From Blastococcus sp. TBT05-19 (GTDB lineage: Bacteria > Actinomycetota > Actinomycetes > Mycobacteriales > Geodermatophilaceae), in the NCBI RefSeq assembly GCF_003319095.1, contig NZ_QOHI01000001.1:434001-498000 (forward strand): a stretch of 64,000 nt of DNA. Reading direction: 5' to 3'. Under the pieces are notes generated by a model. The model worked only from the letters and a program-made list of their open reading frames with translations, was not told the origin of the DNA and did no database searches. Shown one piece after another: positions 1-64,000 of this stretch. Both the position numbers and the translations under genes were made by a program. Each line of letters starts with the position of its first letter. The stretch's first letter is position 1.

Positions 1-1047
1 CTGGTGAACGTCTTCGGCGTGAAGCTCATGGCGCGGATCAACAGCACCGGCGTGTTCATCGAGCTCGTCGCCGCGGTGCTCATCATCGTGCTGCTCGCGG
101 TCAACGCGAACCGCGGACCCGACGTCGTCCTCGACACGGCGGGTGCGGGGCAGGGCCAGGACCTGGGCTACCTGGGGGCCTTCCTGATCGCGGCCCTGGC
201 GTCGGGCTACGTGATGTACGGGTTCGACACCGCCAGCTCCCTGGGGGAGGAGACCGTCGACGCCCGCAGGACCGCGCCCCGGGCGATCATCCGGGCCATC
301 ACCGCCTCGTTCGTCCTCGGTGGCCTGATCCTGCTGTTCGGCCTCATGGCGGCCGAGGACATCCGGGACCCGCAGCTCTCCTCGAGCACCGGCGGGCTGC
401 AGCACGTGCTGCTGCAGGCGGCGGGCAGCGGCATCGGCCGGATCTTCCTGCTGGCGATCGTCGTCGCGATCACCGTCTGCTGCCTGGCGGTGCACACGGC
501 CACGATCCGCATGATGTTCGGGATGGCCCGGGACAACAACCTGCCCGGCTCGTCGCGGCTGGCCAGGGTGCACCCGCGGTTCAAGACCCCCGTCGTGCCC
601 GCCGTCGTCATCGGGCTGTTCTCGATCGGCATCCTGCTGATCAACATCCGGCAGCCGCAGATCTTCACGGTCATCACGAGCATCGCCGTCGTGATGATCT
701 ACCTGGCCTACCTGCTGGTCACGGTGCCGATGCTGATCAGCCGGCTCCGCGGCCGCTGGCCCGCACCCGAGGAGAGCGCCGGGCGCGCGCACTTCTCGCT
801 CGGCCGCTGGGGGCTGCCGGTCAACGTGCTGGCGGTGCTCTGGGGCGCCGGGATGGCGATCAACCTCGGCTGGCCGCGGCGGGAGGTCTACAACGCCACC
901 GAGCCCTACCACTGGTACCTGCAGTGGGGCGCGGCCCTCTTCATCGGCGCGATCGCGCTCGTCGGCCTGGCGTACTACCGGCTGCGCCAGCGGCACCGCA
1001 CCGGCGTCCTGCCCGACCACGCAGCGGCCGTCCCCGCCGAGGCGTGA
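1..1047 (+). CDS. APC-family amino-acid permease, 5' part outside the window
   Basis: This is the C-terminal 348 residues of an amino acid/polyamine permease of the APC superfamily, an inner-membrane secondary transporter. The frame is open from base 1 and the opening residues (NVFGVKLMARIN) match the cytoplasmic loop normally found around transmembrane helix 4-5, so roughly 130-160 N-terminal residues lie upstream. About eight hydrophobic helices are visible, followed by a short basic tail ending in PAEA. A GTG at position 4 exists but is internal to the family alignment and is not a real start. The substrate cannot be told from sequence. The gene ends 6 bp before the convergent TetR gene. 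Confidence 0.85.
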   Translation: MVNVFGVKLMARINSTGVFIELVAAVLIIVLLAVNANRGPDVVLDTAGAGQGQDLGYLGAFLIAALASGYVMYGFDTASSLGEETVDARRTAPRAIIRAITASFVLGGLILLFGLMAAEDIRDPQLSSSTGGLQHVLLQAAGSGIGRIFLLAIVVAITVCCLAVHTATIRMMFGMARDNNLPGSSRLARVHPRFKTPVVPAVVIGLFSIGILLINIRQPQIFTVITSIAVVMIYLAYLLVTVPMLISRLRGRWPAPEESAGRAHFSLGRWGLPVNVLAVLWGAGMAINLGWPRREVYNATEPYHWYLQWGAALFIGAIALVGLAYYRLRQRHRTGVLPDHAAAVPAEA

Positions 1048-1053
1048 CCGGGG

Positions 1054-1680
1054 TCAGCCCGCCGACGGCGGCCGGACGTCGCCGGTGAGGTAGCGCTGCA
1101 CCGTGGGCCCGATGTGCGCGACGAGCCACTCCGGCGTCGCCGTGGCGAGCGGGTCGACCTGCAGCACGTAGCGGCCCATGACCAGGCCGATGAGCTGGGA
1201 GGCCACGAGGGCGCCGCGCGCCTCCCGCTCGGGTGCCGGCAGGTCGAGGGTGCCGACGACGCGGCGCAGCACCTGGGTGACCAGGAACTCGCGCAGCAGC
1301 TTCGCCGTCCACTCGTTGCCCACGGCCGACCGCACCAGCGCCAGCGCCGCCGGCTGCATCGGGCCGTCCCACACCCGCAGCAGCAACCGCACGACGTTGC
1401 GGCCGAGGTCGTCGGGACCCCCGGCCAGCACCTCCGGGAGCAGCTCCGCGGGGTCGGCGGGGGCCTGGATCGCGGCCAGGAACAGCTTGTCCTTGCTGCC
1501 GAAGTAGTGGTGGACCAGCGCCGGGTCCACGCCGGCGGCGGTGGCGATCGAGCGGATCGTGGCGCCGTCGAACCCGCGCTCGGCGAACGTCTCGCGGGCA
1601 GCGGTCAGGACGGCGTCCCGGGTGTCCGGGCTCCCGGGACGCCGCCCGGTCCGCCGTCGCGGCTGCTCGGCAGTGCTCAG
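1054..1680 (-). CDS. TetR-family transcriptional regulator with probable CTG start
   Basis: A 208-residue repressor. The N-terminal helix-turn-helix is clear (RDAVLTAARETFAERGFDGA, then TIRSIATAAGVDPALVHHYF, residues about 20-60), followed by a TetR_C-type ligand domain. It is the third gene of an operon with an ABC exporter and probably represses it and itself through the palindrome at 3191-3228. No ATG/GTG/TTG fits the N-terminus. The likely start is CTG at 1680, which overlaps the permease stop as CTGA and has a GGAGGAGG Shine-Dalgarno sequence five bases upstream. Upstream extension would run antiparallel through the permease gene and is not credible. The inducing ligand is unknown. Confidence 0.88.
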   Translation of the reverse strand: MSTAEQPRRRTGRRPGSPDTRDAVLTAARETFAERGFDGATIRSIATAAGVDPALVHHYFGSKDKLFLAAIQAPADPAELLPEVLAGGPDDLGRNVVRLLLRVWDGPMQPAALALVRSAVGNEWTAKLLREFLVTQVLRRVVGTLDLPAPEREARGALVASQLIGLVMGRYVLQVDPLATATPEWLVAHIGPTVQRYLTGDVRPPSAG

Positions 1681-2450
1681 TCGGTCCTCCTCCGCAGGGT
1701 CGCCGCCGCCAGCGCGAGGGCGAGCGGGGCGGCGCCGGCGACGACGCCGACGTCGGTCCACATCGTGCCCGTCGCCTCCGCCGAGCGCCCGACCTCCCGC
1801 AGGGCGTCGACCGCGTAGGTCAGGGGGAGCGCGTCGCTGATCGCCTGCAGCCAGCCGGCCATCTGCTCGCGCGGCACGAGCAGTCCGCACAGGAAGAACT
1901 GCGGCAGCACGATCACCGGCATGAACTGGACGGCCTGGAACTCGCTGCGGGCGAAGGCGCTGGCCAGCAGCCCCAGCGCGACGCCCAGCACCGCGTCGAC
2001 GACGGCGATGAGCACCACCAGCCAGACCGATCCCGCGACGTCCAGGTCGTACAGCGTGGTGGCCACCGTGACCGTGACGACCGCCTGCAGGGCCGCCGCG
2101 AGCCCGAAGGCGAGGCCGTAGCCGAGCAGCAGGTCCAGCCGGGACAGCGGGGTGGTGAGCAGCCGCTCGAGCGTGCCGGAGGTGCGCTCCCGCAGCATCG
2201 CGATGCTGGTGACCAGGAACATCACGACGAAGGGGAAGACGCCGAGCATCGTCAGGCCGACCCGGTCGAAGGTGCCGGGCTGACCGGGGACCGCGGGCAG
2301 GTCCTCCCACAGCAGGTGCAGCAGCCCCAGCAGCAGGCTCGGCAGCACGAGCAGCATCGCGACGGTGCGGTGGTCGTGCCGGAGCTGGCGCAGCACCCGC
2401 ACCGCCGTCGTGGTGGTCAGCCGCGGGCTCAGGTGCGTCGTGGTGCTCAT
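1677..2450 (-). CDS. ABC-2 type transporter permease
   Basis: A 257-residue integral membrane subunit of an ABC exporter, with six predicted hydrophobic helices. The region around residues 95-110 carries the ABC-2 signature (REQTSGTLERLLTTP-like; here RERTSGTLERLLTTPLSR). The start at 2450 is the ATG that overlaps the ATPase stop (ATGA); a longer frame exists upstream but lies inside the ATPase gene. It ends overlapping the TetR gene by 4 bp. With the preceding ATPase it should form a two-subunit (homodimeric) drug or lipid exporter; the substrate is not evident. Confidence 0.9.
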   Translation of the reverse strand: MSTTTHLSPRLTTTTAVRVLRQLRHDHRTVAMLLVLPSLLLGLLHLLWEDLPAVPGQPGTFDRVGLTMLGVFPFVVMFLVTSIAMLRERTSGTLERLLTTPLSRLDLLLGYGLAFGLAAALQAVVTVTVATTLYDLDVAGSVWLVVLIAVVDAVLGVALGLLASAFARSEFQAVQFMPVIVLPQFFLCGLLVPREQMAGWLQAISDALPLTYAVDALREVGRSAEATGTMWTDVGVVAGAAPLALALAAATLRRRTD

Positions 2451-3169
2451 CGGACCGCCTCCCGCCCGGACGCGCGGACGACGTTCAGGAACGCCTCCTC
2501 GAGGTCGTCGGACCGGCCGTCGGCGCGCAGCTCCGCCGGCGTGGTGTCGGCCAGCAGGGCGCCCTCGCGCAGGAGCAGCAGCCGGTCGCACCGCGCGGCC
2601 TCGTCCATCACGTGGCTGGACACGAGCAGCGTCGTCCCGGCGCGGGCCAGGGCGTGGAACCGTTCCCAGAGCTCCACCCGCAGCACCGGGTCCAGTCCCA
2701 CGGTCGGCTCGTCGAGCACCAGCACCTCCGGCTCGCCGACCAGGGCGCAGGCGAGGGAGGCGCGGCCGCGCTGGCCGCCGGAGAGGTCGCCGACCAGCCG
2801 GCCCGCGGCGTCGCCCAGGCCCACGTCGGCGACGGCCGCGTCGGCCTCGCGGGAGCTCCTCCCGTACAAGGCCGCGAAGTAGCGGGCGTTCTCCCGGACG
2901 GTGAGGTCGGCGTAGACGCTGGGCGCCTGCGTCACGTAGCCCACGCGGTGCCGCAGACCGGGGGAGCCGGCCGGGGCGCCGAGGACGGTCACCGAGCCCG
3001 AGGTCACCCGCTGCACGCCGACGACGGCCCGCATCAGCGTGCTCTTGCCGCTACCGCTCGGTCCCAGGAGCCCCGTCACCTGGCCGGCGGGGACGGTGAA
3101 GGTCAGCCCCGGGAGCACCCGGCGCCTCCCGCGATCGACGACGAGATCGGTGACGGCGACGGCGTCCAT
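2447..3169 (-). CDS. ABC transporter ATP-binding protein
   Basis: A 240-residue nucleotide-binding subunit of the exporter. Walker A is GPSGSGKST (about residue 37), the signature is LSGGQRGRASLA, Walker B is VLVLDEPTVGLD and the switch histidine is in VSSHVMDEA. I chose the ATG at 3169 because it has GAGGAG six bases upstream; an in-frame ATG seven codons earlier (3190) lacks a good ribosome site and would place the coding start within the operator region. It is the first gene of the ATPase-permease-TetR operon, with a large inverted repeat just upstream. Confidence 0.9.
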   Translation of the reverse strand: MDAVAVTDLVVDRGRRRVLPGLTFTVPAGQVTGLLGPSGSGKSTLMRAVVGVQRVTSGSVTVLGAPAGSPGLRHRVGYVTQAPSVYADLTVRENARYFAALYGRSSREADAAVADVGLGDAAGRLVGDLSGGQRGRASLACALVGEPEVLVLDEPTVGLDPVLRVELWERFHALARAGTTLLVSSHVMDEAARCDRLLLLREGALLADTTPAELRADGRSDDLEEAFLNVVRASGREAVR

Positions 3170-3190
3170 GACGCGCTCCTCGCAACTCAA

Positions 3191-3228
3191 CGGGCGATGA
3201 ACTCAACGCTAGGTGAGTTCGTCGCCCG
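3191..3228. promoter_or_regulatory. Large inverted repeat, probable TetR operator of the ABC operon
   Basis: Two 15-bp arms (3191-3205, CGGGCGATGAACTCA; 3214-3228, TGAGTTCGTCGCCCG) match at 14 of 15 positions around an 8-bp spacer. The element lies just upstream of the first gene of an operon whose last gene is a TetR regulator, the usual place for an autoregulatory operator. An additional direct ACTCAA half-copy lies at 3185-3190. The inverted repeat is seen directly; the link to the TetR protein is inference. Confidence 0.65.
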
Positions 3229-3231
3229 CCG

Positions 3232-4212
3232 TCAACGGGGTCGTTGGTCCCGGACCGCCTCGGCCAGGGCCCGGCCGAGCGCGGCGCCGGATGCCCAGGC
3301 GCTCTCCACCCGCGACGGGGCGTGCCACCCGTCGCCGCACAGGCCGATGCCGTCGACCAGCCCGAACTGCTCCTCGCGCGGCGCCGCTGGCTTGGCGAAG
3401 GACCAGCGGTGCACCGCCGTCCATCCGGGGTCGGCGTCGATGCCGAGCACCGACCGGACGGCGTCCACCACCGCGGGGACGGCGGCGTCCGGATCGTCCA
3501 GGTGCCGCGCCGCCACCTCGGGCGTCGTGTGGGCCACGAGCACCGGTGCGCCGTCGCCCCGCCGGTCGCCGTCGTCGGCGATCCACTCCAGCACGGGCGA
3601 GTCGTGCACGAAGGCACCGTGCAGGTCGGCCGGCCACCGGCGCCCGGACCAGCCGAGGACGACGGCCAGCACCGGGCGCCACTGCTCGGCGGCGGCCTCG
3701 CGGGCCAGGGCGCTCGCCGAGTCGAGCAGGCGGGCGGCCTGGGGGCCGGGCATGGCCAGCGCCACCGCGGGCACGGGGATGCCGTCCACGACCGGCCCCG
3801 GTGCCACCTCGCGCACGGCGACCGAGGAGGAGACCGGCAGGCCGGTCGCGAGGTCCTCGACGAGGCTGCGCAGCCCGGCGGGTGCTCCGTAGCGCAGCGG
3901 GCCGGTGGTCGTCCGCCGGAGACCGTCCGGCCCTGCGACGGCGAAGGTGGCCGTCCAGGGCCGGGCGAGGCCCCGGTCGACCCAGTCGGCGACCACGGCG
4001 GCGAAGGGCGTGCCGGCACGGGCGGTGAGGTAGGAGGCGCCGAGGTCGACCGGGCGGTCGTGCATCGAGCGCGAGCTCATCCGGCCGCCGGGCCGGCGTC
4101 CCCTGTCGAGCACGCGGACGTCGATGCCGCCCGCGGCCACGGCTCGGGCGCAGGAGATCCCGGCGATGCCGGCCCCCACCACGGTCACGGGGGCGTCCAC
4201 CGGGTCGGTCAC
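3232..4212 (-). CDS. FAD-dependent amine oxidase-like protein (renalase family)
   Basis: A 326-residue flavoprotein. The N-terminal Rossmann motif VVGAGIAGISCARAVA (residues 10-25) is followed by the RxGGRMSSR motif typical of renalase and other NAD(P)/FAD amine-oxidase-like enzymes, and the C-terminal FAD-contact segment is GLCGDGW. Bacterial renalases oxidise 2- or 6-dihydro-NAD(P) isomers; whether this protein does so is inference. The start is GTG at 4212. It is transcribed towards the ABC operon operator, ending 3 bp from it, and is not obviously in that operon. Confidence 0.75.
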   Translation of the reverse strand: MTDPVDAPVTVVGAGIAGISCARAVAAGGIDVRVLDRGRRPGGRMSSRSMHDRPVDLGASYLTARAGTPFAAVVADWVDRGLARPWTATFAVAGPDGLRRTTTGPLRYGAPAGLRSLVEDLATGLPVSSSVAVREVAPGPVVDGIPVPAVALAMPGPQAARLLDSASALAREAAAEQWRPVLAVVLGWSGRRWPADLHGAFVHDSPVLEWIADDGDRRGDGAPVLVAHTTPEVAARHLDDPDAAVPAVVDAVRSVLGIDADPGWTAVHRWSFAKPAAPREEQFGLVDGIGLCGDGWHAPSRVESAWASGAALGRALAEAVRDQRPR

Positions 4213-4254
4213 CGCTCGATACTGCGGGCTCGCACCGCTGCGCGCCCGCTCGGG

Positions 4255-6351
4255 TCAGCGTCCGGCGGCGACCGCTCGCGCGTGCTGCCCGGTGAGCCAG
4301 CCGGTGAGCTCGTCGGCTGGCAGCGGGCGGCTGAACAGGTAGCCCTGCGCGACGTCGCACCGCAGGTCGGCGAGCGCTTCGGCCGTGGCCGGGTCCTCGA
4401 CGCCCTCGGCGACCACCGTGAGGCCCAGCTCCCGCCCGAGGTCGACGACGGAGCGCACGAGTGCGGCGTCGCCGGCCGACCCGGTCATCTCGGCGATGTA
4501 GCTGCGGTCGATCTTCAGCTCGTCCACCGGCAGCAGCTTCAGGTGGCCCATCGACGAGTAGCCGGTGCCGAAGTCGTCGATGGACAGCCGCACACCGGCG
4601 GCGTGCAGCCGCTCGAGCACGAGCTGGGCGGCCTCCGGCTCGGCGAGCAGGGCGCTCTCGGTCAGCTCCAGCCGCAGGAGCCCGGCCGGCACCCCGTGGT
4701 CCGCCAGCCGGCTGAGCACGCGGTCGGGGAGCCCGGGCAGGTGGACCGATCGCGCGGAGAGGTTCACCGCGACCGGGACGACGAGCCCCTGGTCGGCCCA
4801 CGCGCGGGCCTGGGCCAGCGCGAGGTCCAGCACCCGGTCGGTGAGCGGCTCGATCAGGCCGGTCCGCTCGACGGCGGGCAGGAACTCGGCGGGGGAGAGC
4901 AGGCCGCGGTCGGCGTGCACCCAGCGCACCAGTGCCTCGACGCCCACGACCGAGCCGGTCTCCAGCGACACCTGCGGCTGGTAGTGCAGCACGAGGTGCC
5001 CCTCGGCCAGCGCGCGGCGGAACTCGGTGAGCAGCACCAGCCGGCTGCGGTCGTGGCCGTCCGCGGCCGGGTCGTAGACCTCGACGCCGCTCTGCCGCTC
5101 CTTGGCGGTGTACATGGCGATGTCGGCCCGGCGCAGGAGCGCGTCGATGTCGGTCGGGCCGTCGTCGGACACCGCGACGCCGAGGCTCGCGTCGACGTCG
5201 AGCACCAGACCGTCGACCAGGAACGGCTCGCCCAGGGCGGCACGGATCCGCTCGGCCACCGCCCGCGCCCCGGTCGGGCACATCTCGGGCAGCACCAGCA
5301 GGAACTCGTCACCACCGAGCCGGGCGACCAGATCGACGTCGCGGACCAGCGGGCGCAGCCGCGGCCCCACCTGGGCGAGCAGGCGGTCGCCGTAGCCGTG
5401 GCCGAGCGTGTCGTTGACCTCCTTGAACCGGTCGAGGTCCAGGAGCACCACCGCCACCTGGTCCTCGCCCCGCCGTGCGTCCAGCAGCTCGGTGCCGTGG
5501 GCCAGCGCGGCGGCCCGGTTGGGCAGCGAGGTCAGCTCGTCGTGGGTGGCCTGGTGGGTGAGCTGCCGCTGCAGCTCCATGCGCTCGGTGACGTCGCGGG
5601 CGGTCAGCAGGACCGCGCCGATCACCGGGTCGGCCCGGCGGTCGGAGCTGGTGACCTCCAGGTACCGCCAGCCGCCGTCGCGGTGCCGGACGCGCAGGAC
5701 GAGGACCTGCGGCAGCCCGTCGGAGGAGAGGTCGAACCCGGTACCGCCCTCGCCCACGAGCAGCGGCAGGTCGTCGGAGTGGATGAGGTGCTGGGGAGGA
5801 GCGCCGAGGAGGTCCTCGGCCGGCCACCCGAGCAGGTCGCGCACCGAGTCCGAGACGAACGAGATCTCCCCGGTGGGGTCGATCAGCAGGATGACGTCAC
5901 TGGTGGAGTGCACGACCGAGCGGAAGCGGCGTTCCCGGTCGAGTGCGGCGAGCATCGCGTTGAACGCGGACGCCGTGCGGGCCAGGTCGTCGGGAGCGCC
6001 GACCGGGAGCGTCAGGTCGGCCCGGGGCAGGGGTGCCGAGGAGCCGGCCGCCAGCGACGAGCCCACGGTCTCGGCCACGTCGGTCAGGCGGGTGGCCAGC
6101 AGCCGCAGCCGGGTGCCGATCACCCGGCGGGTGAGCAGCCAGTTGGCGCCGCCCAGCACCAGTCCGGCGCCGAGGCAGGCGATGCGGAACGCAGGCGCGC
6201 GGGTGTACTCGGCCGGCACCTGCAGCAGCTCGGCGAAGTACGGGAAGACGGCGCCGACGCACACGCCGAGCGCGGCCATGCCGCAGGCCAGCCTGGTGAA
6301 GACGCCCCACCCGGCTCCGACCTCCGGGACCCGCGCCCGCTCTCCTGGCAT
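4255..6351 (-). CDS. Membrane PAS-GGDEF-EAL cyclic-di-GMP signalling protein
   Basis: A 698-residue protein. Two transmembrane helices lie in the first 65 residues, followed by a HAMP-like helical stretch (about 70-130), a PAS domain (about 140-260), a GGDEF domain (GGDEF at 346-350, intact) and an EAL domain (EAL at 472-474, with later DDFGTGYSS and VAEGVED motifs). Both catalytic signatures look intact, so it may make and degrade c-di-GMP, with the PAS domain as sensor input. The start at 6351 is the only in-frame ATG before the first membrane segment; its ribosome site is weak. A much longer upstream open frame is antisense to the SpoU gene. Overall membership is certain; direction of net activity is not. 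Confidence 0.93.
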   Translation of the reverse strand: MPGERARVPEVGAGWGVFTRLACGMAALGVCVGAVFPYFAELLQVPAEYTRAPAFRIACLGAGLVLGGANWLLTRRVIGTRLRLLATRLTDVAETVGSSLAAGSSAPLPRADLTLPVGAPDDLARTASAFNAMLAALDRERRFRSVVHSTSDVILLIDPTGEISFVSDSVRDLLGWPAEDLLGAPPQHLIHSDDLPLLVGEGGTGFDLSSDGLPQVLVLRVRHRDGGWRYLEVTSSDRRADPVIGAVLLTARDVTERMELQRQLTHQATHDELTSLPNRAAALAHGTELLDARRGEDQVAVVLLDLDRFKEVNDTLGHGYGDRLLAQVGPRLRPLVRDVDLVARLGGDEFLLVLPEMCPTGARAVAERIRAALGEPFLVDGLVLDVDASLGVAVSDDGPTDIDALLRRADIAMYTAKERQSGVEVYDPAADGHDRSRLVLLTEFRRALAEGHLVLHYQPQVSLETGSVVGVEALVRWVHADRGLLSPAEFLPAVERTGLIEPLTDRVLDLALAQARAWADQGLVVPVAVNLSARSVHLPGLPDRVLSRLADHGVPAGLLRLELTESALLAEPEAAQLVLERLHAAGVRLSIDDFGTGYSSMGHLKLLPVDELKIDRSYIAEMTGSAGDAALVRSVVDLGRELGLTVVAEGVEDPATAEALADLRCDVAQGYLFSRPLPADELTGWLTGQHARAVAAGR

Positions 6352-6435
6352 GGCGGGGGCATCGGCACTCCGGGCCGCGCGCTTGAACGACCGGCCCCCG
6401 CCGGAGGGGGAGCGGGGCCCCGGCACAATTCCGGC

Positions 6436-7242
6436 GTGCCCGTCCCCGTCGTCATCACCGACCCCGCCGACCCGCGGGTCGCCGACTTCCGCGACCTCAA
6501 GGCCGGCGACCGGCCGGAGGGGGCGCCGCGGGGGAGCGGGCCGGTGATCGTCGAGGGCGTGTCCGCCGTGGAGCGGCTGCTCGCCTCGCCCTACCGGGTG
6601 CGGGCGGTCTTCGGCGTGCCCGGCCGGGTCGCCGCGCTGGACCTGCCCGACGACGTGCCGGCCTACGAGGCGGACAAGTGGGTGCTGTCGGAGGTGATCG
6701 GCTTCCGGCTCACCCGGGGCGTGATCGCGTCGGCCGACCGGCGGCCGCCCGTCGAGCTCGACGAGCTGCTGACCGGACCGGATCCCGCGGCACCGCGCCG
6801 GCTCGCCGTGCTCGAGGGGCTCAACGACGCGGAGAACCTGGGCTCGATCGCGCGCTCGGCGCTCGCGCTGGGCATCGACGGGCTGCTGCTCGACCCGCGC
6901 TGCGCGGACCCGTTCTACCGGCGGTCGGTCCGCGTCTCGATGGGGCACGTCCTGGCGCTGCCCGTCGCCGTCCTGCCCGACTGGCCGGCCGACCTCGGCC
7001 GGTTGCACGACGCCGGGTACACGACCGTGGCGCTCACCCCGGCCCCCGACGCGGTCGACCTCGGCGACGTCGACCCGGTCGCCCACCCGCGCACCGCGGT
7101 GCTCCTCGGCGCGGAGGGCCCGGGGCTCACCCCCGAGGCCCAGCGGGCGGCCACCGTGCGGGCCCGCATCCCGATGCGGCCCGGGGTGGACTCGCTCGGG
7201 GTGGCCGCGGCGGCGGCCGTCGCCTTCGCGACGCTGCGCTAG
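6436..7242 (+). CDS. SpoU/TrmH-family RNA 2'-O-methyltransferase
   Basis: A 268-residue SPOUT methyltransferase that would place a 2'-O-methyl group on tRNA or rRNA using S-adenosylmethionine. The three trefoil-knot motifs are visible: GLNDAENLGSIAR (around residue 132), LLGAEGPGL (around 219) and IPMRPGVDSLGVAAA near the end. An N-terminal RNA-binding substrate domain precedes them. The start is GTG at 6436, immediately after the last clearly non-coding stretch; the frame is open for 3 kb upstream only because it is antisense to the c-di-GMP gene. The exact target nucleotide cannot be assigned. Confidence 0.9.
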   Translation: MPVPVVITDPADPRVADFRDLKAGDRPEGAPRGSGPVIVEGVSAVERLLASPYRVRAVFGVPGRVAALDLPDDVPAYEADKWVLSEVIGFRLTRGVIASADRRPPVELDELLTGPDPAAPRRLAVLEGLNDAENLGSIARSALALGIDGLLLDPRCADPFYRRSVRVSMGHVLALPVAVLPDWPADLGRLHDAGYTTVALTPAPDAVDLGDVDPVAHPRTAVLLGAEGPGLTPEAQRAATVRARIPMRPGVDSLGVAAAAAVAFATLR

Positions 7243-7243
7243 G

Positions 7244-7717
7244 TCAGCCGCGCAGGGAGAAGCGGGCGAGGATCGCGCGGGCCTCCTCGGCGTGCGCCGG
7301 CTGGCACATCACGTCGTACCGGCTGGCGGTGATGGTGCTGGTGCTCGTGAAGTCGCGCTTGCCCCGCGTAGCGGCGTAGCCCATGCCACCGAACGCCGCC
7401 CCGAAGGCCAGACCGATCAGCAGACCGGTGAGCACCGAGCCGAGCCAGTTGCCGCCGTCCTCGGCGAAGATGCCGAGCAGCAGGCCGACGAACAGACCCC
7501 ACCACGCGCCGCCGGCCGCCCCGGCGGCCAGCGCCCGGCCCATCGTGAGCCGGCCGGTCACCTTCTCGATCATCCGCAGGTCGGTGCCGATGATCGTCAC
7601 GTGCTCGACGGCGAACTTCTCGTCGGAGAGGTGGTCGACCGCGGCCTGCGCCTGCTCGTAGCTGTCGTAGGACCCGACCTGGACGCCCCCGAGGGGCATC
7701 GACACCGAAGCGCTCAT
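7244..7717 (-). CDS. General stress protein 17M-like, glycine-zipper membrane protein
   Basis: 157 residues. The N-terminal about 60 residues (VGSYDSYEQAQAAVDHLSDE and following) match the YflT/general stress protein 17M-like domain. A Gly/Ala-rich hydrophobic hairpin follows (about 65-120), and a short soluble tail repeats the fold of such proteins (ASRYDVMCQPAHAEEARAIL). This architecture is common in actinobacteria and is usually of unknown function. The gene converges on the SpoU gene with a 1-bp gap and starts with ATG at 7717. It stands alone 38 bp downstream of sepH on the same strand. Confidence 0.75.
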   Translation of the reverse strand: MSASVSMPLGGVQVGSYDSYEQAQAAVDHLSDEKFAVEHVTIIGTDLRMIEKVTGRLTMGRALAAGAAGGAWWGLFVGLLLGIFAEDGGNWLGSVLTGLLIGLAFGAAFGGMGYAATRGKRDFTSTSTITASRYDVMCQPAHAEEARAILARFSLRG

Positions 7718-7755
7718 ACCCGGTCAACTACCGGGGGAGGCGCGCTGTTCCGGGC

Positions 7756-8649
7756 TCAGCGGTTGCGGCGGACCCCGAAGACGATGTCCTCCCACGCGGG
7801 GATCCGGGCGCGGGGGTCCTCGTCGCCGTCCTCACCGGTGCGGCCGAGGACCACGGTGTCGTGCTCCGCGACCTCGTCGAGGAGGGCGGCCATGTCGTCG
7901 TCCTCGGGGGAGCCGTCGGGGGCGTGCACGTCGCGGACGTGCTCCTCCTGGTCCGGGTCGACCCGTGCGGGGGCCTCGGGCTCCGGCTCGGGCTCGGGCT
8001 CGGGCACCACGGACACCGGGCGGCTGCGGGGCGCCGGCGCCACCTCGGGGACCACCCGCACGAGCCGGGTGCCCTCCGCGAAGTCGGTGGTCGCGGCGTC
8101 GATCGGGGTCACCGTGCGGGTGGGGAGGTCGAAGCGCCAGCGGGTGGTGCCGGACTTCTCACCGGCCCGCCACGCGCCGGTGGCGACCCAGCTGCCGTCG
8201 TCACCGCGGAAGGCGTCCCACCGGACGGCCTCGATGTCGGTGCCGATCAGCCGCAGCCGTTCGACCATGAACTGCTGCAGGGCGACACCCGGCCCGCCGT
8301 CGGAGAGCCGGACACGGGCCTCGCGGGCCTGGTCGGCCACCCGCTCGCGCTCCTGGATCACCGGGTGGGCGAACCGCATGATCCGCTCGACCCGGGCGCC
8401 CGAGGAGGCGGCCACCTGCTCGGGGGTCTCGCCCGCGCGGATGCGCTGCTGGATCACCCGCGGGGGGAGCTCGGTGCCGCTGTCGACGTCGATCTGGATC
8501 AGCCGGCGGGCGTCGCCCCGGGCGGCCGCGCGGACGCGGTCGTCGATGGGGAGCGCGAACTTCTCGCCGTCGGAGCCGTCCGGGCCGTCCGCCACCAGGA
8601 CCAGGCTCTGGCCGTCCTCGGAGAGGGCCACGAGGCGCAGCGTGCGCAT
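7756..8649 (-). CDS. sepH: Septation protein SepH
   Basis: 297 residues. The N-terminal segment (MRTLRLVALSEDG and onward) is the conserved SepH (formerly DUF3071) domain, including a helix-turn-helix-like stretch (about residues 65-95, TPEQVAASSGARVERIMRFA). The C-terminal half is acidic and Pro/Glu-rich, including a PEPEPEPEPE run, as is usual for this family. In Streptomyces and mycobacteria SepH binds FtsZ and promotes filament assembly at the division site. The ATG at 8649 has AGGAGG six bases upstream. Family assignment is strong. Confidence 0.92.
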   Translation of the reverse strand: MRTLRLVALSEDGQSLVLVADGPDGSDGEKFALPIDDRVRAAARGDARRLIQIDVDSGTELPPRVIQQRIRAGETPEQVAASSGARVERIMRFAHPVIQERERVADQAREARVRLSDGGPGVALQQFMVERLRLIGTDIEAVRWDAFRGDDGSWVATGAWRAGEKSGTTRWRFDLPTRTVTPIDAATTDFAEGTRLVRVVPEVAPAPRSRPVSVVPEPEPEPEPEAPARVDPDQEEHVRDVHAPDGSPEDDDMAALLDEVAEHDTVVLGRTGEDGDEDPRARIPAWEDIVFGVRRNR

Positions 8650-8883
8650 GGGCGACCTCCTACCAGCCGACGGGGGACCCGGGAGGGAGCCCGGTCCCCG
8701 AGGTTATCCGGGCGCGGCGGGCGCCGCCCGCAGGCGACCCGGCGTGGCGCGCTCCGGGACGGAGCCGGGATCCCTCCGGTGGGGGGTGCGGACGAGGTGT
8801 TCGCACGCCGATGACAGGCGTGACACATGTTCGCAACGAGCTCCCCGCAGAGTGGGGCTCCGAGCCCGAGCCGAGGAGGCGCG

Positions 8884-10812
8884 ATGGCCAGCCCGGTGAC
8901 CTCCCGGCGCACGGCCGTGCCCGCAGGGCTCACGACCGGGTCGCCGCGGGGCGCGATGCCGGCACTCGAGGCCCTCGTCCCGCCCGAGACGCTGCCCGCG
9001 TCCGTCCGCGCCGCCGTCGCCGCGATCGCCGGGGCCGCCGGTGCCTGGTGCCCGGCGCCGTCCCCGGACGGCGCGCGCATCGCCTACGTCTCCGACCGCT
9101 CCGGCTTGCCGAGGCTGGAGCTGGCCGACCTCGACGGCACCGCCGCACCCGCGGTCCTGTCCGAGCCGGGGGAGGAGGTCATCTCCGTCTCCTGGTCGCC
9201 CGACGGCGCCTGGCTGACCTACCTGGTGAGCCCGGGCGGGTCCATCTGCGCCGAGCTGCACGCGGTCCGGCCCGACGGGACCGGGCACCGGGTGCTCGCC
9301 GGCGCCGATCCGCGGGCCACCGTCTTCGCCGGCGTCTGGGCCGGTCTGCGCCACTACGCCTGCTCGATCGCGCCGGGCTCCGGGCCGGACGCCGACGTCG
9401 TGCTCGTCGACGTCGTCAGCGGCGAGCTGCGCACCCTCGCCTCCGGCGGCTTCCTGTCGGTCACGGCCGTCTCGCCCGACCACCGCACCGTGCTCGCCCG
9501 CCGGGGCCCGCGGGCCTTCCGGCACGTCGTCGTCATCGACGTCGCCACCGGCCTGCAGCGCCGGGCCGTGCGGCTCGACCAGCCCGGTGGGATCGCGTCG
9601 GAGGACGGGCGGTTCTCCGACGACGGCCGATCGGTGTACCTCCGTGCCTCGCTGCCCGGTCCGCCGTTCACCGACCGCGCCGCTCTCGTGGAGGTGCCGG
9701 TGGACGCCGACGGCGTGCCCTCGCCCGGCCGCCGGGTCCTCCACCGCCCCGAGGCCGACCTCGACGGCTACGCGGTCCGCTCCGACGGCACGGTCCTCGC
9801 GCTGTGGAACGTCGAGGGCACCAGCGAGCTCTGCGTGCACGACCTCGCCGACGGCGGGCTGCTGCGCACCGTGCCGCTCCCGGGCTCGGTGCTGACCGGC
9901 TGGGCCCTGCTGCCCGGCCAGGACGCGATCGTCGCCGAGCTCAGCGGCCCGCGGTCCCCCCGGGGGCTGTGGCGGCTCCCGTTCGACGCGCGGCGCGCGC
10001 CGGAGCTGCTGAGCTGCACCCCCGGGCGGCCCGACCCCGCGCTGCTGGTGGAGCCCGTGCTGCACGAGTACGTCGCGCCCGACGGCCTGCGCCTCTCCGG
10101 GTGGCTGTACACGCCGCCCGGGCGCGGCGGTCCCAACCGCACGGTGGTCAGCTTCCACGGCGGCCCCGAGGGGCAGACGCGCCCCGACTGGTCGCCGATC
10201 ACCCAGTCCATGGTCGCGGCCGGCCTCACCGTCTTCGCGCCCAACGTGCGCGGATCCGGCGGCTTCGGCCGCGCGTTCATGACCGCGGACGACGGGGCCG
10301 CGCGCGAGGCGTCGTTCGACGACGTCCGCACCACCGTCGACGAGCTGGTCACCGCCGGCATCGCGGCGCCCGGCCGGGTCGGCGCGCACGGCTGGTCCTA
10401 CGGCGGCTACCTGACCCTGGTGGCGTTGACCCGGTGGCCGGAGCTGTTCGCCGCGGGCGCCTCGCTCGCCGGGATGAGCGACCTGCGCACCTTCTTCGCC
10501 GGCACCGAGCCGTGGATGGCCGCGGCGTCGGTGACCGAGTACGGCGACCCCGTGACCGACCGGGACCTGCTGGCTTCGATCTCCCCGATGACCACCCTGG
10601 ACCGGCTCGCTGCACCGGTGCTGCTGGCCCACGGGGACCGCGACACCAACGTGCCGGTCGCCGAGTCGGTGCAGGCGCACCAGGCGCTGCAGGCACGCGG
10701 TGCGTGCAGCGATCTGCTGCTCTTCGCCGGTGAGGGGCACGCCATCGTGGGCCGCGAGGCGCTGGTCGACCTGGGCCAGCGGCTGGCCGCCTGGTTCGAT
10801 CGCTGGCTGTGA
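8884..10812 (+). CDS. S9-family (prolyl oligopeptidase type) serine peptidase
   Basis: 642 residues. An N-terminal TolB/WD40-like beta-propeller (about 40-370, with repeated SPDGA- and SWSPDG-type blades) is followed by an alpha/beta-hydrolase domain. The nucleophile motif is GWSYGGY (about residue 505), the Asp lies in HGDRDTNVPV and the His in GEGHAI. Such enzymes cleave short peptides; the propeller gates entry. No signal peptide is seen, so it is likely cytosolic. I chose the ATG at 8884, which has GAGGAGG upstream, over an ATG 19 codons earlier. Its stop overlaps the start of the ATP-grasp gene (GTGA). Confidence 0.92.
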   Translation: MASPVTSRRTAVPAGLTTGSPRGAMPALEALVPPETLPASVRAAVAAIAGAAGAWCPAPSPDGARIAYVSDRSGLPRLELADLDGTAAPAVLSEPGEEVISVSWSPDGAWLTYLVSPGGSICAELHAVRPDGTGHRVLAGADPRATVFAGVWAGLRHYACSIAPGSGPDADVVLVDVVSGELRTLASGGFLSVTAVSPDHRTVLARRGPRAFRHVVVIDVATGLQRRAVRLDQPGGIASEDGRFSDDGRSVYLRASLPGPPFTDRAALVEVPVDADGVPSPGRRVLHRPEADLDGYAVRSDGTVLALWNVEGTSELCVHDLADGGLLRTVPLPGSVLTGWALLPGQDAIVAELSGPRSPRGLWRLPFDARRAPELLSCTPGRPDPALLVEPVLHEYVAPDGLRLSGWLYTPPGRGGPNRTVVSFHGGPEGQTRPDWSPITQSMVAAGLTVFAPNVRGSGGFGRAFMTADDGAAREASFDDVRTTVDELVTAGIAAPGRVGAHGWSYGGYLTLVALTRWPELFAAGASLAGMSDLRTFFAGTEPWMAAASVTEYGDPVTDRDLLASISPMTTLDRLAAPVLLAHGDRDTNVPVAESVQAHQALQARGACSDLLLFAGEGHAIVGREALVDLGQRLAAWFDRWL

Positions 10813-12284
10813 GCGGAGAACTCTTCGCCGGTTACCCCCCTGTCCGCACCGACGAGGCCGTCGGTCCGGAGGGCCGGCTGCGCAGCGGGTGGGTGGAGCT
10901 GGCGGCTGCCCTGGAGACGGTGGGCCGCGACCGGCTGGTGCTGGCCGCGGACGACCTGGCCGCCCGCCGCCGCGCGCTCGGGGTCAGCGTCTCGCTGTGG
11001 GTGGACGGCCGGCAGGAGCTGCGGCCGGTGCCCATGGACCCGGTCCCGCGGCTGGTCGGCGCGTCGACCTGGGCGACCCTGTCGGCCGGGGTGGCCCAGC
11101 GGCACCGCGCCCTCGACGCGTTCCTCGCCGACGCCTACCGGCCCGCCGGGCGGCGTCGCGGTGACACCGACCGCGCCGCGGAGATCGTGCGCGCCGGCGT
11201 CCTGCCCGACTGGGCCGTGGCGCACAGCCCCGGCCGGGACCCGGACGCCGTCGCCATGGCCTGGCCCGGTCAGCGCCGGGCGGCGGTCGCCGGCACCGAC
11301 GTCGTCCGCACGCCCGACGGGCGCTGGGTGGTGGCCAAGGACAACCTGCGGGTGCCCTCGGGCATCGGGTACGCGCTGGCCAACCGGGACAGCGCCCGCA
11401 CGGCCGCACCGGAGCTGTTCCCGCACGTCGGCCGGCCGGTGGTCGACCCGGCGGACGCCGTTCCGCTGCTGGCCGCCGCGCTCGCCGCCGCCGCGCCCCC
11501 GGCGTGCTCCGGACCGGCGCGCGTCGCCGTCCTGACCCAGGGGGAGACCGACGGCGCGTGGTTCGAGCACCAGGTGCTCGCCGCGGCCCTCGACGTGCCG
11601 CTCGTGCGCGCCGGGGACCTGCACCCCCGGGGCGACGGCGGGCTCGAGGCCGTCATCGACGGCGAGCGGGTGCCCGTCGACGTCCTCTACCGGCGCTTCG
11701 ACGACTCCTCGCTCGGCGCCTACCGGACCGGTGCCAACCTGCCGCTGGACGTCGCGCTCACCGAGGCGGTGCGGGCCGGCCGCCTGGGCCTGGCCAACGT
11801 GCCGGGCAACGGGGTTGCCGACGACGCCGCGGGCTACGCCTGGGTGCCGGCGATGATCCGGTTCTACCTGGGCGAGGAGCCGCTGCTGGACTCCGCGGAG
11901 ACCTGGGTGCTGGCCGACCCGGCCGCATGGGCCGCGGTGCGCGGCCGCCTCGCCGGTCTCGACGTCGAGGAGGTCGCCGGGTACGGCGGCCGCCGCGTCG
12001 TGCACGGGCCGGCCTGCTCGCGCGCCGAGCTCGAGGCGCTCCGGGCGGAGATCACCGCGGCGCCGCACCGCTTCGTCGCGCGCGAGCCGCTGGAGCCCTC
12101 GACCGCGCCGACCCTGGTGGACGGCGAGCTGCGTCCGCGGCCGGTCGACCTGCGGATCTTCTCCGTGTCCGGCCCGACGACGACCACGCTGCCCCTGGCG
12201 CTGACCCGGGTGGCACCGGACGACGGCCCGGCGCGGCCCGGGGTGCCCGGCGGCGGCAGCAAGGACACCTGGCTGCTGCGCTGA
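10809..12284 (+). CDS. Circularly permuted ATP-grasp protein (type 2, DUF404/DUF407)
   Basis: 491 residues. The diagnostic segment AKDNLRVPSGIGYALANR (about 178-195) is the DUF407 hallmark, and conserved blocks YRRFD and NVPGNGVADD fit a permuted ATP-grasp ligase core. These proteins are thought to make peptide-like bonds but substrates are mostly unknown. Relatives are commonly followed by alpha-E and transglutaminase-like genes, and neither is present here; instead the gene is translationally coupled (GTGA) to an S9 peptidase. The start is GTG at 10809. Confidence 0.82.
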   Translation: MSGELFAGYPPVRTDEAVGPEGRLRSGWVELAAALETVGRDRLVLAADDLAARRRALGVSVSLWVDGRQELRPVPMDPVPRLVGASTWATLSAGVAQRHRALDAFLADAYRPAGRRRGDTDRAAEIVRAGVLPDWAVAHSPGRDPDAVAMAWPGQRRAAVAGTDVVRTPDGRWVVAKDNLRVPSGIGYALANRDSARTAAPELFPHVGRPVVDPADAVPLLAAALAAAAPPACSGPARVAVLTQGETDGAWFEHQVLAAALDVPLVRAGDLHPRGDGGLEAVIDGERVPVDVLYRRFDDSSLGAYRTGANLPLDVALTEAVRAGRLGLANVPGNGVADDAAGYAWVPAMIRFYLGEEPLLDSAETWVLADPAAWAAVRGRLAGLDVEEVAGYGGRRVVHGPACSRAELEALRAEITAAPHRFVAREPLEPSTAPTLVDGELRPRPVDLRIFSVSGPTTTTLPLALTRVAPDDGPARPGVPGGGSKDTWLLR

Positions 12285-12291
12285 GCCGCGG

Positions 12292-14955
12292 TCAGGTACC
12301 GGAGCGCCGGCGCAGCCGGGGTGAGCTGATCCGCACCAGCGTCCCCTCGGGGCTGGGCGTCGCGGTGACGTCCGCGAAGGCGCTCATGAGGGTCGAGCCC
12401 CGGCCTCGATCCATGCTCGGCACCCGTTCGCGCCACTGGCCGTGGTCGCGGACGGTGATCTCCACCAGGTCGTCACCGACCCGGGCGGCGACCTCGATCA
12501 CCGGCTCCGACGGGTCCTGGGCGTGCTCGACGGCGTTGCTCGCCGCCTCGCAGGCGGCCAGCAGCAGGTCGTAGGCCTGGTCGTCGTCCACGCCGGCCAC
12601 GTGCAGCAGCGCCCGGAGCCGGCGGCGGACCACCGGGATGGACGCGGGGTCCGACGGCAGCTGCCACTGCGCACGGTGCTCGCCCTCGCCGACGACCGGC
12701 GCGACGGCTGCCGCGGGCTTCTCCGGTGCCGGTGCCGGGGCCACGGCCACCGGAGCGGTGGGCGGCACCACCGGGGGAGCGGCGACCGGCGCCGGCTCGG
12801 CCGGGGCGGGGGTGCGGCCCGCGGCCCGGTCCAGGGAGATGCGCACCCGCGCGAGCAGCTCGGCGGCCTGGAACGGCTTGGCGAGGTAGTCGTCGGCGCC
12901 GGCCTCCAGGCCCTCCACCGAGGCCTCCTGGCCGGCCCGCGCGGTCAGCATGATGACCGGGATGGCCCGGGTGGCCGGGTCCGCGCGCAGGGCGCGCAGC
13001 AGCTCGAAGCCGTCGATCCGCGGCATCATCATGTCGGTCAGCACCAGGTCCGGGCGCCGCTCGGCGACCGCCGCGAGCGCCTCCTCGCCGTTGGCCGTCG
13101 TCCGCACCGACCAGTGCGGGCCCAGCAGCCGGGCGAGGTAGGCGCGCATGTCGGCGTTGTCGTCGACGACGAGCACGCCCGCTGCGCCGGCGAACTCGCC
13201 GTGCGGCCGGGTGGTGTCGTCCTCCCAGCTCGCCGCCTCGCCGCGGGCGGCCTCGGAGGGCGTGGCGCCCGGTGCGGCCGGCTCGGCGTCGGGGGTGCCG
13301 TAGGGGAGCGTGATGGTGAACGTGCTGCCCTGGCCGGGTTCGCTGACCACCGCGGCCGTGCCGCCGTGCAGCGCGGCCAGCTCCTGCACCATGGCCAGGC
13401 CGATGCCCGAGCCCTCGCGGGTGCGCGCCGCGGCGCCGGTCACCCGGTGGAAGCGTTGGAACAGGTGCGGCAGCTCCGCGGCGATGATGCCGACGCCGGT
13501 GTCGGTGACGGCGAGGGCGAACCCGTCGGCGTCCGCGCGCAGGGTGACGTCGATACCGCCGACGAAGGTGTACTTCACCGCGTTGGCCAGCAGGTTGACG
13601 ACGATCTTCTCCCACATGCGGGGGTCGACGAACGCCGGCTGCGGCAGCGGTGGGCAGTCCACGGTCAGCCGCAACCCGGCGCGCTCGGCGGCGGAGCGGA
13701 AGATGCCGGCCAGCTCCGCGGTGAAGGTGGCGACGTCGGTGCGCACGCGGATCGGCGTCGCCCGCCCGGCCTCGATGCTGGCGAAGTCCAGCAGGTCGTT
13801 GACCAGGCGCTGCAGCCGCCGTCCGTTGCGCATCGCGAGCGCCAGCTGCTCCCGGGCGTCGCTGCCGACCGGCTGGGCGGGGTCGTCCAGGACGTCGCCG
13901 ATCGGGCCGAGCAGCAGGGTCAGCGGCGTCCGCAGCTCGTGGCTGACGTCGGAGAAGAACGTGGTCTTCGCGCGGTCCAGCTCCGCCAGCGACTCGGCGC
14001 GCAGCCGCTCGGCCTCGAACGCCCGGGCGTTGGCCACGGCGGCGGCGAACTGGCCGGCCATCAGCTCGTGGAAGGTGGAGTACTCGGCGTCCAGGGCGCG
14101 GTTCGGCGACTTGCCGGCCACCAGCATGCCGACCGGGTGGGCGTCACGGGCGGCGCGCAGCGGCAGGACGACGGCCTCGGTGACCCGGCCGCCGAACGGG
14201 CCGCCGCTCACGCCGAGCAGCTCCACACCGGAGACCAGCGCGCCGGGGTCGCTCACCTCGGCCGGCAGCAGGTCGCCGTCGACGCCGATGGTGGCCGCCC
14301 GGCGGTAGGTCCCGTCGGCGGCGGAGAGATACACGGCCGCGAACGGCACGTCCAGCGCGTCACCGGCCAGGGCGGCGCACATCGCCGTCACGATCTGCTG
14401 CTCGTCCCCGAGCTGGGCGCCGACGGTGGCCAGGTCGTGCAGCAGCTGCTGGCGGCGGGCGGCCAGCAGCTCACCGGTCACCTCCGTGCAGACGGCGTGC
14501 ATGCCGGCGACCCGGCCGTCGTCGCCGAAGGCAGGCGCGTGGGAGACCGTGAAGTAGGCCTCCTCCAGGTAACCGGACCGCTCCAGGGGGAGCAGCAACC
14601 CCGGCAGCCAGGACGCATCGAGCGTCTCCATGGCCTTCGCGATGGGCGGGCCGAGGGCGTCCCAGCCCTCTGCCAGCGTCTGCCGGATGTCCTGGCCGAT
14701 GGCCGGGTGCTTGGCGCCGATCAGCGGGGCGTAGGCGTCGTTGTAGAACTGCAGGTACTGGTCGCCCCAGGTCAGGACCATGGGGAACTTCGAGACCAGC
14801 ACCGTGCGGACGGCGAAGCGGAGGCTCGCCGGCCAGGTGCTCACGGGGCCGACAGGCGTGCTCGCCCAATCGTAGGCGGCCATGATCCGGCCCGCCTCGC
14901 CCCCAGCGGCGAACAGGTCGCCACCAGCAGGTCCCGACGGGTCTTCCGGGCCCAC
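12292..14955 (-). CDS. Hybrid sensor histidine kinase with receiver and C-terminal RsbW-like ATPase domain
   Basis: 887 residues. Domains in order: a PAS-like sensor (about 25-160), GAF (about 190-315), HisKA with phospho-acceptor His339 in SHELRTP, HATPase (about 430-550, with NLLANAVKY, DTGVGI and GSGIGLA boxes), a receiver with phospho-acceptor Asp641 in LTDMMMP, an Ala/Pro-rich linker, and a final RsbW/anti-sigma-type HATPase_c_2 domain (about 770-885, with AACEAASNAVEHA). It may link a phosphorelay to a sigma-factor partner switch. GTG at 14955 is preferred over GTG at 14961 because AGGAGG sits five bases before it. No transmembrane segment is seen, so it is cytosolic. Confidence 0.92.
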   Translation of the reverse strand: MGPEDPSGPAGGDLFAAGGEAGRIMAAYDWASTPVGPVSTWPASLRFAVRTVLVSKFPMVLTWGDQYLQFYNDAYAPLIGAKHPAIGQDIRQTLAEGWDALGPPIAKAMETLDASWLPGLLLPLERSGYLEEAYFTVSHAPAFGDDGRVAGMHAVCTEVTGELLAARRQQLLHDLATVGAQLGDEQQIVTAMCAALAGDALDVPFAAVYLSAADGTYRRAATIGVDGDLLPAEVSDPGALVSGVELLGVSGGPFGGRVTEAVVLPLRAARDAHPVGMLVAGKSPNRALDAEYSTFHELMAGQFAAAVANARAFEAERLRAESLAELDRAKTTFFSDVSHELRTPLTLLLGPIGDVLDDPAQPVGSDAREQLALAMRNGRRLQRLVNDLLDFASIEAGRATPIRVRTDVATFTAELAGIFRSAAERAGLRLTVDCPPLPQPAFVDPRMWEKIVVNLLANAVKYTFVGGIDVTLRADADGFALAVTDTGVGIIAAELPHLFQRFHRVTGAAARTREGSGIGLAMVQELAALHGGTAAVVSEPGQGSTFTITLPYGTPDAEPAAPGATPSEAARGEAASWEDDTTRPHGEFAGAAGVLVVDDNADMRAYLARLLGPHWSVRTTANGEEALAAVAERRPDLVLTDMMMPRIDGFELLRALRADPATRAIPVIMLTARAGQEASVEGLEAGADDYLAKPFQAAELLARVRISLDRAAGRTPAPAEPAPVAAPPVVPPTAPVAVAPAPAPEKPAAAVAPVVGEGEHRAQWQLPSDPASIPVVRRRLRALLHVAGVDDDQAYDLLLAACEAASNAVEHAQDPSEPVIEVAARVGDDLVEITVRDHGQWRERVPSMDRGRGSTLMSAFADVTATPSPEGTLVRISSPRLRRRSGT

Positions 14956-15028
14956 GCTCACCTCCTACCGGTTGACTGCACTTGACCACACGAGCCGCGT
15001 TCCCGGTCCCGGGACGAGGTCCTGTGCT

Positions 15029-16240
<1,212 letters not shown>

Positions 16241-17365
16241 CTAGGCCGGCGAGGTCGTGGCCTTGGTCTTGATGGTGTCCCAGCCCTCGACGGCCTCGGG
16301 CTTGCGCGAGTCGGGACCGACGTAGCGGGCCGACGGGCGCACGAGGCGGCCGGTCTCCTTCTGCTCGAGGATGTGCGCGCACCAGCCGGCGGTGCGGGCG
16401 CAGGTGAACATCGAGGTGAACATGTGGCTCGGGACCTCGGCGAAGTCCAGGACGATGGCCGCCCAGAACTCGACGTTGGTCTCCACCGGCCGGTCGGGAC
16501 GCCGCTCGCGCAGCTCCTTGAGGGCGGCGTTCTCCAGGGCGAGGGCGGCCTCGAAGCGCGGGGCGCCGAGCTCCTGGGCGGAGCGGCGGAGCACGCGGGC
16601 GCGGGGGTCCTCGGCGCGGTAGACCCGGTGGCCGAAGCCCATCAACCGCTCCTTGCGGTCGAGCAGGTCCTTCACGTACTTCTCGGCGTCGCCGGTCTTC
16701 TCGACCTCGTCGAGCATGTGCAGCACGCGAGAGGGGGCGCCGCCGTGCAGCGGGCCGGACATGGCCCCGATCGCACCGGACATGGCGGCGGCGACGTCGG
16801 CGCCGGTGGAGGCGATGACGCGGGCGGTGAAGGTGGAGGCGTTCATGCCGTGCTCGGCGGCCGACGTCCAGTACGCGTCGACGGCGGCGACGTGGCGGGG
16901 GTCGGGCTCGCCGCGCCAGCGGACCATGAAGCGCTCGACGATCGTGGCGGCCTCGTCGACCCGGGACTGCGGCACCGCGGGGGTGCCGATGCCGCGGGCG
17001 GACTGGGCGACGTAGGACAGCGCCATGACGGCGGCGCGGGCCAGCTGGTCGCGGGCCTCCTCGGCGGAGATGTCCAGCAGCGGGCGGTAGCCCCAGAAGG
17101 GGGCCAGCATCGCCAGGGCCGCCTGGACGTCGACGCGCACGTCGCCGCTGTGCACCGGGATCGGGAACGGCTCGGCCGGCGGGAGGCCCGGGCCGAACTT
17201 GCCGTCGACCAGCAGGGCCCAGACGTTGCCGAACGTGACCTTGCCGACCAGGTCCTCGATGTCGACCCCGCGGTAGCGGAGGGAACCGCCGTCCTTGTCC
17301 GGTTCGGCGATCTCGGTCTCGAAGGCGATGATGCCTTCCAGGCCGGGTACGAAGTCGTCGGCCAT
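16241..17365 (-). CDS. citA: Citrate synthase 2
   Basis: 374 residues, close to the length of mycobacterial CitA (citrate synthase 2) rather than the longer GltA2. It condenses acetyl-CoA with oxaloacetate. Active-site blocks visible are GPLHGGAPSRVL, GFGHRVYRAEDPR and CARTAGWCAHILEQ. I chose ATG at 17365 (MADDFVPGLEGI); the frame continues open upstream only because it is antisense to other genes. It is divergent from pdxH across a 125-bp gap that should carry both promoters. Confidence 0.93.
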   Translation of the reverse strand: MADDFVPGLEGIIAFETEIAEPDKDGGSLRYRGVDIEDLVGKVTFGNVWALLVDGKFGPGLPPAEPFPIPVHSGDVRVDVQAALAMLAPFWGYRPLLDISAEEARDQLARAAVMALSYVAQSARGIGTPAVPQSRVDEAATIVERFMVRWRGEPDPRHVAAVDAYWTSAAEHGMNASTFTARVIASTGADVAAAMSGAIGAMSGPLHGGAPSRVLHMLDEVEKTGDAEKYVKDLLDRKERLMGFGHRVYRAEDPRARVLRRSAQELGAPRFEAALALENAALKELRERRPDRPVETNVEFWAAIVLDFAEVPSHMFTSMFTCARTAGWCAHILEQKETGRLVRPSARYVGPDSRKPEAVEGWDTIKTKATTSPA

Positions 17366-17490
17366 CTCGCATGCTCCTCTGCGCGCGGGACCACGTGCGC
17401 GCTGGAGAGCCGCACGATTGCCTGCCGACCCTAGGCGGTCCCCGGCTGCCCGGCACACGGGGGTCCGCGCCGCGGTGTCAGCATGGGCGT

Positions 17491-18147
17491 GTGCCTGACC
17501 TGCCGGACCTCGCCAGCATGCGCCGCGACTACGACGCCGGACGCTTCGCCGAGGAGGACCTCGCGCCCACCTGGCTGGAGCAGTTCGACCGGTGGTTCGG
17601 CGACGCGGTGGCCGCGGGGATCCCGGAGCCCAACGCCGTCGTCGTCGCCACGGCCGACGCCGACGGGGCGCCCGACGCCCGCATCGTGCTGATGAAGGGG
17701 TACGGCCCCGACGGCCTGGTGTTCGGCACGAGCTACGCGTCGGCCAAGGGCGCCCAGCTCGCGGTGAACCCCCGCGCGGCCCTGGTCTTCCCGTGGCACC
17801 CGATGCAGCGGCAGGTGCGGGTGGCCGGCCGGGTCGAGCGGATCGGGGACGCCGCCTCCGACGCCCTGTGGGACCCGCGACCGCGCGGGGCGCAGCTGGC
17901 CGCGGCGGCCTCGCTGCAGTCGACCGTCGTCGATTCGCGGGAGGAGCTGGCCGGGCGCGTGCGGCTGCTCGACGAGCAGACCCTCGAGGGCAAGCTGCCC
18001 CGGCCGGCCGCGTGGGGCGGTTACCGCGTGGTGCCGGAGCGGGTGGAGTTCTGGCAGGGCGGCGGCGACCGGCTGCACGACCGGCTGCGCTTCGTCCGGG
18101 ATGACGCGGAGGGCGGCGGCTGGATCGTCCAGCGGCTCGCCCCGTGA
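17491..18147 (+). CDS. pdxH: Pyridoxamine 5'-phosphate oxidase
   Basis: 218 residues. It oxidises pyridoxine or pyridoxamine 5'-phosphate to PLP with FMN. The FMN-binding block RIVLMKGYGPDGLVFGTSY, the basic pair region QRQVRVAGRVERI and the C-terminal PERVEFWQGGGDRLHDR motif are hallmark PdxH features. The start is GTG at 17491; ATG at 17518 (nine codons later) is a possible alternative. Its stop is embedded in a 73-bp dispersed repeat and overlaps a GTG that opens a mini-frame leading to the MFS gene. Confidence 0.92.
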   Translation: MPDLPDLASMRRDYDAGRFAEEDLAPTWLEQFDRWFGDAVAAGIPEPNAVVVATADADGAPDARIVLMKGYGPDGLVFGTSYASAKGAQLAVNPRAALVFPWHPMQRQVRVAGRVERIGDAASDALWDPRPRGAQLAAAASLQSTVVDSREELAGRVRLLDEQTLEGKLPRPAAWGGYRVVPERVEFWQGGGDRLHDRLRFVRDDAEGGGWIVQRLAP

Positions 18148-18216
18148 GCGAGCAGGAGCGTGAGCATCGCAGCGAGGGACGAGCGAGGAGCGGAGCGGTC
18201 CGCGCGAGCGAACCGA
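18144..18216 (+). repeat. Dispersed 73-bp repeat, copy A
   Basis: This 73-bp stretch matches 21774-21846 in 64 of 73 positions with no gaps. It begins exactly at the last bases of pdxH (GTGAGCG, including the stop codon) and is rich in GAGCG/AGCGAG words. The longest identical block runs from repeat position 15 to 34. Its base pattern is unlike the neighbouring codons. Confidence 0.8.
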
Positions 18217-18227
18217 TGACACCGTGA
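18144..18227 (+). other. 27-codon mini-ORF in repeat copy A bridging pdxH and the MFS gene
   Basis: A GTG-initiated frame of 27 codons overlaps the pdxH stop (GTGA at 18144-18147) and ends in a TGA that overlaps the GTG start of the MFS gene (GTGA at 18224-18227). The predicted peptide is highly charged (starts MSEQEREHRSE, ends SEPMTP). It could pass ribosomes from pdxH to the transporter by termination-reinitiation. The geometry is visible; translation is inference. Confidence 0.35.
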
Positions 18228-19570
18228 AGGAGGACCCGGTCGACCCGGTCGACGCGGAGCAGGCGGGTCGCGGGGTCGAGGAGCCGGTCCCGGAGCCGGT
18301 GCGGAAGCGCCGCGGCCTGGCCCTGGACACCACGCCGCTGCGGATCCCCGCCTTCCGCCGGCTCTTCGGCGGTGTCGCGGCCACGATGATCGGCCAGCAG
18401 ATGACGCTGGTCGCCGTCCCGTTCCAGGTCTACGCGCTCACCGGCAACTCGCTCTACGTCGGTCTCACCTCGGTCGTCGCGCTGGTGCCGCTGGTGGTGT
18501 TCGGGCTGCTCGGCGGCGCGATCGCCGACGTCATGGACCGCCGGAAGCTGATGCTGGTCACCTCGACCGGGGCCGCGGTCACCAGCGCGCTGCTCGCGCT
18601 CCAGGCGCTGCTCCCCGGTGGGGGCGACCTGGTGCTGCTGTGGGTGCTGACCGCCTTCGTGTCCGGGTTCGCGGCGGTCAACCAGCCGGCCCGCAGCGCC
18701 GCGATCCCGGCGCTGGTCGGGACCGAGCTGGTGCCGGCGGCGAACGCCCTGGCGATGACGGTGCGGCAGGCGGGCGTGATCGCCGGGCCGCTGCTCGCCG
18801 GCGTGCTGATCAGCCAGGGCGAGCTCTTCCTGGCCTACGTCATCGACGCCCTGGGCTTCCTCGCCGCGGCGCTGCTCCTGCGCGGGCTGCCCCCGCTCCC
18901 GCCGGGCGGCCGCGTGGTGAAGCTGAAGCTGGGGGCGGCGGTCCGGGGCGTGGGGGAGGGCTTCACCTTCCTGCGCACGCAGCCGGTGCTGCTGATGACC
19001 TTCGTCGTCGACATCATCGCGATGCTCTTCGCCTGGCCCAACGCCGTCTTCCCGGAGCTGTCCGAGGGCCGGTTCGCCGGCTCGCCCAACGCCCTGGGCT
19101 GGCTGTTCGCCGGGGTCTCGATCGGTGCCCTGGTCATGGGGCTGACGTCGGGCTGGGTGTCGCGGATCGACCGGCAGGGCGCCGCCGTGCTCGGGGCGAT
19201 CGCCGTGTGGGGCGTCGCGACCATCGGCTTCGGGCTGGCGCAGTCGCTGTGGCTGGCCGTCCTGTTCCTCGCGATCGCGGGCGCCGGCGACATGGTGAGC
19301 GCCGTGCTCCGCTCCTCGATGCTGCAGCTCGCCGCCCCCGACGAGATGCGCGGCCGCATGCAGGGCGTGTTCATCGTCGTCGTCGCCGGAGGCCCGCGGC
19401 TGGGCGACCTGCGCGCCGGGGCCCTGGCGAGTGCGGCGGGCGTGACCGCCGCGATGGTGTCCGGCGGGGTCGTGGTGGTGCTCGCGATGGTCGCCGTCGC
19501 GCTGCTGGTGCCCTCGTTCTGGCTGTTCCGCGCCTCCCGGTCGACCGTGGAGACCCCGCCGGCCCGGTGA
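18224..19570 (+). CDS. MFS transporter, EntS/enterobactin-exporter-like family
   Basis: 448 residues with about 12 hydrophobic helices after an acidic 30-residue N-terminal tail. The loop motif GAIADVMDRRKLML between helices 2 and 3 is the MFS signature A. The sequence around QPARSAAIPALV and the later PDEMRGRMQGVF resemble the MFS_3 (EntS-like) subgroup of exporters. The substrate is unknown. The start is GTG at 18224, overlapping the mini-ORF stop; there is no strong ribosome site immediately upstream, which fits coupling. It ends at a hairpin shared with convergent udgX. Confidence 0.88.
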   Translation: MKEDPVDPVDAEQAGRGVEEPVPEPVRKRRGLALDTTPLRIPAFRRLFGGVAATMIGQQMTLVAVPFQVYALTGNSLYVGLTSVVALVPLVVFGLLGGAIADVMDRRKLMLVTSTGAAVTSALLALQALLPGGGDLVLLWVLTAFVSGFAAVNQPARSAAIPALVGTELVPAANALAMTVRQAGVIAGPLLAGVLISQGELFLAYVIDALGFLAAALLLRGLPPLPPGGRVVKLKLGAAVRGVGEGFTFLRTQPVLLMTFVVDIIAMLFAWPNAVFPELSEGRFAGSPNALGWLFAGVSIGALVMGLTSGWVSRIDRQGAAVLGAIAVWGVATIGFGLAQSLWLAVLFLAIAGAGDMVSAVLRSSMLQLAAPDEMRGRMQGVFIVVVAGGPRLGDLRAGALASAAGVTAAMVSGGVVVVLAMVAVALLVPSFWLFRASRSTVETPPAR

Positions 19571-19621
19571 TGTGCGGTCAGGGCGCGTTCCAGGGCGGGG
19601 AGCCCGCCACCGCTGCACATC
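19569..19621. terminator. Bidirectional hairpin terminator between MFS gene and udgX
   Basis: Outer arms GATGTGC (19569-19575) and GCACATC (19615-19621) are perfectly complementary, and an inner stem GGCGGG/CCCGCC (19594-19599 and 19603-19608, loop GAG) lies inside. It sits between two convergent stop codons and lacks a T-run, as is common in actinobacteria. Confidence 0.55.
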
Positions 19622-19631
19622 GCTGCGGTCG

Positions 19632-20300
19632 TCAGGCGAGGGCGTGCGCGACCACCGCGAGGTCGGCTACCAGCGCGGCGTAGGCGGCGTCGCGGGCCTC
19701 GTCGGGCGTGCGCAGGATGGCCGAGGGGTGCGTGGTCGCGAGGATCCACGTCTGGTGCGCGGCGTCCTCGTCGTCGTCCTCGGTGGGTGCGGGTGCGCCC
19801 GGCGGCGTCCACGGCATCAGCCGGCCGTGGTCCTGGGTGATCCGGAACGACGGCGCGATGAGCGACTTGGCCGCCGTCGCGCCCAGGGCCACCACGACCT
19901 CGGGCTGCAGGAGGGCGAGCTCGGCGTCCAGCCACGGGCGGCAGGCCCGCAGGTGCTCGGGCCGAGGCGTCTGGTGGATGCGCCGCTTGCCCTTCACCGT
20001 GTGCGAGAAGTGCTTGACCGAGTTGGTGATGTAGCTGTCCCGCCGCTCGATGCCGGCCTCGGCCAGCGCCTTGTCCAGCAGCCGTCCGGCGGGACCCACG
20101 AACGGCTCGCCCTTCCGGTCCTCCTGGTCGCCGGGTTGCTCGCCCACGAGCACGACCCGCGCCGTGCCGGGGCCCTCGCCGAACACGGTCTGGGTCGTGT
20201 CCTGCCACAGCTCGCACGCCCGGCAGCCGGCCGCGGCCGCGCGCAGCTCCTCCAGCCCGACCCCGGACGGCGGCTCGGCGATGCCGTTGCGCTCGCTCAT
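19632..20300 (-). CDS. udgX: UdgX-type uracil-DNA binding protein / family-4-like uracil-DNA glycosylase
   Basis: 222 residues. Motif A is GEQPGDQED (53-61), and the UdgX-specific insert KRRIH (105-109) places a histidine at residue 109, the residue known in Mycobacterium smegmatis UdgX to form a covalent bond with the abasic sugar after uracil excision. Motif B region is HPSAILR. Cysteines at 26, 29 and 120 fit part of the [4Fe-4S] cluster site. The family recognises uracil in DNA and becomes stuck to it. I chose the ATG at 20300 over one six codons upstream. It is divergent from a GNAT gene. Confidence 0.93.
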   Translation of the reverse strand: MSERNGIAEPPSGVGLEELRAAAAGCRACELWQDTTQTVFGEGPGTARVVLVGEQPGDQEDRKGEPFVGPAGRLLDKALAEAGIERRDSYITNSVKHFSHTVKGKRRIHQTPRPEHLRACRPWLDAELALLQPEVVVALGATAAKSLIAPSFRITQDHGRLMPWTPPGAPAPTEDDDEDAAHQTWILATTHPSAILRTPDEARDAAYAALVADLAVVAHALA

Positions 20301-20360
20301 GGTCCGATGACACCGCACCGGGCATCCCGGCGCGACACGGCGTCGCTAGCGTGGGCGCCC

Positions 20361-20816
20361 GTGGCGCGGTCCGACGGGTACGAGTTCGACGACGACCTCG
20401 CGCGGGTCGACGTGGACGCGGTGTGGGCGTTCCTGTCCGAGCACGTGTACTGGGGCAGGTGGCGGTCGCGCGCCGACTTCGACCGGCAGCTCGCCGCCTC
20501 CTGGCGGGTGGTGGCCTGCTACGAGCAGGGCACGGGTGCGACGGTCGGCTTCGCGCGGGCGGTCTCCGACGGCGTGGGGTTCGCCTACCTCGGCGACGTG
20601 TTCGTGCTGCCCGCGCACCGCGGCCGCGGTCTCGGGGTGCGCCTGGTCGAGGAGATGGTCGAGCGGGGACCGGGCGCCGGCTTCCGGTGGCTGCTGCACA
20701 CCGACGACGCCGGCGGCCTGTACGAGCGCTTCGGCTTCGCGCCCGCGTCGACGGTCATGGAGCGGCGGCACGGCACGGAGCGCGCGGACGGGGAAGCGGT
20801 ACCGGAGAGTTCGTGA
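20361..20816 (+). CDS. GNAT-family N-acetyltransferase
   Basis: 151 residues. The acetyl-CoA binding motif is VFVLPAHRGRGLGVRLVEEM (about 78-97), followed by the GLYERFGF signature near the C-terminus. The small-molecule or protein substrate cannot be predicted. The start is GTG at 20361, 60 bp from the divergent udgX start; longer in-frame extension would overlap udgX. It is followed after 46 bp by an ABC exporter gene pair. Confidence 0.88.
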   Translation: MARSDGYEFDDDLARVDVDAVWAFLSEHVYWGRWRSRADFDRQLAASWRVVACYEQGTGATVGFARAVSDGVGFAYLGDVFVLPAHRGRGLGVRLVEEMVERGPGAGFRWLLHTDDAGGLYERFGFAPASTVMERRHGTERADGEAVPESS

Positions 20817-20862
20817 GCACCGCTACGGTTCTCCCGCACGGGGGACGACGGCAGGAGGACAG

Positions 20863-21777
20863 GTGCTCGAGTTCGACGCGCTGCGCAAGAGCTTCGCGGC
20901 GAACCAGGTCCTGGACGGCGTGAGCTTCGCCGTCCGGCCCGGTTCGATGTTCGGGTTCTGCGGCTCGAACGGCGCCGGCAAGACGACGACCATGCGCATC
21001 GCCATGGGCCTCGTCCGCCCCGACGAGGGCGAGGTGCGCTGGCAGGGGCGGGCCCTGGACCAGGGCGCGCGGCGCCGCATCGGGTACATGCCGGAGGAAC
21101 GCGGCCTCTACCCGAAGATGAAGGTCGGCGAGCAGGTCGCCTACTTCGGCCGGCTGCACGGCATGGATGCCGCCGCGGCCTCCCGCGCCTCCGCCGAGTG
21201 GGTGGACCGCCTCGGCCTGGGCGAGCGCCGCAACGACCCCGTCGAGAAGCTGTCGCTGGGCAACCAGCAGCGGGTGCAGTTGGCCGCCGCGCTGGTGAGC
21301 GGGCCGGAGGTGCTCATCCTCGACGAGCCGTTCTCCGGGCTGGACCCCATCGGCGTCGACTCCCTGGCCGAGGCGCTGCTGGACCAGGCCCGGGCCGGTG
21401 TCCCGGTGGTCTTCTCCAGCCACCAGCTCGACCTGGTGGAGCGGCTCTGCGACTCCGTCGGCATCCTCGCCCGCGGCCGCATGGTCGCCACCGGCACCGT
21501 GGAGGAGCTGCGCCGGCGCGAGGCCGGCCGGCTGCTCCGCGTGGTCGTCCCCGATGCCGCACCGCAGTGGGCCGCGTCGCTCCCCGGCGTCCGTGTGGTG
21601 TCCGAGCAGGCCGGCGACACGGTCCTCGAGCTCGCCGGCGACACCGACGACCAGACCGTCCTCGCCGCCGCGGTGCGCACCGGGCGGGTCACGCACTTCG
21701 CCTGGCAGCAGCCGACGCTGGTCGAGCTGTTCCGCGGGGCGGTGGCGGCCCCGGCCTCCCAGGAGGTGGCGGCGTGA
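20863..21777 (+). CDS. ABC transporter ATP-binding protein (NatA/YhaQ-like)
   Basis: 304 residues. Walker A is GSNGAGKTT (about 37-45), the signature is LSLGNQQRVQLAAAL, Walker B is VLILDEPFSGLD and the H-loop is FSSHQLDLVERLC. The C-terminal about 90-residue extension and the LSLGNQQ variant signature are typical of NatA/YhaQ-type exporters. AGGAGG lies four bases upstream of GTG 20863. It overlaps the permease gene by 4 bp (GTGA), so the two subunits are translationally coupled. Transported substrate unknown; sodium or peptide export is possible by homology. Confidence 0.9.
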   Translation: MLEFDALRKSFAANQVLDGVSFAVRPGSMFGFCGSNGAGKTTTMRIAMGLVRPDEGEVRWQGRALDQGARRRIGYMPEERGLYPKMKVGEQVAYFGRLHGMDAAAASRASAEWVDRLGLGERRNDPVEKLSLGNQQRVQLAAALVSGPEVLILDEPFSGLDPIGVDSLAEALLDQARAGVPVVFSSHQLDLVERLCDSVGILARGRMVATGTVEELRRREAGRLLRVVVPDAAPQWAASLPGVRVVSEQAGDTVLELAGDTDDQTVLAAAVRTGRVTHFAWQQPTLVELFRGAVAAPASQEVAA

Positions 21778-21846
21778 GCGGACAGGGGCGTGAGCATCGC
21801 AGCGAGGAACGAGCGAGGAGCGGAAAGCCCCGCGGGAGCGAACCGA
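21774..21846 (+). repeat. Dispersed 73-bp repeat, copy B
   Basis: Ungapped match to 18144-18216 at 64 of 73 positions. As in copy A, it starts at the GTGA that joins the upstream stop and a downstream GTG. Here it is read through in frame and supplies about the first 24 codons of the ABC permease. Both copies share the same open reading phase (pattern SxQxREHRSExRARSG). Confidence 0.8.
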
Positions 21847-23039
21847 GGGCGGGGAGCGAGCCGCGGACCCCGGGGAGTGCGGGGCTCGTGCGGCTCGTCG
21901 CCGCCCGCGAGATCTCCGCCCGCATCCGGGACAAGAACTTCATCATCAGCTCCGTCGTCATCCTCGTGGTGCTGCTGGGCGCCATGGGCATGCAGGTCGC
22001 GCTCGGTTCGGGCGGCGACTCCACCCGGATCGGGCTGGTCGGCGGCAGCGTCGAGCTCGGTGAGGCCCTCGAGGCGCAGGGCGAGGCGCTCGACGTCGAC
22101 GTCACCGTGGTCGGCATCGATGACGAGTCCGCCGCGCGCACCGCGATCGAGGACGGCGACGTCGACGGCGTGCTCGTGGCCGACGGGGCCGGCGAGCCCG
22201 AGCTGCTGGTCGAGCAGTCGCCCGACGGCGCGCTGCAGACGGTCGTGCAGGGCGCGGTGGCGCAGCTGGCGGTGGCCGACCAGCTCGCGGCCGCGGGGAT
22301 CAGCGCCCTCGACGTGCCCCAGGTCGGGGTGACGGCGCTGGACCCGGACGCCGACCAGGACGGGCAGCGCGTCGGCATGGCGATCATCGGCGTCTCGCTG
22401 CTGTACGGCCTGCTGATCCTCTTCGGCCAGTTCGTCGCCCAGGGCGTGGTGGAGGAGAAGTCCAGCCGGGTGGTCGAGCTGCTGCTGGCGACGATGCGGC
22501 CGTGGCAGCTGCTGGCCGGGAAGATCATCGGCCTGGGGCTGCTCGGCCTCGCGCAGATCGTGCTGATCGTCGTCATCGGGGTCGCCGGCTCGCTGGCGCT
22601 GGACATCATCGACATCCCCGGCGAGCTGATCGGCACCGCCGTCGCCGTCGTCGCCTGGTTCGTGCTGGCCTACGCCTTCTACGCCGCGATCTTCGCCGTC
22701 ACCGCCTCGCTGGTCAGCCGGCAGGAGGACCTCAACACCGTCGTGATGCCCACGATCATGGTGCTGGTCGTGGCCTTCGTCGTCGGCATCCAGGCCGCGG
22801 CGGAGCCGGAGGGGACGCTGGCGGTCATCACCTCCTACGTGCCCGGGCTCTCGCCGATGGTGATGCCGGTGCGGCAGGCCTCGGGCAGCGTGGCGGCCTG
22901 GGAGCTCGTGCTCTCGGCCGCGCTGATGGTCGCCGCGGTCGTGCTGGTCGTGCGGCTCGGTGGGCGGGTCTACGCCGGGGCGCTGCTGCGCACCAGCGGC
23001 AAGGTGACGATGCGGGAGGCGATGAAGGCCGAGCGCTGA
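21774..23039 (+). CDS. ABC-2 type transporter permease (NatB/YhaP-like) with repeat-derived N-terminus
   Basis: 421 residues. After a charged, Arg/Ser/Glu-rich N-terminal stretch of about 35 residues, much of it encoded by repeat copy B, the conserved protein begins (LVRLVAAREISARIRDKNF). It has one N-terminal transmembrane helix, a large extracytoplasmic domain (about 75-200) and about five further helices including the EEKSSRVVELLLATMRP motif of ABC-2 exporters. Start GTG 21774 overlaps the ATPase stop. A later start is possible in principle but no good ribosome site is seen, so translation through the repeat is likely. Confidence 0.88.
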   Translation: MSGQGREHRSEERARSGKPRGSEPRAGSEPRTPGSAGLVRLVAAREISARIRDKNFIISSVVILVVLLGAMGMQVALGSGGDSTRIGLVGGSVELGEALEAQGEALDVDVTVVGIDDESAARTAIEDGDVDGVLVADGAGEPELLVEQSPDGALQTVVQGAVAQLAVADQLAAAGISALDVPQVGVTALDPDADQDGQRVGMAIIGVSLLYGLLILFGQFVAQGVVEEKSSRVVELLLATMRPWQLLAGKIIGLGLLGLAQIVLIVVIGVAGSLALDIIDIPGELIGTAVAVVAWFVLAYAFYAAIFAVTASLVSRQEDLNTVVMPTIMVLVVAFVVGIQAAAEPEGTLAVITSYVPGLSPMVMPVRQASGSVAAWELVLSAALMVAAVVLVVRLGGRVYAGALLRTSGKVTMREAMKAER

Positions 23040-23071
23040 TTGGCCCGCCGCCTCCCGGGTAGCGCGGCTGC

Positions 23072-24052
23072 ATGGCGATGCAGCTGGGCTACACGATGAT
23101 GACCGAGCAGGCCGGGCCGAGGGACCTCGTCGGCCACGTGGTGGGAGCCGAGGAGGTCGGCTTCGACTTCGCGGTGAGCAGTGACCACTACTTCCCGTGG
23201 CTGGACGAGATGGGGCACTCGCCGAACGCCTGGGTGACCCTCGGCGCGGTCGCCCAGGCGACCAGCCGGATCCCGCTGATGACCTACGTGACCTGCCCGA
23301 CCTTCCGCTACCACCCGGCGGTCGTCGCCCAGCAGGCCGCGACGCTGCAGATCCTCTCCGAGGGACGCTTCACCCTCGGGCTGGGCGCGGGGGAGAACCT
23401 CAACGAGCACGTGGTCGGGCAGGGCTGGCCGCCGGCGGACGTCCGCCACGAGATGGTCGTCGAGGCCCTGCAGATCATCCGGGAGCTGTTCGACGGCGAG
23501 GGCTACACCAACTTCCGGGGCCAGCACTTCGACGTCGAGTCGGCCAAGCTCTGGGACCTGCCGGAGAAGCGGGTGCCGATCGGCTTCGCCGCCGGTGGGA
23601 AGCAGGCGGCGAGGATCGCCGGCGAGCTGGCCGACGTCCTCGTGGCGACCGATCCGCTGGCCGAGCTGGTGGAGGGGTTCGAGGCGGCCGGCGGCGCCGG
23701 GAAGCCGAAGGTCGCCCAGATGCCGATCAGCTTCGGCACCGACAAGGCCGCCGCCGTCACCCGGGCGCACACCCTCTTCCGCTGGTTCGGCCTCGGCTGG
23801 AAGGTCAACGCCGAGCTGCCCGGCACGGCGGCCTTCGACGGGGCCAGCCAGTTCGTCCGCGAGGAGGACGTCGAGGGCTCGATCCCGTGCGGTGACGACG
23901 TCGGCGCGGTCATCGACGCGGCGCGCGAGTACGCCGACGCCGGGTTCACGCACCTGGCCCTGGTGCAGATCGGCGGGGACCAGCAGGAGCCCTACCTGGA
24001 GTGGACGCGGACGTCGCTGCTGCCCGCCTGGCGGGAGGCGTTCGGGAGCTGA
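23072..24052 (+). CDS. F420-dependent LLM-class oxidoreductase (TIGR03557-like)
   Basis: 326 residues of the luciferase-like monooxygenase fold. The N-terminal LGYTMMTEQAGPRDLVG and the blocks GFDFAVSSDHYFPW and LGLGAGENLNEHVVGQGWP match the actinobacterial F420-dependent subgroup related to F420-dependent glucose-6-phosphate dehydrogenase. It would transfer hydride between F420 and an organic substrate; the substrate is not known. The start is ATG at 23072, 32 bp after the ABC permease, so it may be in the same transcript. Presence implies the organism makes F420. Confidence 0.85.
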   Translation: MAMQLGYTMMTEQAGPRDLVGHVVGAEEVGFDFAVSSDHYFPWLDEMGHSPNAWVTLGAVAQATSRIPLMTYVTCPTFRYHPAVVAQQAATLQILSEGRFTLGLGAGENLNEHVVGQGWPPADVRHEMVVEALQIIRELFDGEGYTNFRGQHFDVESAKLWDLPEKRVPIGFAAGGKQAARIAGELADVLVATDPLAELVEGFEAAGGAGKPKVAQMPISFGTDKAAAVTRAHTLFRWFGLGWKVNAELPGTAAFDGASQFVREEDVEGSIPCGDDVGAVIDAAREYADAGFTHLALVQIGGDQQEPYLEWTRTSLLPAWREAFGS

Positions 24053-24167
24053 TCGGGGCCCCGGGCCAGCTCACCGGGTGACCGATCGGCCCCGGGGCGA
24101 TCCCTTGGGGTGAGGTGGAGGCGCGGAGGGGCGCGGAACGGGCCTCCGCGCCGCGATCATCGTCGGC

Positions 24168-25028
24168 ATGACCGAGGACCTCGATGCGCGCATGCGGCGG
24201 CTGCTGGCCTCCGAGGACGCCGCCGCGCTGATCGACCTCGGCTGCGACCTGGCCGACGCCGGCCGGCAGGGGGACGCCGAGACGTGCTTCCGCCGCGCCT
24301 TCGAGCTCGGCGACAGCATGGCGGCCTTCAACCTCGGCAACTCCCTCGCCGCGCAGAACCGGTGGGAGGAGGCGGTCGACGCCTACGAGGTCGCGCTGCG
24401 CGGCGGCGAGGCCGACGCCTGGCGCAACCTCGGGCTGGTGCTCGAGGACCTCGGCGACCTCGCCGGCGCCATGCGCGCCTACCGGGGCGCCGCCGCCGCG
24501 GGTGACCTGGAGGGCGGCCTGCAGCTGGCCTTCCTGCTCCGCGAGCAGGGCGAGCGCGACCAGGCCATGGCCGTGGCCGAGGAGTTCGCGGCCGCCGGTG
24601 ACGAGGAGGCGAAGGCCGTCGTCGCCTGCTGGCGCTGGTGCTCGACGCTCGACCCGTCGCTGGAGGAGGACCTGCGCGCCGGCCAGCACCACTTCCCGGC
24701 CGCCCGCGCCGACCTCGCCCACCTGCTGCGCGAGACCGGCCGCGCCGTCGAGGCCCGCTCGGTGCTGGAGCGCGGCGCGAAGCTGGGCGAGCAGGTGGCC
24801 TGGCTGCCGCTGGGCAACCTCTACCGCGAGGAGCTCGGCGACGAGGAGGCGGCCGAGGAGGCCTACCGCAGCGGGATCGCCGCGGGGGACACCTACTGCC
24901 ACCAGAACCTGGCGGTGCTCCTGGCCGACCGCGGTGACCTCGAGGGCGCCGTCGAGCAGTTCCGCCTCGGCGCCGAGGCCGGCGACTCCCTCGCCGCCCA
25001 GTGCCTGCAGGAGCTCGAGCGCGATTGA
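24168..25028 (+). CDS. Tetratricopeptide/Sel1-like repeat protein
   Basis: 286 residues, acidic and almost entirely helical repeats. Units such as MAAFNLGNSLAAQNRWEEAV, DAWRNLGLVLEDLGDLAGAM and YCHQNLAVLLADRGDLEGAV recur about every 34-36 residues, giving about seven repeats. There is no signal peptide or membrane segment. Such proteins are usually scaffolds for protein interaction; no partner is suggested by context. ATG 24168 is the start. A strong palindromic hairpin follows the stop. Confidence 0.8.
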   Translation: MTEDLDARMRRLLASEDAAALIDLGCDLADAGRQGDAETCFRRAFELGDSMAAFNLGNSLAAQNRWEEAVDAYEVALRGGEADAWRNLGLVLEDLGDLAGAMRAYRGAAAAGDLEGGLQLAFLLREQGERDQAMAVAEEFAAAGDEEAKAVVACWRWCSTLDPSLEEDLRAGQHHFPAARADLAHLLRETGRAVEARSVLERGAKLGEQVAWLPLGNLYREELGDEEAAEEAYRSGIAAGDTYCHQNLAVLLADRGDLEGAVEQFRLGAEAGDSLAAQCLQELERD

Positions 25029-25057
25029 CGGCGACCGGTGCCGCGGTACCGGCACCG

Positions 25058-25079
25058 CCGCCGCGCTGCAGCGCGGCGG
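25058..25079. terminator. Perfect 22-bp palindromic hairpin after the TPR gene
   Basis: Arms CCGCCGCGC (25058-25066) and GCGCGGCGG (25071-25079) enclose TGCA, so the whole element is a perfect palindrome. It begins 29 bp after the TPR stop and precedes ppc. It is a likely factor-independent terminator without a T-run. Confidence 0.6.
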
Positions 25080-25169
25080 TCGCCGCGGTAGCGCGGCAGC
25101 GAGCCGCGACGATCGTCGACGGCGCGCTCACGACATGAGTCCGTCACGTGCGTCCCCGATACTCGGGCG

Positions 25170-27966
<2,797 letters not shown>

Positions 27967-27974
<8 letters not shown>

Positions 27975-29073
27975 GCGCTGGTTCCTGCGCCGCCGACCGG
28001 AGGACGACCCCGACCTGCGGGTGGCGGTGAGCGGCGCCGACGTGCGCGGGGCGGCGATGGCCCTCGGCCTGTCGCCGGCCGCGCTGGCGCCCGCGGTGCA
28101 CGACCCGCGGCTGCGGGTCCTGGTGGGCGAGGGGCAGGCCGCCCTGGTGCGCCGGCAGTGGCACCCCGAGGGGTTCGCCGAGGCCGTGCTGCTGCGGCGC
28201 TCCGCGGTGCCGCTCGAGCACCCGGCGGTGCTCGCGCTGGCCGCCGGCTGGGGCTGCGAGCGGGTGCGGCACGGGAGCACCGACCGGTGGCGCGAGGTCG
28301 CCGGGCCAGGACCCGACGCCCCGCTGCCCGACCGGTTCCGCCACCTGGCGGCGCTGGCGGCCAGCCGGGTGGAGATCGCCGTCGGCCTGACCCGCGACAG
28401 CGGCGAGGAGCGCACCAAGGACGACGGCAGCCCCCTGCTGGCCGCCGACGAGGCCGCGCACGCGGCGGCGGTCGAGGCGCTGGCAGGCCTCGGCGTGACC
28501 GTGCTCAGCGAGGAACGCAGCGACAGCCCCGTCGGCCGCGGCGCGCCGTGGATCGTGCTCGACCCGCTGGACGGCACCGGCAACTTCTCCGCCGGGCTCC
28601 CGCCGTGGGCCTTCTCGGCGGCGCTGGTGCACAACGGCGTGCCGGTGGCCGGGCTGGTCGCCGACCTCGCCTCCGGGCGCCGCTGGACCGGGGTCGACGG
28701 CGTCGGCGCGGAGCGGGACGGCGTGCCGATCTCGCCGCGGCCGGGCAGCACCGTCGTCGTCCCGAGCGGGCCCTCCGGGCGGACCGTGTCGGTGCCCTCG
28801 ACCGCACGGCGGGTGCGGGTGACCGGCTGCACCGCCGTCGACCTGTGCCTGGTCGCCGACGGCGCGGCCGCCGCCTGGCACGACCTCGACCGCAGCGGCA
28901 CGCACGTGCACGACGTCGCCGGTGGGCTGGCGGTGCTGCTGGCGGCCGGGGGCGCGGCGCTCGACCCGGATGGGCGGCCGCTGCACCTGGAGCCGGACAC
29001 CGAGAAGAAGATCCGCTTCGTCGCGGCGTCGTCGGTCGAGGAGGCCGCGGCGCTGCTCGCCGCGGTGGCCTAG
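27967..29073 (+). CDS. Inositol-monophosphatase-family protein with about 130-residue N-terminal extension
   Basis: 368 residues. The C-terminal about 240 residues are an IMPase-type phosphatase: metal site motif [18 protein letters not shown] (about 197-214) and the second metal block in [17 protein letters not shown]. Family members hydrolyse inositol phosphates, PAP or fructose-1,6-bisphosphate. The first about 130 residues precede the usual start of the fold and are not recognised; they look globular and Leu/Ala/Arg-rich. Start GTG 27967 overlaps ppc by 8 bp. The stop shares CTAG with convergent fprA. Confidence 0.8.
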
Positions 29074-30479
29074 CGCCCGGCCGCCGCCCGGACCGCCGCC
29101 AGCAGGGTCTCCCGCTCGTGCAGCGTCGTGCGGGCCCGGCCCCTGGTCGCGCCGAGGGCCTGCTCGGCGGCGTCGATCGCGCGCCAGTCCTCCAGCAGCA
29201 CCGGCTCCGCACCCCGGGCCTGCAGCGTGCGCACCAGGTCGTCGACCGGCCCGCGCACGCGCAGCGTCCCGTCCCCGGCGTCGGCGAGCAGCCCGGCGAC
29301 GGTCTCCCGCGCGTCGTGCTTGTTGTGGCCGACGACCCCGGACGGCCCGCGCTTGATCCACCCGGCCACGTACTCGCCGGGTGAGGGGCGGCCGTCGCGC
29401 AGCACCCGCCCGGCCTCGTTCGGCACCGTGCCCGACCGCTCGTCCACCGGCAGCCCCGGCAGCGGGGTGCCGAGGTAGCCGACCGACCGCACGACCAGGT
29501 CGGCAGGGATCACCTCGAGCTCGCCGGTGCCCATCGCCCTTCCGTCGCCGTCGACGGCGGTGCGCTCCACCTCCACCCCGGTGACCCGGTCCTCGCCCAG
29601 CAGCCGCACCGGGCGCCGGTAGAAGCGCAGCCTCAGCCGCGCGTGCCCCGGCTCCGGCCGGTGCTGGGACCACTCGCGCAGCACCGCGAGGTTGCGGGCG
29701 ACGCCGCGGTCGGCCGCGGCGCGCTCCTCGGCGTCGGCGTCCAGGACCAGCTCGGCGGGGTCGACCAGCACGGTGGCCCGCGCGAGCTCCCCGAGCTCGC
29801 GCAGCTCCTGGGTGGTGAAGGTGGCCTGGGCCGGGCCGCGGCGGCCCAGCACGGTGACCTCCTCGACCTCCGTCGCGGCGAGCGCGTCGAGCACGTGCTG
29901 CGGCATGTCCGTGGGCTCGAGCTCCTCGGGCGTGCGGGCCAGCACCCGGCCGACGTCCAGCGCCACGTTGCCGACCCCGATCACCACCACCGACCGGACC
30001 CCGGCCAGTGCGGCCTCCACGCCGGCCCGGTCGGCGTCGGGGTGCCCGCAGTACCAGGAGACGACGTCGGTGGCGGCGAGGCTGCCGGGCAGGTCCTCGC
30101 CCTCGATGCCCAGGTGGCGGTCCAGCGCCGCGCCGTAGGTGTAGACGACGGCGTCGACGTGGTGCCGCAGCTCGTCGAGGGTGATGTCGGTGCCGACCTC
30201 GACGTTGCCGACGAACCGCACCAGCGGGTGGTCGAGGCTGCGGTGCAGCGTGTCCCGGATGGCGCGCATCTTCGGGTGGTCGGGGGCGATGCCGTGCCGC
30301 ACCAGGCCGAACGGCGTGGGCAGCCGGTCGATCAGGTCGACGGCGACGGGGATCTCGCTCTGCCGCGTGAGGGCGTCGGCGGCGAAGATGCCCGCCGGGC
30401 CGGCGCCGACGACGGCGACCCGCAGCGGGTGCTCGGCCGACGGGGGAGGGGGAACGCTCTCGTCGGCCACGACTGGCAT
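29070..30479 (-). CDS. fprA: NADPH:ferredoxin reductase, FprA type
   Basis: 469 residues. The FAD motif VAVVGAGPAGIFAADAL lies at about 21-37 and the NADPH motif VVVIGVGNVALDVGRVLAR at about 156-174. Segments PTPFGLVRHGIAPDHP and GWIKRGPSGVVGHNK are hallmark blocks of adrenodoxin-reductase-like FprA. It passes electrons from NADPH to ferredoxin for P450s or iron-sulfur enzymes. I chose ATG 30479 (MPVVADESV); an ATG 18 codons upstream would precede a proline/tryptophan-rich non-conserved stretch. It overlaps the convergent IMPase stop by 4 bp. Confidence 0.92.
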   Translation of the reverse strand: MPVVADESVPPPPSAEHPLRVAVVGAGPAGIFAADALTRQSEIPVAVDLIDRLPTPFGLVRHGIAPDHPKMRAIRDTLHRSLDHPLVRFVGNVEVGTDITLDELRHHVDAVVYTYGAALDRHLGIEGEDLPGSLAATDVVSWYCGHPDADRAGVEAALAGVRSVVVIGVGNVALDVGRVLARTPEELEPTDMPQHVLDALAATEVEEVTVLGRRGPAQATFTTQELRELGELARATVLVDPAELVLDADAEERAAADRGVARNLAVLREWSQHRPEPGHARLRLRFYRRPVRLLGEDRVTGVEVERTAVDGDGRAMGTGELEVIPADLVVRSVGYLGTPLPGLPVDERSGTVPNEAGRVLRDGRPSPGEYVAGWIKRGPSGVVGHNKHDARETVAGLLADAGDGTLRVRGPVDDLVRTLQARGAEPVLLEDWRAIDAAEQALGATRGRARTTLHERETLLAAVRAAAGR

Positions 30480-30553
30480 CCTGACGCGGCCGGGGCCGCT
30501 CCACCAGGGTTGGCCGTCCGGATCCGTCCGCACCGTCGCTCCAGGAGGCCCCC

Positions 30554-30862
30554 GTGTCCGTCGTCGTCGTCGCCACCATCACGCCCCGGCCCGATGCGGT
30601 GGACGCCGTCCGGGAGGCGCTGCTGGCCGCCGTCCCGCAGGTCCACGCCGAGCCCGGGTGCGAGCGGTACGCCCTGCACGAGGCCGACGGCGTCTTCGTG
30701 ATGGTCGAGCGCTGGGAGAGCCGGGAGGCGCTGAAGGTGCACGGCAAAGCCGAGGCGCTGACCACCCTGGGCGCCTCGATCGGCGACAAGCTGGCCGCGC
30801 CGCTCGACGTCCGCTACCTGGCGGCGGTTCCGGCGGGCGACCCGGAGAAGGGCGCGATCTAG
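30554..30862 (+). CDS. Antibiotic biosynthesis monooxygenase (ABM) domain protein
   Basis: 102 residues, a single dimeric ferredoxin-like beta-barrel domain. The pattern VVVVATITPRPDAVDAVREAL, then EPGCERYALHE and FVMVERWESREALKVH, is the ABM/YgiN signature. Members act on quinones or other small substrates; many are uncharacterised. Start GTG 30554 has AGGAGG upstream (30543-30548). The stop shares CTAG with the convergent secreted-protein gene. Confidence 0.88.
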   Translation: MSVVVVATITPRPDAVDAVREALLAAVPQVHAEPGCERYALHEADGVFVMVERWESREALKVHGKAEALTTLGASIGDKLAAPLDVRYLAAVPAGDPEKGAI

Positions 30863-31692
30863 CCGCAGGCGTGGTCGAGGTCGAGGTCGTCCGGCACGTA
30901 CTGGGTGAGCTCGACCTCGCCGCGCGGCACCAGGGCCGGCTCGTCGCACAGGGCCACCGCCTGGCGCAGGGTCAGGGCGCCCGCCAGCCAGCTGGGCAGG
31001 TCGCCCAGCGGGCTGTTGGCGGGCACCTCGCCGACGATCCGGCCCCACTGGTAGCCGGTCGAGTAGAGGCCGACCTCGCCGTCCCGGTCGGTCAGGTACT
31101 CGGTCATCCCCTCGAGGGTGGCCCGGTTGCGGGCGCGGGCCTCGGTGGACCCGGACTGCCAGGTGTTCATGGTCTCGACGTCCAGCCACCACGTGTACCC
31201 GGCGGGCCGGCTGTCGAGGCCCGCGGCCCGGGCCGCGGGCCGGAAGAACGACTCGACGCTGGTCCGGGCGCGCTCCCAGCCGTACTGCCAGGAGCAGGCC
31301 TTCGAGTTGTCGCCGTCGCAGCGGCCGTAGGGCGTGCTCCCCGCCGAGGGCCAGGTGGTGACCTGGTCGCGCAGCTCGCCGGGGTTGGCGGTGTTCAGGT
31401 AGAGCTGCACGGCGGGCTGGCCGGGGACCGTGCCGGACGACCCGTCCGCCCACTCCAGCTGCGCGGCCAGGCACGGGTTGGCGCGGGTGGCCAGCCCACC
31501 GTTCACCCCGATGACGGCGAAGGCACCGGGGGTGGGCAGCTCCGTGCCGCACTGCGGGTGCGAGACGTCGTAGCCCACGGTGCTGAGCGGGCCGGAACGC
31601 TCGGCAGGAGCCGCCGCGGCGGTCCCGGGGGAGCCGAGCAGCATCGTGACCGAGGCGAGCGCCCCCACGACCCACCGTGATGCCAGTCTCAT
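30859..31692 (-). CDS. Secreted protein, glycoside-hydrolase-like (GH25-like) fold candidate
   Basis: 277 residues. A clear Sec signal peptide (MRLASRWVVGALASVTMLLG, cleavage after about AAAA at 26-29) precedes a conserved domain starting VGYDVSHPQCGTELPTP. YDVSxPQC, VNGGL and TWWLDVETMNTW motifs recall uncharacterised actinobacterial secreted proteins with a GH25/DUF1906-like TIM barrel; LDVE may be catalytic. Six cysteines in the mature part (CGTEL, NPCLA, GRCDG, KACSW, ALCDE, HACG) suggest disulfides. Function is inferred only from motif similarity. Confidence 0.7.
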   Translation of the reverse strand: MRLASRWVVGALASVTMLLGSPGTAAAAPAERSGPLSTVGYDVSHPQCGTELPTPGAFAVIGVNGGLATRANPCLAAQLEWADGSSGTVPGQPAVQLYLNTANPGELRDQVTTWPSAGSTPYGRCDGDNSKACSWQYGWERARTSVESFFRPAARAAGLDSRPAGYTWWLDVETMNTWQSGSTEARARNRATLEGMTEYLTDRDGEVGLYSTGYQWGRIVGEVPANSPLGDLPSWLAGALTLRQAVALCDEPALVPRGEVELTQYVPDDLDLDHACG

Positions 31693-31734
31693 CGGCGGCG
31701 AACGTACACGTGTTTCCTGGGAGCGCGCCGGGGG

Positions 31735-32544
31735 TCAGACGGCCTGGCAGACCGGGCACCAGTAGAGGTTCCGGCCCACCATGACCTGGGTCTGCACCTC
31801 GGTGCCGCACACCCGGCAGGGCAACCCGGTGCGGCGGTAGACGTAGTGCGCGTCGTCCCGCCGGACGGCGCCGGAACGCCGCGAGCGGTCCTCGGGCCGG
31901 GTCGTGACGATGCGGCCCATCCGGACGCCCGACCTCATCAGCGTGACCAGGTCCGGCCACATCCGCGCCCACAGCTCGGCGTCGACCTGCCGGCCCGGCC
32001 GGAACGGCGACACGGCGTGCCGGAAGAGCAGCTCGGCCCGGTAGACGTTGCCGACGCCGGCCAGCACCGACTGGTCCATGAGCAGCGCGCCGATCGCCGT
32101 CCGGCTGCCGCTGATCCGGCGGAGTGCGGGCGTACCGTCGGCGCGGGGGCGCAGCGGGTCGGGTCCGAGCCGGTCGAGGATGCGGTCGACCTCCGGGGTG
32201 CTCAGCACCTCGCAGGCGGTGGGACCGCGCAGATCGGTCCAGACGCCCGCGCCGTCGGCACCGTCGGCCTCCCAGCGCATGCGCAGGGCGCCCTTCGCCG
32301 GGGGTGGCGTACCGGTCCCCGTCGTGTACGTGCCGTACAGCCCCAGGTGCACGTGCAGGTGGTCACCGCCGAAGCGGGCGAAGAGGTGCTTGCCGTAGGA
32401 GAACACCTCGTCCAGCACCCGGCCGTCGAGCAGCGCGGCACCGGCGTCGAACCGGCCCTGGGGGCTGGTGACGTGCACCGGGCGTCCGGCGAACAGCAGG
32501 GTCTGGTCCCGCGCCAGGCGGTTCAGGGTGTGGCCCTCGGGCAT
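31735..32544 (-). CDS. Fpg/Nei-family DNA glycosylase (Nei2-like)
   Basis: 269 residues. The catalytic N-terminus is MPEGHT (the Pro2/Glu3 pair; H-T distinguishes Nei-type from Fpg MPELPE). A helix-two-turn-helix block (QSVLAGVGNVYRAELLF, about 158-174) and a C-terminal zinc finger with two CxxC pairs (CRVCG and CPVCQ) are present. It excises oxidised pyrimidines and cleaves abasic sites in base excision repair, similar to mycobacterial Nei2. ATG 32544 must be the start because the N-terminal proline is catalytic. Confidence 0.92.
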   Translation of the reverse strand: MPEGHTLNRLARDQTLLFAGRPVHVTSPQGRFDAGAALLDGRVLDEVFSYGKHLFARFGGDHLHVHLGLYGTYTTGTGTPPPAKGALRMRWEADGADGAGVWTDLRGPTACEVLSTPEVDRILDRLGPDPLRPRADGTPALRRISGSRTAIGALLMDQSVLAGVGNVYRAELLFRHAVSPFRPGRQVDAELWARMWPDLVTLMRSGVRMGRIVTTRPEDRSRRSGAVRRDDAHYVYRRTGLPCRVCGTEVQTQVMVGRNLYWCPVCQAV

Positions 32545-32580
32545 CCGCGCAGCCTAGGTGGCCGCCTGCGGGGGCGCCGG

Positions 32581-32901
32581 TCAGCGGTCGGCGGTCTCCA
32601 GGCCGAAGTGCTTCCGGTCCGGGGCGGCCACGAGGTCGACGTCGGCCGGATGCTGCTGGATGTAGTGCCGGATGAAGGAGCAGTAGGGGAGCACCGTGAG
32701 GCCGCGCTCGCGCGCCGCGGAGAGGACGCCGGCGATCAGGACCTTGCCGAGACCGCGACCGCCCATGCTGGGGTCGATCTCCGTGTGCGGGAGCGTCATC
32801 TGGCCGTTGTCCACGTGATAGCTGGCCAGCCCGACCACGCGCTCGTCGACCCGGATCTCGAAGCGCCCCTTCTCGGGGACGTCCACCACCGTCGTGTCCA
32901 T
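32581..32901 (-). CDS. Small GNAT-like N-acetyltransferase (YjdJ type)
   Basis: 106 residues. The single-domain short GNAT pattern is seen: VVGLASYHVDNGQMTLPHTE, then the acetyl-CoA loop MGGRGLGKVLIAGVL and VLPYCSFIRHYIQQHP with the conserved PYCxF motif. Members of this subgroup are of unknown substrate. ATG 32901 is the start. It precedes the Nei2-like gene by 36 bp on the same strand and could be co-transcribed. Confidence 0.85.
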   Translation of the reverse strand: MDTTVVDVPEKGRFEIRVDERVVGLASYHVDNGQMTLPHTEIDPSMGGRGLGKVLIAGVLSAARERGLTVLPYCSFIRHYIQQHPADVDLVAAPDRKHFGLETADR

Positions 32902-33089
32902 CGATCCTCGTCCACCCTTCCGTCGATCCCCGGCGCCGTTGCCGGAGGGAGACGTACGCCTGCGAACCGTAACCCCTGGCGATCGGTCCGCGCCGTCACC
33001 GGCCCCACGCGTCGGGTGCGCCGGAGCTTCCGCCGCGACGCCCGATAGCCTCTGACCCGTCGGTCCGGCGCGGCAGTCCGCGCGCCGTG

Positions 33090-33165
33090 GCCCCCGTAGC
33101 TCAGGGGATAGAGCATCGGTTTCCTAAACCGTGTGTCGCAGGTTCGAATCCTGCCGGGGGCACCA
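33090..33165 (+). tRNA. tRNA-Arg (anticodon CCT)
   Basis: A complete cloverleaf: acceptor GCCCCCG (33090-33096) pairs with CGGGGGC (33155-33161), followed by discriminator A and an encoded CCA (33163-33165). The anticodon loop is TTCCTAA with CCT in the middle, decoding AGG, and the T-arm contains GGTTCGAATCC. The 27-43 pair of the anticodon stem is T-T, so four standard pairs hold it. A TAGCCT -10-like hexamer is at 33046-33051. Confidence 0.95.
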
Positions 33166-33295
33166 CCCGGAACCGGCCGTCGAAGATGTCCGCCGGGCAC
33201 CGATGAGCCGGCGTCGCCTGCGCGGTCTGCACTTGCAGACGGCACCCGCGCCGGGCACCCGCCTGAGCGCTCCGGTGCCGACGGAGGAGGACACC

Positions 33296-34759
33296 GTGGC
33301 CGACCGCGCACCCGCGCTCGATCTGCGCTCGGGACCCGAGCGGGTCTTCGCGCACCTGCTGGTGAACAACCTGCTGGTGTCGGTCGTGAACTACACCGTC
33401 TGGTTCGCCGTCACCTTCTGGATCTTCCTGGAGACCGGGTCGGTGTTCGCCACCGGCATGATCGCCGGCATCTTCCTGGTGGCGACGGCCGGAACCGGCA
33501 TCTGGTTCGGCAGCCTGGTCGACCACCACCGCAAGCACGCCGTGATGCAGGGCTCGGCGGTCGCCTCGATCGCGTTCTACTCCGCGGCGTTCGCGGTGTA
33601 CCTGCTCACCCCGGCAGAGGCGTTCCGGACGGCGGCCAGCGTGCCACTGTGGGTGTTCGTCGTCCTGCTCATGGCCGGTGTGATCGCCGGCAACCCGCGC
33701 ATGATCGCGCTGCCGACCCTGGTCACGCTGCTCGTCCCCGAGGACCGGCGGGACCGGGCCAACGGGCTCGTCGGGTCCGCGACCGGGCTGTCCATGCTGG
33801 TCACGTCGGTGATCAGCGGCCTGCTCGTCGCCTTCGGCGGCATGCCCTCCGTCCTCGCGCTCACCCTGGCCGTCCTGGTGCTGTCGGTCGTCCACCTGGC
33901 CGGGGTGCGGGTTCCGGGGGACGTCGGGGCGTCGACCGCGGACGGCACGGACGAGGCGGTGGCGAGATCGGGCGTGGACCTGCGCGGCACGATCCTGCTG
34001 GTCCGCGGGGTGCCCGGCCTGCTGCCGCTGATCCTCTTCAGCTGCTTCAACAACTTCCTCGGCGGCGCCTTCATGGCGCTGATGGACCCCTACGGCCTGT
34101 CGCTGATGTCCGTGCAGGCCTGGGGTCTGCTGTGGGGCGCGCTCTCCGCGCTGCTGATCGTCGGCGGTCTGCTGGTGGCCCGCGTCGGCCTGGGATCCCG
34201 GCCGATCCGGGTGCTGCTGCTGGTCAACCTGGTCATGTGGACCGGCACGATGCTGTTCCCGCTGGCGTCCTCGATCCTCACGCTCACCGTGGCGATGGCG
34301 CTGTTCATGACCGTGATGCCCTTCGCCGAGGCGGCCGAGCAGACCGTGCTGCAGCGGGTGGTGCCCTACGAGCGGCAGGGCCGGGTGTTCGGCTTCGCCC
34401 AGAGCGTGGAGCAGGCGGCCTCACCGCTGACCGCATTCCTCATGGCTCCGCTCACGCAGTTCGTCGTCATCCCGTTCATGACCGACGGCGCCGGGGCGGG
34501 GGGGATCGGCGGGTGGTTCGGCACCGGCCCGGTCCGCGGCATCGCCCTGGTCTTCGTCATCACCGGGTTGATCGGGGTCCTCGCCGTCCTGGGGGCGCTG
34601 GCCAGCCCCGCCTACCGGCGGCTGAGCGCGGCCTACGCCGCAGCCCGGGACGACGCCCCCGCGGAGCCGGTCGACGAGATCGTCCCGGGCGCGCCCGCGG
34701 TCCACGCCCCCCTCGCGGCGGTGTCGTCCTTACCCGCCGCGGGAGAGCCGTCGGCGTGA
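33296..34759 (+). CDS. MFS transporter
   Basis: 487 residues with about 12 hydrophobic helices. An early loop (GSLVDHHRKHAVMQGSA) is the MFS signature-A equivalent and a central cytoplasmic segment separates two six-helix halves. EQTVLQRVVPYERQGRVFGFAQ near residue 365 matches exporters of the MFS_3/macrolide-efflux type. Substrate unknown. I chose GTG 33296 because GGAGGAGG (33283-33290) is five bases upstream; the frame runs back into the tRNA gene but that part is non-coding. A poorly supported ATG lies at 33203. Confidence 0.87.
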   Translation: MADRAPALDLRSGPERVFAHLLVNNLLVSVVNYTVWFAVTFWIFLETGSVFATGMIAGIFLVATAGTGIWFGSLVDHHRKHAVMQGSAVASIAFYSAAFAVYLLTPAEAFRTAASVPLWVFVVLLMAGVIAGNPRMIALPTLVTLLVPEDRRDRANGLVGSATGLSMLVTSVISGLLVAFGGMPSVLALTLAVLVLSVVHLAGVRVPGDVGASTADGTDEAVARSGVDLRGTILLVRGVPGLLPLILFSCFNNFLGGAFMALMDPYGLSLMSVQAWGLLWGALSALLIVGGLLVARVGLGSRPIRVLLLVNLVMWTGTMLFPLASSILTLTVAMALFMTVMPFAEAAEQTVLQRVVPYERQGRVFGFAQSVEQAASPLTAFLMAPLTQFVVIPFMTDGAGAGGIGGWFGTGPVRGIALVFVITGLIGVLAVLGALASPAYRRLSAAYAAARDDAPAEPVDEIVPGAPAVHAPLAAVSSLPAAGEPSA

Positions 34760-34766
34760 GGACGGG

Positions 34767-35216
34767 TCAGCGGCCGGCGCGCTCGCGGTAGCGGGCGGCG
34801 CGCTTGGCCGCGGCGGCCCGGCGGCGCTCGCTGTCCTTGAGGTCGCGCTGCTGGCCGGCCCGATCGCGCACGGCGGTGGCGGTGCCCGGCGGGTAGCCGG
34901 CCTTCATCACCCGGGTCTCGGTGGTCTCGGGCATGTAGGCCAGGGAGTAGATGAGCCCGAGGAAGATCCCGCCGCCGACGACGGCCGCGCGCAGTCCGAG
35001 CGGGGCCGGCAGGAAGACCATGACCAGCGCGATCGGGACCGCCATCTGCACGAGCATCCGCACCACGTGCCGCAGCCCCCAGGTGCGGGTGGTCGTGTCG
35101 AACAGCACCCAGCCGCGGTGCCGCTCGGGCAGCCCGCCGCCCAGGGCGTACCAGAGCCAGCGGTGCGGAGCCGGCCGCACGACCGGGTCCGCGGGCTGCT
35201 CGGTTCCGTTCGACAT
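34767..35216 (-). CDS. DUF5313-family membrane protein
   Basis: 149 residues. The opening PHRWLWYALGGGLPERHRGWVLFDTTTRTW is the DUF5313 core (split here: PHRWLWYALGGGLPERH, then WVLFD), followed by two transmembrane helices (about 53-95) and a basic, Arg/Ala-rich cytoplasmic tail. The family is common in actinobacteria and has no known function. ATG 35216 is the start. It converges on the MFS gene with a 7-bp gap. Confidence 0.78.
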   Translation of the reverse strand: MSNGTEQPADPVVRPAPHRWLWYALGGGLPERHRGWVLFDTTTRTWGLRHVVRMLVQMAVPIALVMVFLPAPLGLRAAVVGGGIFLGLIYSLAYMPETTETRVMKAGYPPGTATAVRDRAGQQRDLKDSERRRAAAAKRAARYRERAGR

Positions 35217-35377
35217 GGGGCTGTGATCTCCTCGTGGACGACCGGGTCGTCTCCCGGCCCAGCGTAGATGCGTCGTCCCGGGTGGTCGCCCGTCCGGGTG
35301 GGGCGGAACGCCGGGCGGTGCCGCGTCGTTGAGCCCCGGGGAGCGACCTGCCCCGAACCGCCGCACCGAAGAGAGCC

Positions 35378-35443
35378 ATGAGTCCCTATCACAGTCCCCA
35401 GGCCACGCACGTCCCGTTCGTCGAGGCGGTGCGTGGCCGGTGA
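35378..35443 (+). CDS. Candidate 21-codon leader peptide upstream of the CNNM/CorC gene
   Basis: ATG 35378 opens a frame of 21 codons (begins MSPYHSPQATH, ends VRGR) whose TGA overlaps the GTG start of the membrane protein gene (GTGA at 35440-35443). It has three prolines and runs through a strong hairpin that precedes the main start. A leader whose translation melts the hairpin and allows reinitiation would fit. A weak GAGAG ribosome site lies upstream. Seen: frame, overlap and hairpin. Inferred: translation and regulation. Confidence 0.4.
   Translation: MSPYHSPQATHVPFVEAVRGR
35401..35438 (+). promoter_or_regulatory. Hairpin covering the ribosome-binding region of the CNNM/CorC gene
   Basis: Perfect 10-bp arms GGCCACGCAC (35401-35410) and GTGCGTGGCC (35429-35438) flank an 18-nt loop. 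The right arm ends one base before GTG 35440 and the stem lies over or beside the only purine-rich ribosome-site candidate (GAGGCGG, 35423-35429). It could block initiation unless the leader frame is translated. Confidence 0.5.
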
Positions 35444-36825
35444 CCGAAGTTCTCTCCCTGCTGCTCGGGGTGCTGGTGGTCCTCGGGATCACCGCGCTGA
35501 CCGGGTACTTCGTGGCCCAGGAGTTCGCCTACATGGCGGTCGACCGGGCCAGCCTCGGGGCCCGCGCCGAAGCGGGTGACGCAGCGGCCAAGCGCGCGCT
35601 GGGCGTCACCCGGCGCACGTCCTTCATGCTGTCCGGCGCCCAGCTGGGCATCACCGTCACCGGGCTGCTGGTCGGCTACGTCGCCGAACCGCTGATCGGG
35701 CAGTCGCTGGGTTCCCTGCTGGGCGGGGTCGGCATCCCCACGGCGGTCGGGATCGGCATCGGTGCGGTGCTCGCGCTGCTGTTCTCCACGGTCGTCCAGA
35801 TGCTGTTCGGCGAGCTCTTCCCGAAGAACCTGGCGATCTCCCGCCCGGAGCCGGTCGCCCGGTGGCTGGCCGTCTCCACCGTGGCCTACCTGAAGGTGTT
35901 CGGCTGGCTGGTCTGGGTGTTCGACCAGTCGTCCAACCTGCTGCTCAAGGCGCTGCGGATCGAACCCGTGCACGACGTGGAGCACGCCGCCACCGCCCGC
36001 GACCTCGAGCACATCGTCGAGGAGTCCCGGGAGAGCGGTGATTTGCCCGCCGAGCTGTCGATCATGGTCGACCGCATCCTGGACTTCCCGCAGCGCGACG
36101 TCGAGCACGCGATGATCCCGCGCCCGCGGGTCGGCACCGTCACCGAGACCGACACCGTCGGGCACCTCCGCGAGCTGATGGCCAGCGGGCACTCCCGCTA
36201 CCCGGTGATGGAGGCGGGTACCGGCGACGTCGTCGGCGTCGTCCACCTCGCCGACGTGCTGACGACGACGCAGCCCGACAGCGCGAGGGTGACCGCGATC
36301 GCCCGCGAACCCCTCGTCGTCTCCACCTTCACCTCGCTGCCCGACGCCCTGTCGCAGCTGACCGAGACCGAGAACCAGTTCGCCTGCGTCCTGGACGAGT
36401 ACGGCGGCTTCGCCGGGGTGATCACGCTCGAGGACCTCGCCGAGGAGCTGGTCGGCGAGATCACCGACGAGCACGACGCCGACAACCCGGAGTACGAGCC
36501 GGTCGAGAACGACGGCGTGTGGGAGATGCCCGGGGACGTGCACGTCGACGAGGTCGAGCGCTCGCTGGGCGTGGACCTGCCGCGCGGGCACTACGAGACG
36601 ATCGCCGGCCTGGTCATCGCCGCTGCGGGCAGCCTGCCCCCGCCGGGCACCTCGCTGGCCATCGAGCTGCCACCGGACCCGGGCGACCTGGTCCTCGCCG
36701 ACGAACCCGCCCCGCGCCAGCTGCACGTGCACGTGCTCGCCGTCGAGCGGCACGTGCCCTCCCGGGTGCGCCTCGAGCTGCCCGACCGCATGCCCGCCGA
36801 CACCGGCGAGGAGGAGGCTCGATGA
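35440..36825 (+). CDS. CNNM/CorC-family membrane protein (DUF21-CBS-CorC_HlyC)
   Basis: 461 residues. A DUF21/CNNM transmembrane domain (about 1-190, with GAQLGITVTGLLVGYVAEP and LFGELFPKNLAISRPE) is followed by two CBS domains (about 210-335) and a C-terminal CorC_HlyC transporter-associated domain (about 350-430). The family includes magnesium/cobalt efflux-type proteins and is often labelled hemolysin. GTG 35440 overlaps a leader peptide stop, and the stop overlaps the paralogous downstream gene (ATGA), so the pair should act together. Confidence 0.9.
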   Translation: MTEVLSLLLGVLVVLGITALTGYFVAQEFAYMAVDRASLGARAEAGDAAAKRALGVTRRTSFMLSGAQLGITVTGLLVGYVAEPLIGQSLGSLLGGVGIPTAVGIGIGAVLALLFSTVVQMLFGELFPKNLAISRPEPVARWLAVSTVAYLKVFGWLVWVFDQSSNLLLKALRIEPVHDVEHAATARDLEHIVEESRESGDLPAELSIMVDRILDFPQRDVEHAMIPRPRVGTVTETDTVGHLRELMASGHSRYPVMEAGTGDVVGVVHLADVLTTTQPDSARVTAIAREPLVVSTFTSLPDALSQLTETENQFACVLDEYGGFAGVITLEDLAEELVGEITDEHDADNPEYEPVENDGVWEMPGDVHVDEVERSLGVDLPRGHYETIAGLVIAAAGSLPPPGTSLAIELPPDPGDLVLADEPAPRQLHVHVLAVERHVPSRVRLELPDRMPADTGEEEAR

Positions 36826-37856
36826 GCGACAACCCGTGGGTGGTCGTCGCCGCCACCGTCGTGATCGTCGCGCTGTCGGCGTTCTTCGTGGCCGTGGAGT
36901 TCGCCGCGCTCGCCGCGAAGCGGCACCGGCTGGAGGAGGCCGCGCCCGATAGCCGCGCCGCCCGGGCCGCGCTGCGCAACTCCGCCGAGCTGACGCTGCT
37001 CCTGGCCGGGTCCCAGCTGGGCATCACCGCGGCCACGCTGGCGCTCGGTGCGATCAGCAAGCCGGCGGTGCACCACTGGCTCACCCCGCTGTTCGAGTCG
37101 TGGGGTCTGCCGCTGGTCGCCGCCGACGTCGTCGGGTTCGTCCTGGCCCTGCTGGTCGTCACGTTCATCCACCTGGTGGTGGGGGAGATGGCGCCCAAGT
37201 CGTGGGCCATCGCCCACCCCGAGCGCTCGGCCACCCTGCTCGCCGTGCCGATGCGCGGCTTCATGCTGCTCTTCCGGCCGCTGCTGCGGATGCTGAACGC
37301 CGCGGCCAACCGGCTGGTCCGCGCCGTCGGCGTCGAGCCGGTCGACGAGCTCGCCGTCGGTCACACCCCTCAGGCGCTGCGCCACCTGGTGGAGCACTCG
37401 GCCAACGTCGGCGCGCTGGACGCCAGCTTCTCCACGCAGATCGCCGGCGTGCTGGAGCTGGAGCGGCTCACCGTGCGGGACATGGTCGGACCGGCCTCGC
37501 GGCCGACGGGCGTGCCCGCGGCGGCGACCGTCGGCGAGGTGCGGGCGCTGACCCAGTCGTCGGGGCACCTGCGCATCCTGCTGGGCGCCGTCGAGGGCGA
37601 GGAGATCACCGGCGTCGTGCACGTCCGGGACACCCTCACCGCGGCGGAGTCGGCGCCGGCGGCGCCGTTCGCACGGCCGGTGTTCGCCCTCGAGGCCGGC
37701 ACCACCGTGCACGCGGCGCTCAAGGCGATGCGGGAGACCCGCAACCATCTCGCCGTGGTCACCGACGCCGGTGCGGTCACGGGCGTCGTCACGCTGTCCG
37801 ACGTGCTGCGCCGGCTGTTCCCCCAGCCGGCCGATCCGGCCGTTCCGGCGGGCTGA
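36822..37856 (+). CDS. CNNM/CorC-family membrane protein, short partner
   Basis: 344 residues, a paralogue of the preceding protein: DUF21 domain (about 1-185, with GSQLGITAATLALGAISKP and VVGEMAPKSWAIAHPE) and a CBS pair (about 205-335), but it ends without the CorC_HlyC domain. This long-plus-short tandem arrangement is common in actinobacteria. ATG 36822 overlaps the upstream stop by 4 bp, indicating a likely heteromeric complex for divalent-cation handling. Confidence 0.9.
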   Translation: MSDNPWVVVAATVVIVALSAFFVAVEFAALAAKRHRLEEAAPDSRAARAALRNSAELTLLLAGSQLGITAATLALGAISKPAVHHWLTPLFESWGLPLVAADVVGFVLALLVVTFIHLVVGEMAPKSWAIAHPERSATLLAVPMRGFMLLFRPLLRMLNAAANRLVRAVGVEPVDELAVGHTPQALRHLVEHSANVGALDASFSTQIAGVLELERLTVRDMVGPASRPTGVPAAATVGEVRALTQSSGHLRILLGAVEGEEITGVVHVRDTLTAAESAPAAPFARPVFALEAGTTVHAALKAMRETRNHLAVVTDAGAVTGVVTLSDVLRRLFPQPADPAVPAG

Positions 37857-37903
37857 CCAGCGGCGATGCATCGGGATCGGGCCTTCGGGGTAGTGCTGCC
37901 GCC

Positions 37904-38074
37904 ATGAGCGCCGAGGACAAGATCAGCCACCGGATCGACCAGCTCGCAGGCAAGGGCAAGGAGCTCGCCGGCCGGGCCACCGACAACCCGGACCTCGAGG
38001 CCGAGGGCAGGGGCGAGCAGGCGACGAGCAAGCTCAAGCAGGCCGGCGAGAAGGTCAAGGACGCCTTCAAGTAG
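37904..38074 (+). CDS. CsbD-family stress protein
   Basis: 56 residues, charged and helical. The pattern DKISHRIDQLAGKGKELAGR, then GEQATSKLKQAGEKVKDAFK, is the CsbD signature; Bacillus CsbD is a sigma-B-dependent stress protein of unknown action. ATG 37904 is the start, 47 bp after the CNNM partner. The frame upstream is open only as an antisense shadow. Confidence 0.88.
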   Translation: MSAEDKISHRIDQLAGKGKELAGRATDNPDLEAEGRGEQATSKLKQAGEKVKDAFK

Positions 38075-38094
38075 GAGGGCCGGGACCGCCGCAG

Positions 38095-38520
38095 GTGGTG
38101 ACCTCCGAGCAGGGTTACGGGCCCGATCACACGTCGCCGTACGGCTACGGGCTGCACCACGTCATGGTCGCCATCCCGCCGGGCGCCGAGGACCGCTGCC
38201 GCGAGTTCTACGTCGGGCTGCTCGGCATGCTCGAGCTGACCAAGCCGCCGGCGCTGGCCGCGCGTGGCGGGCTCTGGGTCCGAGCCGACACCCTCGAGTT
38301 GCACCTCGGCGTGGAGCAGGACTTCCGCCCCGCCCGCAAGGCGCACCCGGGCATCCGGGTGCAGGACCTCGACGGGCTGGCCGCGGCGCTGACCGGCGCC
38401 GGGGTCGAGGTGAGCTGGGACGAGGACGGCTTCCCCGGTCACCGCCGGTTCTACGCCGCCGACCCGGTGGGCAACCGGCTCGAGTTCATCCAGCGGGACG
38501 GCGCCGTCCCGACCTGGTGA
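38095..38520 (+). CDS. VOC-superfamily (glyoxalase-like) protein
   Basis: 141 residues, one glyoxalase/bleomycin-resistance fold. YGLHHVMVAIPPGAEDRCREFY opens the first module and PGHRRFYAADPVGNRLEFIQ closes the second; the metal ligand candidates are H21/H22 and the Glu in RLEF. The reaction is unknown. Starts with GTG at 38095 (a second GTG follows at once). It converges on the T7SS-associated operon with a 2-bp gap. Confidence 0.85.
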   Translation: MVTSEQGYGPDHTSPYGYGLHHVMVAIPPGAEDRCREFYVGLLGMLELTKPPALAARGGLWVRADTLELHLGVEQDFRPARKAHPGIRVQDLDGLAAALTGAGVEVSWDEDGFPGHRRFYAADPVGNRLEFIQRDGAVPTW

Positions 38521-38522
38521 CG

Positions 38523-39065
38523 TCAGTCGTCGACCAGCTGCAGGCCGGCGGCTGCCGCGTCGGCCAGGGCGACGAGCTCCTCGCCGTGCTCGACGGCCCC
38601 CCACGAGAGGTCGATCCGCAGTCCCGTGCCGCTCCCCAGCGGGACGACGTGCTCCACGGTCTCCGCGATGGTGCCGTCGGCGGCCGCGGTGACCCCGTGC
38701 CGCCGGGCGGCGGGGCCGAGCGGCAGGTCCACGCGACCGAGCTCGGGCGGCACGATGTCGGTCGCCGACTCGGCGGCGAGGTCGGCCAGCACCGCTCCGG
38801 GGTCCTCGCCGCAGGCGACCTGGTGGACGACGAGCACGCCGGCGATCGCCTGCGGCCGGGTCTCCGGCACCAGCACGGCGAAGGCGAGCGGCTCCAGGGG
38901 CTGCAGGTGCTGGGCGATCGTGGCCAGCTGCTCGGCCAGGTCCTCCGGCCGCTCCTTCCCGGCGCAGAGCTCCTCGGCCGTCCGCACCGCCCACTCCCTG
39001 AGGTCGCCCTCCAGCGGCACCGGCACCCAGGGGGCGGCGGGGAGCGAGACCTGGACGCGGGTCAT
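38523..39065 (-). CDS. Hypothetical protein, last of three related proteins in T7SS-associated operon
   Basis: 180 residues, no signal peptide or membrane helix. I do not recognise a named family. The layout (a short LPxxPW-type start, an early helix, a hydrophobic strand pair ending AGVLVVHQ, a later strand LRIDLSWG, then a C-terminal Ala-rich helix) resembles the two preceding proteins of this operon and suggests a shared alpha/beta fold. ATG 39065 overlaps the upstream stop (ATGA). An immunity, chaperone or accessory role is conceivable but not shown. Confidence 0.6.
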   Translation of the reverse strand: MTRVQVSLPAAPWVPVPLEGDLREWAVRTAEELCAGKERPEDLAEQLATIAQHLQPLEPLAFAVLVPETRPQAIAGVLVVHQVACGEDPGAVLADLAAESATDIVPPELGRVDLPLGPAARRHGVTAAADGTIAETVEHVVPLGSGTGLRIDLSWGAVEHGEELVALADAAAAGLQLVDD

Positions 39066-39640
39066 GCCGACCACCGGACCGTGTCGGCGACCGCCTCGAA
39101 CAGCACCGCCAGTGCGTCGGCCACCGCCACCAGCGGGCTGGAGAAGCTGAGCAGCAGCAGGGTTCCCGCCGGGCCCATGAACGTGTAGTCGACGAGCAGC
39201 ACCTCACGGGTGGGGTCCACGCCCAGCTCGGAGGTGCCCAGGCTGTCCACGCGCTGGCGCCGCACGCAGCGGCCGGAGCCGAGCTCGACCAGTGCGGGGC
39301 GGGCCTTCTCGTCGTCCATGTCCCGGGCCACCGCCTCCAGGGACGGGAGGTCGGGCGGCAGGGGGAGGAGGCTGACGACGAGGCTCATCCCGATCGGGAC
39401 ACCGGCCACCGGCTCGAGGCTCACGTACATGTCCACGCCACCGCCCGCCCGTGCGTGCCGCGCCTGGTCGAGCAGGGCCTGGGCGGTCTCCCGGCGGAGC
39501 ACGGGCTGGTTGTCGATGCCGCGGAACTGGCGCTCCACGGCGCCGTCCACGGCCCGGCGCAGGACGGCGTCGTCGGTCAGCGGCAACCGCCACCAGTCGT
39601 CGGGGACGACGAGGCCGAGCTGGGTGGGAACGGTGGTCAC
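39062..39640 (-). CDS. Hypothetical protein, second of three related proteins in T7SS-associated operon
   Basis: 192 residues, predicted cytosolic. It begins TQLGLVVPDDWWRLPL, contains a helix (AQALLDQARHARAGGG), strands MYVSLEP and GMSLVVSLLPLP, a strand block LLLLSFSSP and a C-terminal helix (DALAVLFEAVADTV). The order of these elements matches its neighbours on both sides. GTG 39640 overlaps the preceding stop (GTGA). Function unknown; the fold may be Mog1/PsbP-like, an impression that needs structure prediction. Confidence 0.6.
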   Translation of the reverse strand: MTTVPTQLGLVVPDDWWRLPLTDDAVLRRAVDGAVERQFRGIDNQPVLRRETAQALLDQARHARAGGGVDMYVSLEPVAGVPIGMSLVVSLLPLPPDLPSLEAVARDMDDEKARPALVELGSGRCVRRQRVDSLGTSELGVDPTREVLLVDYTFMGPAGTLLLLSFSSPLVAVADALAVLFEAVADTVRWSA

Positions 39641-40200
39641 CACACCTCCACGAGTGCGTCCCGGGCGATGGCGTCGGCCGTGGCGGCCAGCTCGGCGGCG
39701 TCGGGCCGTCCCGCGGGCCACTGCACGCGCAGCACGACCGCCCCGGGGGCGCCGGGCGGCACCACGACGTGCAGCACCTGCTCGGTGAGCCGGTCGAGCT
39801 CGTCGCGCGCGGTTCCGCGCAGCCGCACCGCCGGCGCGCCGGTCAGCCGGGTCCGGGTCTCCTCCACGGGCGCGCCGGTGCGTGCCATCGCCCGGCGGGA
39901 GGAGGAGGCGAACGCGGCCGGCCCCCGTCGCAGCCAGGAGCGCCGCCGGGTCGGGTAGGTCAGCAGCAAGGCGCGTACCCGCGGCGCCTCGGGGTCCAGG
40001 TGGACCAGCGTCTCGACCGAACCGGTGACGTCGTCGAGGTAGGTCAGGTCGACCAGCTCGTCGGCGACGGCCTGGCGCTCGGCCTCGTCGGCGTCGCGGA
40101 GCTCGTGGTCGAGGAGCCGGGCGATCCAGGCATCGGGGTCGTCGCGCTCCAGCTCGTACCAGCCGCGAGGCAGCGCCAGCCGGGTGGTGAACGACGTCAC
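39637..40200 (-). CDS. Hypothetical protein, first of three related proteins in T7SS-associated operon
   Basis: 187 residues, predicted cytosolic. It begins TRLALPRGWYELERDDPDAW and shows the helix, strand, strand, helix order of its two downstream neighbours: strand pair ETLVHLDP and ALLLTYP, late strand AVVLRVQWP, then a C-terminal helix ending LVEVW. GTG 40200 overlaps the membrane-protein stop by 4 bp (GTGA) and its own stop overlaps the next start. No enzymatic motif is seen. Confidence 0.6.
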   Translation of the reverse strand: MTSFTTRLALPRGWYELERDDPDAWIARLLDHELRDADEAERQAVADELVDLTYLDDVTGSVETLVHLDPEAPRVRALLLTYPTRRRSWLRRGPAAFASSSRRAMARTGAPVEETRTRLTGAPAVRLRGTARDELDRLTEQVLHVVVPPGAPGAVVLRVQWPAGRPDAAELAATADAIARDALVEVW

Positions 40201-41396
40201 CGGGGGGCGTCCAGCACGCGGGCCAGCCCGCGCAGGAGGACCGGTCCCCAGAGGAAGGTGGCGTTGAGCAGCCCCAGCACGAGGGTCGCCCGGGACTCGT
40301 AGCCCCAGGCGACGCCGGCGAGCGGGGCGATCGTGACGCCCACGTTCAGCTGGCCGTCGCGGATGACGCCGAGGCCGCCCGGCGGCTCGAAGTTCTGCAG
40401 GTACACGCGCTCCGAGCGAGGGCGCAGGAGGATCTCGCCCGCCACCGGGCCCAGGCCCTCGCCGGAGGTCCGTTCCACGGGGATGCCGCGCTGCCGGAAG
40501 GCCTCGAGCCGGCCGGCGTCCTCGCCGAACCACTGGTCCCACGGCAGCCGGACCACCTGGCGGCCGAGACCGTCGACGAGGTCGAGCCGCTCGGGCCGGT
40601 CCGCGCCGGGTGGGGTGACGACCAGTGCCTTCTGCACCCCGAGCGGGGAGGACGGGCCGTCGACCCGGAACTGGAGGCGGGTGGCGTCGCGGACGACCAG
40701 CGTCTCCGCCGGTCCCGCGGGCCCGGTCAGGACGAGGCGGGCGGTCCGGCGGAACAGGCGGGTGGTCGGCACGGAGGGGCGGGGCGTGATCTCGTCCCCC
40801 GCCGGCAGGTGGCGTCCGCGCCGACGCCGCAGGAGCTGCTCGACGGCGAGCACGAGGGCGCAGGCGGTCGTCAGGGCGAGGGTGGCGGGGGCCAGGTCCG
40901 GCAGCCCCACCAGGGGGGCCAGGACGTAGGAGGTCAGCAGCCACAGCACCGCCGAGACGTACATCGCGATGCTCACCCACCAGGCGGACGACCTGCGGGT
41001 GCTCCCGGGCCGCACGTCCACCGGTGCGGTGACCTTCCTGCGCACCACGGGCAGGCCGGCGGCGGCGGCCAGCTCCTGGAGCCCGGTCCACTCGACCGGG
41101 TCCTCCAGCCCGCCGCGGCTGCGGTCGGACAGGTCGACCTCGGGGGGTGTCCAGTCGGCGAGGTCGAGCACGGCGACCGGCTGCTGGTCCCGGCCGAGGA
41201 ACGCGGCGACGCCTGCTCCGCCCTCGGTCGCGGACCAGACCACCGTCTCCACGTCCTCACCGACGCGCAGGACGCGCTGCCCGGCACTGGTGTCGAGCAC
41301 GACCTCCCCCGCCCGGGCGGTCACGGTCGCGGCGACCGCCCTCGGCTCGCGCCCGCCGCCGCTGCGCAGCCGCACCTCGGTGCCCGCTCGCGTCAT
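40197..41396 (-). CDS. Membrane protein in T7SS-associated operon
   Basis: 399 residues. An N-terminal soluble region (1-135) is followed by two transmembrane helices (about 139-161 and 166-188), a soluble middle (about 200-350) and a hydrophobic C-terminus (about 360-395). No family is recognised. It overlaps the T7SS-signal-bearing gene (ATGA) and the next small gene (GTGA). Possible roles are an immunity protein against a membrane-acting effector, or an envelope adaptor; both are speculation from position. Confidence 0.62.
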   Translation of the reverse strand: MTRAGTEVRLRSGGGREPRAVAATVTARAGEVVLDTSAGQRVLRVGEDVETVVWSATEGGAGVAAFLGRDQQPVAVLDLADWTPPEVDLSDRSRGGLEDPVEWTGLQELAAAAGLPVVRRKVTAPVDVRPGSTRRSSAWWVSIAMYVSAVLWLLTSYVLAPLVGLPDLAPATLALTTACALVLAVEQLLRRRRGRHLPAGDEITPRPSVPTTRLFRRTARLVLTGPAGPAETLVVRDATRLQFRVDGPSSPLGVQKALVVTPPGADRPERLDLVDGLGRQVVRLPWDQWFGEDAGRLEAFRQRGIPVERTSGEGLGPVAGEILLRPRSERVYLQNFEPPGGLGVIRDGQLNVGVTIAPLAGVAWGYESRATLVLGLLNATFLWGPVLLRGLARVLDAPR

Positions 41397-42835
41397 GGGG
41401 CGGCCGGGGTGCTCGGGATGCTCGACGACGGCACCTCGAAGCCCTCGGGGAGCTGGGACGCCGGCGCGTCGACGTGCGCCGGCGGGGGGTTGTCGCCGGC
41501 CACGAGTCCCCACACCTCCCCGCCGTCGCGACGAGCAGCCCACAGGTTCGCACCGACCGCGCCGGCGCTCTGGCCTCCGGTCAGCACCGCCCCCGCAGCC
41601 AGCTCGCCGTTCCAGACCTGCTGCCTGATCCCGGTCAGCGCGCGGATCTCGGGCCCGACGTCGACGTAGTTCCCGACCGCCTGCCAGTTCCCGCCCGCGA
41701 AGGCGGCGCGCGTCTCGGTCCACCCGGCGGTCCACGTCGTCCGCGGGTGACGCAGCGCGGAGAGCGCGTCGGCCACCACCGCCCGCGGAGCCCTCACGCC
41801 CTCCGCCAGGCCGTCGGTGAGGTTGCCGAGGTAGCCCCGGTCCCCGTGCGCCCGCTGGGGCGCGCGCATCCGGCCACCGATGAGCTGGAAGGCGCCGTCC
41901 CGGCGCGCCCGGGAGTTGCCGCTCACGAGCGCCCGGGCGCGGGTGAACGCACGGCCACGGGTGGCCATCGCGGTCAGCTTGGCGCCGCTGGCGAGCACCC
42001 GGCCGAACCCGAACAGCGCGAGCCCCAGCAGGTCGGACTTGATCTGGTCCAGGCGGTCCTTCCCGCTGAGCTGCAGCCCCACGTTGAGGAGCAGCGAGGC
42101 CGCCGTCAGGAGCAGGGTGGCCGCGGCCAGGACTTGACCCACCACGGGCACCCAGCACAGCACGAGCGCCAGGATCCCGGTGATCGCGGCGAGCGCACTG
42201 GCGATGTTGGCGAGGCTCTTGACGACGCCGAGGGCGTTGTCCTTCCAGCTGTCGTTCAGCCCGTCGCCGTCGATCGCCTCCTGCAGCAGGCCCGCGGCGC
42301 GGTTCGCGGCCGCGTGCTGGTCGTCGTGCGCTCGCTGGACGTCGTTCTTCGCCCGCTGCAGCTCCGAGGAGGCGTGCTCGAGGTCGCGCTGTGCCGCGTT
42401 GCGGGCAGCGGTGACGGTCGGGTCCTCGGGCTCCCCGGCGACCGTGGGGGTGTTCCCCAGCCGGTCCAGGCTGCGCTGGGCGGACTCCTCCAGGTCGCGT
42501 GCCTGGCGGGCGCGGGACAGGGCGGCGTCGGCGGTGACCTGGGCGGCGTGCTGCTCCGGGTGGTAGCCCTCCAGGGCCTCCGCGGCGGCGGCGTACCGGG
42601 TCTGCAGCCGGCCGACCTGCTCCGACAGGTCACGGGTGCGCTCGCGCAGGGCCTCGCCACCCTTGCCCTGGTAGGCGGTGCCGTCGGCGATGCGCCCGAG
42701 GTTCGCCGACGCCGTCGCCACCGCCTCGGCGGTGCGGCGGTAGCGCAGGGCCAGGTCGGCGACCCGGTCGGGATCCCCCGGGGTCGGATCGCTGCTCCAA
42801 TCCACGGGTGACCAGTCGCGAGGCCGGCCCATCAC
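41393..42835 (-). CDS. Putative T7SS-exported protein (T7SS-signal-like N-terminus, unknown C-terminus)
   Basis: 480 residues. The N-terminal about 185 residues carry the layout of the actinobacterial T7SS_signal domain: DWSPVDWSSDPTPGDPDRVADLA (two parts, 7-16 and 17-29), then AYQGKGGEALRERTRDL and long helices with an A-rich heptad pattern. A hydrophobic hairpin follows (about 207-256). The last about 220 residues match no toxin I know and end in a Pro/Ser-rich tail. Start GTG 42835 overlaps the upstream stop (GTGA); ATG 42832 is an alternative. Export and toxicity are inferred. Confidence 0.72.
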   Translation of the reverse strand: MMGRPRDWSPVDWSSDPTPGDPDRVADLALRYRRTAEAVATASANLGRIADGTAYQGKGGEALRERTRDLSEQVGRLQTRYAAAAEALEGYHPEQHAAQVTADAALSRARQARDLEESAQRSLDRLGNTPTVAGEPEDPTVTAARNAAQRDLEHASSELQRAKNDVQRAHDDQHAAANRAAGLLQEAIDGDGLNDSWKDNALGVVKSLANIASALAAITGILALVLCWVPVVGQVLAAATLLLTAASLLLNVGLQLSGKDRLDQIKSDLLGLALFGFGRVLASGAKLTAMATRGRAFTRARALVSGNSRARRDGAFQLIGGRMRAPQRAHGDRGYLGNLTDGLAEGVRAPRAVVADALSALRHPRTTWTAGWTETRAAFAGGNWQAVGNYVDVGPEIRALTGIRQQVWNGELAAGAVLTGGQSAGAVGANLWAARRDGGEVWGLVAGDNPPPAHVDAPASQLPEGFEVPSSSIPSTPAAP

Positions 42836-43116
42836 TCGCCCCTCAGGGCAGCGACCAGGTGCTGCTCGATGTCCTCGAAGGCCTTGCCGGCCTCCTCGAC
42901 GACCTCACCGAGGCCGTCGATGCCGTCGCGGAGGTCGTTGCGGCGGTCGTCCCAGGAGCCCTGCATCTCGTCCAGCGTGTCGGCGAGGCGCCGGTGCCCG
43001 ACCGCGTCGGAGTAGTCCTCGACGATGTTCTCCGCGTCGCGCAGCTCTCCCGCGAGCAGGCGCAGCGCGGCGCCGGTCTCCCGGAGCTCCTGCGTGTCCA
43101 ACTTCAGATCGGGCAC
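42832..43116 (-). CDS. ESAT-6/WXG100-like small helical protein
   Basis: 94 residues, almost all helical, with two long amphipathic helices joined near QGSWDDRRND (about 52-61). The central tryptophan turn and length suit the WXG100/ESAT-6 superfamily, though the exact W-x-G triplet is not present (SWDD). It would be the partner or co-substrate of the T7SS-signal protein encoded next, with which it overlaps by 4 bp. Start GTG 43116 has a GGAGGCGG purine stretch upstream. It is the first gene of the six-gene operon. Confidence 0.68.
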   Translation of the reverse strand: MPDLKLDTQELRETGAALRLLAGELRDAENIVEDYSDAVGHRRLADTLDEMQGSWDDRRNDLRDGIDGLGEVVEEAGKAFEDIEQHLVAALRGE

Positions 43117-43145
43117 GACCCCCGCCTCCCCTCACGTCCCGGCAG

Positions 43146-43173
43146 AGGATATGGGTTCTGGTCGTCTCCTGAA
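43146..43173 (-). promoter_or_regulatory. Candidate promoter of the T7SS-associated operon
   Basis: Read on the minus strand, TTCAGG (complement of 43168-43173) and TATCCT (complement of 43146-43151) are separated by 16 bp. TATCCT fits the actinobacterial TANNNT -10 consensus and lies 30 bp upstream of the first start codon. The -35 match is weak. Confidence 0.3.
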
Positions 43174-43251
43174 CTGCCGGAGGGTCACCTGTGGATCGCC
43201 GCCCCCGATCCAGCGGCGGCAGGAGTGGCGCCCGGCAGGGACCATGGACGC

Positions 43252-44109
43252 GTGACCGTCGCTCCTCCCGCCGTCCCGGGGACCGGTGCCGCGCTCGACG
43301 CGCTGGCCGACCTCGTCTCCGACGGCGACGCGCTGGTGCTCTCCGGTGCCGGCCTGTCCACCGACTCGGGCATCCCGGACTACCGCGGGGCCACCGGCAG
43401 CCTGCGCCGGCACACCCCGATGACCTACCAGACCTTCACCCGCGACCCGCGCGGCCGGCACCGGTACTGGGCGCGCAGCTTCGTGGGCTGGCGGCAGATG
43501 CGCGACGCCCGCCCGAACGCCGGGCACCGCGCCATCGCCTCGCTGCAGGCCGCGGGGCTGCTCGGCGGCGTCATCACCCAGAACGTCGACGGGCTGCACC
43601 AGGCCGGCGGCGCCCGCGACGTCCTGGAGCTGCACGGCGGCCTGGACCGCACCGTGTGCCTCGGGTGCGGGGACGTCGCCGGGCGCGCCGAGCTCGACGC
43701 GCGGCTGCAGGCGGTCAACCCCGACTTCGGCCCGCGGGTCGAGGAGATCAACCCCGACGGCGACGCGGAGCTCCCCGACGAGGTGCTCGACGGCTTCGTG
43801 ATGGTCGACTGCCTGGCCTGCGGCGCCGGCCCGCTCAAGCCCGACGTCGTCTTCTTCGGCGAGACGGTGCCCCGCGACCGGGTCGACCTCTGCTTCTCGC
43901 TGGTCGAGGGGGCAGGCAGCCTCGTCGTGCTCGGCTCCTCCCTGACCGTCATGAGCGGCTACCGGTTCGTGCTGCGCGCGGCGAAGCTCGGCATCCCGGT
44001 CGCGATCGTGAACGTCGGCCCCACGCGCGGCGACGCCAAGGCCGACGTCCGGGTCGACGCCCCGCTGGGCGTCGTCCTGCCTGAGCTGGCCGCGCGCCTG
44101 GCGGCATGA
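43252..44109 (+). CDS. Sir2-family NAD-dependent protein deacylase
   Basis: 285 residues. NAD-binding block GAGLSTDSGIPDYRG (about 31-45), TQNVDGLH (about 105-112), catalytic His in LELHGG and a four-cysteine zinc site (CLGC and CLAC) are all present, followed by VVFFGETVP and the C-terminal GSSLTV block. It removes acyl groups from lysines using NAD. Start GTG 43252 lies 135 bp from the divergent T7SS operon. Its stop overlaps the next gene (ATGA). Confidence 0.93.
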   Translation: MTVAPPAVPGTGAALDALADLVSDGDALVLSGAGLSTDSGIPDYRGATGSLRRHTPMTYQTFTRDPRGRHRYWARSFVGWRQMRDARPNAGHRAIASLQAAGLLGGVITQNVDGLHQAGGARDVLELHGGLDRTVCLGCGDVAGRAELDARLQAVNPDFGPRVEEINPDGDAELPDEVLDGFVMVDCLACGAGPLKPDVVFFGETVPRDRVDLCFSLVEGAGSLVVLGSSLTVMSGYRFVLRAAKLGIPVAIVNVGPTRGDAKADVRVDAPLGVVLPELAARLAA

Positions 44110-44405
44110 CCCGCGAGGTCGAGCACACCGAGGACGGCCGCTGGATCGTCGTCGACGGGCGCCGCTGGCGCACCGCCGACCCGGCCCTGCCCGACGACGT
44201 CCGGGCCCGGCTGCTGCACCACCTGGGCGTGGCCCGGTCCGGCGTGCGCACCGCCAAGGGGGACGACGACGCCGTGGCCGCCGCCCGCGCCCGGGTGCAG
44301 CTGGCCAAGACCGGGCTGGGGGAGCGGGGCCCCGCCTGGTGGGACCAGGACGACGACGAACGGCGGGAGCGCTGGGAGCAGGCGCTGCGGCAGCTCGAAG
44401 GTTGA
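44106..44405 (+). CDS. Conserved small protein (actinobacterial, unknown function)
   Basis: 99 residues, charged, no membrane segment. GRWIVVDGRRWRTADPALP and ARLLHHLGVARSGVR are the conserved blocks of an actinobacterial family often labelled as Tol-related without support. The rest is helical and ends with a Trp/Glu/Arg-rich tail (GPAWWDQDDDERRERWEQAL). Start ATG 44106 overlaps the sirtuin stop, so it may serve with it. Confidence 0.7.
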   Translation: MTREVEHTEDGRWIVVDGRRWRTADPALPDDVRARLLHHLGVARSGVRTAKGDDDAVAAARARVQLAKTGLGERGPAWWDQDDDERRERWEQALRQLEG

Positions 44406-44436
44406 CCTCCCGCGGGACAGGGCAGGAACCGCCGCG

Positions 44437-45351
44437 ATGCAGACCTTCGTGCCGGTTCCCGACTTCGTGGAGAGCGCCCGGCTCCTGGACTCCCCGCGAC
44501 TGGGCAAGCAGCGGGTGGAGACCCTGCAGATCCTGCGGGCGATCGAGCTGCCCGACTACGGCTGGGCCAGCCACCCTGCGGTGCTCATGTGGAAGGGACG
44601 CACCCCGGCGCTCGTGGCCTACGGGCTGGCGATGGCCCGGGTGTGGCGCGAGCGCGGGTTCGCCGACAGCACCGAGACGCAGATCGGCGAGTTCGCGCCC
44701 GACGTCGTCGACCGGCCGCAGTCGGAGCTGGCCGAGGCGGGGCTGCTGCCCTCCTGGATCGGGAACGAGGAGCTGCACCTCTCGCACCGGTCGAACCTGC
44801 TGGCGAAGGACCCGGAGTTCTACCGCGCCCGGTTCACCGAGCTCTTCGGACCGGAGCCCGACGACCTGCCCTACCTCTGGCCCGGCCCGGACGACCTGCC
44901 GCCGGCACCCGCGCCCGAGGGCGTGCGGGTGTGGGTGGCCCGGCCGCGCAACCACAACGAGCTGGGCGCCTGCCTCGCGGCCGGCGTGGTGGGGCTCGGC
45001 ACGCAGTCGGGGATCGACGTCGACGCGCAGGGCATGAACCCGGCGGAGCTGCGGGCCCTGGCCAAGGAGATCTCCGGCCGCCGACCGGCGAAGGACCTGC
45101 GCCAGCTCTCCGCGTTCCTCGACGAGGTGCGGCCCGGTGACCCGGTGGCGCTCCCGATCGAGCACGGGGCCGGGCTGCTCCTGGGCGAGGTCGTGGGGGA
45201 CTACCTGTTCCAGGGGCGGGAGCTGCTGCCGCACCGGCGCTTCGCGCGCTGGGACCGGGTGGTGCCGCGGGCGGCCGCCCGGCCGCCCGCGACGCTCCAG
45301 GACCCGCGCGCCCTGTTCCAGGTGGTCCTCGACCCCGCCGTCCTGCGCTAG
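44437..45351 (+). CDS. MSMEG_6728-family protein fused to a PUA-like (Mrr/McrB-type N-terminal) domain
   Basis: 304 residues. Residues 1-150 (MQTFVPVPDFVESARLLDSP, LGKQRVETLQIL, HPAVLMWKG, LLPSWIGNEELHLSH) match the MSMEG_6728/pyrimidine-dimer-glycosylase-like family. Residues about 165-285 (VWVARPRNHNELGACLAAG, VGLGTQSG, VRPGDPVALP, GEVVGDYLF) look like the PUA/EVE-like domain found at the front of some restriction enzymes, which binds modified DNA. Function of the fusion is inferred as DNA-base recognition. ATG 44437 is the start. It ends sharing CTAG with the convergent thioesterase gene. Confidence 0.72.
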   Translation: MQTFVPVPDFVESARLLDSPRLGKQRVETLQILRAIELPDYGWASHPAVLMWKGRTPALVAYGLAMARVWRERGFADSTETQIGEFAPDVVDRPQSELAEAGLLPSWIGNEELHLSHRSNLLAKDPEFYRARFTELFGPEPDDLPYLWPGPDDLPPAPAPEGVRVWVARPRNHNELGACLAAGVVGLGTQSGIDVDAQGMNPAELRALAKEISGRRPAKDLRQLSAFLDEVRPGDPVALPIEHGAGLLLGEVVGDYLFQGRELLPHRRFARWDRVVPRAAARPPATLQDPRALFQVVLDPAVLR

Positions 45352-45761
45352 CCGGGCAGCGGCACGTTCTGCAGCCGCACCTGCCCGCGCGCGACCAGCT
45401 TGCCGTCACCCCGGGTGAGCTGGACCTGCCAGAGCTGCTGGGTGCGGCCCTGCTGGACCGGCTCGGCGACGACGTCGACCCGGCCGCTGGTCATGCTGCG
45501 GAGGAAGTCGGTGTTGTTGTTGACGCCGACGGCGAACTGGCCGTGGTCCTGCACCGCGAGGCTGGCGCCGATGCTGGCGGCGGACTCGACGACGGAGCAG
45601 TAGAGCCCGCCGTGGACCACGCCCCACGGCGTGTGCTGGTCGGGTCCCAGGTCGACGTGCCCGGTGACCCGGGTGCCGGTGGCCTCGCCGACCTGGAACT
45701 GCATCGCGGCGACGAACGCGCCGGCGGCCGTGAGGTCGACCGGCGGACGGTCGGCGGTCAC
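45348..45761 (-). CDS. PaaI-family hotdog-fold thioesterase
   Basis: 137 residues, single hotdog domain. HTPWGVVHGGLYCSVVESAAS holds the conserved helix with the HGG motif, and NNNTDFLRSMTSGRVDVVAEP follows. Such enzymes hydrolyse aryl- or acyl-CoA thioesters. GTG 45761 overlaps the upstream VOC stop (GTGA), so the two are coupled. Confidence 0.88.
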   Translation of the reverse strand: MTADRPPVDLTAAGAFVAAMQFQVGEATGTRVTGHVDLGPDQHTPWGVVHGGLYCSVVESAASIGASLAVQDHGQFAVGVNNNTDFLRSMTSGRVDVVAEPVQQGRTQQLWQVQLTRGDGKLVARGQVRLQNVPLPG

Positions 45762-46117
45762 GCGTCCCAGACCAGGCAGAACGGGTGGCCCACCGGGTCG
45801 GCGTAGACGCGGAAGTCGCCGCCACCACCGGGCAGCGAGCGGGCGCCGAGCGCCAGCACCTTCGGCTCGGCCTCCTCGATGTCGGGGACGCGGATGTCGA
45901 GGTGGAACTGCTGCGGCCGGGAGGGGTCCGGCCAGTCCGGAGGCTGCAGGTCCGGCGCCTGCTGGAACGCGAGCCGGTAGCCGGCCCCGGAGACGACGAC
46001 CCAGTCGTCGCCGGGGCCGCCCTTGCTGATCTCCATGCCGAGCAGCTCGGCGTAGAAGCCGGCCAGGGCGTGCGCGTCGGGCGCGTCGATCACGACGGAG
46101 TGGAGTTGACCGATCAT
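45758..46117 (-). CDS. VOC-superfamily protein
   Basis: 119 residues, one glyoxalase-like fold. GQLHSVVIDAPDAHALAGFY opens it, QQFHLDIRVPDIEEAE lies mid-way and FRVYADPVGHPFCLVW closes it. His residues in QLHS and QFHL are metal-ligand candidates. Substrate unknown. ATG 46117 is the start; the open frame upstream is antisense to the YbaK gene. Overlaps the thioesterase gene by 4 bp. Confidence 0.87.
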   Translation of the reverse strand: MIGQLHSVVIDAPDAHALAGFYAELLGMEISKGGPGDDWVVVSGAGYRLAFQQAPDLQPPDWPDPSRPQQFHLDIRVPDIEEAEPKVLALGARSLPGGGGDFRVYADPVGHPFCLVWDA

Positions 46118-46234
46118 GCGCCTCATCCTGACGGGAGGTCCTGCCCGCCGACAGCCGGATACCGGACGGCCTTCGTCGCGATCCGGCCACGGGCCGGGCT
46201 GCGGCCGTCCGACGGCGTGCCGCAGGATCGGGGC

Positions 46235-46939
46235 ATGCCCGACCCCGCCGCACCCGCTCTCGGTTCGCTGACCTGGCTGCCGGCCACCGACCGCCCGGAC
46301 CTGCTCGCGGCCCCGGTGGCCGAGGCGCTGCAGGCCCTGCCCGGCCCGGCGTGGGTGGCCGAGATCGACGACGACCTGGCCGACACCGCCGCCTTCACCG
46401 AGGCCTACGGGGTGCCGCTCGCGGCGTCGGCCAACTGCGTGGTGATCGCGGCCCGGCGGGCGGGGGAGACCACCATGGCCGCGTGCCTGGTGCCCGCCAC
46501 CACCCGCGCCGACGTGAACGGGCTCGTGCGTCGGCACCTCGGCGCGCGCAAGGCGTCGTTCGCCCCGCAGGACGTCGCGGTCGCCGAGTCCGGGATGGCC
46601 TACGGCGGCATCACGCCGGTGGGCCTGCCCGCCGGCTGGCCGGTGCTCGTCGACGCCGTCGTGGCGGCCGCCGACCTGGTGGTGATCGGGTCGGGCACGC
46701 GCGGCAGCAAGCTCGCGGTGCCCGGCTCGCTGCTCGCGTCGCTCCCGGCCGGCGAGGTGCTCGAGGGGCTCGGTCAGCCGCTGCCCGCCGAGGCGCCCGC
46801 GCCGCCGCCGGCGCAGCCGCTGCGGCTGGACCGGGCGGCCGACGACAGCGACGTCGGCTGGGGGGAGCGGCCGGTCGAGGGGTCCGAGACCGACCGGCGC
46901 TACCTCGAGGACCGGCCGCCGCACTGGGGCAGCGACTGA
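46235..46939 (+). CDS. YbaK/EbsC-family aminoacyl-tRNA deacylase
   Basis: 234 residues. The YbaK core (about 60-180) contains NCVVIAARR and RRHLGARKASFAP followed by ESGMAYGGITPVGLPAG, the typical signature. Members hydrolyse mischarged tRNAs such as Cys-tRNA(Pro). The C-terminal 35 residues (DDSDVGWGERP, then RRYLEDRPPHWGSD) form an actinobacterial tail seen on unrelated proteins. ATG 46235 is the start; a strong hairpin follows the stop. Confidence 0.87.
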   Translation: MPDPAAPALGSLTWLPATDRPDLLAAPVAEALQALPGPAWVAEIDDDLADTAAFTEAYGVPLAASANCVVIAARRAGETTMAACLVPATTRADVNGLVRRHLGARKASFAPQDVAVAESGMAYGGITPVGLPAGWPVLVDAVVAAADLVVIGSGTRGSKLAVPGSLLASLPAGEVLEGLGQPLPAEAPAPPPAQPLRLDRAADDSDVGWGERPVEGSETDRRYLEDRPPHWGSD

Positions 46940-46944
46940 AAGGA

Positions 46945-46995
46945 CCCTCCTGCTCCCCACCGCTCGCGGGCTCGCGGCGGGGCCCTGCAGGAGGG
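46945..46995. terminator. Large bidirectional hairpin between ybaK-like and mscL
   Basis: Arms CCCTCCTGC (46945-46953) and GCAGGAGGG (46987-46995) are perfectly complementary. Inside them CCCCACCGC and GCGGCGGGG can pair with one bulge, extending the stem. It lies between two convergent stop codons. Confidence 0.6.
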
Positions 46996-47008
46996 CCGTT
47001 CCAGCTCG

Positions 47009-47437
47009 TCAGGGGCCCTGGACGGGGCCGTTCCCGCTCGTTCCGGATTGGGCGCGGAGCAGGTCGCGGATCTCGATCAGGAGCTCGACCTCCGTGGGCG
47101 CGACCGGGCCGGGCTCCTCGCCCTGCACCCGCCGCGCGAGCAGGCGGTGCAGGGGCATGACGACGACGAAGTAGAGCACCGCGGCGGTCAGCACGAAGGT
47201 GATCAGCTGGCTGAGGAAGGCGCCCCAGGTGAACTCCTGCCCGTTCACCTCGACGACCCCGCCCAGCTCGCCGCCGCCCCCGAGCACCCCGATCAGCGGC
47301 GTCAGGAACGAGCTGGCGAACGTGTTCACCAGCGCGGTGAACGCCGAGCCGATGACGACCGCGACGGCGAGGTCGACCACGTTGCCGCGGAAGAGGAAGT
47401 CCTTGAATCCCTTGAGCACCCGACCATCCAGCCACAT
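47009..47437 (-). CDS. mscL: Large-conductance mechanosensitive channel
   Basis: 142 residues. LKGFKDFLFRGNVVDLAVAVVIGSAF (residues about 8-33, read as LKGFKDFLFRGN plus VVDLAVAVVIG) is the MscL first-helix signature, the second transmembrane helix is FLSQLITFVLTAAVLYFVVV, and a C-terminal helical bundle (EVELLIEIRDLLRAQ) ends it. It opens under membrane tension to release solutes. ATG 47437 is kept; GTG at 47419 (residue 7) is a possible start closer to the usual MLKGFK N-terminus. It follows a SAF-protein gene, as in other actinobacteria. Confidence 0.95.
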   Translation of the reverse strand: MWLDGRVLKGFKDFLFRGNVVDLAVAVVIGSAFTALVNTFASSFLTPLIGVLGGGGELGGVVEVNGQEFTWGAFLSQLITFVLTAAVLYFVVVMPLHRLLARRVQGEEPGPVAPTEVELLIEIRDLLRAQSGTSGNGPVQGP

Positions 47438-47460
47438 CGGCCGCCGGACCGCGCGACCGG

Positions 47461-48084
47461 TCAGGGTGGCGGCAGGCTGATGGTGAGGGTGGCTCCCGCC
47501 GAGGCGGTCGCCAGCCGGGTGGCGGTGCCCTCGTCGACGGCGAGCAGCAGCAGGCCGGCGCCGGCCTCGTCGTCCCCGGCGTGACCCGGCGCCGCCAGGA
47601 CCAGGGCGCCGGACGCCACCCGTTCCGTCGCGCCGGTGCCGGTCCCCGTGGCCAGGACGTCGACCCGGTCGCCGGGGCGGACCAGCGCGGTGACGGCGAG
47701 GTCGGCGAGCCTGACCGGTGCGGCGACCTGGCCGGTGGGGAGCAGCGTGGTGAGGCCGGCGCCGACCAGTCGCGCGTCGGTCAGCGGCTCGCCTCGGCGG
47801 ACGGCGGCGGCGAGGACCTGGTGGTGCAGCAGCTCGGTGCGGTCGACGACCCCGGCCGGGACGGCGCCCTCCGGCAGGGGGACGACGGCCAGGTGCTCGG
47901 CCGACAGGCGGGTCCCGGCGGGCAGGTCCGACGTGGCCACGACGACCGGGCGGTCGGTGGACGCGGGGTCGGCCGGCGCGGGATCCGGGCGCAGCGCGAG
48001 AGCGAGCGCCAGTGCCGCCAGCAGGCCCGCGGCGAGCCGGCGGGCGAGCAGCGCGGGGAACCGGGGTCGGCGCAGGCGGAGCAT
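47461..48084 (-). CDS. SAF-domain protein (CpaB/RcpC-like)
   Basis: 207 residues. An N-terminal hydrophobic helix (about 12-32) serves as anchor or signal. The SAF domain follows (PVVVATSDLPAGTRLSAEHL, about 46-65) and the LVRPGDRVDVLAT block is the RcpC-like region. Family members include Flp pilus assembly CpaB; no pilus genes are here, so the label covers fold rather than role. The gene sits 23 bp upstream of mscL and downstream of a FmdB gene, an arrangement I know from other actinobacteria. Confidence 0.8.
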   Translation of the reverse strand: MLRLRRPRFPALLARRLAAGLLAALALALALRPDPAPADPASTDRPVVVATSDLPAGTRLSAEHLAVVPLPEGAVPAGVVDRTELLHHQVLAAAVRRGEPLTDARLVGAGLTTLLPTGQVAAPVRLADLAVTALVRPGDRVDVLATGTGTGATERVASGALVLAAPGHAGDDEAGAGLLLLAVDEGTATRLATASAGATLTISLPPP

Positions 48085-48165
48085 GCGCCGACCCTCCCCG
48101 TCGCGGGGGCTACCCGAGCGGGCGCGGCCGGATCTGTGGAGAGGGCCGGTGGCTGTGGAACGAGG

Positions 48166-48498
48166 TCAGCCGGCGGCCTTGGCCGCGCTGCCGGTGGACG
48201 AGCCCGACGACGAGGACGTCGAGCTGCTGGCCGACGAGCTGTCCTTCGCGGCCGGGGCGGAGGAGCTCTCCTTCGTCGTGGACGAGGAGCTCGGGGTGTC
48301 CGAGGAGCTGCTGCTCTTGCGGCTGTCGGTGCGGTAGAAGCCCGACCCCTTGAAGACCACGCCCACCGAGCCGTAGACCTTGCGGACGGCGGCGCCGCAC
48401 TCGGGGCACTCGCTCACCGGCTCGTCGGTGAAGGACTGCACGACCTCGAACTGGTGCTTGGTGTCGGGGTTGGTGCAGGCGTACTGGTACGTGGGCAC
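48166..48498 (-). CDS. FmdB-family zinc-ribbon protein with long serine-rich tail
   Basis: 110 residues. The first about 55 form the FmdB regulatory zinc ribbon: PTYQYACTNPDTKHQFEVVQ, then CPECGAAVRKVYG and VVFKGSGFYRTDSR. The final about 48 residues are over half serine, with Ala and Thr, and are probably disordered; such tails are common in actinobacterial FmdB but this one is long. Only Cys8, Cys31 and Cys34 are present (the second residue of the first CxxC pair is not seen). Start GTG 48498. Confidence 0.85.
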   Translation of the reverse strand: MPTYQYACTNPDTKHQFEVVQSFTDEPVSECPECGAAVRKVYGSVGVVFKGSGFYRTDSRKSSSSSDTPSSSSTTKESSSAPAAKDSSSASSSTSSSSGSSTGSAAKAAG

Positions 48499-48641
48499 TG
48501 CGGTGGCTCCCTGGTCGAGCGGAGGAACGCGGGGCTGGCACTCAGCCCCGTCGACTGCCAATGATGCGTCATGGGCGGGGGGTCCGTCACGCACCGGGTC
48601 GGGGGAGCGCCCGCACCGGGTGACGCGCCCGTGCCGGGGCA

Positions 48642-49169
48642 TCAGTCCCGTGCGGGCGGCTCCCCGTCGTAGCGCGTGTAGATCTCGGCCATCGCCCCCG
48701 TGGGATCGAGCCGGGCGAGGACGGCGTCGCCGATGGCCGCCAGCTGGTCGACCTGCTCGTCGGTGAGCGCGTCGACGACGTGCTCCCGGACGGTGACCGC
48801 ATGCCCGGGAGCGGCCTCCTGGACCTTCGACCACCCGGCGTCGGTGAGCCGGGCATTGGTCGCCCGCCGGTCCTCCGGGCAGGGGAAGCGCTCGACCAGG
48901 TCCCGGCTCTCCAGCCGGCTGACCACGTGCGAGAGCCGCGGGAGGGTGGCGTTCGTGTGCCGGGCCAGCTCGGTCATCCGCAGGGTGCGGTCGGGGGACT
49001 CGGACAGGACCGCCAGGACGTAGTACTCGAAGTGCGTGACGTCGGCGTCGCGGCGCAGCTGCGCGTCGAGCACGCCGGGGAGGAGCTCGAGCACGCCGAC
49101 CAGCCGGACCCATGCGCGCAGCTGCTTCCGGTCGAGCCAGGGTGCGTCCACGGCCCCATCCTCGTCCAC
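48642..49169 (-). CDS. MarR-family transcriptional regulator
   Basis: 175 residues. A winged helix lies at about 50-115 (LRMTELARHTNATLPRLSHV, then RDLVERFPCPEDRRATNARL), the MarR DNA-binding core. GTG 49169 is preferred because AAGGA lies eight bases upstream and the double palindrome at 49170-49225 stays outside the gene; ATG 49193 would lie inside it. It is divergent from the DODA dioxygenase gene and most likely represses both. The ligand may be an aromatic compound. Confidence 0.88.
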   Translation of the reverse strand: MDEDGAVDAPWLDRKQLRAWVRLVGVLELLPGVLDAQLRRDADVTHFEYYVLAVLSESPDRTLRMTELARHTNATLPRLSHVVSRLESRDLVERFPCPEDRRATNARLTDAGWSKVQEAAPGHAVTVREHVVDALTDEQVDQLAAIGDAVLARLDPTGAMAEIYTRYDGEPPARD

Positions 49170-49225
49170 GATGGTTGTCCTTACAACTTTCATGGTGCAG
49201 ACTGGAAGTTGTACCGACAACCATC
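49170..49225. promoter_or_regulatory. Double palindromic operator between MarR and DODA genes
   Basis: Two small palindromes, GTTGT-N4-ACAAC, lie at 49174-49187 and 49208-49221. They are themselves arranged as a larger inverted repeat with 20-bp arms (49170-49189 and 49206-49225; 18 of 20 matched). The element covers the space between the divergent starts, as expected for a MarR autoregulator with two dimer sites. Confidence 0.7.
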
Positions 49226-49247
49226 TGTCACCCGGAGGAGCAGCGTC

Positions 49248-50165
49248 ATGGCGCACGCAGGGATCCAGCCGACCTCGACCGCGCTCGCCGACGCCCGCAT
49301 CCCGGCCGACCACCCCTTCGCCGCCCACCTCCGGCGGGTGGCGACCCTCGAGGCCGAGCAGCCTCACCAGGCCTGGTCGCCGGGTGACGGCGCCCTGCCG
49401 AGCCTCTACCTCTCGCACGGCGGTGGGCCGATGCCCTTCCAGAGCACCGCGTGGCTCGACCCGCTGCACGCCTGGGCGCGGTCGCTGCCGAAGCCGAAGG
49501 CCATCCTGGTCGTGTCGGCGCACTGGGAGTCCGCCCCGCTGTCGGTCAGCGCCGACCGGCCCAGCGAGCTGGTCTACGACTTCGGTGGCTTCGACCCGCT
49601 GTACCACTCGTTCCGCTACGACACCCCCGACGCCGGCGAGCTCGCGCGTCAGGTGACCGGGCTCATGCCGGCCACCGAGCAGGTGCACCAGCACACCCGC
49701 CGCGGGCTGGACCACGGCGCCTGGGTGCCGCTGAAGATCATGTACCCGGCCGCCGACGTGCCGGTGCTCCAGCTGAGCCTGCCCACCGAGGACACCGACG
49801 CGCTCCTGGCGCTCGGTGAGCGGCTGCGTCCGCTGCGCGAGGAGGGCGTGCTGGTCGTGGGTTCCGGGCACATGACCCACGGCCTGCCGTTCCTGACCCG
49901 CGAGATGTTCACCCGGAACGTGGTGCCCGGCTGGTCGGCGGACTTCGACGCCTGGGCGGCCGACGCCCTCGCCCGTGGCGACGTCGACGAGCTCGCCCGC
50001 TTCCGCACCGCCGCCCCCGGCATGCCCTACGCCCACCCCACCGTGGAGCACTTCACCCCGCTTTTCGTGACGCTCGGCGCGGCGACCGATCCCACCGCGC
50101 CGGTCGTCACGACCCTCGACGGCTACGGGGTGGGGCTCTCTCGGCGCTCGTTCCAGGCGGCCTGA
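49248..50165 (+). CDS. DODA-type extradiol ring-opening dioxygenase
   Basis: 305 residues of the LigB-like class III family. LSHGGGPMPF (His near residue 55), VVSAHWES, YDFGGFDPLYHSFRY, RGLDHGAWVPL and GSGHMTHGL supply the iron-ligand and catalytic histidines. It opens catechol-type rings such as DOPA. ATG 49248 has GGAGGAG upstream. The divergent MarR gene probably controls it. The N-terminal about 45 residues are longer than in compact homologues. Confidence 0.9.
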   Translation: MAHAGIQPTSTALADARIPADHPFAAHLRRVATLEAEQPHQAWSPGDGALPSLYLSHGGGPMPFQSTAWLDPLHAWARSLPKPKAILVVSAHWESAPLSVSADRPSELVYDFGGFDPLYHSFRYDTPDAGELARQVTGLMPATEQVHQHTRRGLDHGAWVPLKIMYPAADVPVLQLSLPTEDTDALLALGERLRPLREEGVLVVGSGHMTHGLPFLTREMFTRNVVPGWSADFDAWAADALARGDVDELARFRTAAPGMPYAHPTVEHFTPLFVTLGAATDPTAPVVTTLDGYGVGLSRRSFQAA

Positions 50166-50179
50166 CCGCTGCGCACACG

Positions 50180-50198
50180 CCCGGCCGGCTGAGCCGGG
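50180..50198. terminator. Short hairpin between DODA and uvrA-like genes
   Basis: CCCGGC (50180-50185) and GCCGGG (50193-50198) pair around a 7-nt loop, directly between two convergent stop codons. Confidence 0.45.
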
Positions 50199-52577
<2,379 letters not shown>

Positions 52578-52646
52578 CGCCGGGGGCCTCCGTCGGTGCG
52601 TGCCGGTCGCGTTCGCGACCCGCACGGTGTCTACCGCACGGGGGTG

Positions 52647-53909
52647 TCAGGAGGGAGTGGCGCGGCGCCGTCGGAGGCGGGACCAGCGGAGCGGCGCGGC
52701 CGCCGTCGAGCGGTGCGCGGTTCCGGCGCAGGCGCCGAGCAGGAGCAGCCAGCCCGCCAGCGGCAGGAGGCGCAGGAGCGTGTCGGGCAGTCCGGTGAGG
52801 CCGTCCACGTGCCAGGCGTCGGTGGTGGCGAACAGGTAGACCCCCGCCCACGCCGGCCAGCTGCGCACCAGGCTGTCGGCCCGGACCGCGGTCACCAGGA
52901 GCGGCAGCAGGTAGATGCCGTAGTTGGCCCACGAGAACGACGACGCCAGCATCGTGCCCAGCATCAGCAGCGGCACGACCTCCAGCGGGGCCTGCGGGCC
53001 TGACCGCCGCCGCCACGCCACCCAGCACGCGAGGCCGAACGCCGCGATCCGCAGGACCAGGTCCAGCGCCGGCGGCAGCCCGAGCTGGACGGCGGCGCCG
53101 TGGAGGGACCGGTTGAAGGGAGCCAGCTCGGGACGGTTGCCCCCTGCCAGCAGCGGAAGGACGTCGCTGACGAACACCCCGCGGTCCGGCACGGTCAGCA
53201 GCCCGACGACGGTCAGCACCACCCCGCTGGTGACGGCGGCGACCAGCGCCCGTCCCCGCCCCAGGACGACGAGCGCGACCAGGGCCGGGGCCAGCGTCGG
53301 CTTGACCGCGCAGACGGCGCCGAGCAGGACCCGGGCCGCGATGTCCCGGCGAGCCACGAGCAGCGCGATGACTCCGGCCTCGGCGAGCAGGAGGAAGGTG
53401 TCGACGTTGCCCTGGTCCAGCAGGCCGACCAGCGGCCGGCTGTGGGCGAGGACCAGCAGCACGCCGGGCAGGACGGGGGACGTCGGGGGGATGCCGACCA
53501 GGCGGAGCACCAGCACCGTCGCGGCGACCACGGCGGCCAGCCCGGCCAGGACGACGACGACCACCGCGCTCCGGAACGGCAGCAGACCCAGCGGCGCGAC
53601 GAGCCAGCCGGCCAGCGGGGGGTAGATGAACTCCAGCCCGGCGTCGTACAGCGGCCCGCCGTCGACCAGGCTGGCACCGCTGCGCCAGAGGATCGCCAGG
53701 TCCGAGGCGCTCCCCGTGGAGGAGCGCACCGCGAGGTGCAGCAGCGACCCCGCCGCCAGCGGCCAGAGCACGGCACGGACGAGCCGCGCCCACGCGAGGC
53801 GTGCCGGTCCCGGTGCTCCGTCGAGGGCTCCGCGCGGCGCGCGGTCCCCGGTCCCGGCGTCCGCCGCCGGCGACGTGCCCGCTTCCGCGGTCGATACCGA
53901 CCCCTGCAT
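52647..53909 (-). CDS. Glycosyltransferase 87-family (DUF2029) membrane mannosyl/arabinosyltransferase
   Basis: 420 residues with about 10 hydrophobic helices. Early motif FIYPPLAGWLVAPL and WRSGASLVDGGPLYD are characteristic of GT87 polyprenyl-phosphate-dependent GT-C enzymes, and GNVDTFLLL and SFSWANYGIYLLPLL lie in later helices. In relatives such as PimE and AftC they extend cell-envelope glycans. ATG 53909 is the start. It lies next to other envelope-glycan genes. Confidence 0.8.
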   Translation of the reverse strand: MQGSVSTAEAGTSPAADAGTGDRAPRGALDGAPGPARLAWARLVRAVLWPLAAGSLLHLAVRSSTGSASDLAILWRSGASLVDGGPLYDAGLEFIYPPLAGWLVAPLGLLPFRSAVVVVVLAGLAAVVAATVLVLRLVGIPPTSPVLPGVLLVLAHSRPLVGLLDQGNVDTFLLLAEAGVIALLVARRDIAARVLLGAVCAVKPTLAPALVALVVLGRGRALVAAVTSGVVLTVVGLLTVPDRGVFVSDVLPLLAGGNRPELAPFNRSLHGAAVQLGLPPALDLVLRIAAFGLACWVAWRRRSGPQAPLEVVPLLMLGTMLASSFSWANYGIYLLPLLVTAVRADSLVRSWPAWAGVYLFATTDAWHVDGLTGLPDTLLRLLPLAGWLLLLGACAGTAHRSTAAAPLRWSRLRRRRATPS

Positions 53910-53995
53910 CGCCACCTCCTCCGGCCCGACGGGCCTCGTCCGGTGCGACGCCAGGCCCGGGAGTGCCCAGAAGCTCCCGCGTGAACCGCCCGTCG

Positions 53996-55012
53996 TCAGC
54001 GGTGGTCCGGAGCGACGGGGAAGACCCACCGCTGCCCGGGCCACTCGGAGACGCACCAGAGCTCCTCGCCGGGCCGGGACCAGGCCAGGTCCTCCGGCCC
54101 CGCCGGCAGCACCCCGCGCCTGCGGTGCCACGCGCCCGGGGCGCCGGCGTAGAGGTCGCCCGCGGCCCCCTCGCCGTTGCTCGCCGTGAGGAACCACGAG
54201 GAGCCGTGCACGGCCACCCCCTGCATGCGGCGGGGCTGGTCCTCGTGGACCTCGAGCGGAGCGCACCGGCCGTGCCCGTCGACGGCCGGGAGGCCCGTGC
54301 GGGGGTCCAGGGGGTAGCGCGCGAGCCGGGGCGGGCGGTCGTCCTTGCGCCGGTACTCCCCGACGACCAGGGTCGGCCGGCCGTCCACCTCCCCGGTGGA
54401 CAGGAAGGAGTGGCGCAGCCGACGGCGTCCCGCGCGCAGCGGGACCCGGAATGCCGTGAGCTGGGGGAGCACGAGGTCGTCGGACCCGGCGGAGGAGGTG
54501 TCGCGCCGCACCGCCATCACGTCCGCGAGGCGGAACACGCGCACGCCGACGAGGGTGTCGGCGACCAGGAGGAGGTCGCCCTGGACGGCGATGCCCCCTG
54601 CGTGCACGCGCACGGCACCGTAGGCGAGGCGCCACGGACGCCGGCGCGGCACGACCAGCCGGACGTGCCGGTAGCGGGGCCCCTCCGGGTGCGTGCGGTC
54701 GACGACCGAGATCCGGGTGCCCGGGCTGCGCAGCCGCCGGCCGCGCCGGGCGTACCAGCTCACGAGCAGCACGCGGCCGGACCGGGTGCTCGCCACCCCC
54801 TGCGGCCACCACGTGGGGTCGTGCCGGTCCCGCTCGTCCCAGGTGAGGCCTTCCCCGGCGGCCTCGCCCGGGACCGGGCACCGAACCGCTGCGCGGTCGA
54901 GGTCGCCGAGGACGCCGTCGAGCCCCACCCTCCGCAGCCGCGCGCCCAACCGGTCGACGAGGTGCGTCCGGGACCGGGCGGCCGTCAGGGCGAACGGCGG
55001 TGCTGGGGGCAT
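53996..55012 (-). CDS. Hypothetical protein, possible beta-propeller
   Basis: 338 residues, Arg-rich, no signal peptide or membrane segment. Short strand-rich blocks recur (WPQGVASTRSGRVLLVSWY, AGGIAVQGDLLLVADTLVG, RMQGVAVHGSSWFLTASNG, PEDLAWSRPGEELWCVSEW), which resemble propeller blades. I do not recognise the family. ATG 55012 is chosen because GAGG lies nine bases upstream; ATG 55021 has no spacing from it. It is divergent from gtrA-like. Confidence 0.65.
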   Translation of the reverse strand: MPPAPPFALTAARSRTHLVDRLGARLRRVGLDGVLGDLDRAAVRCPVPGEAAGEGLTWDERDRHDPTWWPQGVASTRSGRVLLVSWYARRGRRLRSPGTRISVVDRTHPEGPRYRHVRLVVPRRRPWRLAYGAVRVHAGGIAVQGDLLLVADTLVGVRVFRLADVMAVRRDTSSAGSDDLVLPQLTAFRVPLRAGRRRLRHSFLSTGEVDGRPTLVVGEYRRKDDRPPRLARYPLDPRTGLPAVDGHGRCAPLEVHEDQPRRMQGVAVHGSSWFLTASNGEGAAGDLYAGAPGAWHRRRGVLPAGPEDLAWSRPGEELWCVSEWPGQRWVFPVAPDHR

Positions 55013-55161
55013 GCGGTGCATCCTCGACCCCGGCCGGGCGCCGCGGACGTCCCAGGGGGCGATCTCCGGGCGGCTGACCTCGACCGATCTCGGTACCATC
55101 GGCCGATGCCCTGGGATCCCGCGCTCACCGCACCGCGGCCCACCAGGACCCGGCAGCCGGT

Positions 55162-55623
55162 GTGAGCCCGCGGACGGTGGCACTGGGAGACCGCGGGCGG
55201 GCCCTGGGCCGGGAGGCGTCGGGGTTCATGGCGGCCGGCACGTTCGGCGTCGCCGTCGACGTCGGTCTGTACAACGCCCTGGTCCACCTGGGCGAGCACG
55301 GCCTGCTGGACGACCAGCCGCTGCTCGCCAAGACGATCTCCCTCGTCGCCGGCACCAGCGTCGCCTACGTCGGCAACCGGTTCTGGACCTACCGGGACCG
55401 GCCCCGGGGCAGCGTCGCGCGGGAGTACTCGCTGTACATGGCGCTCAGCACCGTCGCGCTCGTGATCTCCCTCGCCTGCCTCGCGTTCTCCCGCTACGTC
55501 CTCGACCTGCGGAGCCCGTTCGCCGACAACGTGTCGGCGAACGTCATCGGCCTCGCGCTGGGCAGCCTCTTCCGCTTCCTTACCTACCGGCGGTACGTGT
55601 TCCCGGAGCAGCCCGCGACCTGA
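55162..55623 (+). CDS. GtrA-family membrane protein
   Basis: 153 residues with four hydrophobic helices. FMAAGTFGVAVDVGLYNALV and VAYVGNRFWTYRDR are the GtrA signatures. GtrA-like proteins help flip or carry polyprenyl-linked sugars. GTG 55162 overlaps by GTGA the stop of a possible 19-codon leader frame (55106-55165, begins MPWDPALTAP). It is embedded in the envelope-glycan neighbourhood. Confidence 0.88.
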   Translation: MSPRTVALGDRGRALGREASGFMAAGTFGVAVDVGLYNALVHLGEHGLLDDQPLLAKTISLVAGTSVAYVGNRFWTYRDRPRGSVAREYSLYMALSTVALVISLACLAFSRYVLDLRSPFADNVSANVIGLALGSLFRFLTYRRYVFPEQPAT

Positions 55624-55645
55624 TCGGCGGCGGGCGGGCGGCACG

Positions 55646-56758
55646 TCAGGACGGGGACGGAGCTGCCTCCGGACGGCGGCCGGAGCGCCGTCGCCGCTCG
55701 CGCGCCACGGGCACCGCGCTGCCGTCGGGCACCGGCACGGGTGTCCGACGGCGGCGGAACTGCCCCGTGCCCCAGGCGGCGAGCAGGACCGCGACGACCG
55801 CGATCGCCAGCCCGGCGACGTCGTCGAGCAGGTAGTGCCAGCCGAAGTAGATGGTCGCGAGGGCGGTCAACGCGAAGAAGGCCCAGAGCGCCGCGCGGAT
55901 CGCGACCGAGGCGACCACGAACTGCGCGATGAGCGCGGCGGTGAGGATGATCGACGTGTGCAGCGACGCGAAGGCGGCGATGCTGTTGAGCCGATCGGTG
56001 CCGTCCGGGTCGCCGAGCACGATCCAGCGGGACGTGAGCAGGCTGTCCTGCAGCCGGGAGACGCCGGTCTCGGGGAGGTCCCAGAACAGGGCCGGCTGGG
56101 CGTAGATCGGGCCCATCGACGGCAGGACGTAGTAGCTGGCGGTCCCGAGGGCCCAGTTCAGGCACAGCGCCGTGACGTACCAGGAGGCGTGCCCGGCCCG
56201 GCCCTGCAGGACGAGGGCGAGGCCCAGGGAGGCCGGGACGAAGACCAGGAACGCCAGGTAGACCCAGGACAGGACGTGCGCGGCGGCGCCGGTGCCGAGC
56301 AGGGCGTGCAGCACCTCGGCGGGCGCGACACCTCCGGTGATCCACCGGTCCGTCCCCGCGAGCTCCGCGTCGACCAGGTCGGGCCGCAGCTGCGGCAGGT
56401 AGTTCTTGAGGTTCCGGTACGCGACGTAGGTGACGTAGAAGGCCGCGAGCCCGATCAGGACGGGACGGAGCCGGCGCCAGGGCCAGCGTTCCCGGGCGAC
56501 GTCGCGGATCTGCGCCGGGATCCCCCGGGGCGAACCGGCGCGGCGCACGGCGCGCGGCAGGATGTCGGCGGCGAGCAGCATCGCCGCGATCAGGGGCAGC
56601 CGCACGTAGGTCGGTCCGAGGAACCCGTCCGGGTCGCGCAGCGGCTGGCCCAGGACCAGGGCGCAGACGACCGCCACGACACCCGACACGACGGCCACGG
56701 CGACGGCCATGCCGTAGGCAGGGCGCTCGCGAGGGCCACCGGCGGCGACTTCGTCCAT
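55646..56758 (-). CDS. PAP2-superfamily membrane phosphatase/transferase
   Basis: 370 residues with about 9 hydrophobic helices. The PAP2 active site is seen late: ASLHTSIILTAAL (conserved H) and FGWHYLLDDVAGLAIAV (HYLxDV, about 320-336). Blocks LPSMGPIYAQP and the layout resemble AUR1/inositol-phosphate transferase-like PAP2 proteins of actinobacteria. It may remove phosphate from a polyprenyl or phospholipid carrier. ATG 56758. Confidence 0.83.
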   Translation of the reverse strand: MDEVAAGGPRERPAYGMAVAVAVVSGVVAVVCALVLGQPLRDPDGFLGPTYVRLPLIAAMLLAADILPRAVRRAGSPRGIPAQIRDVARERWPWRRLRPVLIGLAAFYVTYVAYRNLKNYLPQLRPDLVDAELAGTDRWITGGVAPAEVLHALLGTGAAAHVLSWVYLAFLVFVPASLGLALVLQGRAGHASWYVTALCLNWALGTASYYVLPSMGPIYAQPALFWDLPETGVSRLQDSLLTSRWIVLGDPDGTDRLNSIAAFASLHTSIILTAALIAQFVVASVAIRAALWAFFALTALATIYFGWHYLLDDVAGLAIAVVAVLLAAWGTGQFRRRRTPVPVPDGSAVPVARERRRRSGRRPEAAPSPS

Positions 56759-56840
56759 GCGCGGCTATCTTCTCTGAATCGTCGGCCAGTACACGTCGTC
56801 GTCCGAATCACCATCGGGGCCGCCCGGGACGGAGCGCTGT

Positions 56841-58349
56841 GTGGGGACGGTCAGCCTACCGGCCGAGGGGATCTCGCCGTCCCACCCGGCACCCCGCGCG
56901 TGGCCCGGTCCGGGGTGGGCCGTCGTGGGGCTCGCCGCGGTCGTCCACCTGGCGCTGTGCTGGATCTTCCGGGGCTTCCTGACCGACGACGCGTGGATCT
57001 CGGTCCGCTACGCCGAGAACCTCGCCGCGGGCGAGGGCTTCGTGTGGAACCCGGGCGGTCCGCGCGCCGAGGGGTTCAGCAACCCGTTGCTCGTCGCCGT
57101 GGAGGCACTGGCGTCGTGGGCCGGCTGGACGGCCACCGGAGCGGCCCGCGTCCTGGGCGTGGCGGGCGGCCTGGGCTGCGTGGTGCTCGTCTACGTCGCC
57201 GGCCGCCCCGTGGTGGGGGAGACCGCTGCCCGGATCGCCTCGGTGGTGACCGCCTGCAGCGCGCCCTTCGCCCTGTGGGCGGTCGGCGGGCTGGAGACGC
57301 TGCTGGTGGCGCTCGCCGTCACCGCGGGCACGCTCGAGGTCGCCCGCCGGGACGGCGGCAGGGTCCTCCGCGCCGCCCTGGCCTTCGCCGTGCTGCCGTG
57401 GCTGCGCCCGGAGGGCCTCGCCGTCGCGGCCGCCGTGGTGGCCCTGGGGGAGGTCCCCGGTCTCCTCCGGGCCGCCACCCGTCGGCGCGCGTGGCGACGG
57501 GCCCTGCTGCTCGGGGGCATCCCGCTCGCCTCGCAGCTCGCGCTCGAGGTCGTCCGGCTCCAGGTGTACGGGCACTGGCTGCCCAACTCGGTGCTCTACA
57601 AGTCCGGCGCCGGCGACGGGCTCGTCGTGCTCACCAAGTTCCTCGACCAGGCCCTGGTGCCCACGGTGCTGGCGGCGGTCGGCGCGCTGCTGCTCACCGG
57701 CAGGGGCCGGCTCCTGGCGGTCCCGCCCCTCGTGTACGGGCTGGGGTCGATCGGCACCCTCGACAGCGCGAACGCCTACAGCCGGTTCTTCATGCCGGTC
57801 TGGCCGCTGATCGCGGTGCTGGCGGCGGTCGTCGTCGGCTACGGCGTCACGGCGCTCCGCCGGCGGGGCGGCACCGTGGCCGCCGCCGTGCCGGTCGTCG
57901 TCGCCGCGCTGGTGGTGCTGGCGCTCCCGCCCGGTGACGTCCGGAGCGTGCACGCCATGCAGGAGCGCTACACCGACTGCAAGGGCGGTGCTCGGGAGTC
58001 GGCCGTCGACTGGCTGCGGACGACGCCCCCGGGCACGTCGTTCGCCGTCTCCGACGCCGGGCTCGTGCCGGCCCGCGCCGGACGGACCGTCGTCGACAAC
58101 TTCTTCCTGAACGAGCCGCTCATCCAGGAGACCGGCCGGATCCCGTTCCGCGAGCGGGCGGACCTCGTGCACGAGCGCGACCCGGACGTCCTCGTGCTCG
58201 TGAGCCGGGAGGCCGGGCGCTTCGTCGGCCTCTACCCGACCGACCAGGCGATCCACGACCACCCGGACGCGCGGGAGTACCGGCTCGCCCACGTGGCATC
58301 CGGCCGGGGCGCCTCCTGCGGCTACCACCTCATGCTGTTCCGGCGCTGA
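56841..58349 (+). CDS. GT-C-type membrane glycosyltransferase (AftB/ArnT-like)
   Basis: 502 residues. About 10 hydrophobic helices precede a soluble C-terminal domain (about 370-500). FLTDDAWISVRYAENLAAGE is the acidic GT-C motif in the first outer loop, then FVWNPGGPRAEGFSNPLL. Relatives include terminal arabinofuranosyltransferase AftB. Donor and acceptor unknown. Starts with GTG 56841, divergent from PAP2. Confidence 0.82.
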   Translation: MGTVSLPAEGISPSHPAPRAWPGPGWAVVGLAAVVHLALCWIFRGFLTDDAWISVRYAENLAAGEGFVWNPGGPRAEGFSNPLLVAVEALASWAGWTATGAARVLGVAGGLGCVVLVYVAGRPVVGETAARIASVVTACSAPFALWAVGGLETLLVALAVTAGTLEVARRDGGRVLRAALAFAVLPWLRPEGLAVAAAVVALGEVPGLLRAATRRRAWRRALLLGGIPLASQLALEVVRLQVYGHWLPNSVLYKSGAGDGLVVLTKFLDQALVPTVLAAVGALLLTGRGRLLAVPPLVYGLGSIGTLDSANAYSRFFMPVWPLIAVLAAVVVGYGVTALRRRGGTVAAAVPVVVAALVVLALPPGDVRSVHAMQERYTDCKGGARESAVDWLRTTPPGTSFAVSDAGLVPARAGRTVVDNFFLNEPLIQETGRIPFRERADLVHERDPDVLVLVSREAGRFVGLYPTDQAIHDHPDAREYRLAHVASGRGASCGYHLMLFRR

Positions 58350-58359
58350 CCCCGGCCCG

Positions 58360-59886
58360 TCAGCAGGACGGCGGCGGCGCCAGCTCGCGGGTCAGGTCCA
58401 CCCGCAGCCACACCCGGTGGCCGCAGACCTCGGCGACGGCCCGGTAGCGCTCGCGCAGCAGGTCCCGCAGCTGCCCGCCCTCGTCGATGCCCCACGCGTC
58501 CAGCCCGTTGACCTGGACGACCCACGACGGCGCCGCGGGCCCGCCGAGGGTGGCCCGCAGCCGGTCCTGGTCGGGGTCGACCGTGCGCATCGCCGCGCTC
58601 CACAGGTGGGGGTAGGGCGACGGCATGTCCGCGGTCTCCAGGACCGACGGCAGGCCGTAGACCACGAAGCCCGTGTCGTCCGCCGACTTCGAGGCGGCCA
58701 GCCACTCGCCGGTGCGCTGGGCGGCCCAGGCCGACGGGACGGTGGCGTGGACGACGCCGGAGACCAGGGTGCCGACGACGGCGGCCCCCGCGACGAGGCG
58801 GCAGCAGCGACGCATCCACGCACCCGCGCGGTCCGGCTGCGGAGCCAGCGCACCGACGGCGAGGACGGCGGCCGGGACGAGCTGCAGCAGGTAGGGGGGC
58901 CAGTAGGCGCCCCCCGACGCGATCCCTCCGAGCCCGGCCACGAGGAGGAGGGTGATCAGCACCGCCTCGGCCGATCCCCGCCGCGGACCGCGGCGCCCGG
59001 TGAGCAGCCACGTGGCCACGACCGGCAGCAAGCCGGTCACGGAGCCCAGGACCAGCAGCAACCCCACCCTCTCCAGGTTGTCGTCGGGACTGGTCGACCA
59101 GAGGACGTCGAACGCGATCCCGCGGGAGCCGACGAGCTCGTACCAGGCATCGGCCGGCCGGATCCGGGCAGCCGCCAGCCACAGCCCGACGAGCGCGGCG
59201 GGGAGCAGCGCACCGAGGAGGCCGCCGGCTCCGACCTGGCGGGCGCGGGGACGGTCCGCGGCCCGTCCCCACCACCCGGCCAGCACCAGGCCGGCGAGGA
59301 GGAGCAGACCCTCCAGCAGGCTCTGCTTCACCAGGGGGGCGGCCGCGGCGGACGCACCGGCGGCGACGGCCCAGCCGAACCGGGACGTCGCCGAGCGGGC
59401 GTGCCACGCGGACAGGGCGAGGGCGAACGACGTCATCACCAGCGCGGCGCCGAACAGCTCGCCGTCCGCCTGCTCCGCCGCCAGCGCCGGGGAGCACGCG
59501 AACCCCGCGGCGACCACGGCGGCCCACCGGCCACCGGCCGGGCCGCCCAGCAGGGTGCCCGCACGCCAGCCGGCGAGGACGAACCCGAGGACGAAGGGGA
59601 TGGCGAGCACGCGGATGGCCTGGTCCCACTCGGTGAGCGCCGCGATCCGGAAGAGGAGCACGAGGAGCGGGGGCCGGTCGACGAAGTAGTCGCCGTAGAG
59701 GAACTCCCCGCCGGTGTGCCACTGGCGCGCGGTGAGGAGGTAGCCGCCCTCGTCGTTCCGCAGCGGCCTCAGCGCGTAGGTCGCGCGGGCGAGCACCACG
59801 AGCCCGCACAGGAGGACGAGGAACCGCCGGGCCGACCTCACCGGCGGCGCGACGGGCTCGAGGGTCCGGACCGCGGGTGAGGCCAC
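58360..59886 (-). CDS. GT39/ArnT-like membrane glycosyltransferase
   Basis: 508 residues with about 11 hydrophobic helices. ALRPLRNDEGGYLLTARQW holds the acidic GT-C motif (DE), and GDYFVDRPPLLVLLF is the family-typical next block; a soluble C-terminal domain follows. It would transfer a sugar from a polyprenyl-phosphate donor. GTG 59886 is the start. It converges on the AftB-like gene with a 10-bp gap. Confidence 0.82.
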   Translation of the reverse strand: MASPAVRTLEPVAPPVRSARRFLVLLCGLVVLARATYALRPLRNDEGGYLLTARQWHTGGEFLYGDYFVDRPPLLVLLFRIAALTEWDQAIRVLAIPFVLGFVLAGWRAGTLLGGPAGGRWAAVVAAGFACSPALAAEQADGELFGAALVMTSFALALSAWHARSATSRFGWAVAAGASAAAAPLVKQSLLEGLLLLAGLVLAGWWGRAADRPRARQVGAGGLLGALLPAALVGLWLAAARIRPADAWYELVGSRGIAFDVLWSTSPDDNLERVGLLLVLGSVTGLLPVVATWLLTGRRGPRRGSAEAVLITLLLVAGLGGIASGGAYWPPYLLQLVPAAVLAVGALAPQPDRAGAWMRRCCRLVAGAAVVGTLVSGVVHATVPSAWAAQRTGEWLAASKSADDTGFVVYGLPSVLETADMPSPYPHLWSAAMRTVDPDQDRLRATLGGPAAPSWVVQVNGLDAWGIDEGGQLRDLLRERYRAVAEVCGHRVWLRVDLTRELAPPPSC

Positions 59887-59932
59887 GCCACATCTAACCG
59901 CGGACGACGCCCCTCGGCCCTATGCTGCCGAC

Positions 59933-60304
59933 GTGGCGAGCGCGCTGGCGTCGGTGGCCGCGACGGCGGTCGTCGTCGTGCACCTGGCCTTCCTGGCCTA
60001 CATCGTGCTGGGCGGGTTCCTGGGGCTCCGCCGGCTGGCCTGGCTCTGGCCGAGCATCGCCGCGACCGTCTACTCGGCCTACGTGACGCTGGCGAGCTAC
60101 ACGTGCCCGCTCACCACGCTGGAGAAGTGGCTGATCGAGGCCGCCGGCGGGGTGCCCTACGAGGGCAGCTTCATCTCCCACTACCTGCACGACGTCCTCT
60201 ACCCGGCGCGCTTCGAGCGGGCGGCCTGGGTGGTCGCGATGGCCATCGCCCTCACCTCCTACGTCGTCGTGCTCACCCGCCGGCGGCGGCCCGCCGTCGT
60301 CTGA
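59933..60304 (+). CDS. DUF2784-family membrane protein
   Basis: 123 residues with three to four transmembrane helices. VVVVHLAFLAYIVLGGFLGL, CPLTTLEKWLIEAAGG and FISHYLHDVLYP are the DUF2784 hallmarks. Function unknown. GTG 59933; 46 bp from the divergent GT39 start. Confidence 0.88.
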   Translation: MASALASVAATAVVVVHLAFLAYIVLGGFLGLRRLAWLWPSIAATVYSAYVTLASYTCPLTTLEKWLIEAAGGVPYEGSFISHYLHDVLYPARFERAAWVVAMAIALTSYVVVLTRRRRPAVV

Positions 60305-60324
60305 CGACCGCCCTCCGGCCGCGC

Positions 60325-61863
60325 TCAGCGGCCGAGGTGGCGGTACCGGTGCAGCCGCGTGCGGAAGCGCTCGGTGTCGTCGCGGCCCAGCAGCCCGGCG
60401 AGCTCCTCGCCGAGCACCCGGCCCAGCCGCAGGCAGAACTCGGTCGGCTCGTCGGCGGCGTCGGGACGCTCGGGCACCACGCGGTCCACGATGCCGGCGC
60501 GCCACAGGTCGGTCGCCCGCACGCCCTGGCCCGCGGCCATCTCGTCGGCCCGGTCGACGGTGCGGTGCACGATCGCCGAGGCGCCCTCCGGCGGCAGCGG
60601 GCCCAGCCACCCGTTGGCCGCGGCCAGCACCCGGTCGGCCGGCACGAGGGCCAGGGCGCCACCGCCGGTGCCCTGCCCGAGCAGCACCGCCAGCGTCGGG
60701 GCCCGGAGCACCACCAGGTCGTGCAGGCAGCGGGCGATCTCGCCGGCGAGCCCGCCCTCCTCGGCCTCGCGGGAGAGCGCGGCGCCGGGGGTGTCGATCA
60801 GCGTGACCAGCGGGAGGCGCAGCTGCTCGGCGAGGTGCATCCCGCGCCGGGCCTCGCGCAGCGCCGCCGGGCCCAGCGGCGCCGACATCGACTGCCCGCG
60901 CCGGTCCTGGCCCAGCACCACGCACGGCGCCCCGCCGAAGCGGGCCAGCGCCAGCAGCAGGCCCGGGTCCTTCTCACCGGCGCCGGTGCCCGACAGCCCG
61001 ACGACGTCGGTCGCCGCGGTGCGCAGCAGCCGCCGCACGCCGGGCCGGTCCTCCCGCCGCGACGCGGTCACCACGTCCCAGGCGCTGCGCCCGTCGTCGG
61101 GGTCGGTGCCGTCGGCGCCGTCCTCCGCGGTCGGGCGCTCGGCGCCGGCGACGTCGTGGTGCCAGGTCTGCCGCGCGGCCAGCACCCGCAGCGCCCGGTC
61201 GGCGACCTCGGCGATCTCCTCGTGCGGGACGACGGCGTCGATCAGGCCCCGCTCGGCCATGTGCTCGGCGGTCTGCACGCCGGCCGGGAACGGCTCGCCG
61301 TACAGCGCCTCGAACACCCGCGGGCCGAGGAAGCCGATCGAGGCACCGGGCTCGGCGATGGTCACGTGGCCGAGGGAGCCCCACGACGCGAGCACGCCGC
61401 CGAACGTGGGGTTGCGCAGGTAGACCAGGTAGGGGAGCCCGGCCTCCTTGTGCCGGGCGATCGCCGCGGTGATGCCGATCATCTGCAGGAAGGCGACGGT
61501 GCCCTCCTGCATGCGGGTGCCGCCCGACACCGGCGCCGCGAGCAGCGGCAGCCCCTCGTCGGTGGCCCGCTCGACCGCGGAGATCAGCCGCTCGGCGGCG
61601 GCCACCCCGATGGAGCCGGCGAGGAAGCCGAACTCGCCGGCGACGACGGCGACGCGACGGCCGCGCAGCAGCCCCTCGCCGGTGATGATCGATTCGTCCT
61701 GCCGCGTCTTCTCAGCCGCGGCCGCCAGCTCGCGGGCGTAGCTCTCGCCCACCTCGCGCGGCGGGACGGGGGAGTCCCACGACTGCCAGGAGCCCGCGTC
61801 CAGCACCAGGTCGCGCAGCCCGCGGGCGTCGAGCCGGGCCGGCCGGTCGGTCGGTGCGCTCAC
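60325..61863 (-). CDS. Acyl-CoA carboxylase carboxyltransferase, fused beta-alpha form
   Basis: 512 residues made of two crotonase-like halves: N-terminal AccD-like (about 30-230, with GFLAGSIGVAAAERLISAVE, PVSGGTRMQEGT and GASIGFLGPRVF) and C-terminal AccA-like (about 290-500, with TLIDTPGAALSREAEEGGLA and GQGTGGGALAL). It would transfer carboxyl from biotin to an acyl-CoA, probably acetyl- or propionyl-CoA; a biotin protein must be elsewhere. GTG 61863 overlaps the CoA-transferase stop (GTGA). Confidence 0.88.
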   Translation of the reverse strand: MSAPTDRPARLDARGLRDLVLDAGSWQSWDSPVPPREVGESYARELAAAAEKTRQDESIITGEGLLRGRRVAVVAGEFGFLAGSIGVAAAERLISAVERATDEGLPLLAAPVSGGTRMQEGTVAFLQMIGITAAIARHKEAGLPYLVYLRNPTFGGVLASWGSLGHVTIAEPGASIGFLGPRVFEALYGEPFPAGVQTAEHMAERGLIDAVVPHEEIAEVADRALRVLAARQTWHHDVAGAERPTAEDGADGTDPDDGRSAWDVVTASRREDRPGVRRLLRTAATDVVGLSGTGAGEKDPGLLLALARFGGAPCVVLGQDRRGQSMSAPLGPAALREARRGMHLAEQLRLPLVTLIDTPGAALSREAEEGGLAGEIARCLHDLVVLRAPTLAVLLGQGTGGGALALVPADRVLAAANGWLGPLPPEGASAIVHRTVDRADEMAAGQGVRATDLWRAGIVDRVVPERPDAADEPTEFCLRLGRVLGEELAGLLGRDDTERFRTRLHRYRHLGR

Positions 61864-63059
61864 GGGGCGGTGTCCTCCTCGGTCTGGGCGAGCCAGGCGC
61901 GGATCGCGTCGCCGTCGGCGCCCAGCACCGGGGGAGCGGCGTGGTCGCGACGGGTGGTCTCGGTCTCGCCGTCCGGACCGGGTGCGAAGAACCGCAGCGG
62001 CGGGCCGGGGAGCTGGAGCCGGCCGAGGGTGGCGTGCTCGACGTCGACCAGCAGGCCCTGCGACAGCGTCTGGTCCCAGCCGTAGACCTCGTCGACGGTG
62101 CGCACCTTCCCGGCGGGGATCCCGGCGGCGGCGAGCCGGGCGAGCAGGTCCTCCGGGTCGATGGTGGCGAACGCGCCCTCGAGGAGCTCGATGACCTGCT
62201 GCCGGTGGTCCACCCGCTCACCGTTGGTGGCCATGCCGGGTGCCTCGGGATCGAAGCCGAACTCCGCGCAGAGCTTGCGCCACAACCCCTCGGACCCGCA
62301 GGACAGCTGCACGCTGCCGCCGGAGCAGCGGAACAGGCCGTACGGCGCGATCGAGGGGTGGTGGTTGCCCTGGGCGTGCCCGACCTTCCCGGCCACCGTC
62401 CACGCCGTCCCCTGGAACGCGTGCACGCCGACGATGGCGGCCAGCAGCGAGGTGCGCACCACCTGGCCGCGGCCGGTGCGCTCGCGCTCCATCAGCGCGG
62501 CGAGCACGCCGTAGGCGCCGTACATGCCGGCCAGCAGGTCCCCGATCGGGACGCCGACCCGCTGCGGGTCCTCGGGGCCCGAGCCGGTGAGCGACATCAG
62601 CCCGCCCTCGCCCTGGGCGATCTGGTCGTAGCCGGCGCGGCCGCCCTCGGGGCCGTCGTGGCCGAAGCCGCTGATCGCCAGCGTCACCAGCCGCGGGTTG
62701 AGCTCGGCGAGGACGTCGGTGCCGAACCCGAGCCGGGCCAGCGTGCCCGGCCGGAAGTTCTCCATGAGCACGTCGGTGCGGCGCAGCAGCTCGGTGAGCA
62801 CGCGCTTGTCGGCCTCGTCCTTGAGGTCGAGGGTGATCGACTCCTTGTTCTTGTTCGTCGACAGGAAGTACGTCGACTCGCGATCCGCCCCCTCGGGTTG
62901 GACGAACGGCGGGCCCCAGCCGCGGGTGTCGTCACCGCTGCCGGGGTTCTCCACCTTGATCACCCGCGCGCCGAGGTCGCCGAGCATCATCGCGGCGTGC
63001 GGTCCGGCGAGCGCGCGCGTCAGGTCCACGACGAGGACGCCGTCGAGAGGTCCGGTCAT
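61860..63059 (-). CDS. Family III (CaiB/BaiF) CoA-transferase
   Basis: 399 residues. LVVDLTRALAGPHAAMMLGD, IKVENPGSGDDTRGWGPPF, NKNKESITLDLKDE and DVLMENFRPGTLARLG are diagnostic blocks, the last carrying the FRPG motif. It moves CoA between a CoA-ester donor and an organic acid. ATG 63059 is the start. Coupled to the carboxyltransferase downstream and preceded by a carrier gene, suggesting uptake then activation of a dicarboxylate. Confidence 0.9.
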   Translation of the reverse strand: MTGPLDGVLVVDLTRALAGPHAAMMLGDLGARVIKVENPGSGDDTRGWGPPFVQPEGADRESTYFLSTNKNKESITLDLKDEADKRVLTELLRRTDVLMENFRPGTLARLGFGTDVLAELNPRLVTLAISGFGHDGPEGGRAGYDQIAQGEGGLMSLTGSGPEDPQRVGVPIGDLLAGMYGAYGVLAALMERERTGRGQVVRTSLLAAIVGVHAFQGTAWTVAGKVGHAQGNHHPSIAPYGLFRCSGGSVQLSCGSEGLWRKLCAEFGFDPEAPGMATNGERVDHRQQVIELLEGAFATIDPEDLLARLAAAGIPAGKVRTVDEVYGWDQTLSQGLLVDVEHATLGRLQLPGPPLRFFAPGPDGETETTRRDHAAPPVLGADGDAIRAWLAQTEEDTAP

Positions 63060-63073
63060 GGGGTGATCCTCAC

Positions 63074-64000
63074 CTACAGCCAGCCGGGGACGACGAACAC
63101 CAGCCACGCGAGCAGCGGTCCGATGGTCACGACGATCCCGGCATAGGCCAGGATCTGCTTGTAGAAGCGGTCGCGGTCCACGTCCTGCGCGTTGGCCAGC
63201 ACCAGGGCGCCGTTCGTGGAGAACGGGCTCACGTCGACGATCGTCGAGGCCACCGACAGGGCCACGACCACACCCACGGCGCCGATCTCCCCGGCGAGCA
63301 GGAACGGCACCGCGAGCGAGATGGCGACGCCGATGATCGCCGTCGACGACGCGAACGCCGACACCACGCCGCCGATGTAGGCCAGCAGCAGGGCGATCAG
63401 CAGGGGCGCGCCGAGGGCGATGACGGCGTCGCCGACGTAGTCGATCGTGCCCGCCTCCTGCAGCACGAACACGAACGTGAGCACGCCGGCGATCAGCAGG
63501 ATCGTGCTCCAGCTGATCTGGGTCACCGCCCCCTTGTGCTGCTGCGCCGAGAACAGCGCCAGCACGACCGCCACGGTGATCGAGACGAAGCCGATGTCCA
63601 GGTCGAAGGCCAGGGCGAGGACGGCGACGACCGCCAGCCCCACCAGCGTGAGGATCTGCTCGAAGCGCACCGGCTGCGCGACGTCGGGGTGCACGTGCTC
63701 GTCGTCGTCCCCGCCGACCGCCGGGCCGGGGGCCGCGCCGTGGCCGCGGACCAGGGTGCCGTGCGCGTGCTCGGTGTGCGGCACGCCCTCGGCGGCGACC
63801 TTCCGGCCCATCAACCGGCGACCGCCCAGGACGAAGAACAGGACCAGGGCGATCGCGATGTTGAACCCGAGGCTGCCGAGGAACACCGTCAGCGGGCTGC
63901 CCGGCAGCCCCTCCTCGTCGACGATGTCGTTCACCGTCACGCCGTAGACGCTGAGCGGGGAGAACCCGCCGCCCTGCGCGCCGTGGATGACCATCATGCC
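63074..64000 (-). CDS. MatC-like dicarboxylate/malonate carrier, N-terminal part outside the window
   Basis: The final 309 residues of a membrane carrier. MVIHGAQGGGFSPLSVYGVTV is the MatC loop block, followed by about eight helices with a His-rich cytoplasmic loop (about 75-105 here, HTEHAHGT and EHVHPDVAQ). The frame is open to the window edge and the ATG at 63997 is internal to the family, so the true start is upstream. Substrate likely malonate or another dicarboxylate. It is first of the visible MatC-CoA-transferase-carboxylase series. Confidence 0.82.
   Translation of the reverse strand, partial: GMMVIHGAQGGGFSPLSVYGVTVNDIVDEEGLPGSPLTVFLGSLGFNIAIALVLFFVLGGRRLMGRKVAAEGVPHTEHAHGTLVRGHGAAPGPAVGGDDDEHVHPDVAQPVRFEQILTLVGLAVVAVLALAFDLDIGFVSITVAVVLALFSAQQHKGAVTQISWSTILLIAGVLTFVFVLQEAGTIDYVGDAVIALGAPLLIALLLAYIGGVVSAFASSTAIIGVAISLAVPFLLAGEIGAVGVVVALSVASTIVDVSPFSTNGALVLANAQDVDRDRFYKQILAYAGIVVTIGPLLAWLVFVVPGWL

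Follow-up and report, generated by a model that had tools for sequence, protein, structure and literature searches.

Six overlapping Blastococcus genes form a putative accessory type VII effector module with candidate chaperones of the Mog1/PsbP fold

Six overlapping genes of the soil actinobacterium Blastococcus sp. TBT05-19 probably (we put it at roughly 65%) constitute one accessory type VII secretion system (T7SS) effector module, equipped with Mog1/PsbP-fold chaperones or adaptors and served by an EssC-like core encoded 287 kb away. The evidence was computed from gene order, homology, the predicted fold of P5, linkage to T7SS genes and a single case in which a partner gene tracks a toxin N-terminus. 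In the proposed mechanism, P1 and P2 would be exported as a helical-hairpin pair, with P2 contributing the targeting region as well as a membrane hairpin and a tail that varies, and this possibly toxic cargo may act at a target membrane. P4, P5 and P6 would serve as cytosolic Mog1/PsbP-fold chaperones or adaptors, shielding the membrane hairpin of P2 in the producing cell and passing the pair to the EssC-like ATPase. The membrane protein P3 may dock this complex or, less likely, guard the producer.

The window, a stretch of 64,000 nucleotides (contig NZ_QOHI01000001.1, positions 434,001 to 498,000), carries the six genes on the minus strand at 38523-43116, and ORF calls confirm the first-pass annotation in placing an overlap at each of the five junctions. 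Its claim of five 4-bp ATGA/GTGA overlaps holds for junctions 2/3 to 5/6; at junction 1/2 its extent depends on the start of gene 2, with GTG 42835 giving a 4-bp overlap and ATG 42832 a 1-bp one. Codon-usage scores from a simple gene caller, trained on the window and Blastococcus sp. LR1, are positive for all six genes (53.7 to 159.7), and given these scores the overlapping layout is more than chance. The features are as follows.

42832..43116, minus strand: P1, 94 aa, small helical WXG100/EspC-like partner protein (sub-threshold WXG100 match, position upstream of P2, invariant W55)
42865..42879, minus strand: FEDIE, the P1 form of a YxxxD/E-like C-terminal motif (motif counts in P1 homologues)
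41393..42835 (alternative start 42832), minus strand: P2, 479-480 aa, candidate T7SS effector or carrier (Pfam T7SS_signal)
42275..42778, minus strand: T7SS_signal/WXG-like helical region of P2, residues 19-186 (Pfam; family profile against solved structures)
42140..42226, minus strand: hydrophobic membrane segment or hairpin of P2, residues 203-231 (hydropathy)
41477..41962, minus strand: fast-evolving C-terminal region of P2, residues 291-452 (identity to LR1)
40197..41396, minus strand: P3, 399 aa, predicted membrane protein with two beta-rich domains and hydrophobic helices after each (hydropathy, low-confidence model)
39637..40200, minus strand: P4, 187 aa, third member of the P4-P5-P6 family (iterative HMM, tree)
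39062..39640, minus strand: P5, 192 aa, beta-type member with predicted Mog1/PsbP fold (AlphaFold2, Foldseek, VIA)
38523..39065, minus strand: P6, 180 aa, alpha-type member of the same family (iterative HMM, tree)

Judged by their helical N-terminal region, P1 and P2 are a T7SS substrate-like pair. P1 matches Pfam WXG100 below threshold (E 0.003), and its W55 is invariant over 29 alignment rows. YxxxD/E is a C-terminal T7SS secretion motif; 18 of 29 P1 homologues have it in their C-terminal half (shuffles: mean 5.7, maximum 11), and all 29 have the broader [YFW]xxx[DE], counted without a shuffle control. The window version, FEDIE, has F in place of Y, and among 54 distant P1-like matches 18 contain YxxxD/E and 45 contain [YFW]xxx[DE]. 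Against solved structures, the P1 profile retrieved mostly designed helical proteins, and because these outrank an ESAT-6-like protein (E 0.0048), the matches say little beyond "helical". The T7SS-signal-like N-terminus previously proposed for P2 is borne out across its family, since 16 of 28 homologues match T7SS_signal at E <= 0.01, the strongest at 5.3e-13, with window P2 itself at 24.2 bits, under the curated cut-off of 27. WXG100 is matched at E <= 0.01 in 13 of the 28, and among solved structures the P2 family profile matches an EsxA best (E 2.8e-4 over profile positions 21-99). A hydrophobic segment is present in 28/28 aligned homologues, 29/30 distant non-Rhs P2 proteins and 8/8 P2-Rhs fusions, where it sits between the T7SS signal and Rhs. 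Alignment set A8 omits L074, the Rhs fusion L077 and the second window copy. P2 is 85% identical to its LR1 counterpart over residues 1-200 and 35% identical over residues 291-452. No toxin domain was recognised in window P2. A glycine-zipper, membrane-depolarising tail proved unsupported (119 observed vs 101 expected from shuffles; 0/28 members at p<0.05).

The last four proteins had been described as matching no family; this holds at the Pfam and NCBIfam level, where matches are sub-threshold only, but not for P4, P5 and P6, which iterative HMM searches join in one paralogous family of known fold. In the family tree, which carries a warning of long branches meeting that include P5 and P6, the P4 branch contains the window and LR1 only, and all 24 loci with at least two tree rows have one alpha and one beta member. 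The row set (A7, 53 rows) leaves out the L059 pair, one L071 row, remnants and proteins with the domain fused to others. P5 is confidently predicted to adopt the Mog1/PsbP fold of T6SS Eag chaperones: its AlphaFold2 model (pLDDT 91.2, pTM 0.87) matches SciW, EagT6, DcrB, Mog1 and PsbP in Foldseek/VIA comparisons. SciW is the best Foldseek match (E 7.9e-4), with TM-scores that are low to moderate (SciW 0.34-0.48, LpqN 0.49-0.54), and VIA places LpqN and two uncharacterised proteins at or above SciW. P4 and P6 would share this fold by homology to P5. Searching the family profile against solved structures by sequence gave eight matches, mainly designed proteins and no Mog1/PsbP relative; the fold link of P4-P6 rests on the P5 model. 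Pfam DUF1795 was absent from the 53 family members (E up to 1) and four distant ones (E up to 0.1), and a sequence-family search of P4-P6 gave no EspG match (E up to 10). The Mog1/PsbP fold serves many roles, as in PsbP, LpqN and the immunity protein Tsi3.

Four related modules encode P3 homologues, with E values between 4e-8 and 3e-11. The predicted model of P3 is of low confidence (pLDDT 59.8), and Foldseek returned weak matches alone, none at E <= 0.001, several of them PH or tandem-PH proteins, which is only a hint of a PH-like fold.

In Blastococcus sp. LR1 the complete set of six recurs in unchanged order, with protein identities of 84, 62, 60, 73, 78 and 76% from P1 to P6; four of its junctions are 4-bp overlaps, and junction 1/2 takes the form seen in the window. 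At this site, P1, P2, P3, P5 and P6 are absent from all 20 other relatives checked, and the genes flanking the site lie side by side in G003 and G006. Genome-contig scans with P2 recovered no genome but LR1, and those with P3 no relative at all. The module had appeared rare in a P3 single-protein search (1/59 relatives besides the own genome), an impression overturned by profile searches. The single unit inferred at first pass agrees with gene order, as P1 lies directly upstream of P2 in 30/30 P2 loci and overlaps it by 1-4 bp in 28; one exception is the window itself when the downstream start is called. Forty distant loci were chosen by P4-6 match and picked by hand, one per genome, from 40 of the 59 matching genomes besides G000 and G012. 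They include P1-like genes in 36 (a profile that may also catch ordinary WXG100 proteins), P2-like genes in 30, EssC-like genes in 21 and a P2 head fused to an Rhs toxin in seven. In a control, the locus profiles matched none of 234 genes, which were taken from Blastococcus rather than from distant genomes.

Export of T7SS substrates depends on the EccC/EssC ATPase. Homologous modules adjoin EssC-like ATPases, in line with the co-occurrence with T7SS cores anticipated earlier. In L054, L057 and L060 the gene order is ATPase-beta-P1-P2-P3-alpha, with a 4-bp overlap between the ATPase and beta genes. No EccB/C/D or mycosin was seen in the window, as first stated (61 called genes, first 70 residues of each read by eye). 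A core elsewhere in the genome had been expected, and 287 kb from the module lies an EssC-like ATPase locus that carries a diverged P1-P2-P5 copy, an FHA domain in the ATPase, a Ser/Thr kinase and a WXG100 gene. This locus also contains a 920-aa protein with no family match. The expectation of a canonical ESX locus fails, with EccB (TIGR03919) in 0/23 genus genomes and 13/112 family genomes; by sequence, the candidate export core is an EssC-like, FHA-containing system. T7SS-type ATPases were found in 44/45 genomes with a P4-6 match vs 159/251 without (Fisher 3e-7), and G207 (84% complete) has the module with no T7SS ATPase found. Some T7SS ATPase occurs in 110/112 family genomes, and genome-level co-occurrence there therefore says little. 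For the closer ATPase, three of the 21 genomes that carry it have no module and three of the 91 that do not carry it have one, and the link is partly shared ancestry. Comparison of relatives shows modules gained and lost away from the ATPase locus.

P2 heads are fused to Rhs in eight loci overall, and these bear on what P4-P6 do. The toxin ends of L143/L145 are only 38-39% identical to that of L146, whereas their beta proteins are 84% and their N-termini 91% identical. The L125 beta is 68-69% identical to those of L143, L145 and L146, and its toxin end is 61-64% identical to those of L143/L145 and 33% to that of L146; the comparison skips L136 and L129, whose toxin ends are incomplete. The P5-like beta protein thus follows the toxin N-terminus, not the toxin domain, in one clear independent swap among distant relatives. 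This swap makes it probable that P4-P6 act as chaperones or adaptors and not in immunity. Tsi3 shows that an immunity protein can have the Mog1/PsbP fold, yet it is unlikely that P4-P6 neutralise P2 as part of an antibacterial toxin system: besides the swap, the 24/24 loci with one alpha and one beta hold no strings of variants, L054, L057 and L060 couple the beta gene to that of the ATPase, and P4-P6 are 73-78% identical between the window and LR1, compared with 35% for the P2 tail. Of the accessory or immunity proteins first suggested, the accessory role fits P4-P6 better; for P3, an immunity role remains more open.

P1-P2 and the Mog1-like proteins might instead belong to the EssC-like machine as accessory or regulatory components, active in assembly or substrate gating, with solo modules as spare copies. 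The Pfam scan of non-Rhs P2 homologues, which found no toxin family, and the T7SS-linked copy kept in the own genome are consistent with this; the eight Rhs fusions, module gain and loss away from the ATPase and the P2 tail diverging much faster than the head make it similarly doubtful, if not slightly more so. More improbable still is a function in envelope biology without a T7SS tie, where LpqN-like fold proteins and a membrane protein would handle lipids or cell-wall factors. The fold is common to LpqN, Apa, MTC28 and the PknH extracellular domain, and P4 has a weak Lpp-LpqN match (E 0.1), but no signal peptide or lipobox was seen by eye in P4-P6, and T7SS linkage is strong across the class. 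Overall, the earlier reading of one T7SS effector-like unit with its core elsewhere is supported by the sequence comparisons.

As an effector module with chaperones or adaptors, the six genes resemble several known systems. T6SS Eag chaperones (DUF1795: SciW, EagT6, EagR), which bind and distort the membrane segment of their effector, share the Mog1/PsbP fold with P5. They too are encoded by a small gene next to that of an effector whose N-terminal delivery region is followed by membrane helices, P2 being an effector by inference; Eag systems include Rhs/prePAAR effectors, and some distant module loci also have an Rhs effector. Unlike Eag systems, the module has a T7SS_signal/WXG-like delivery region, no PAAR match (three P2-Rhs proteins and L077 scanned), a P1 partner, often an alpha/beta pair and no DUF1795 sequence match; the T6SS sheath gene (VipB) was found in none of 20 module-bearing genomes, of which 17 are 90% complete or better. 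T7SSb LXG toxins and their Lap partners similarly combine a helical targeting domain, a small WXG-like partner and an adjoining EssC-type ATPase, whereas the module's partners include Mog1/PsbP-fold proteins, not just helical ones, and Pfam LXG matched neither P2 (E up to 10) nor its 28 homologues (E up to 0.01). ESX PE/PPE pairs join small and long helical partners with a dedicated cytosolic chaperone, EspG, an arrangement like that proposed here; the module differs in having no EspG, PE or PPE match, in a genus without EccB. In the portion of PMC11217815 drawn on here, T7SSd of Actinomycetota, with carriers including Olsenella and Bifidobacterium, has an EssC-like ATPase with FHA, a Ser/Thr kinase and WXG100, as does the own-genome locus, a likeness that rests on these three of its components, which also include TsdH and TsdI; that portion names no Mog1/PsbP protein, unlike the module.

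The P1, P2-head and P5-like set accompanies Rhs toxins in related loci, and head, hairpin and chaperone may therefore be a general loading device. To our knowledge, how T7SS effectors with membrane segments are kept soluble before export has been explained for EspG, EsaE and Lap partners only. There is about an even chance that the family represents a class of Eag-fold T7SS chaperones in actinomycetes, in many cases an obligate alpha/beta pair, which solubilises effector hairpins for an EssC-like ATPase and loads Rhs and non-Rhs cargo with one loader. If so, the combination of membrane hairpin and Mog1/PsbP chaperone, held to be a T6SS hallmark, would be common to two unrelated machines. A PsbP/MOG1 gene near a toxin would then be no sign of a T6SS, contrary to PMC12419801, the cited part of which calls these domains diagnostic of that system. 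The module would also offer a small, tractable system, in which a defined candidate effector pair and candidate chaperones of known fold come with a linked ATPase and naturally occurring Rhs variants.

The six overlapping minus-strand genes that the first-pass annotation grouped into one module are real. They run from 43116 to 38523 of the window with every neighbouring pair overlapping, and the same six genes occur in the same order in Blastococcus sp. LR1, with protein identities of 60-84%; since their codon-usage scores are positive and the junctions are conserved, a chance array is excluded. In order of transcription they encode P1 (small, helical), P2 (candidate effector or carrier), P3 (membrane protein), and P4, P5 and P6, which form one paralogous family (P4-6; P5-type members are termed beta, P6-type members alpha). 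The surrounding DNA aligns with LR1 in large blocks of 85-91% identity, and the block containing the second half of the module is 76% identical. The module is an accessory unit. A Sir2-like neighbour gene (named by eye) is present in all 23 genus genomes, and the stretch upstream of it, fetched for 20 of the 21 genomes besides our own and LR1, contained no match at this site to P1, P2, P3, P5 or P6 in any of the 20 (tblastn E <= 1e-8; P4 was not a query). In G003 and G006 no more than about 100 bp separates the flanking genes, leaving an empty site. A glyoxalase-like gene (by eye; 38095-38520) separates the module from a CorC-like gene; none was called at that position in LR1 despite otherwise syntenic surroundings, so the site is variable. 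The sole tRNA of the window is a tRNA-Arg (CCT) at 33090-33165, and inspection of the called genes by eye revealed no integrase.

Gene order, singled out earlier as a check on the unit, is conserved beyond LR1: a P1 homologue lies directly upstream, on the same strand, of 30/30 P2 homologues called in family loci (window and LR1 counted), overlapping by 1-4 bp in 28 of them. The N-terminal head of P2 matches Pfam T7SS_signal in 16 and WXG100 in 13 of 28 homologues (E <= 0.01), and the top match of the P2 profile among solved structures is an EsxA (E 2.8e-4). Near the end of P1, a YxxxD/E-like motif, reportedly identified by Daleke and colleagues in 2012 as a mark of T7SS substrates, occurs with Y in 18/29 homologues and with Y/F/W in 29/29 (18 and 45, respectively, of 54 distant P1-like matches). 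All 28 aligned P2 proteins contain a hydrophobic segment. Compared with its LR1 counterpart, the P2 of the window is 85% identical in residues 1-200, 63% in 201-290, 35% in 291-452 and 67% in the last 27, marking the tail (291-452) as the fastest-evolving part.

For the secretion core predicted elsewhere in the genome, a candidate was found in an EssC-like ATPase gene 287 kb from the module; it is not a canonical ESX system, since EccB is missing from 23/23 genus genomes. This ATPase contains FHA and FtsK domains and scores 549 bits against the EssC profile, below the cut-off of 778, and 424 and 287 bits against EccC domain profiles. Its gene is preceded by a Ser/Thr kinase and followed by P1-like, P2-like and P5-like genes, a gene for a membrane protein, and a genuine WXG100 gene. 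The second gene ahead of the kinase encodes a 920-aa protein (L010:2918-5680) that matched neither Pfam nor NCBIfam (E <= 0.001) and could be an envelope-spanning part of the system. The account of these systems in PMC11217815 sets out types T7SSc-T7SSj, among them T7SSd of Actinomycetota, with an FHA-containing ATPase and a kinase. Three loci (L054, L057, L060) share the arrangement ATPase, beta, P1, P2, P3-like, alpha, with a 4-bp overlap between the ATPase and beta genes. A T7SS-type ATPase of some kind was matched in 110/112 family genomes, so bare co-occurrence is uninformative within the family. An ATPase at least 75% identical to our own was found in 21/112, and the module occurs in 18 of these 21 versus 3 of the 91 others, a contrast for which the Fisher test ignores shared ancestry.

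Related modules also occupy other sites. The P2 profile matches 21/112 family genomes and the P5 profile 19/112, all within those 21; the own genome harbors three additional copies, on contigs C12 and C20 and beside the T7SS ATPase. Just before the C12 copy, a 1212-aa protein resembling a TrwC/MobF relaxase-helicase by eye (L064:630-4268) hints at a mobile element. Longer P4-6-family proteins (334-382 aa) are encoded just upstream of P1 at five loci:

L012:6277-7425, longer P4-6-family protein with C-terminal membrane segments
L065:8226-9236, longer P4-6-family protein
L068:8099-9247, longer P4-6-family protein
L071:8304-9434, longer P4-6-family protein
L072:5279-6283, longer P4-6-family protein

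These are perhaps membrane-tethered versions. A 295-aa gene (L074:6056-6943) matches both families, joining a P2 head to what resembles a P4-6-type end, as though the middle of a module had been deleted.

Across the class, the P4-6 profile matches 61/394 genomes. In 40 of the matched loci, one per genome, a called P4-6 gene was kept in 34 at the threshold used; P1-like genes were found in 36, P2-like in 30, both in 29, and an EssC-like gene in 21, while the same profiles matched 0 of 234 control genes (from Blastococcus, not the distant genomes). Seven of the 40 contain an Rhs gene, encoding a large toxin protein, in every case fused to a P2 head; L077 provides an eighth fusion, with an Ntox24 end. 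All eight proceed from head to hydrophobic segment to Rhs, and T7SS_signal matches in the three scanned fell below cut-off. Of 296 class genomes, 44/45 with a P4-6 match also have an ATPase of T7SS type (E <= 1e-50 to the EssC profile, a cut-off chosen to leave out FtsK) versus 159/251 without a match, and the T6SS sheath gene VipB was found in 0/20 module-bearing genomes.

The first-pass annotation envisaged an effector with accessory or immunity proteins, and large actinomycete Rhs proteins with nearly the same T7SS head and different ends offer a natural toxin swap that bears on these roles:

L143:9532-14247, toxin end common with L145, matching a Tse2-like ADP-ribosyltransferase
L145:2636-7354, toxin end common with L143
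L146:9107-13816, different toxin end, unmatched

Between L143/L145 and L146, identity is 84% for beta and 91% for the N-terminal region versus 38-39% for the last 150 residues, and the L125 beta shows 68-69% identity to each of these three betas, whatever their toxin. Beta thus follows the delivery head, in one clear swap among distant relatives, which favours the accessory role and argues against immunity for the three small proteins. Of the seven Rhs loci in the 40-locus set, six have a beta-type member alone or none; the seventh (L129) additionally contains separate modules with an alpha. P4, P5 and P6 are most likely chaperones resembling Eag, the T6SS proteins of Mog1/PsbP fold, a fold predicted for P5 by its structure model and extended to P4 and P6 by homology.

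In T6SS, Eag proteins are described as binding Tse6 and Rhs effectors at their membrane segments, which they hold before insertion (PMC12881460, PMC8636562). PMC3482391 places PsbP/MOG1 genes in T6SS operons and PMC12419801 holds the domain diagnostic of T6SS; PMC11217815 notes Rhs substrates and mentions EspG/EsaE and Lap partners, and its sections considered here name no Mog1/PsbP protein. Among the titles listed from the open-licence literature, none describes a T7SS link to Eag, DUF1795 or Mog1/PsbP proteins.

Collectively, the module is real, conserved and T7SS-linked, with putative export, binding and toxicity. P1 and P2 would form a pair, and fold and gene context suggest that beta, with alpha or P4, may cover the P2 hairpin in the cytosol, preventing self-insertion, before the covered complex is brought to the ATPase. 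The membrane protein P3, for which the only hints are PH-like, could serve as a docking site for the complex or shield the producing cell. Once outside the cell, the hairpin might insert into the membrane of a target, with a toxin as its load in the Rhs versions.
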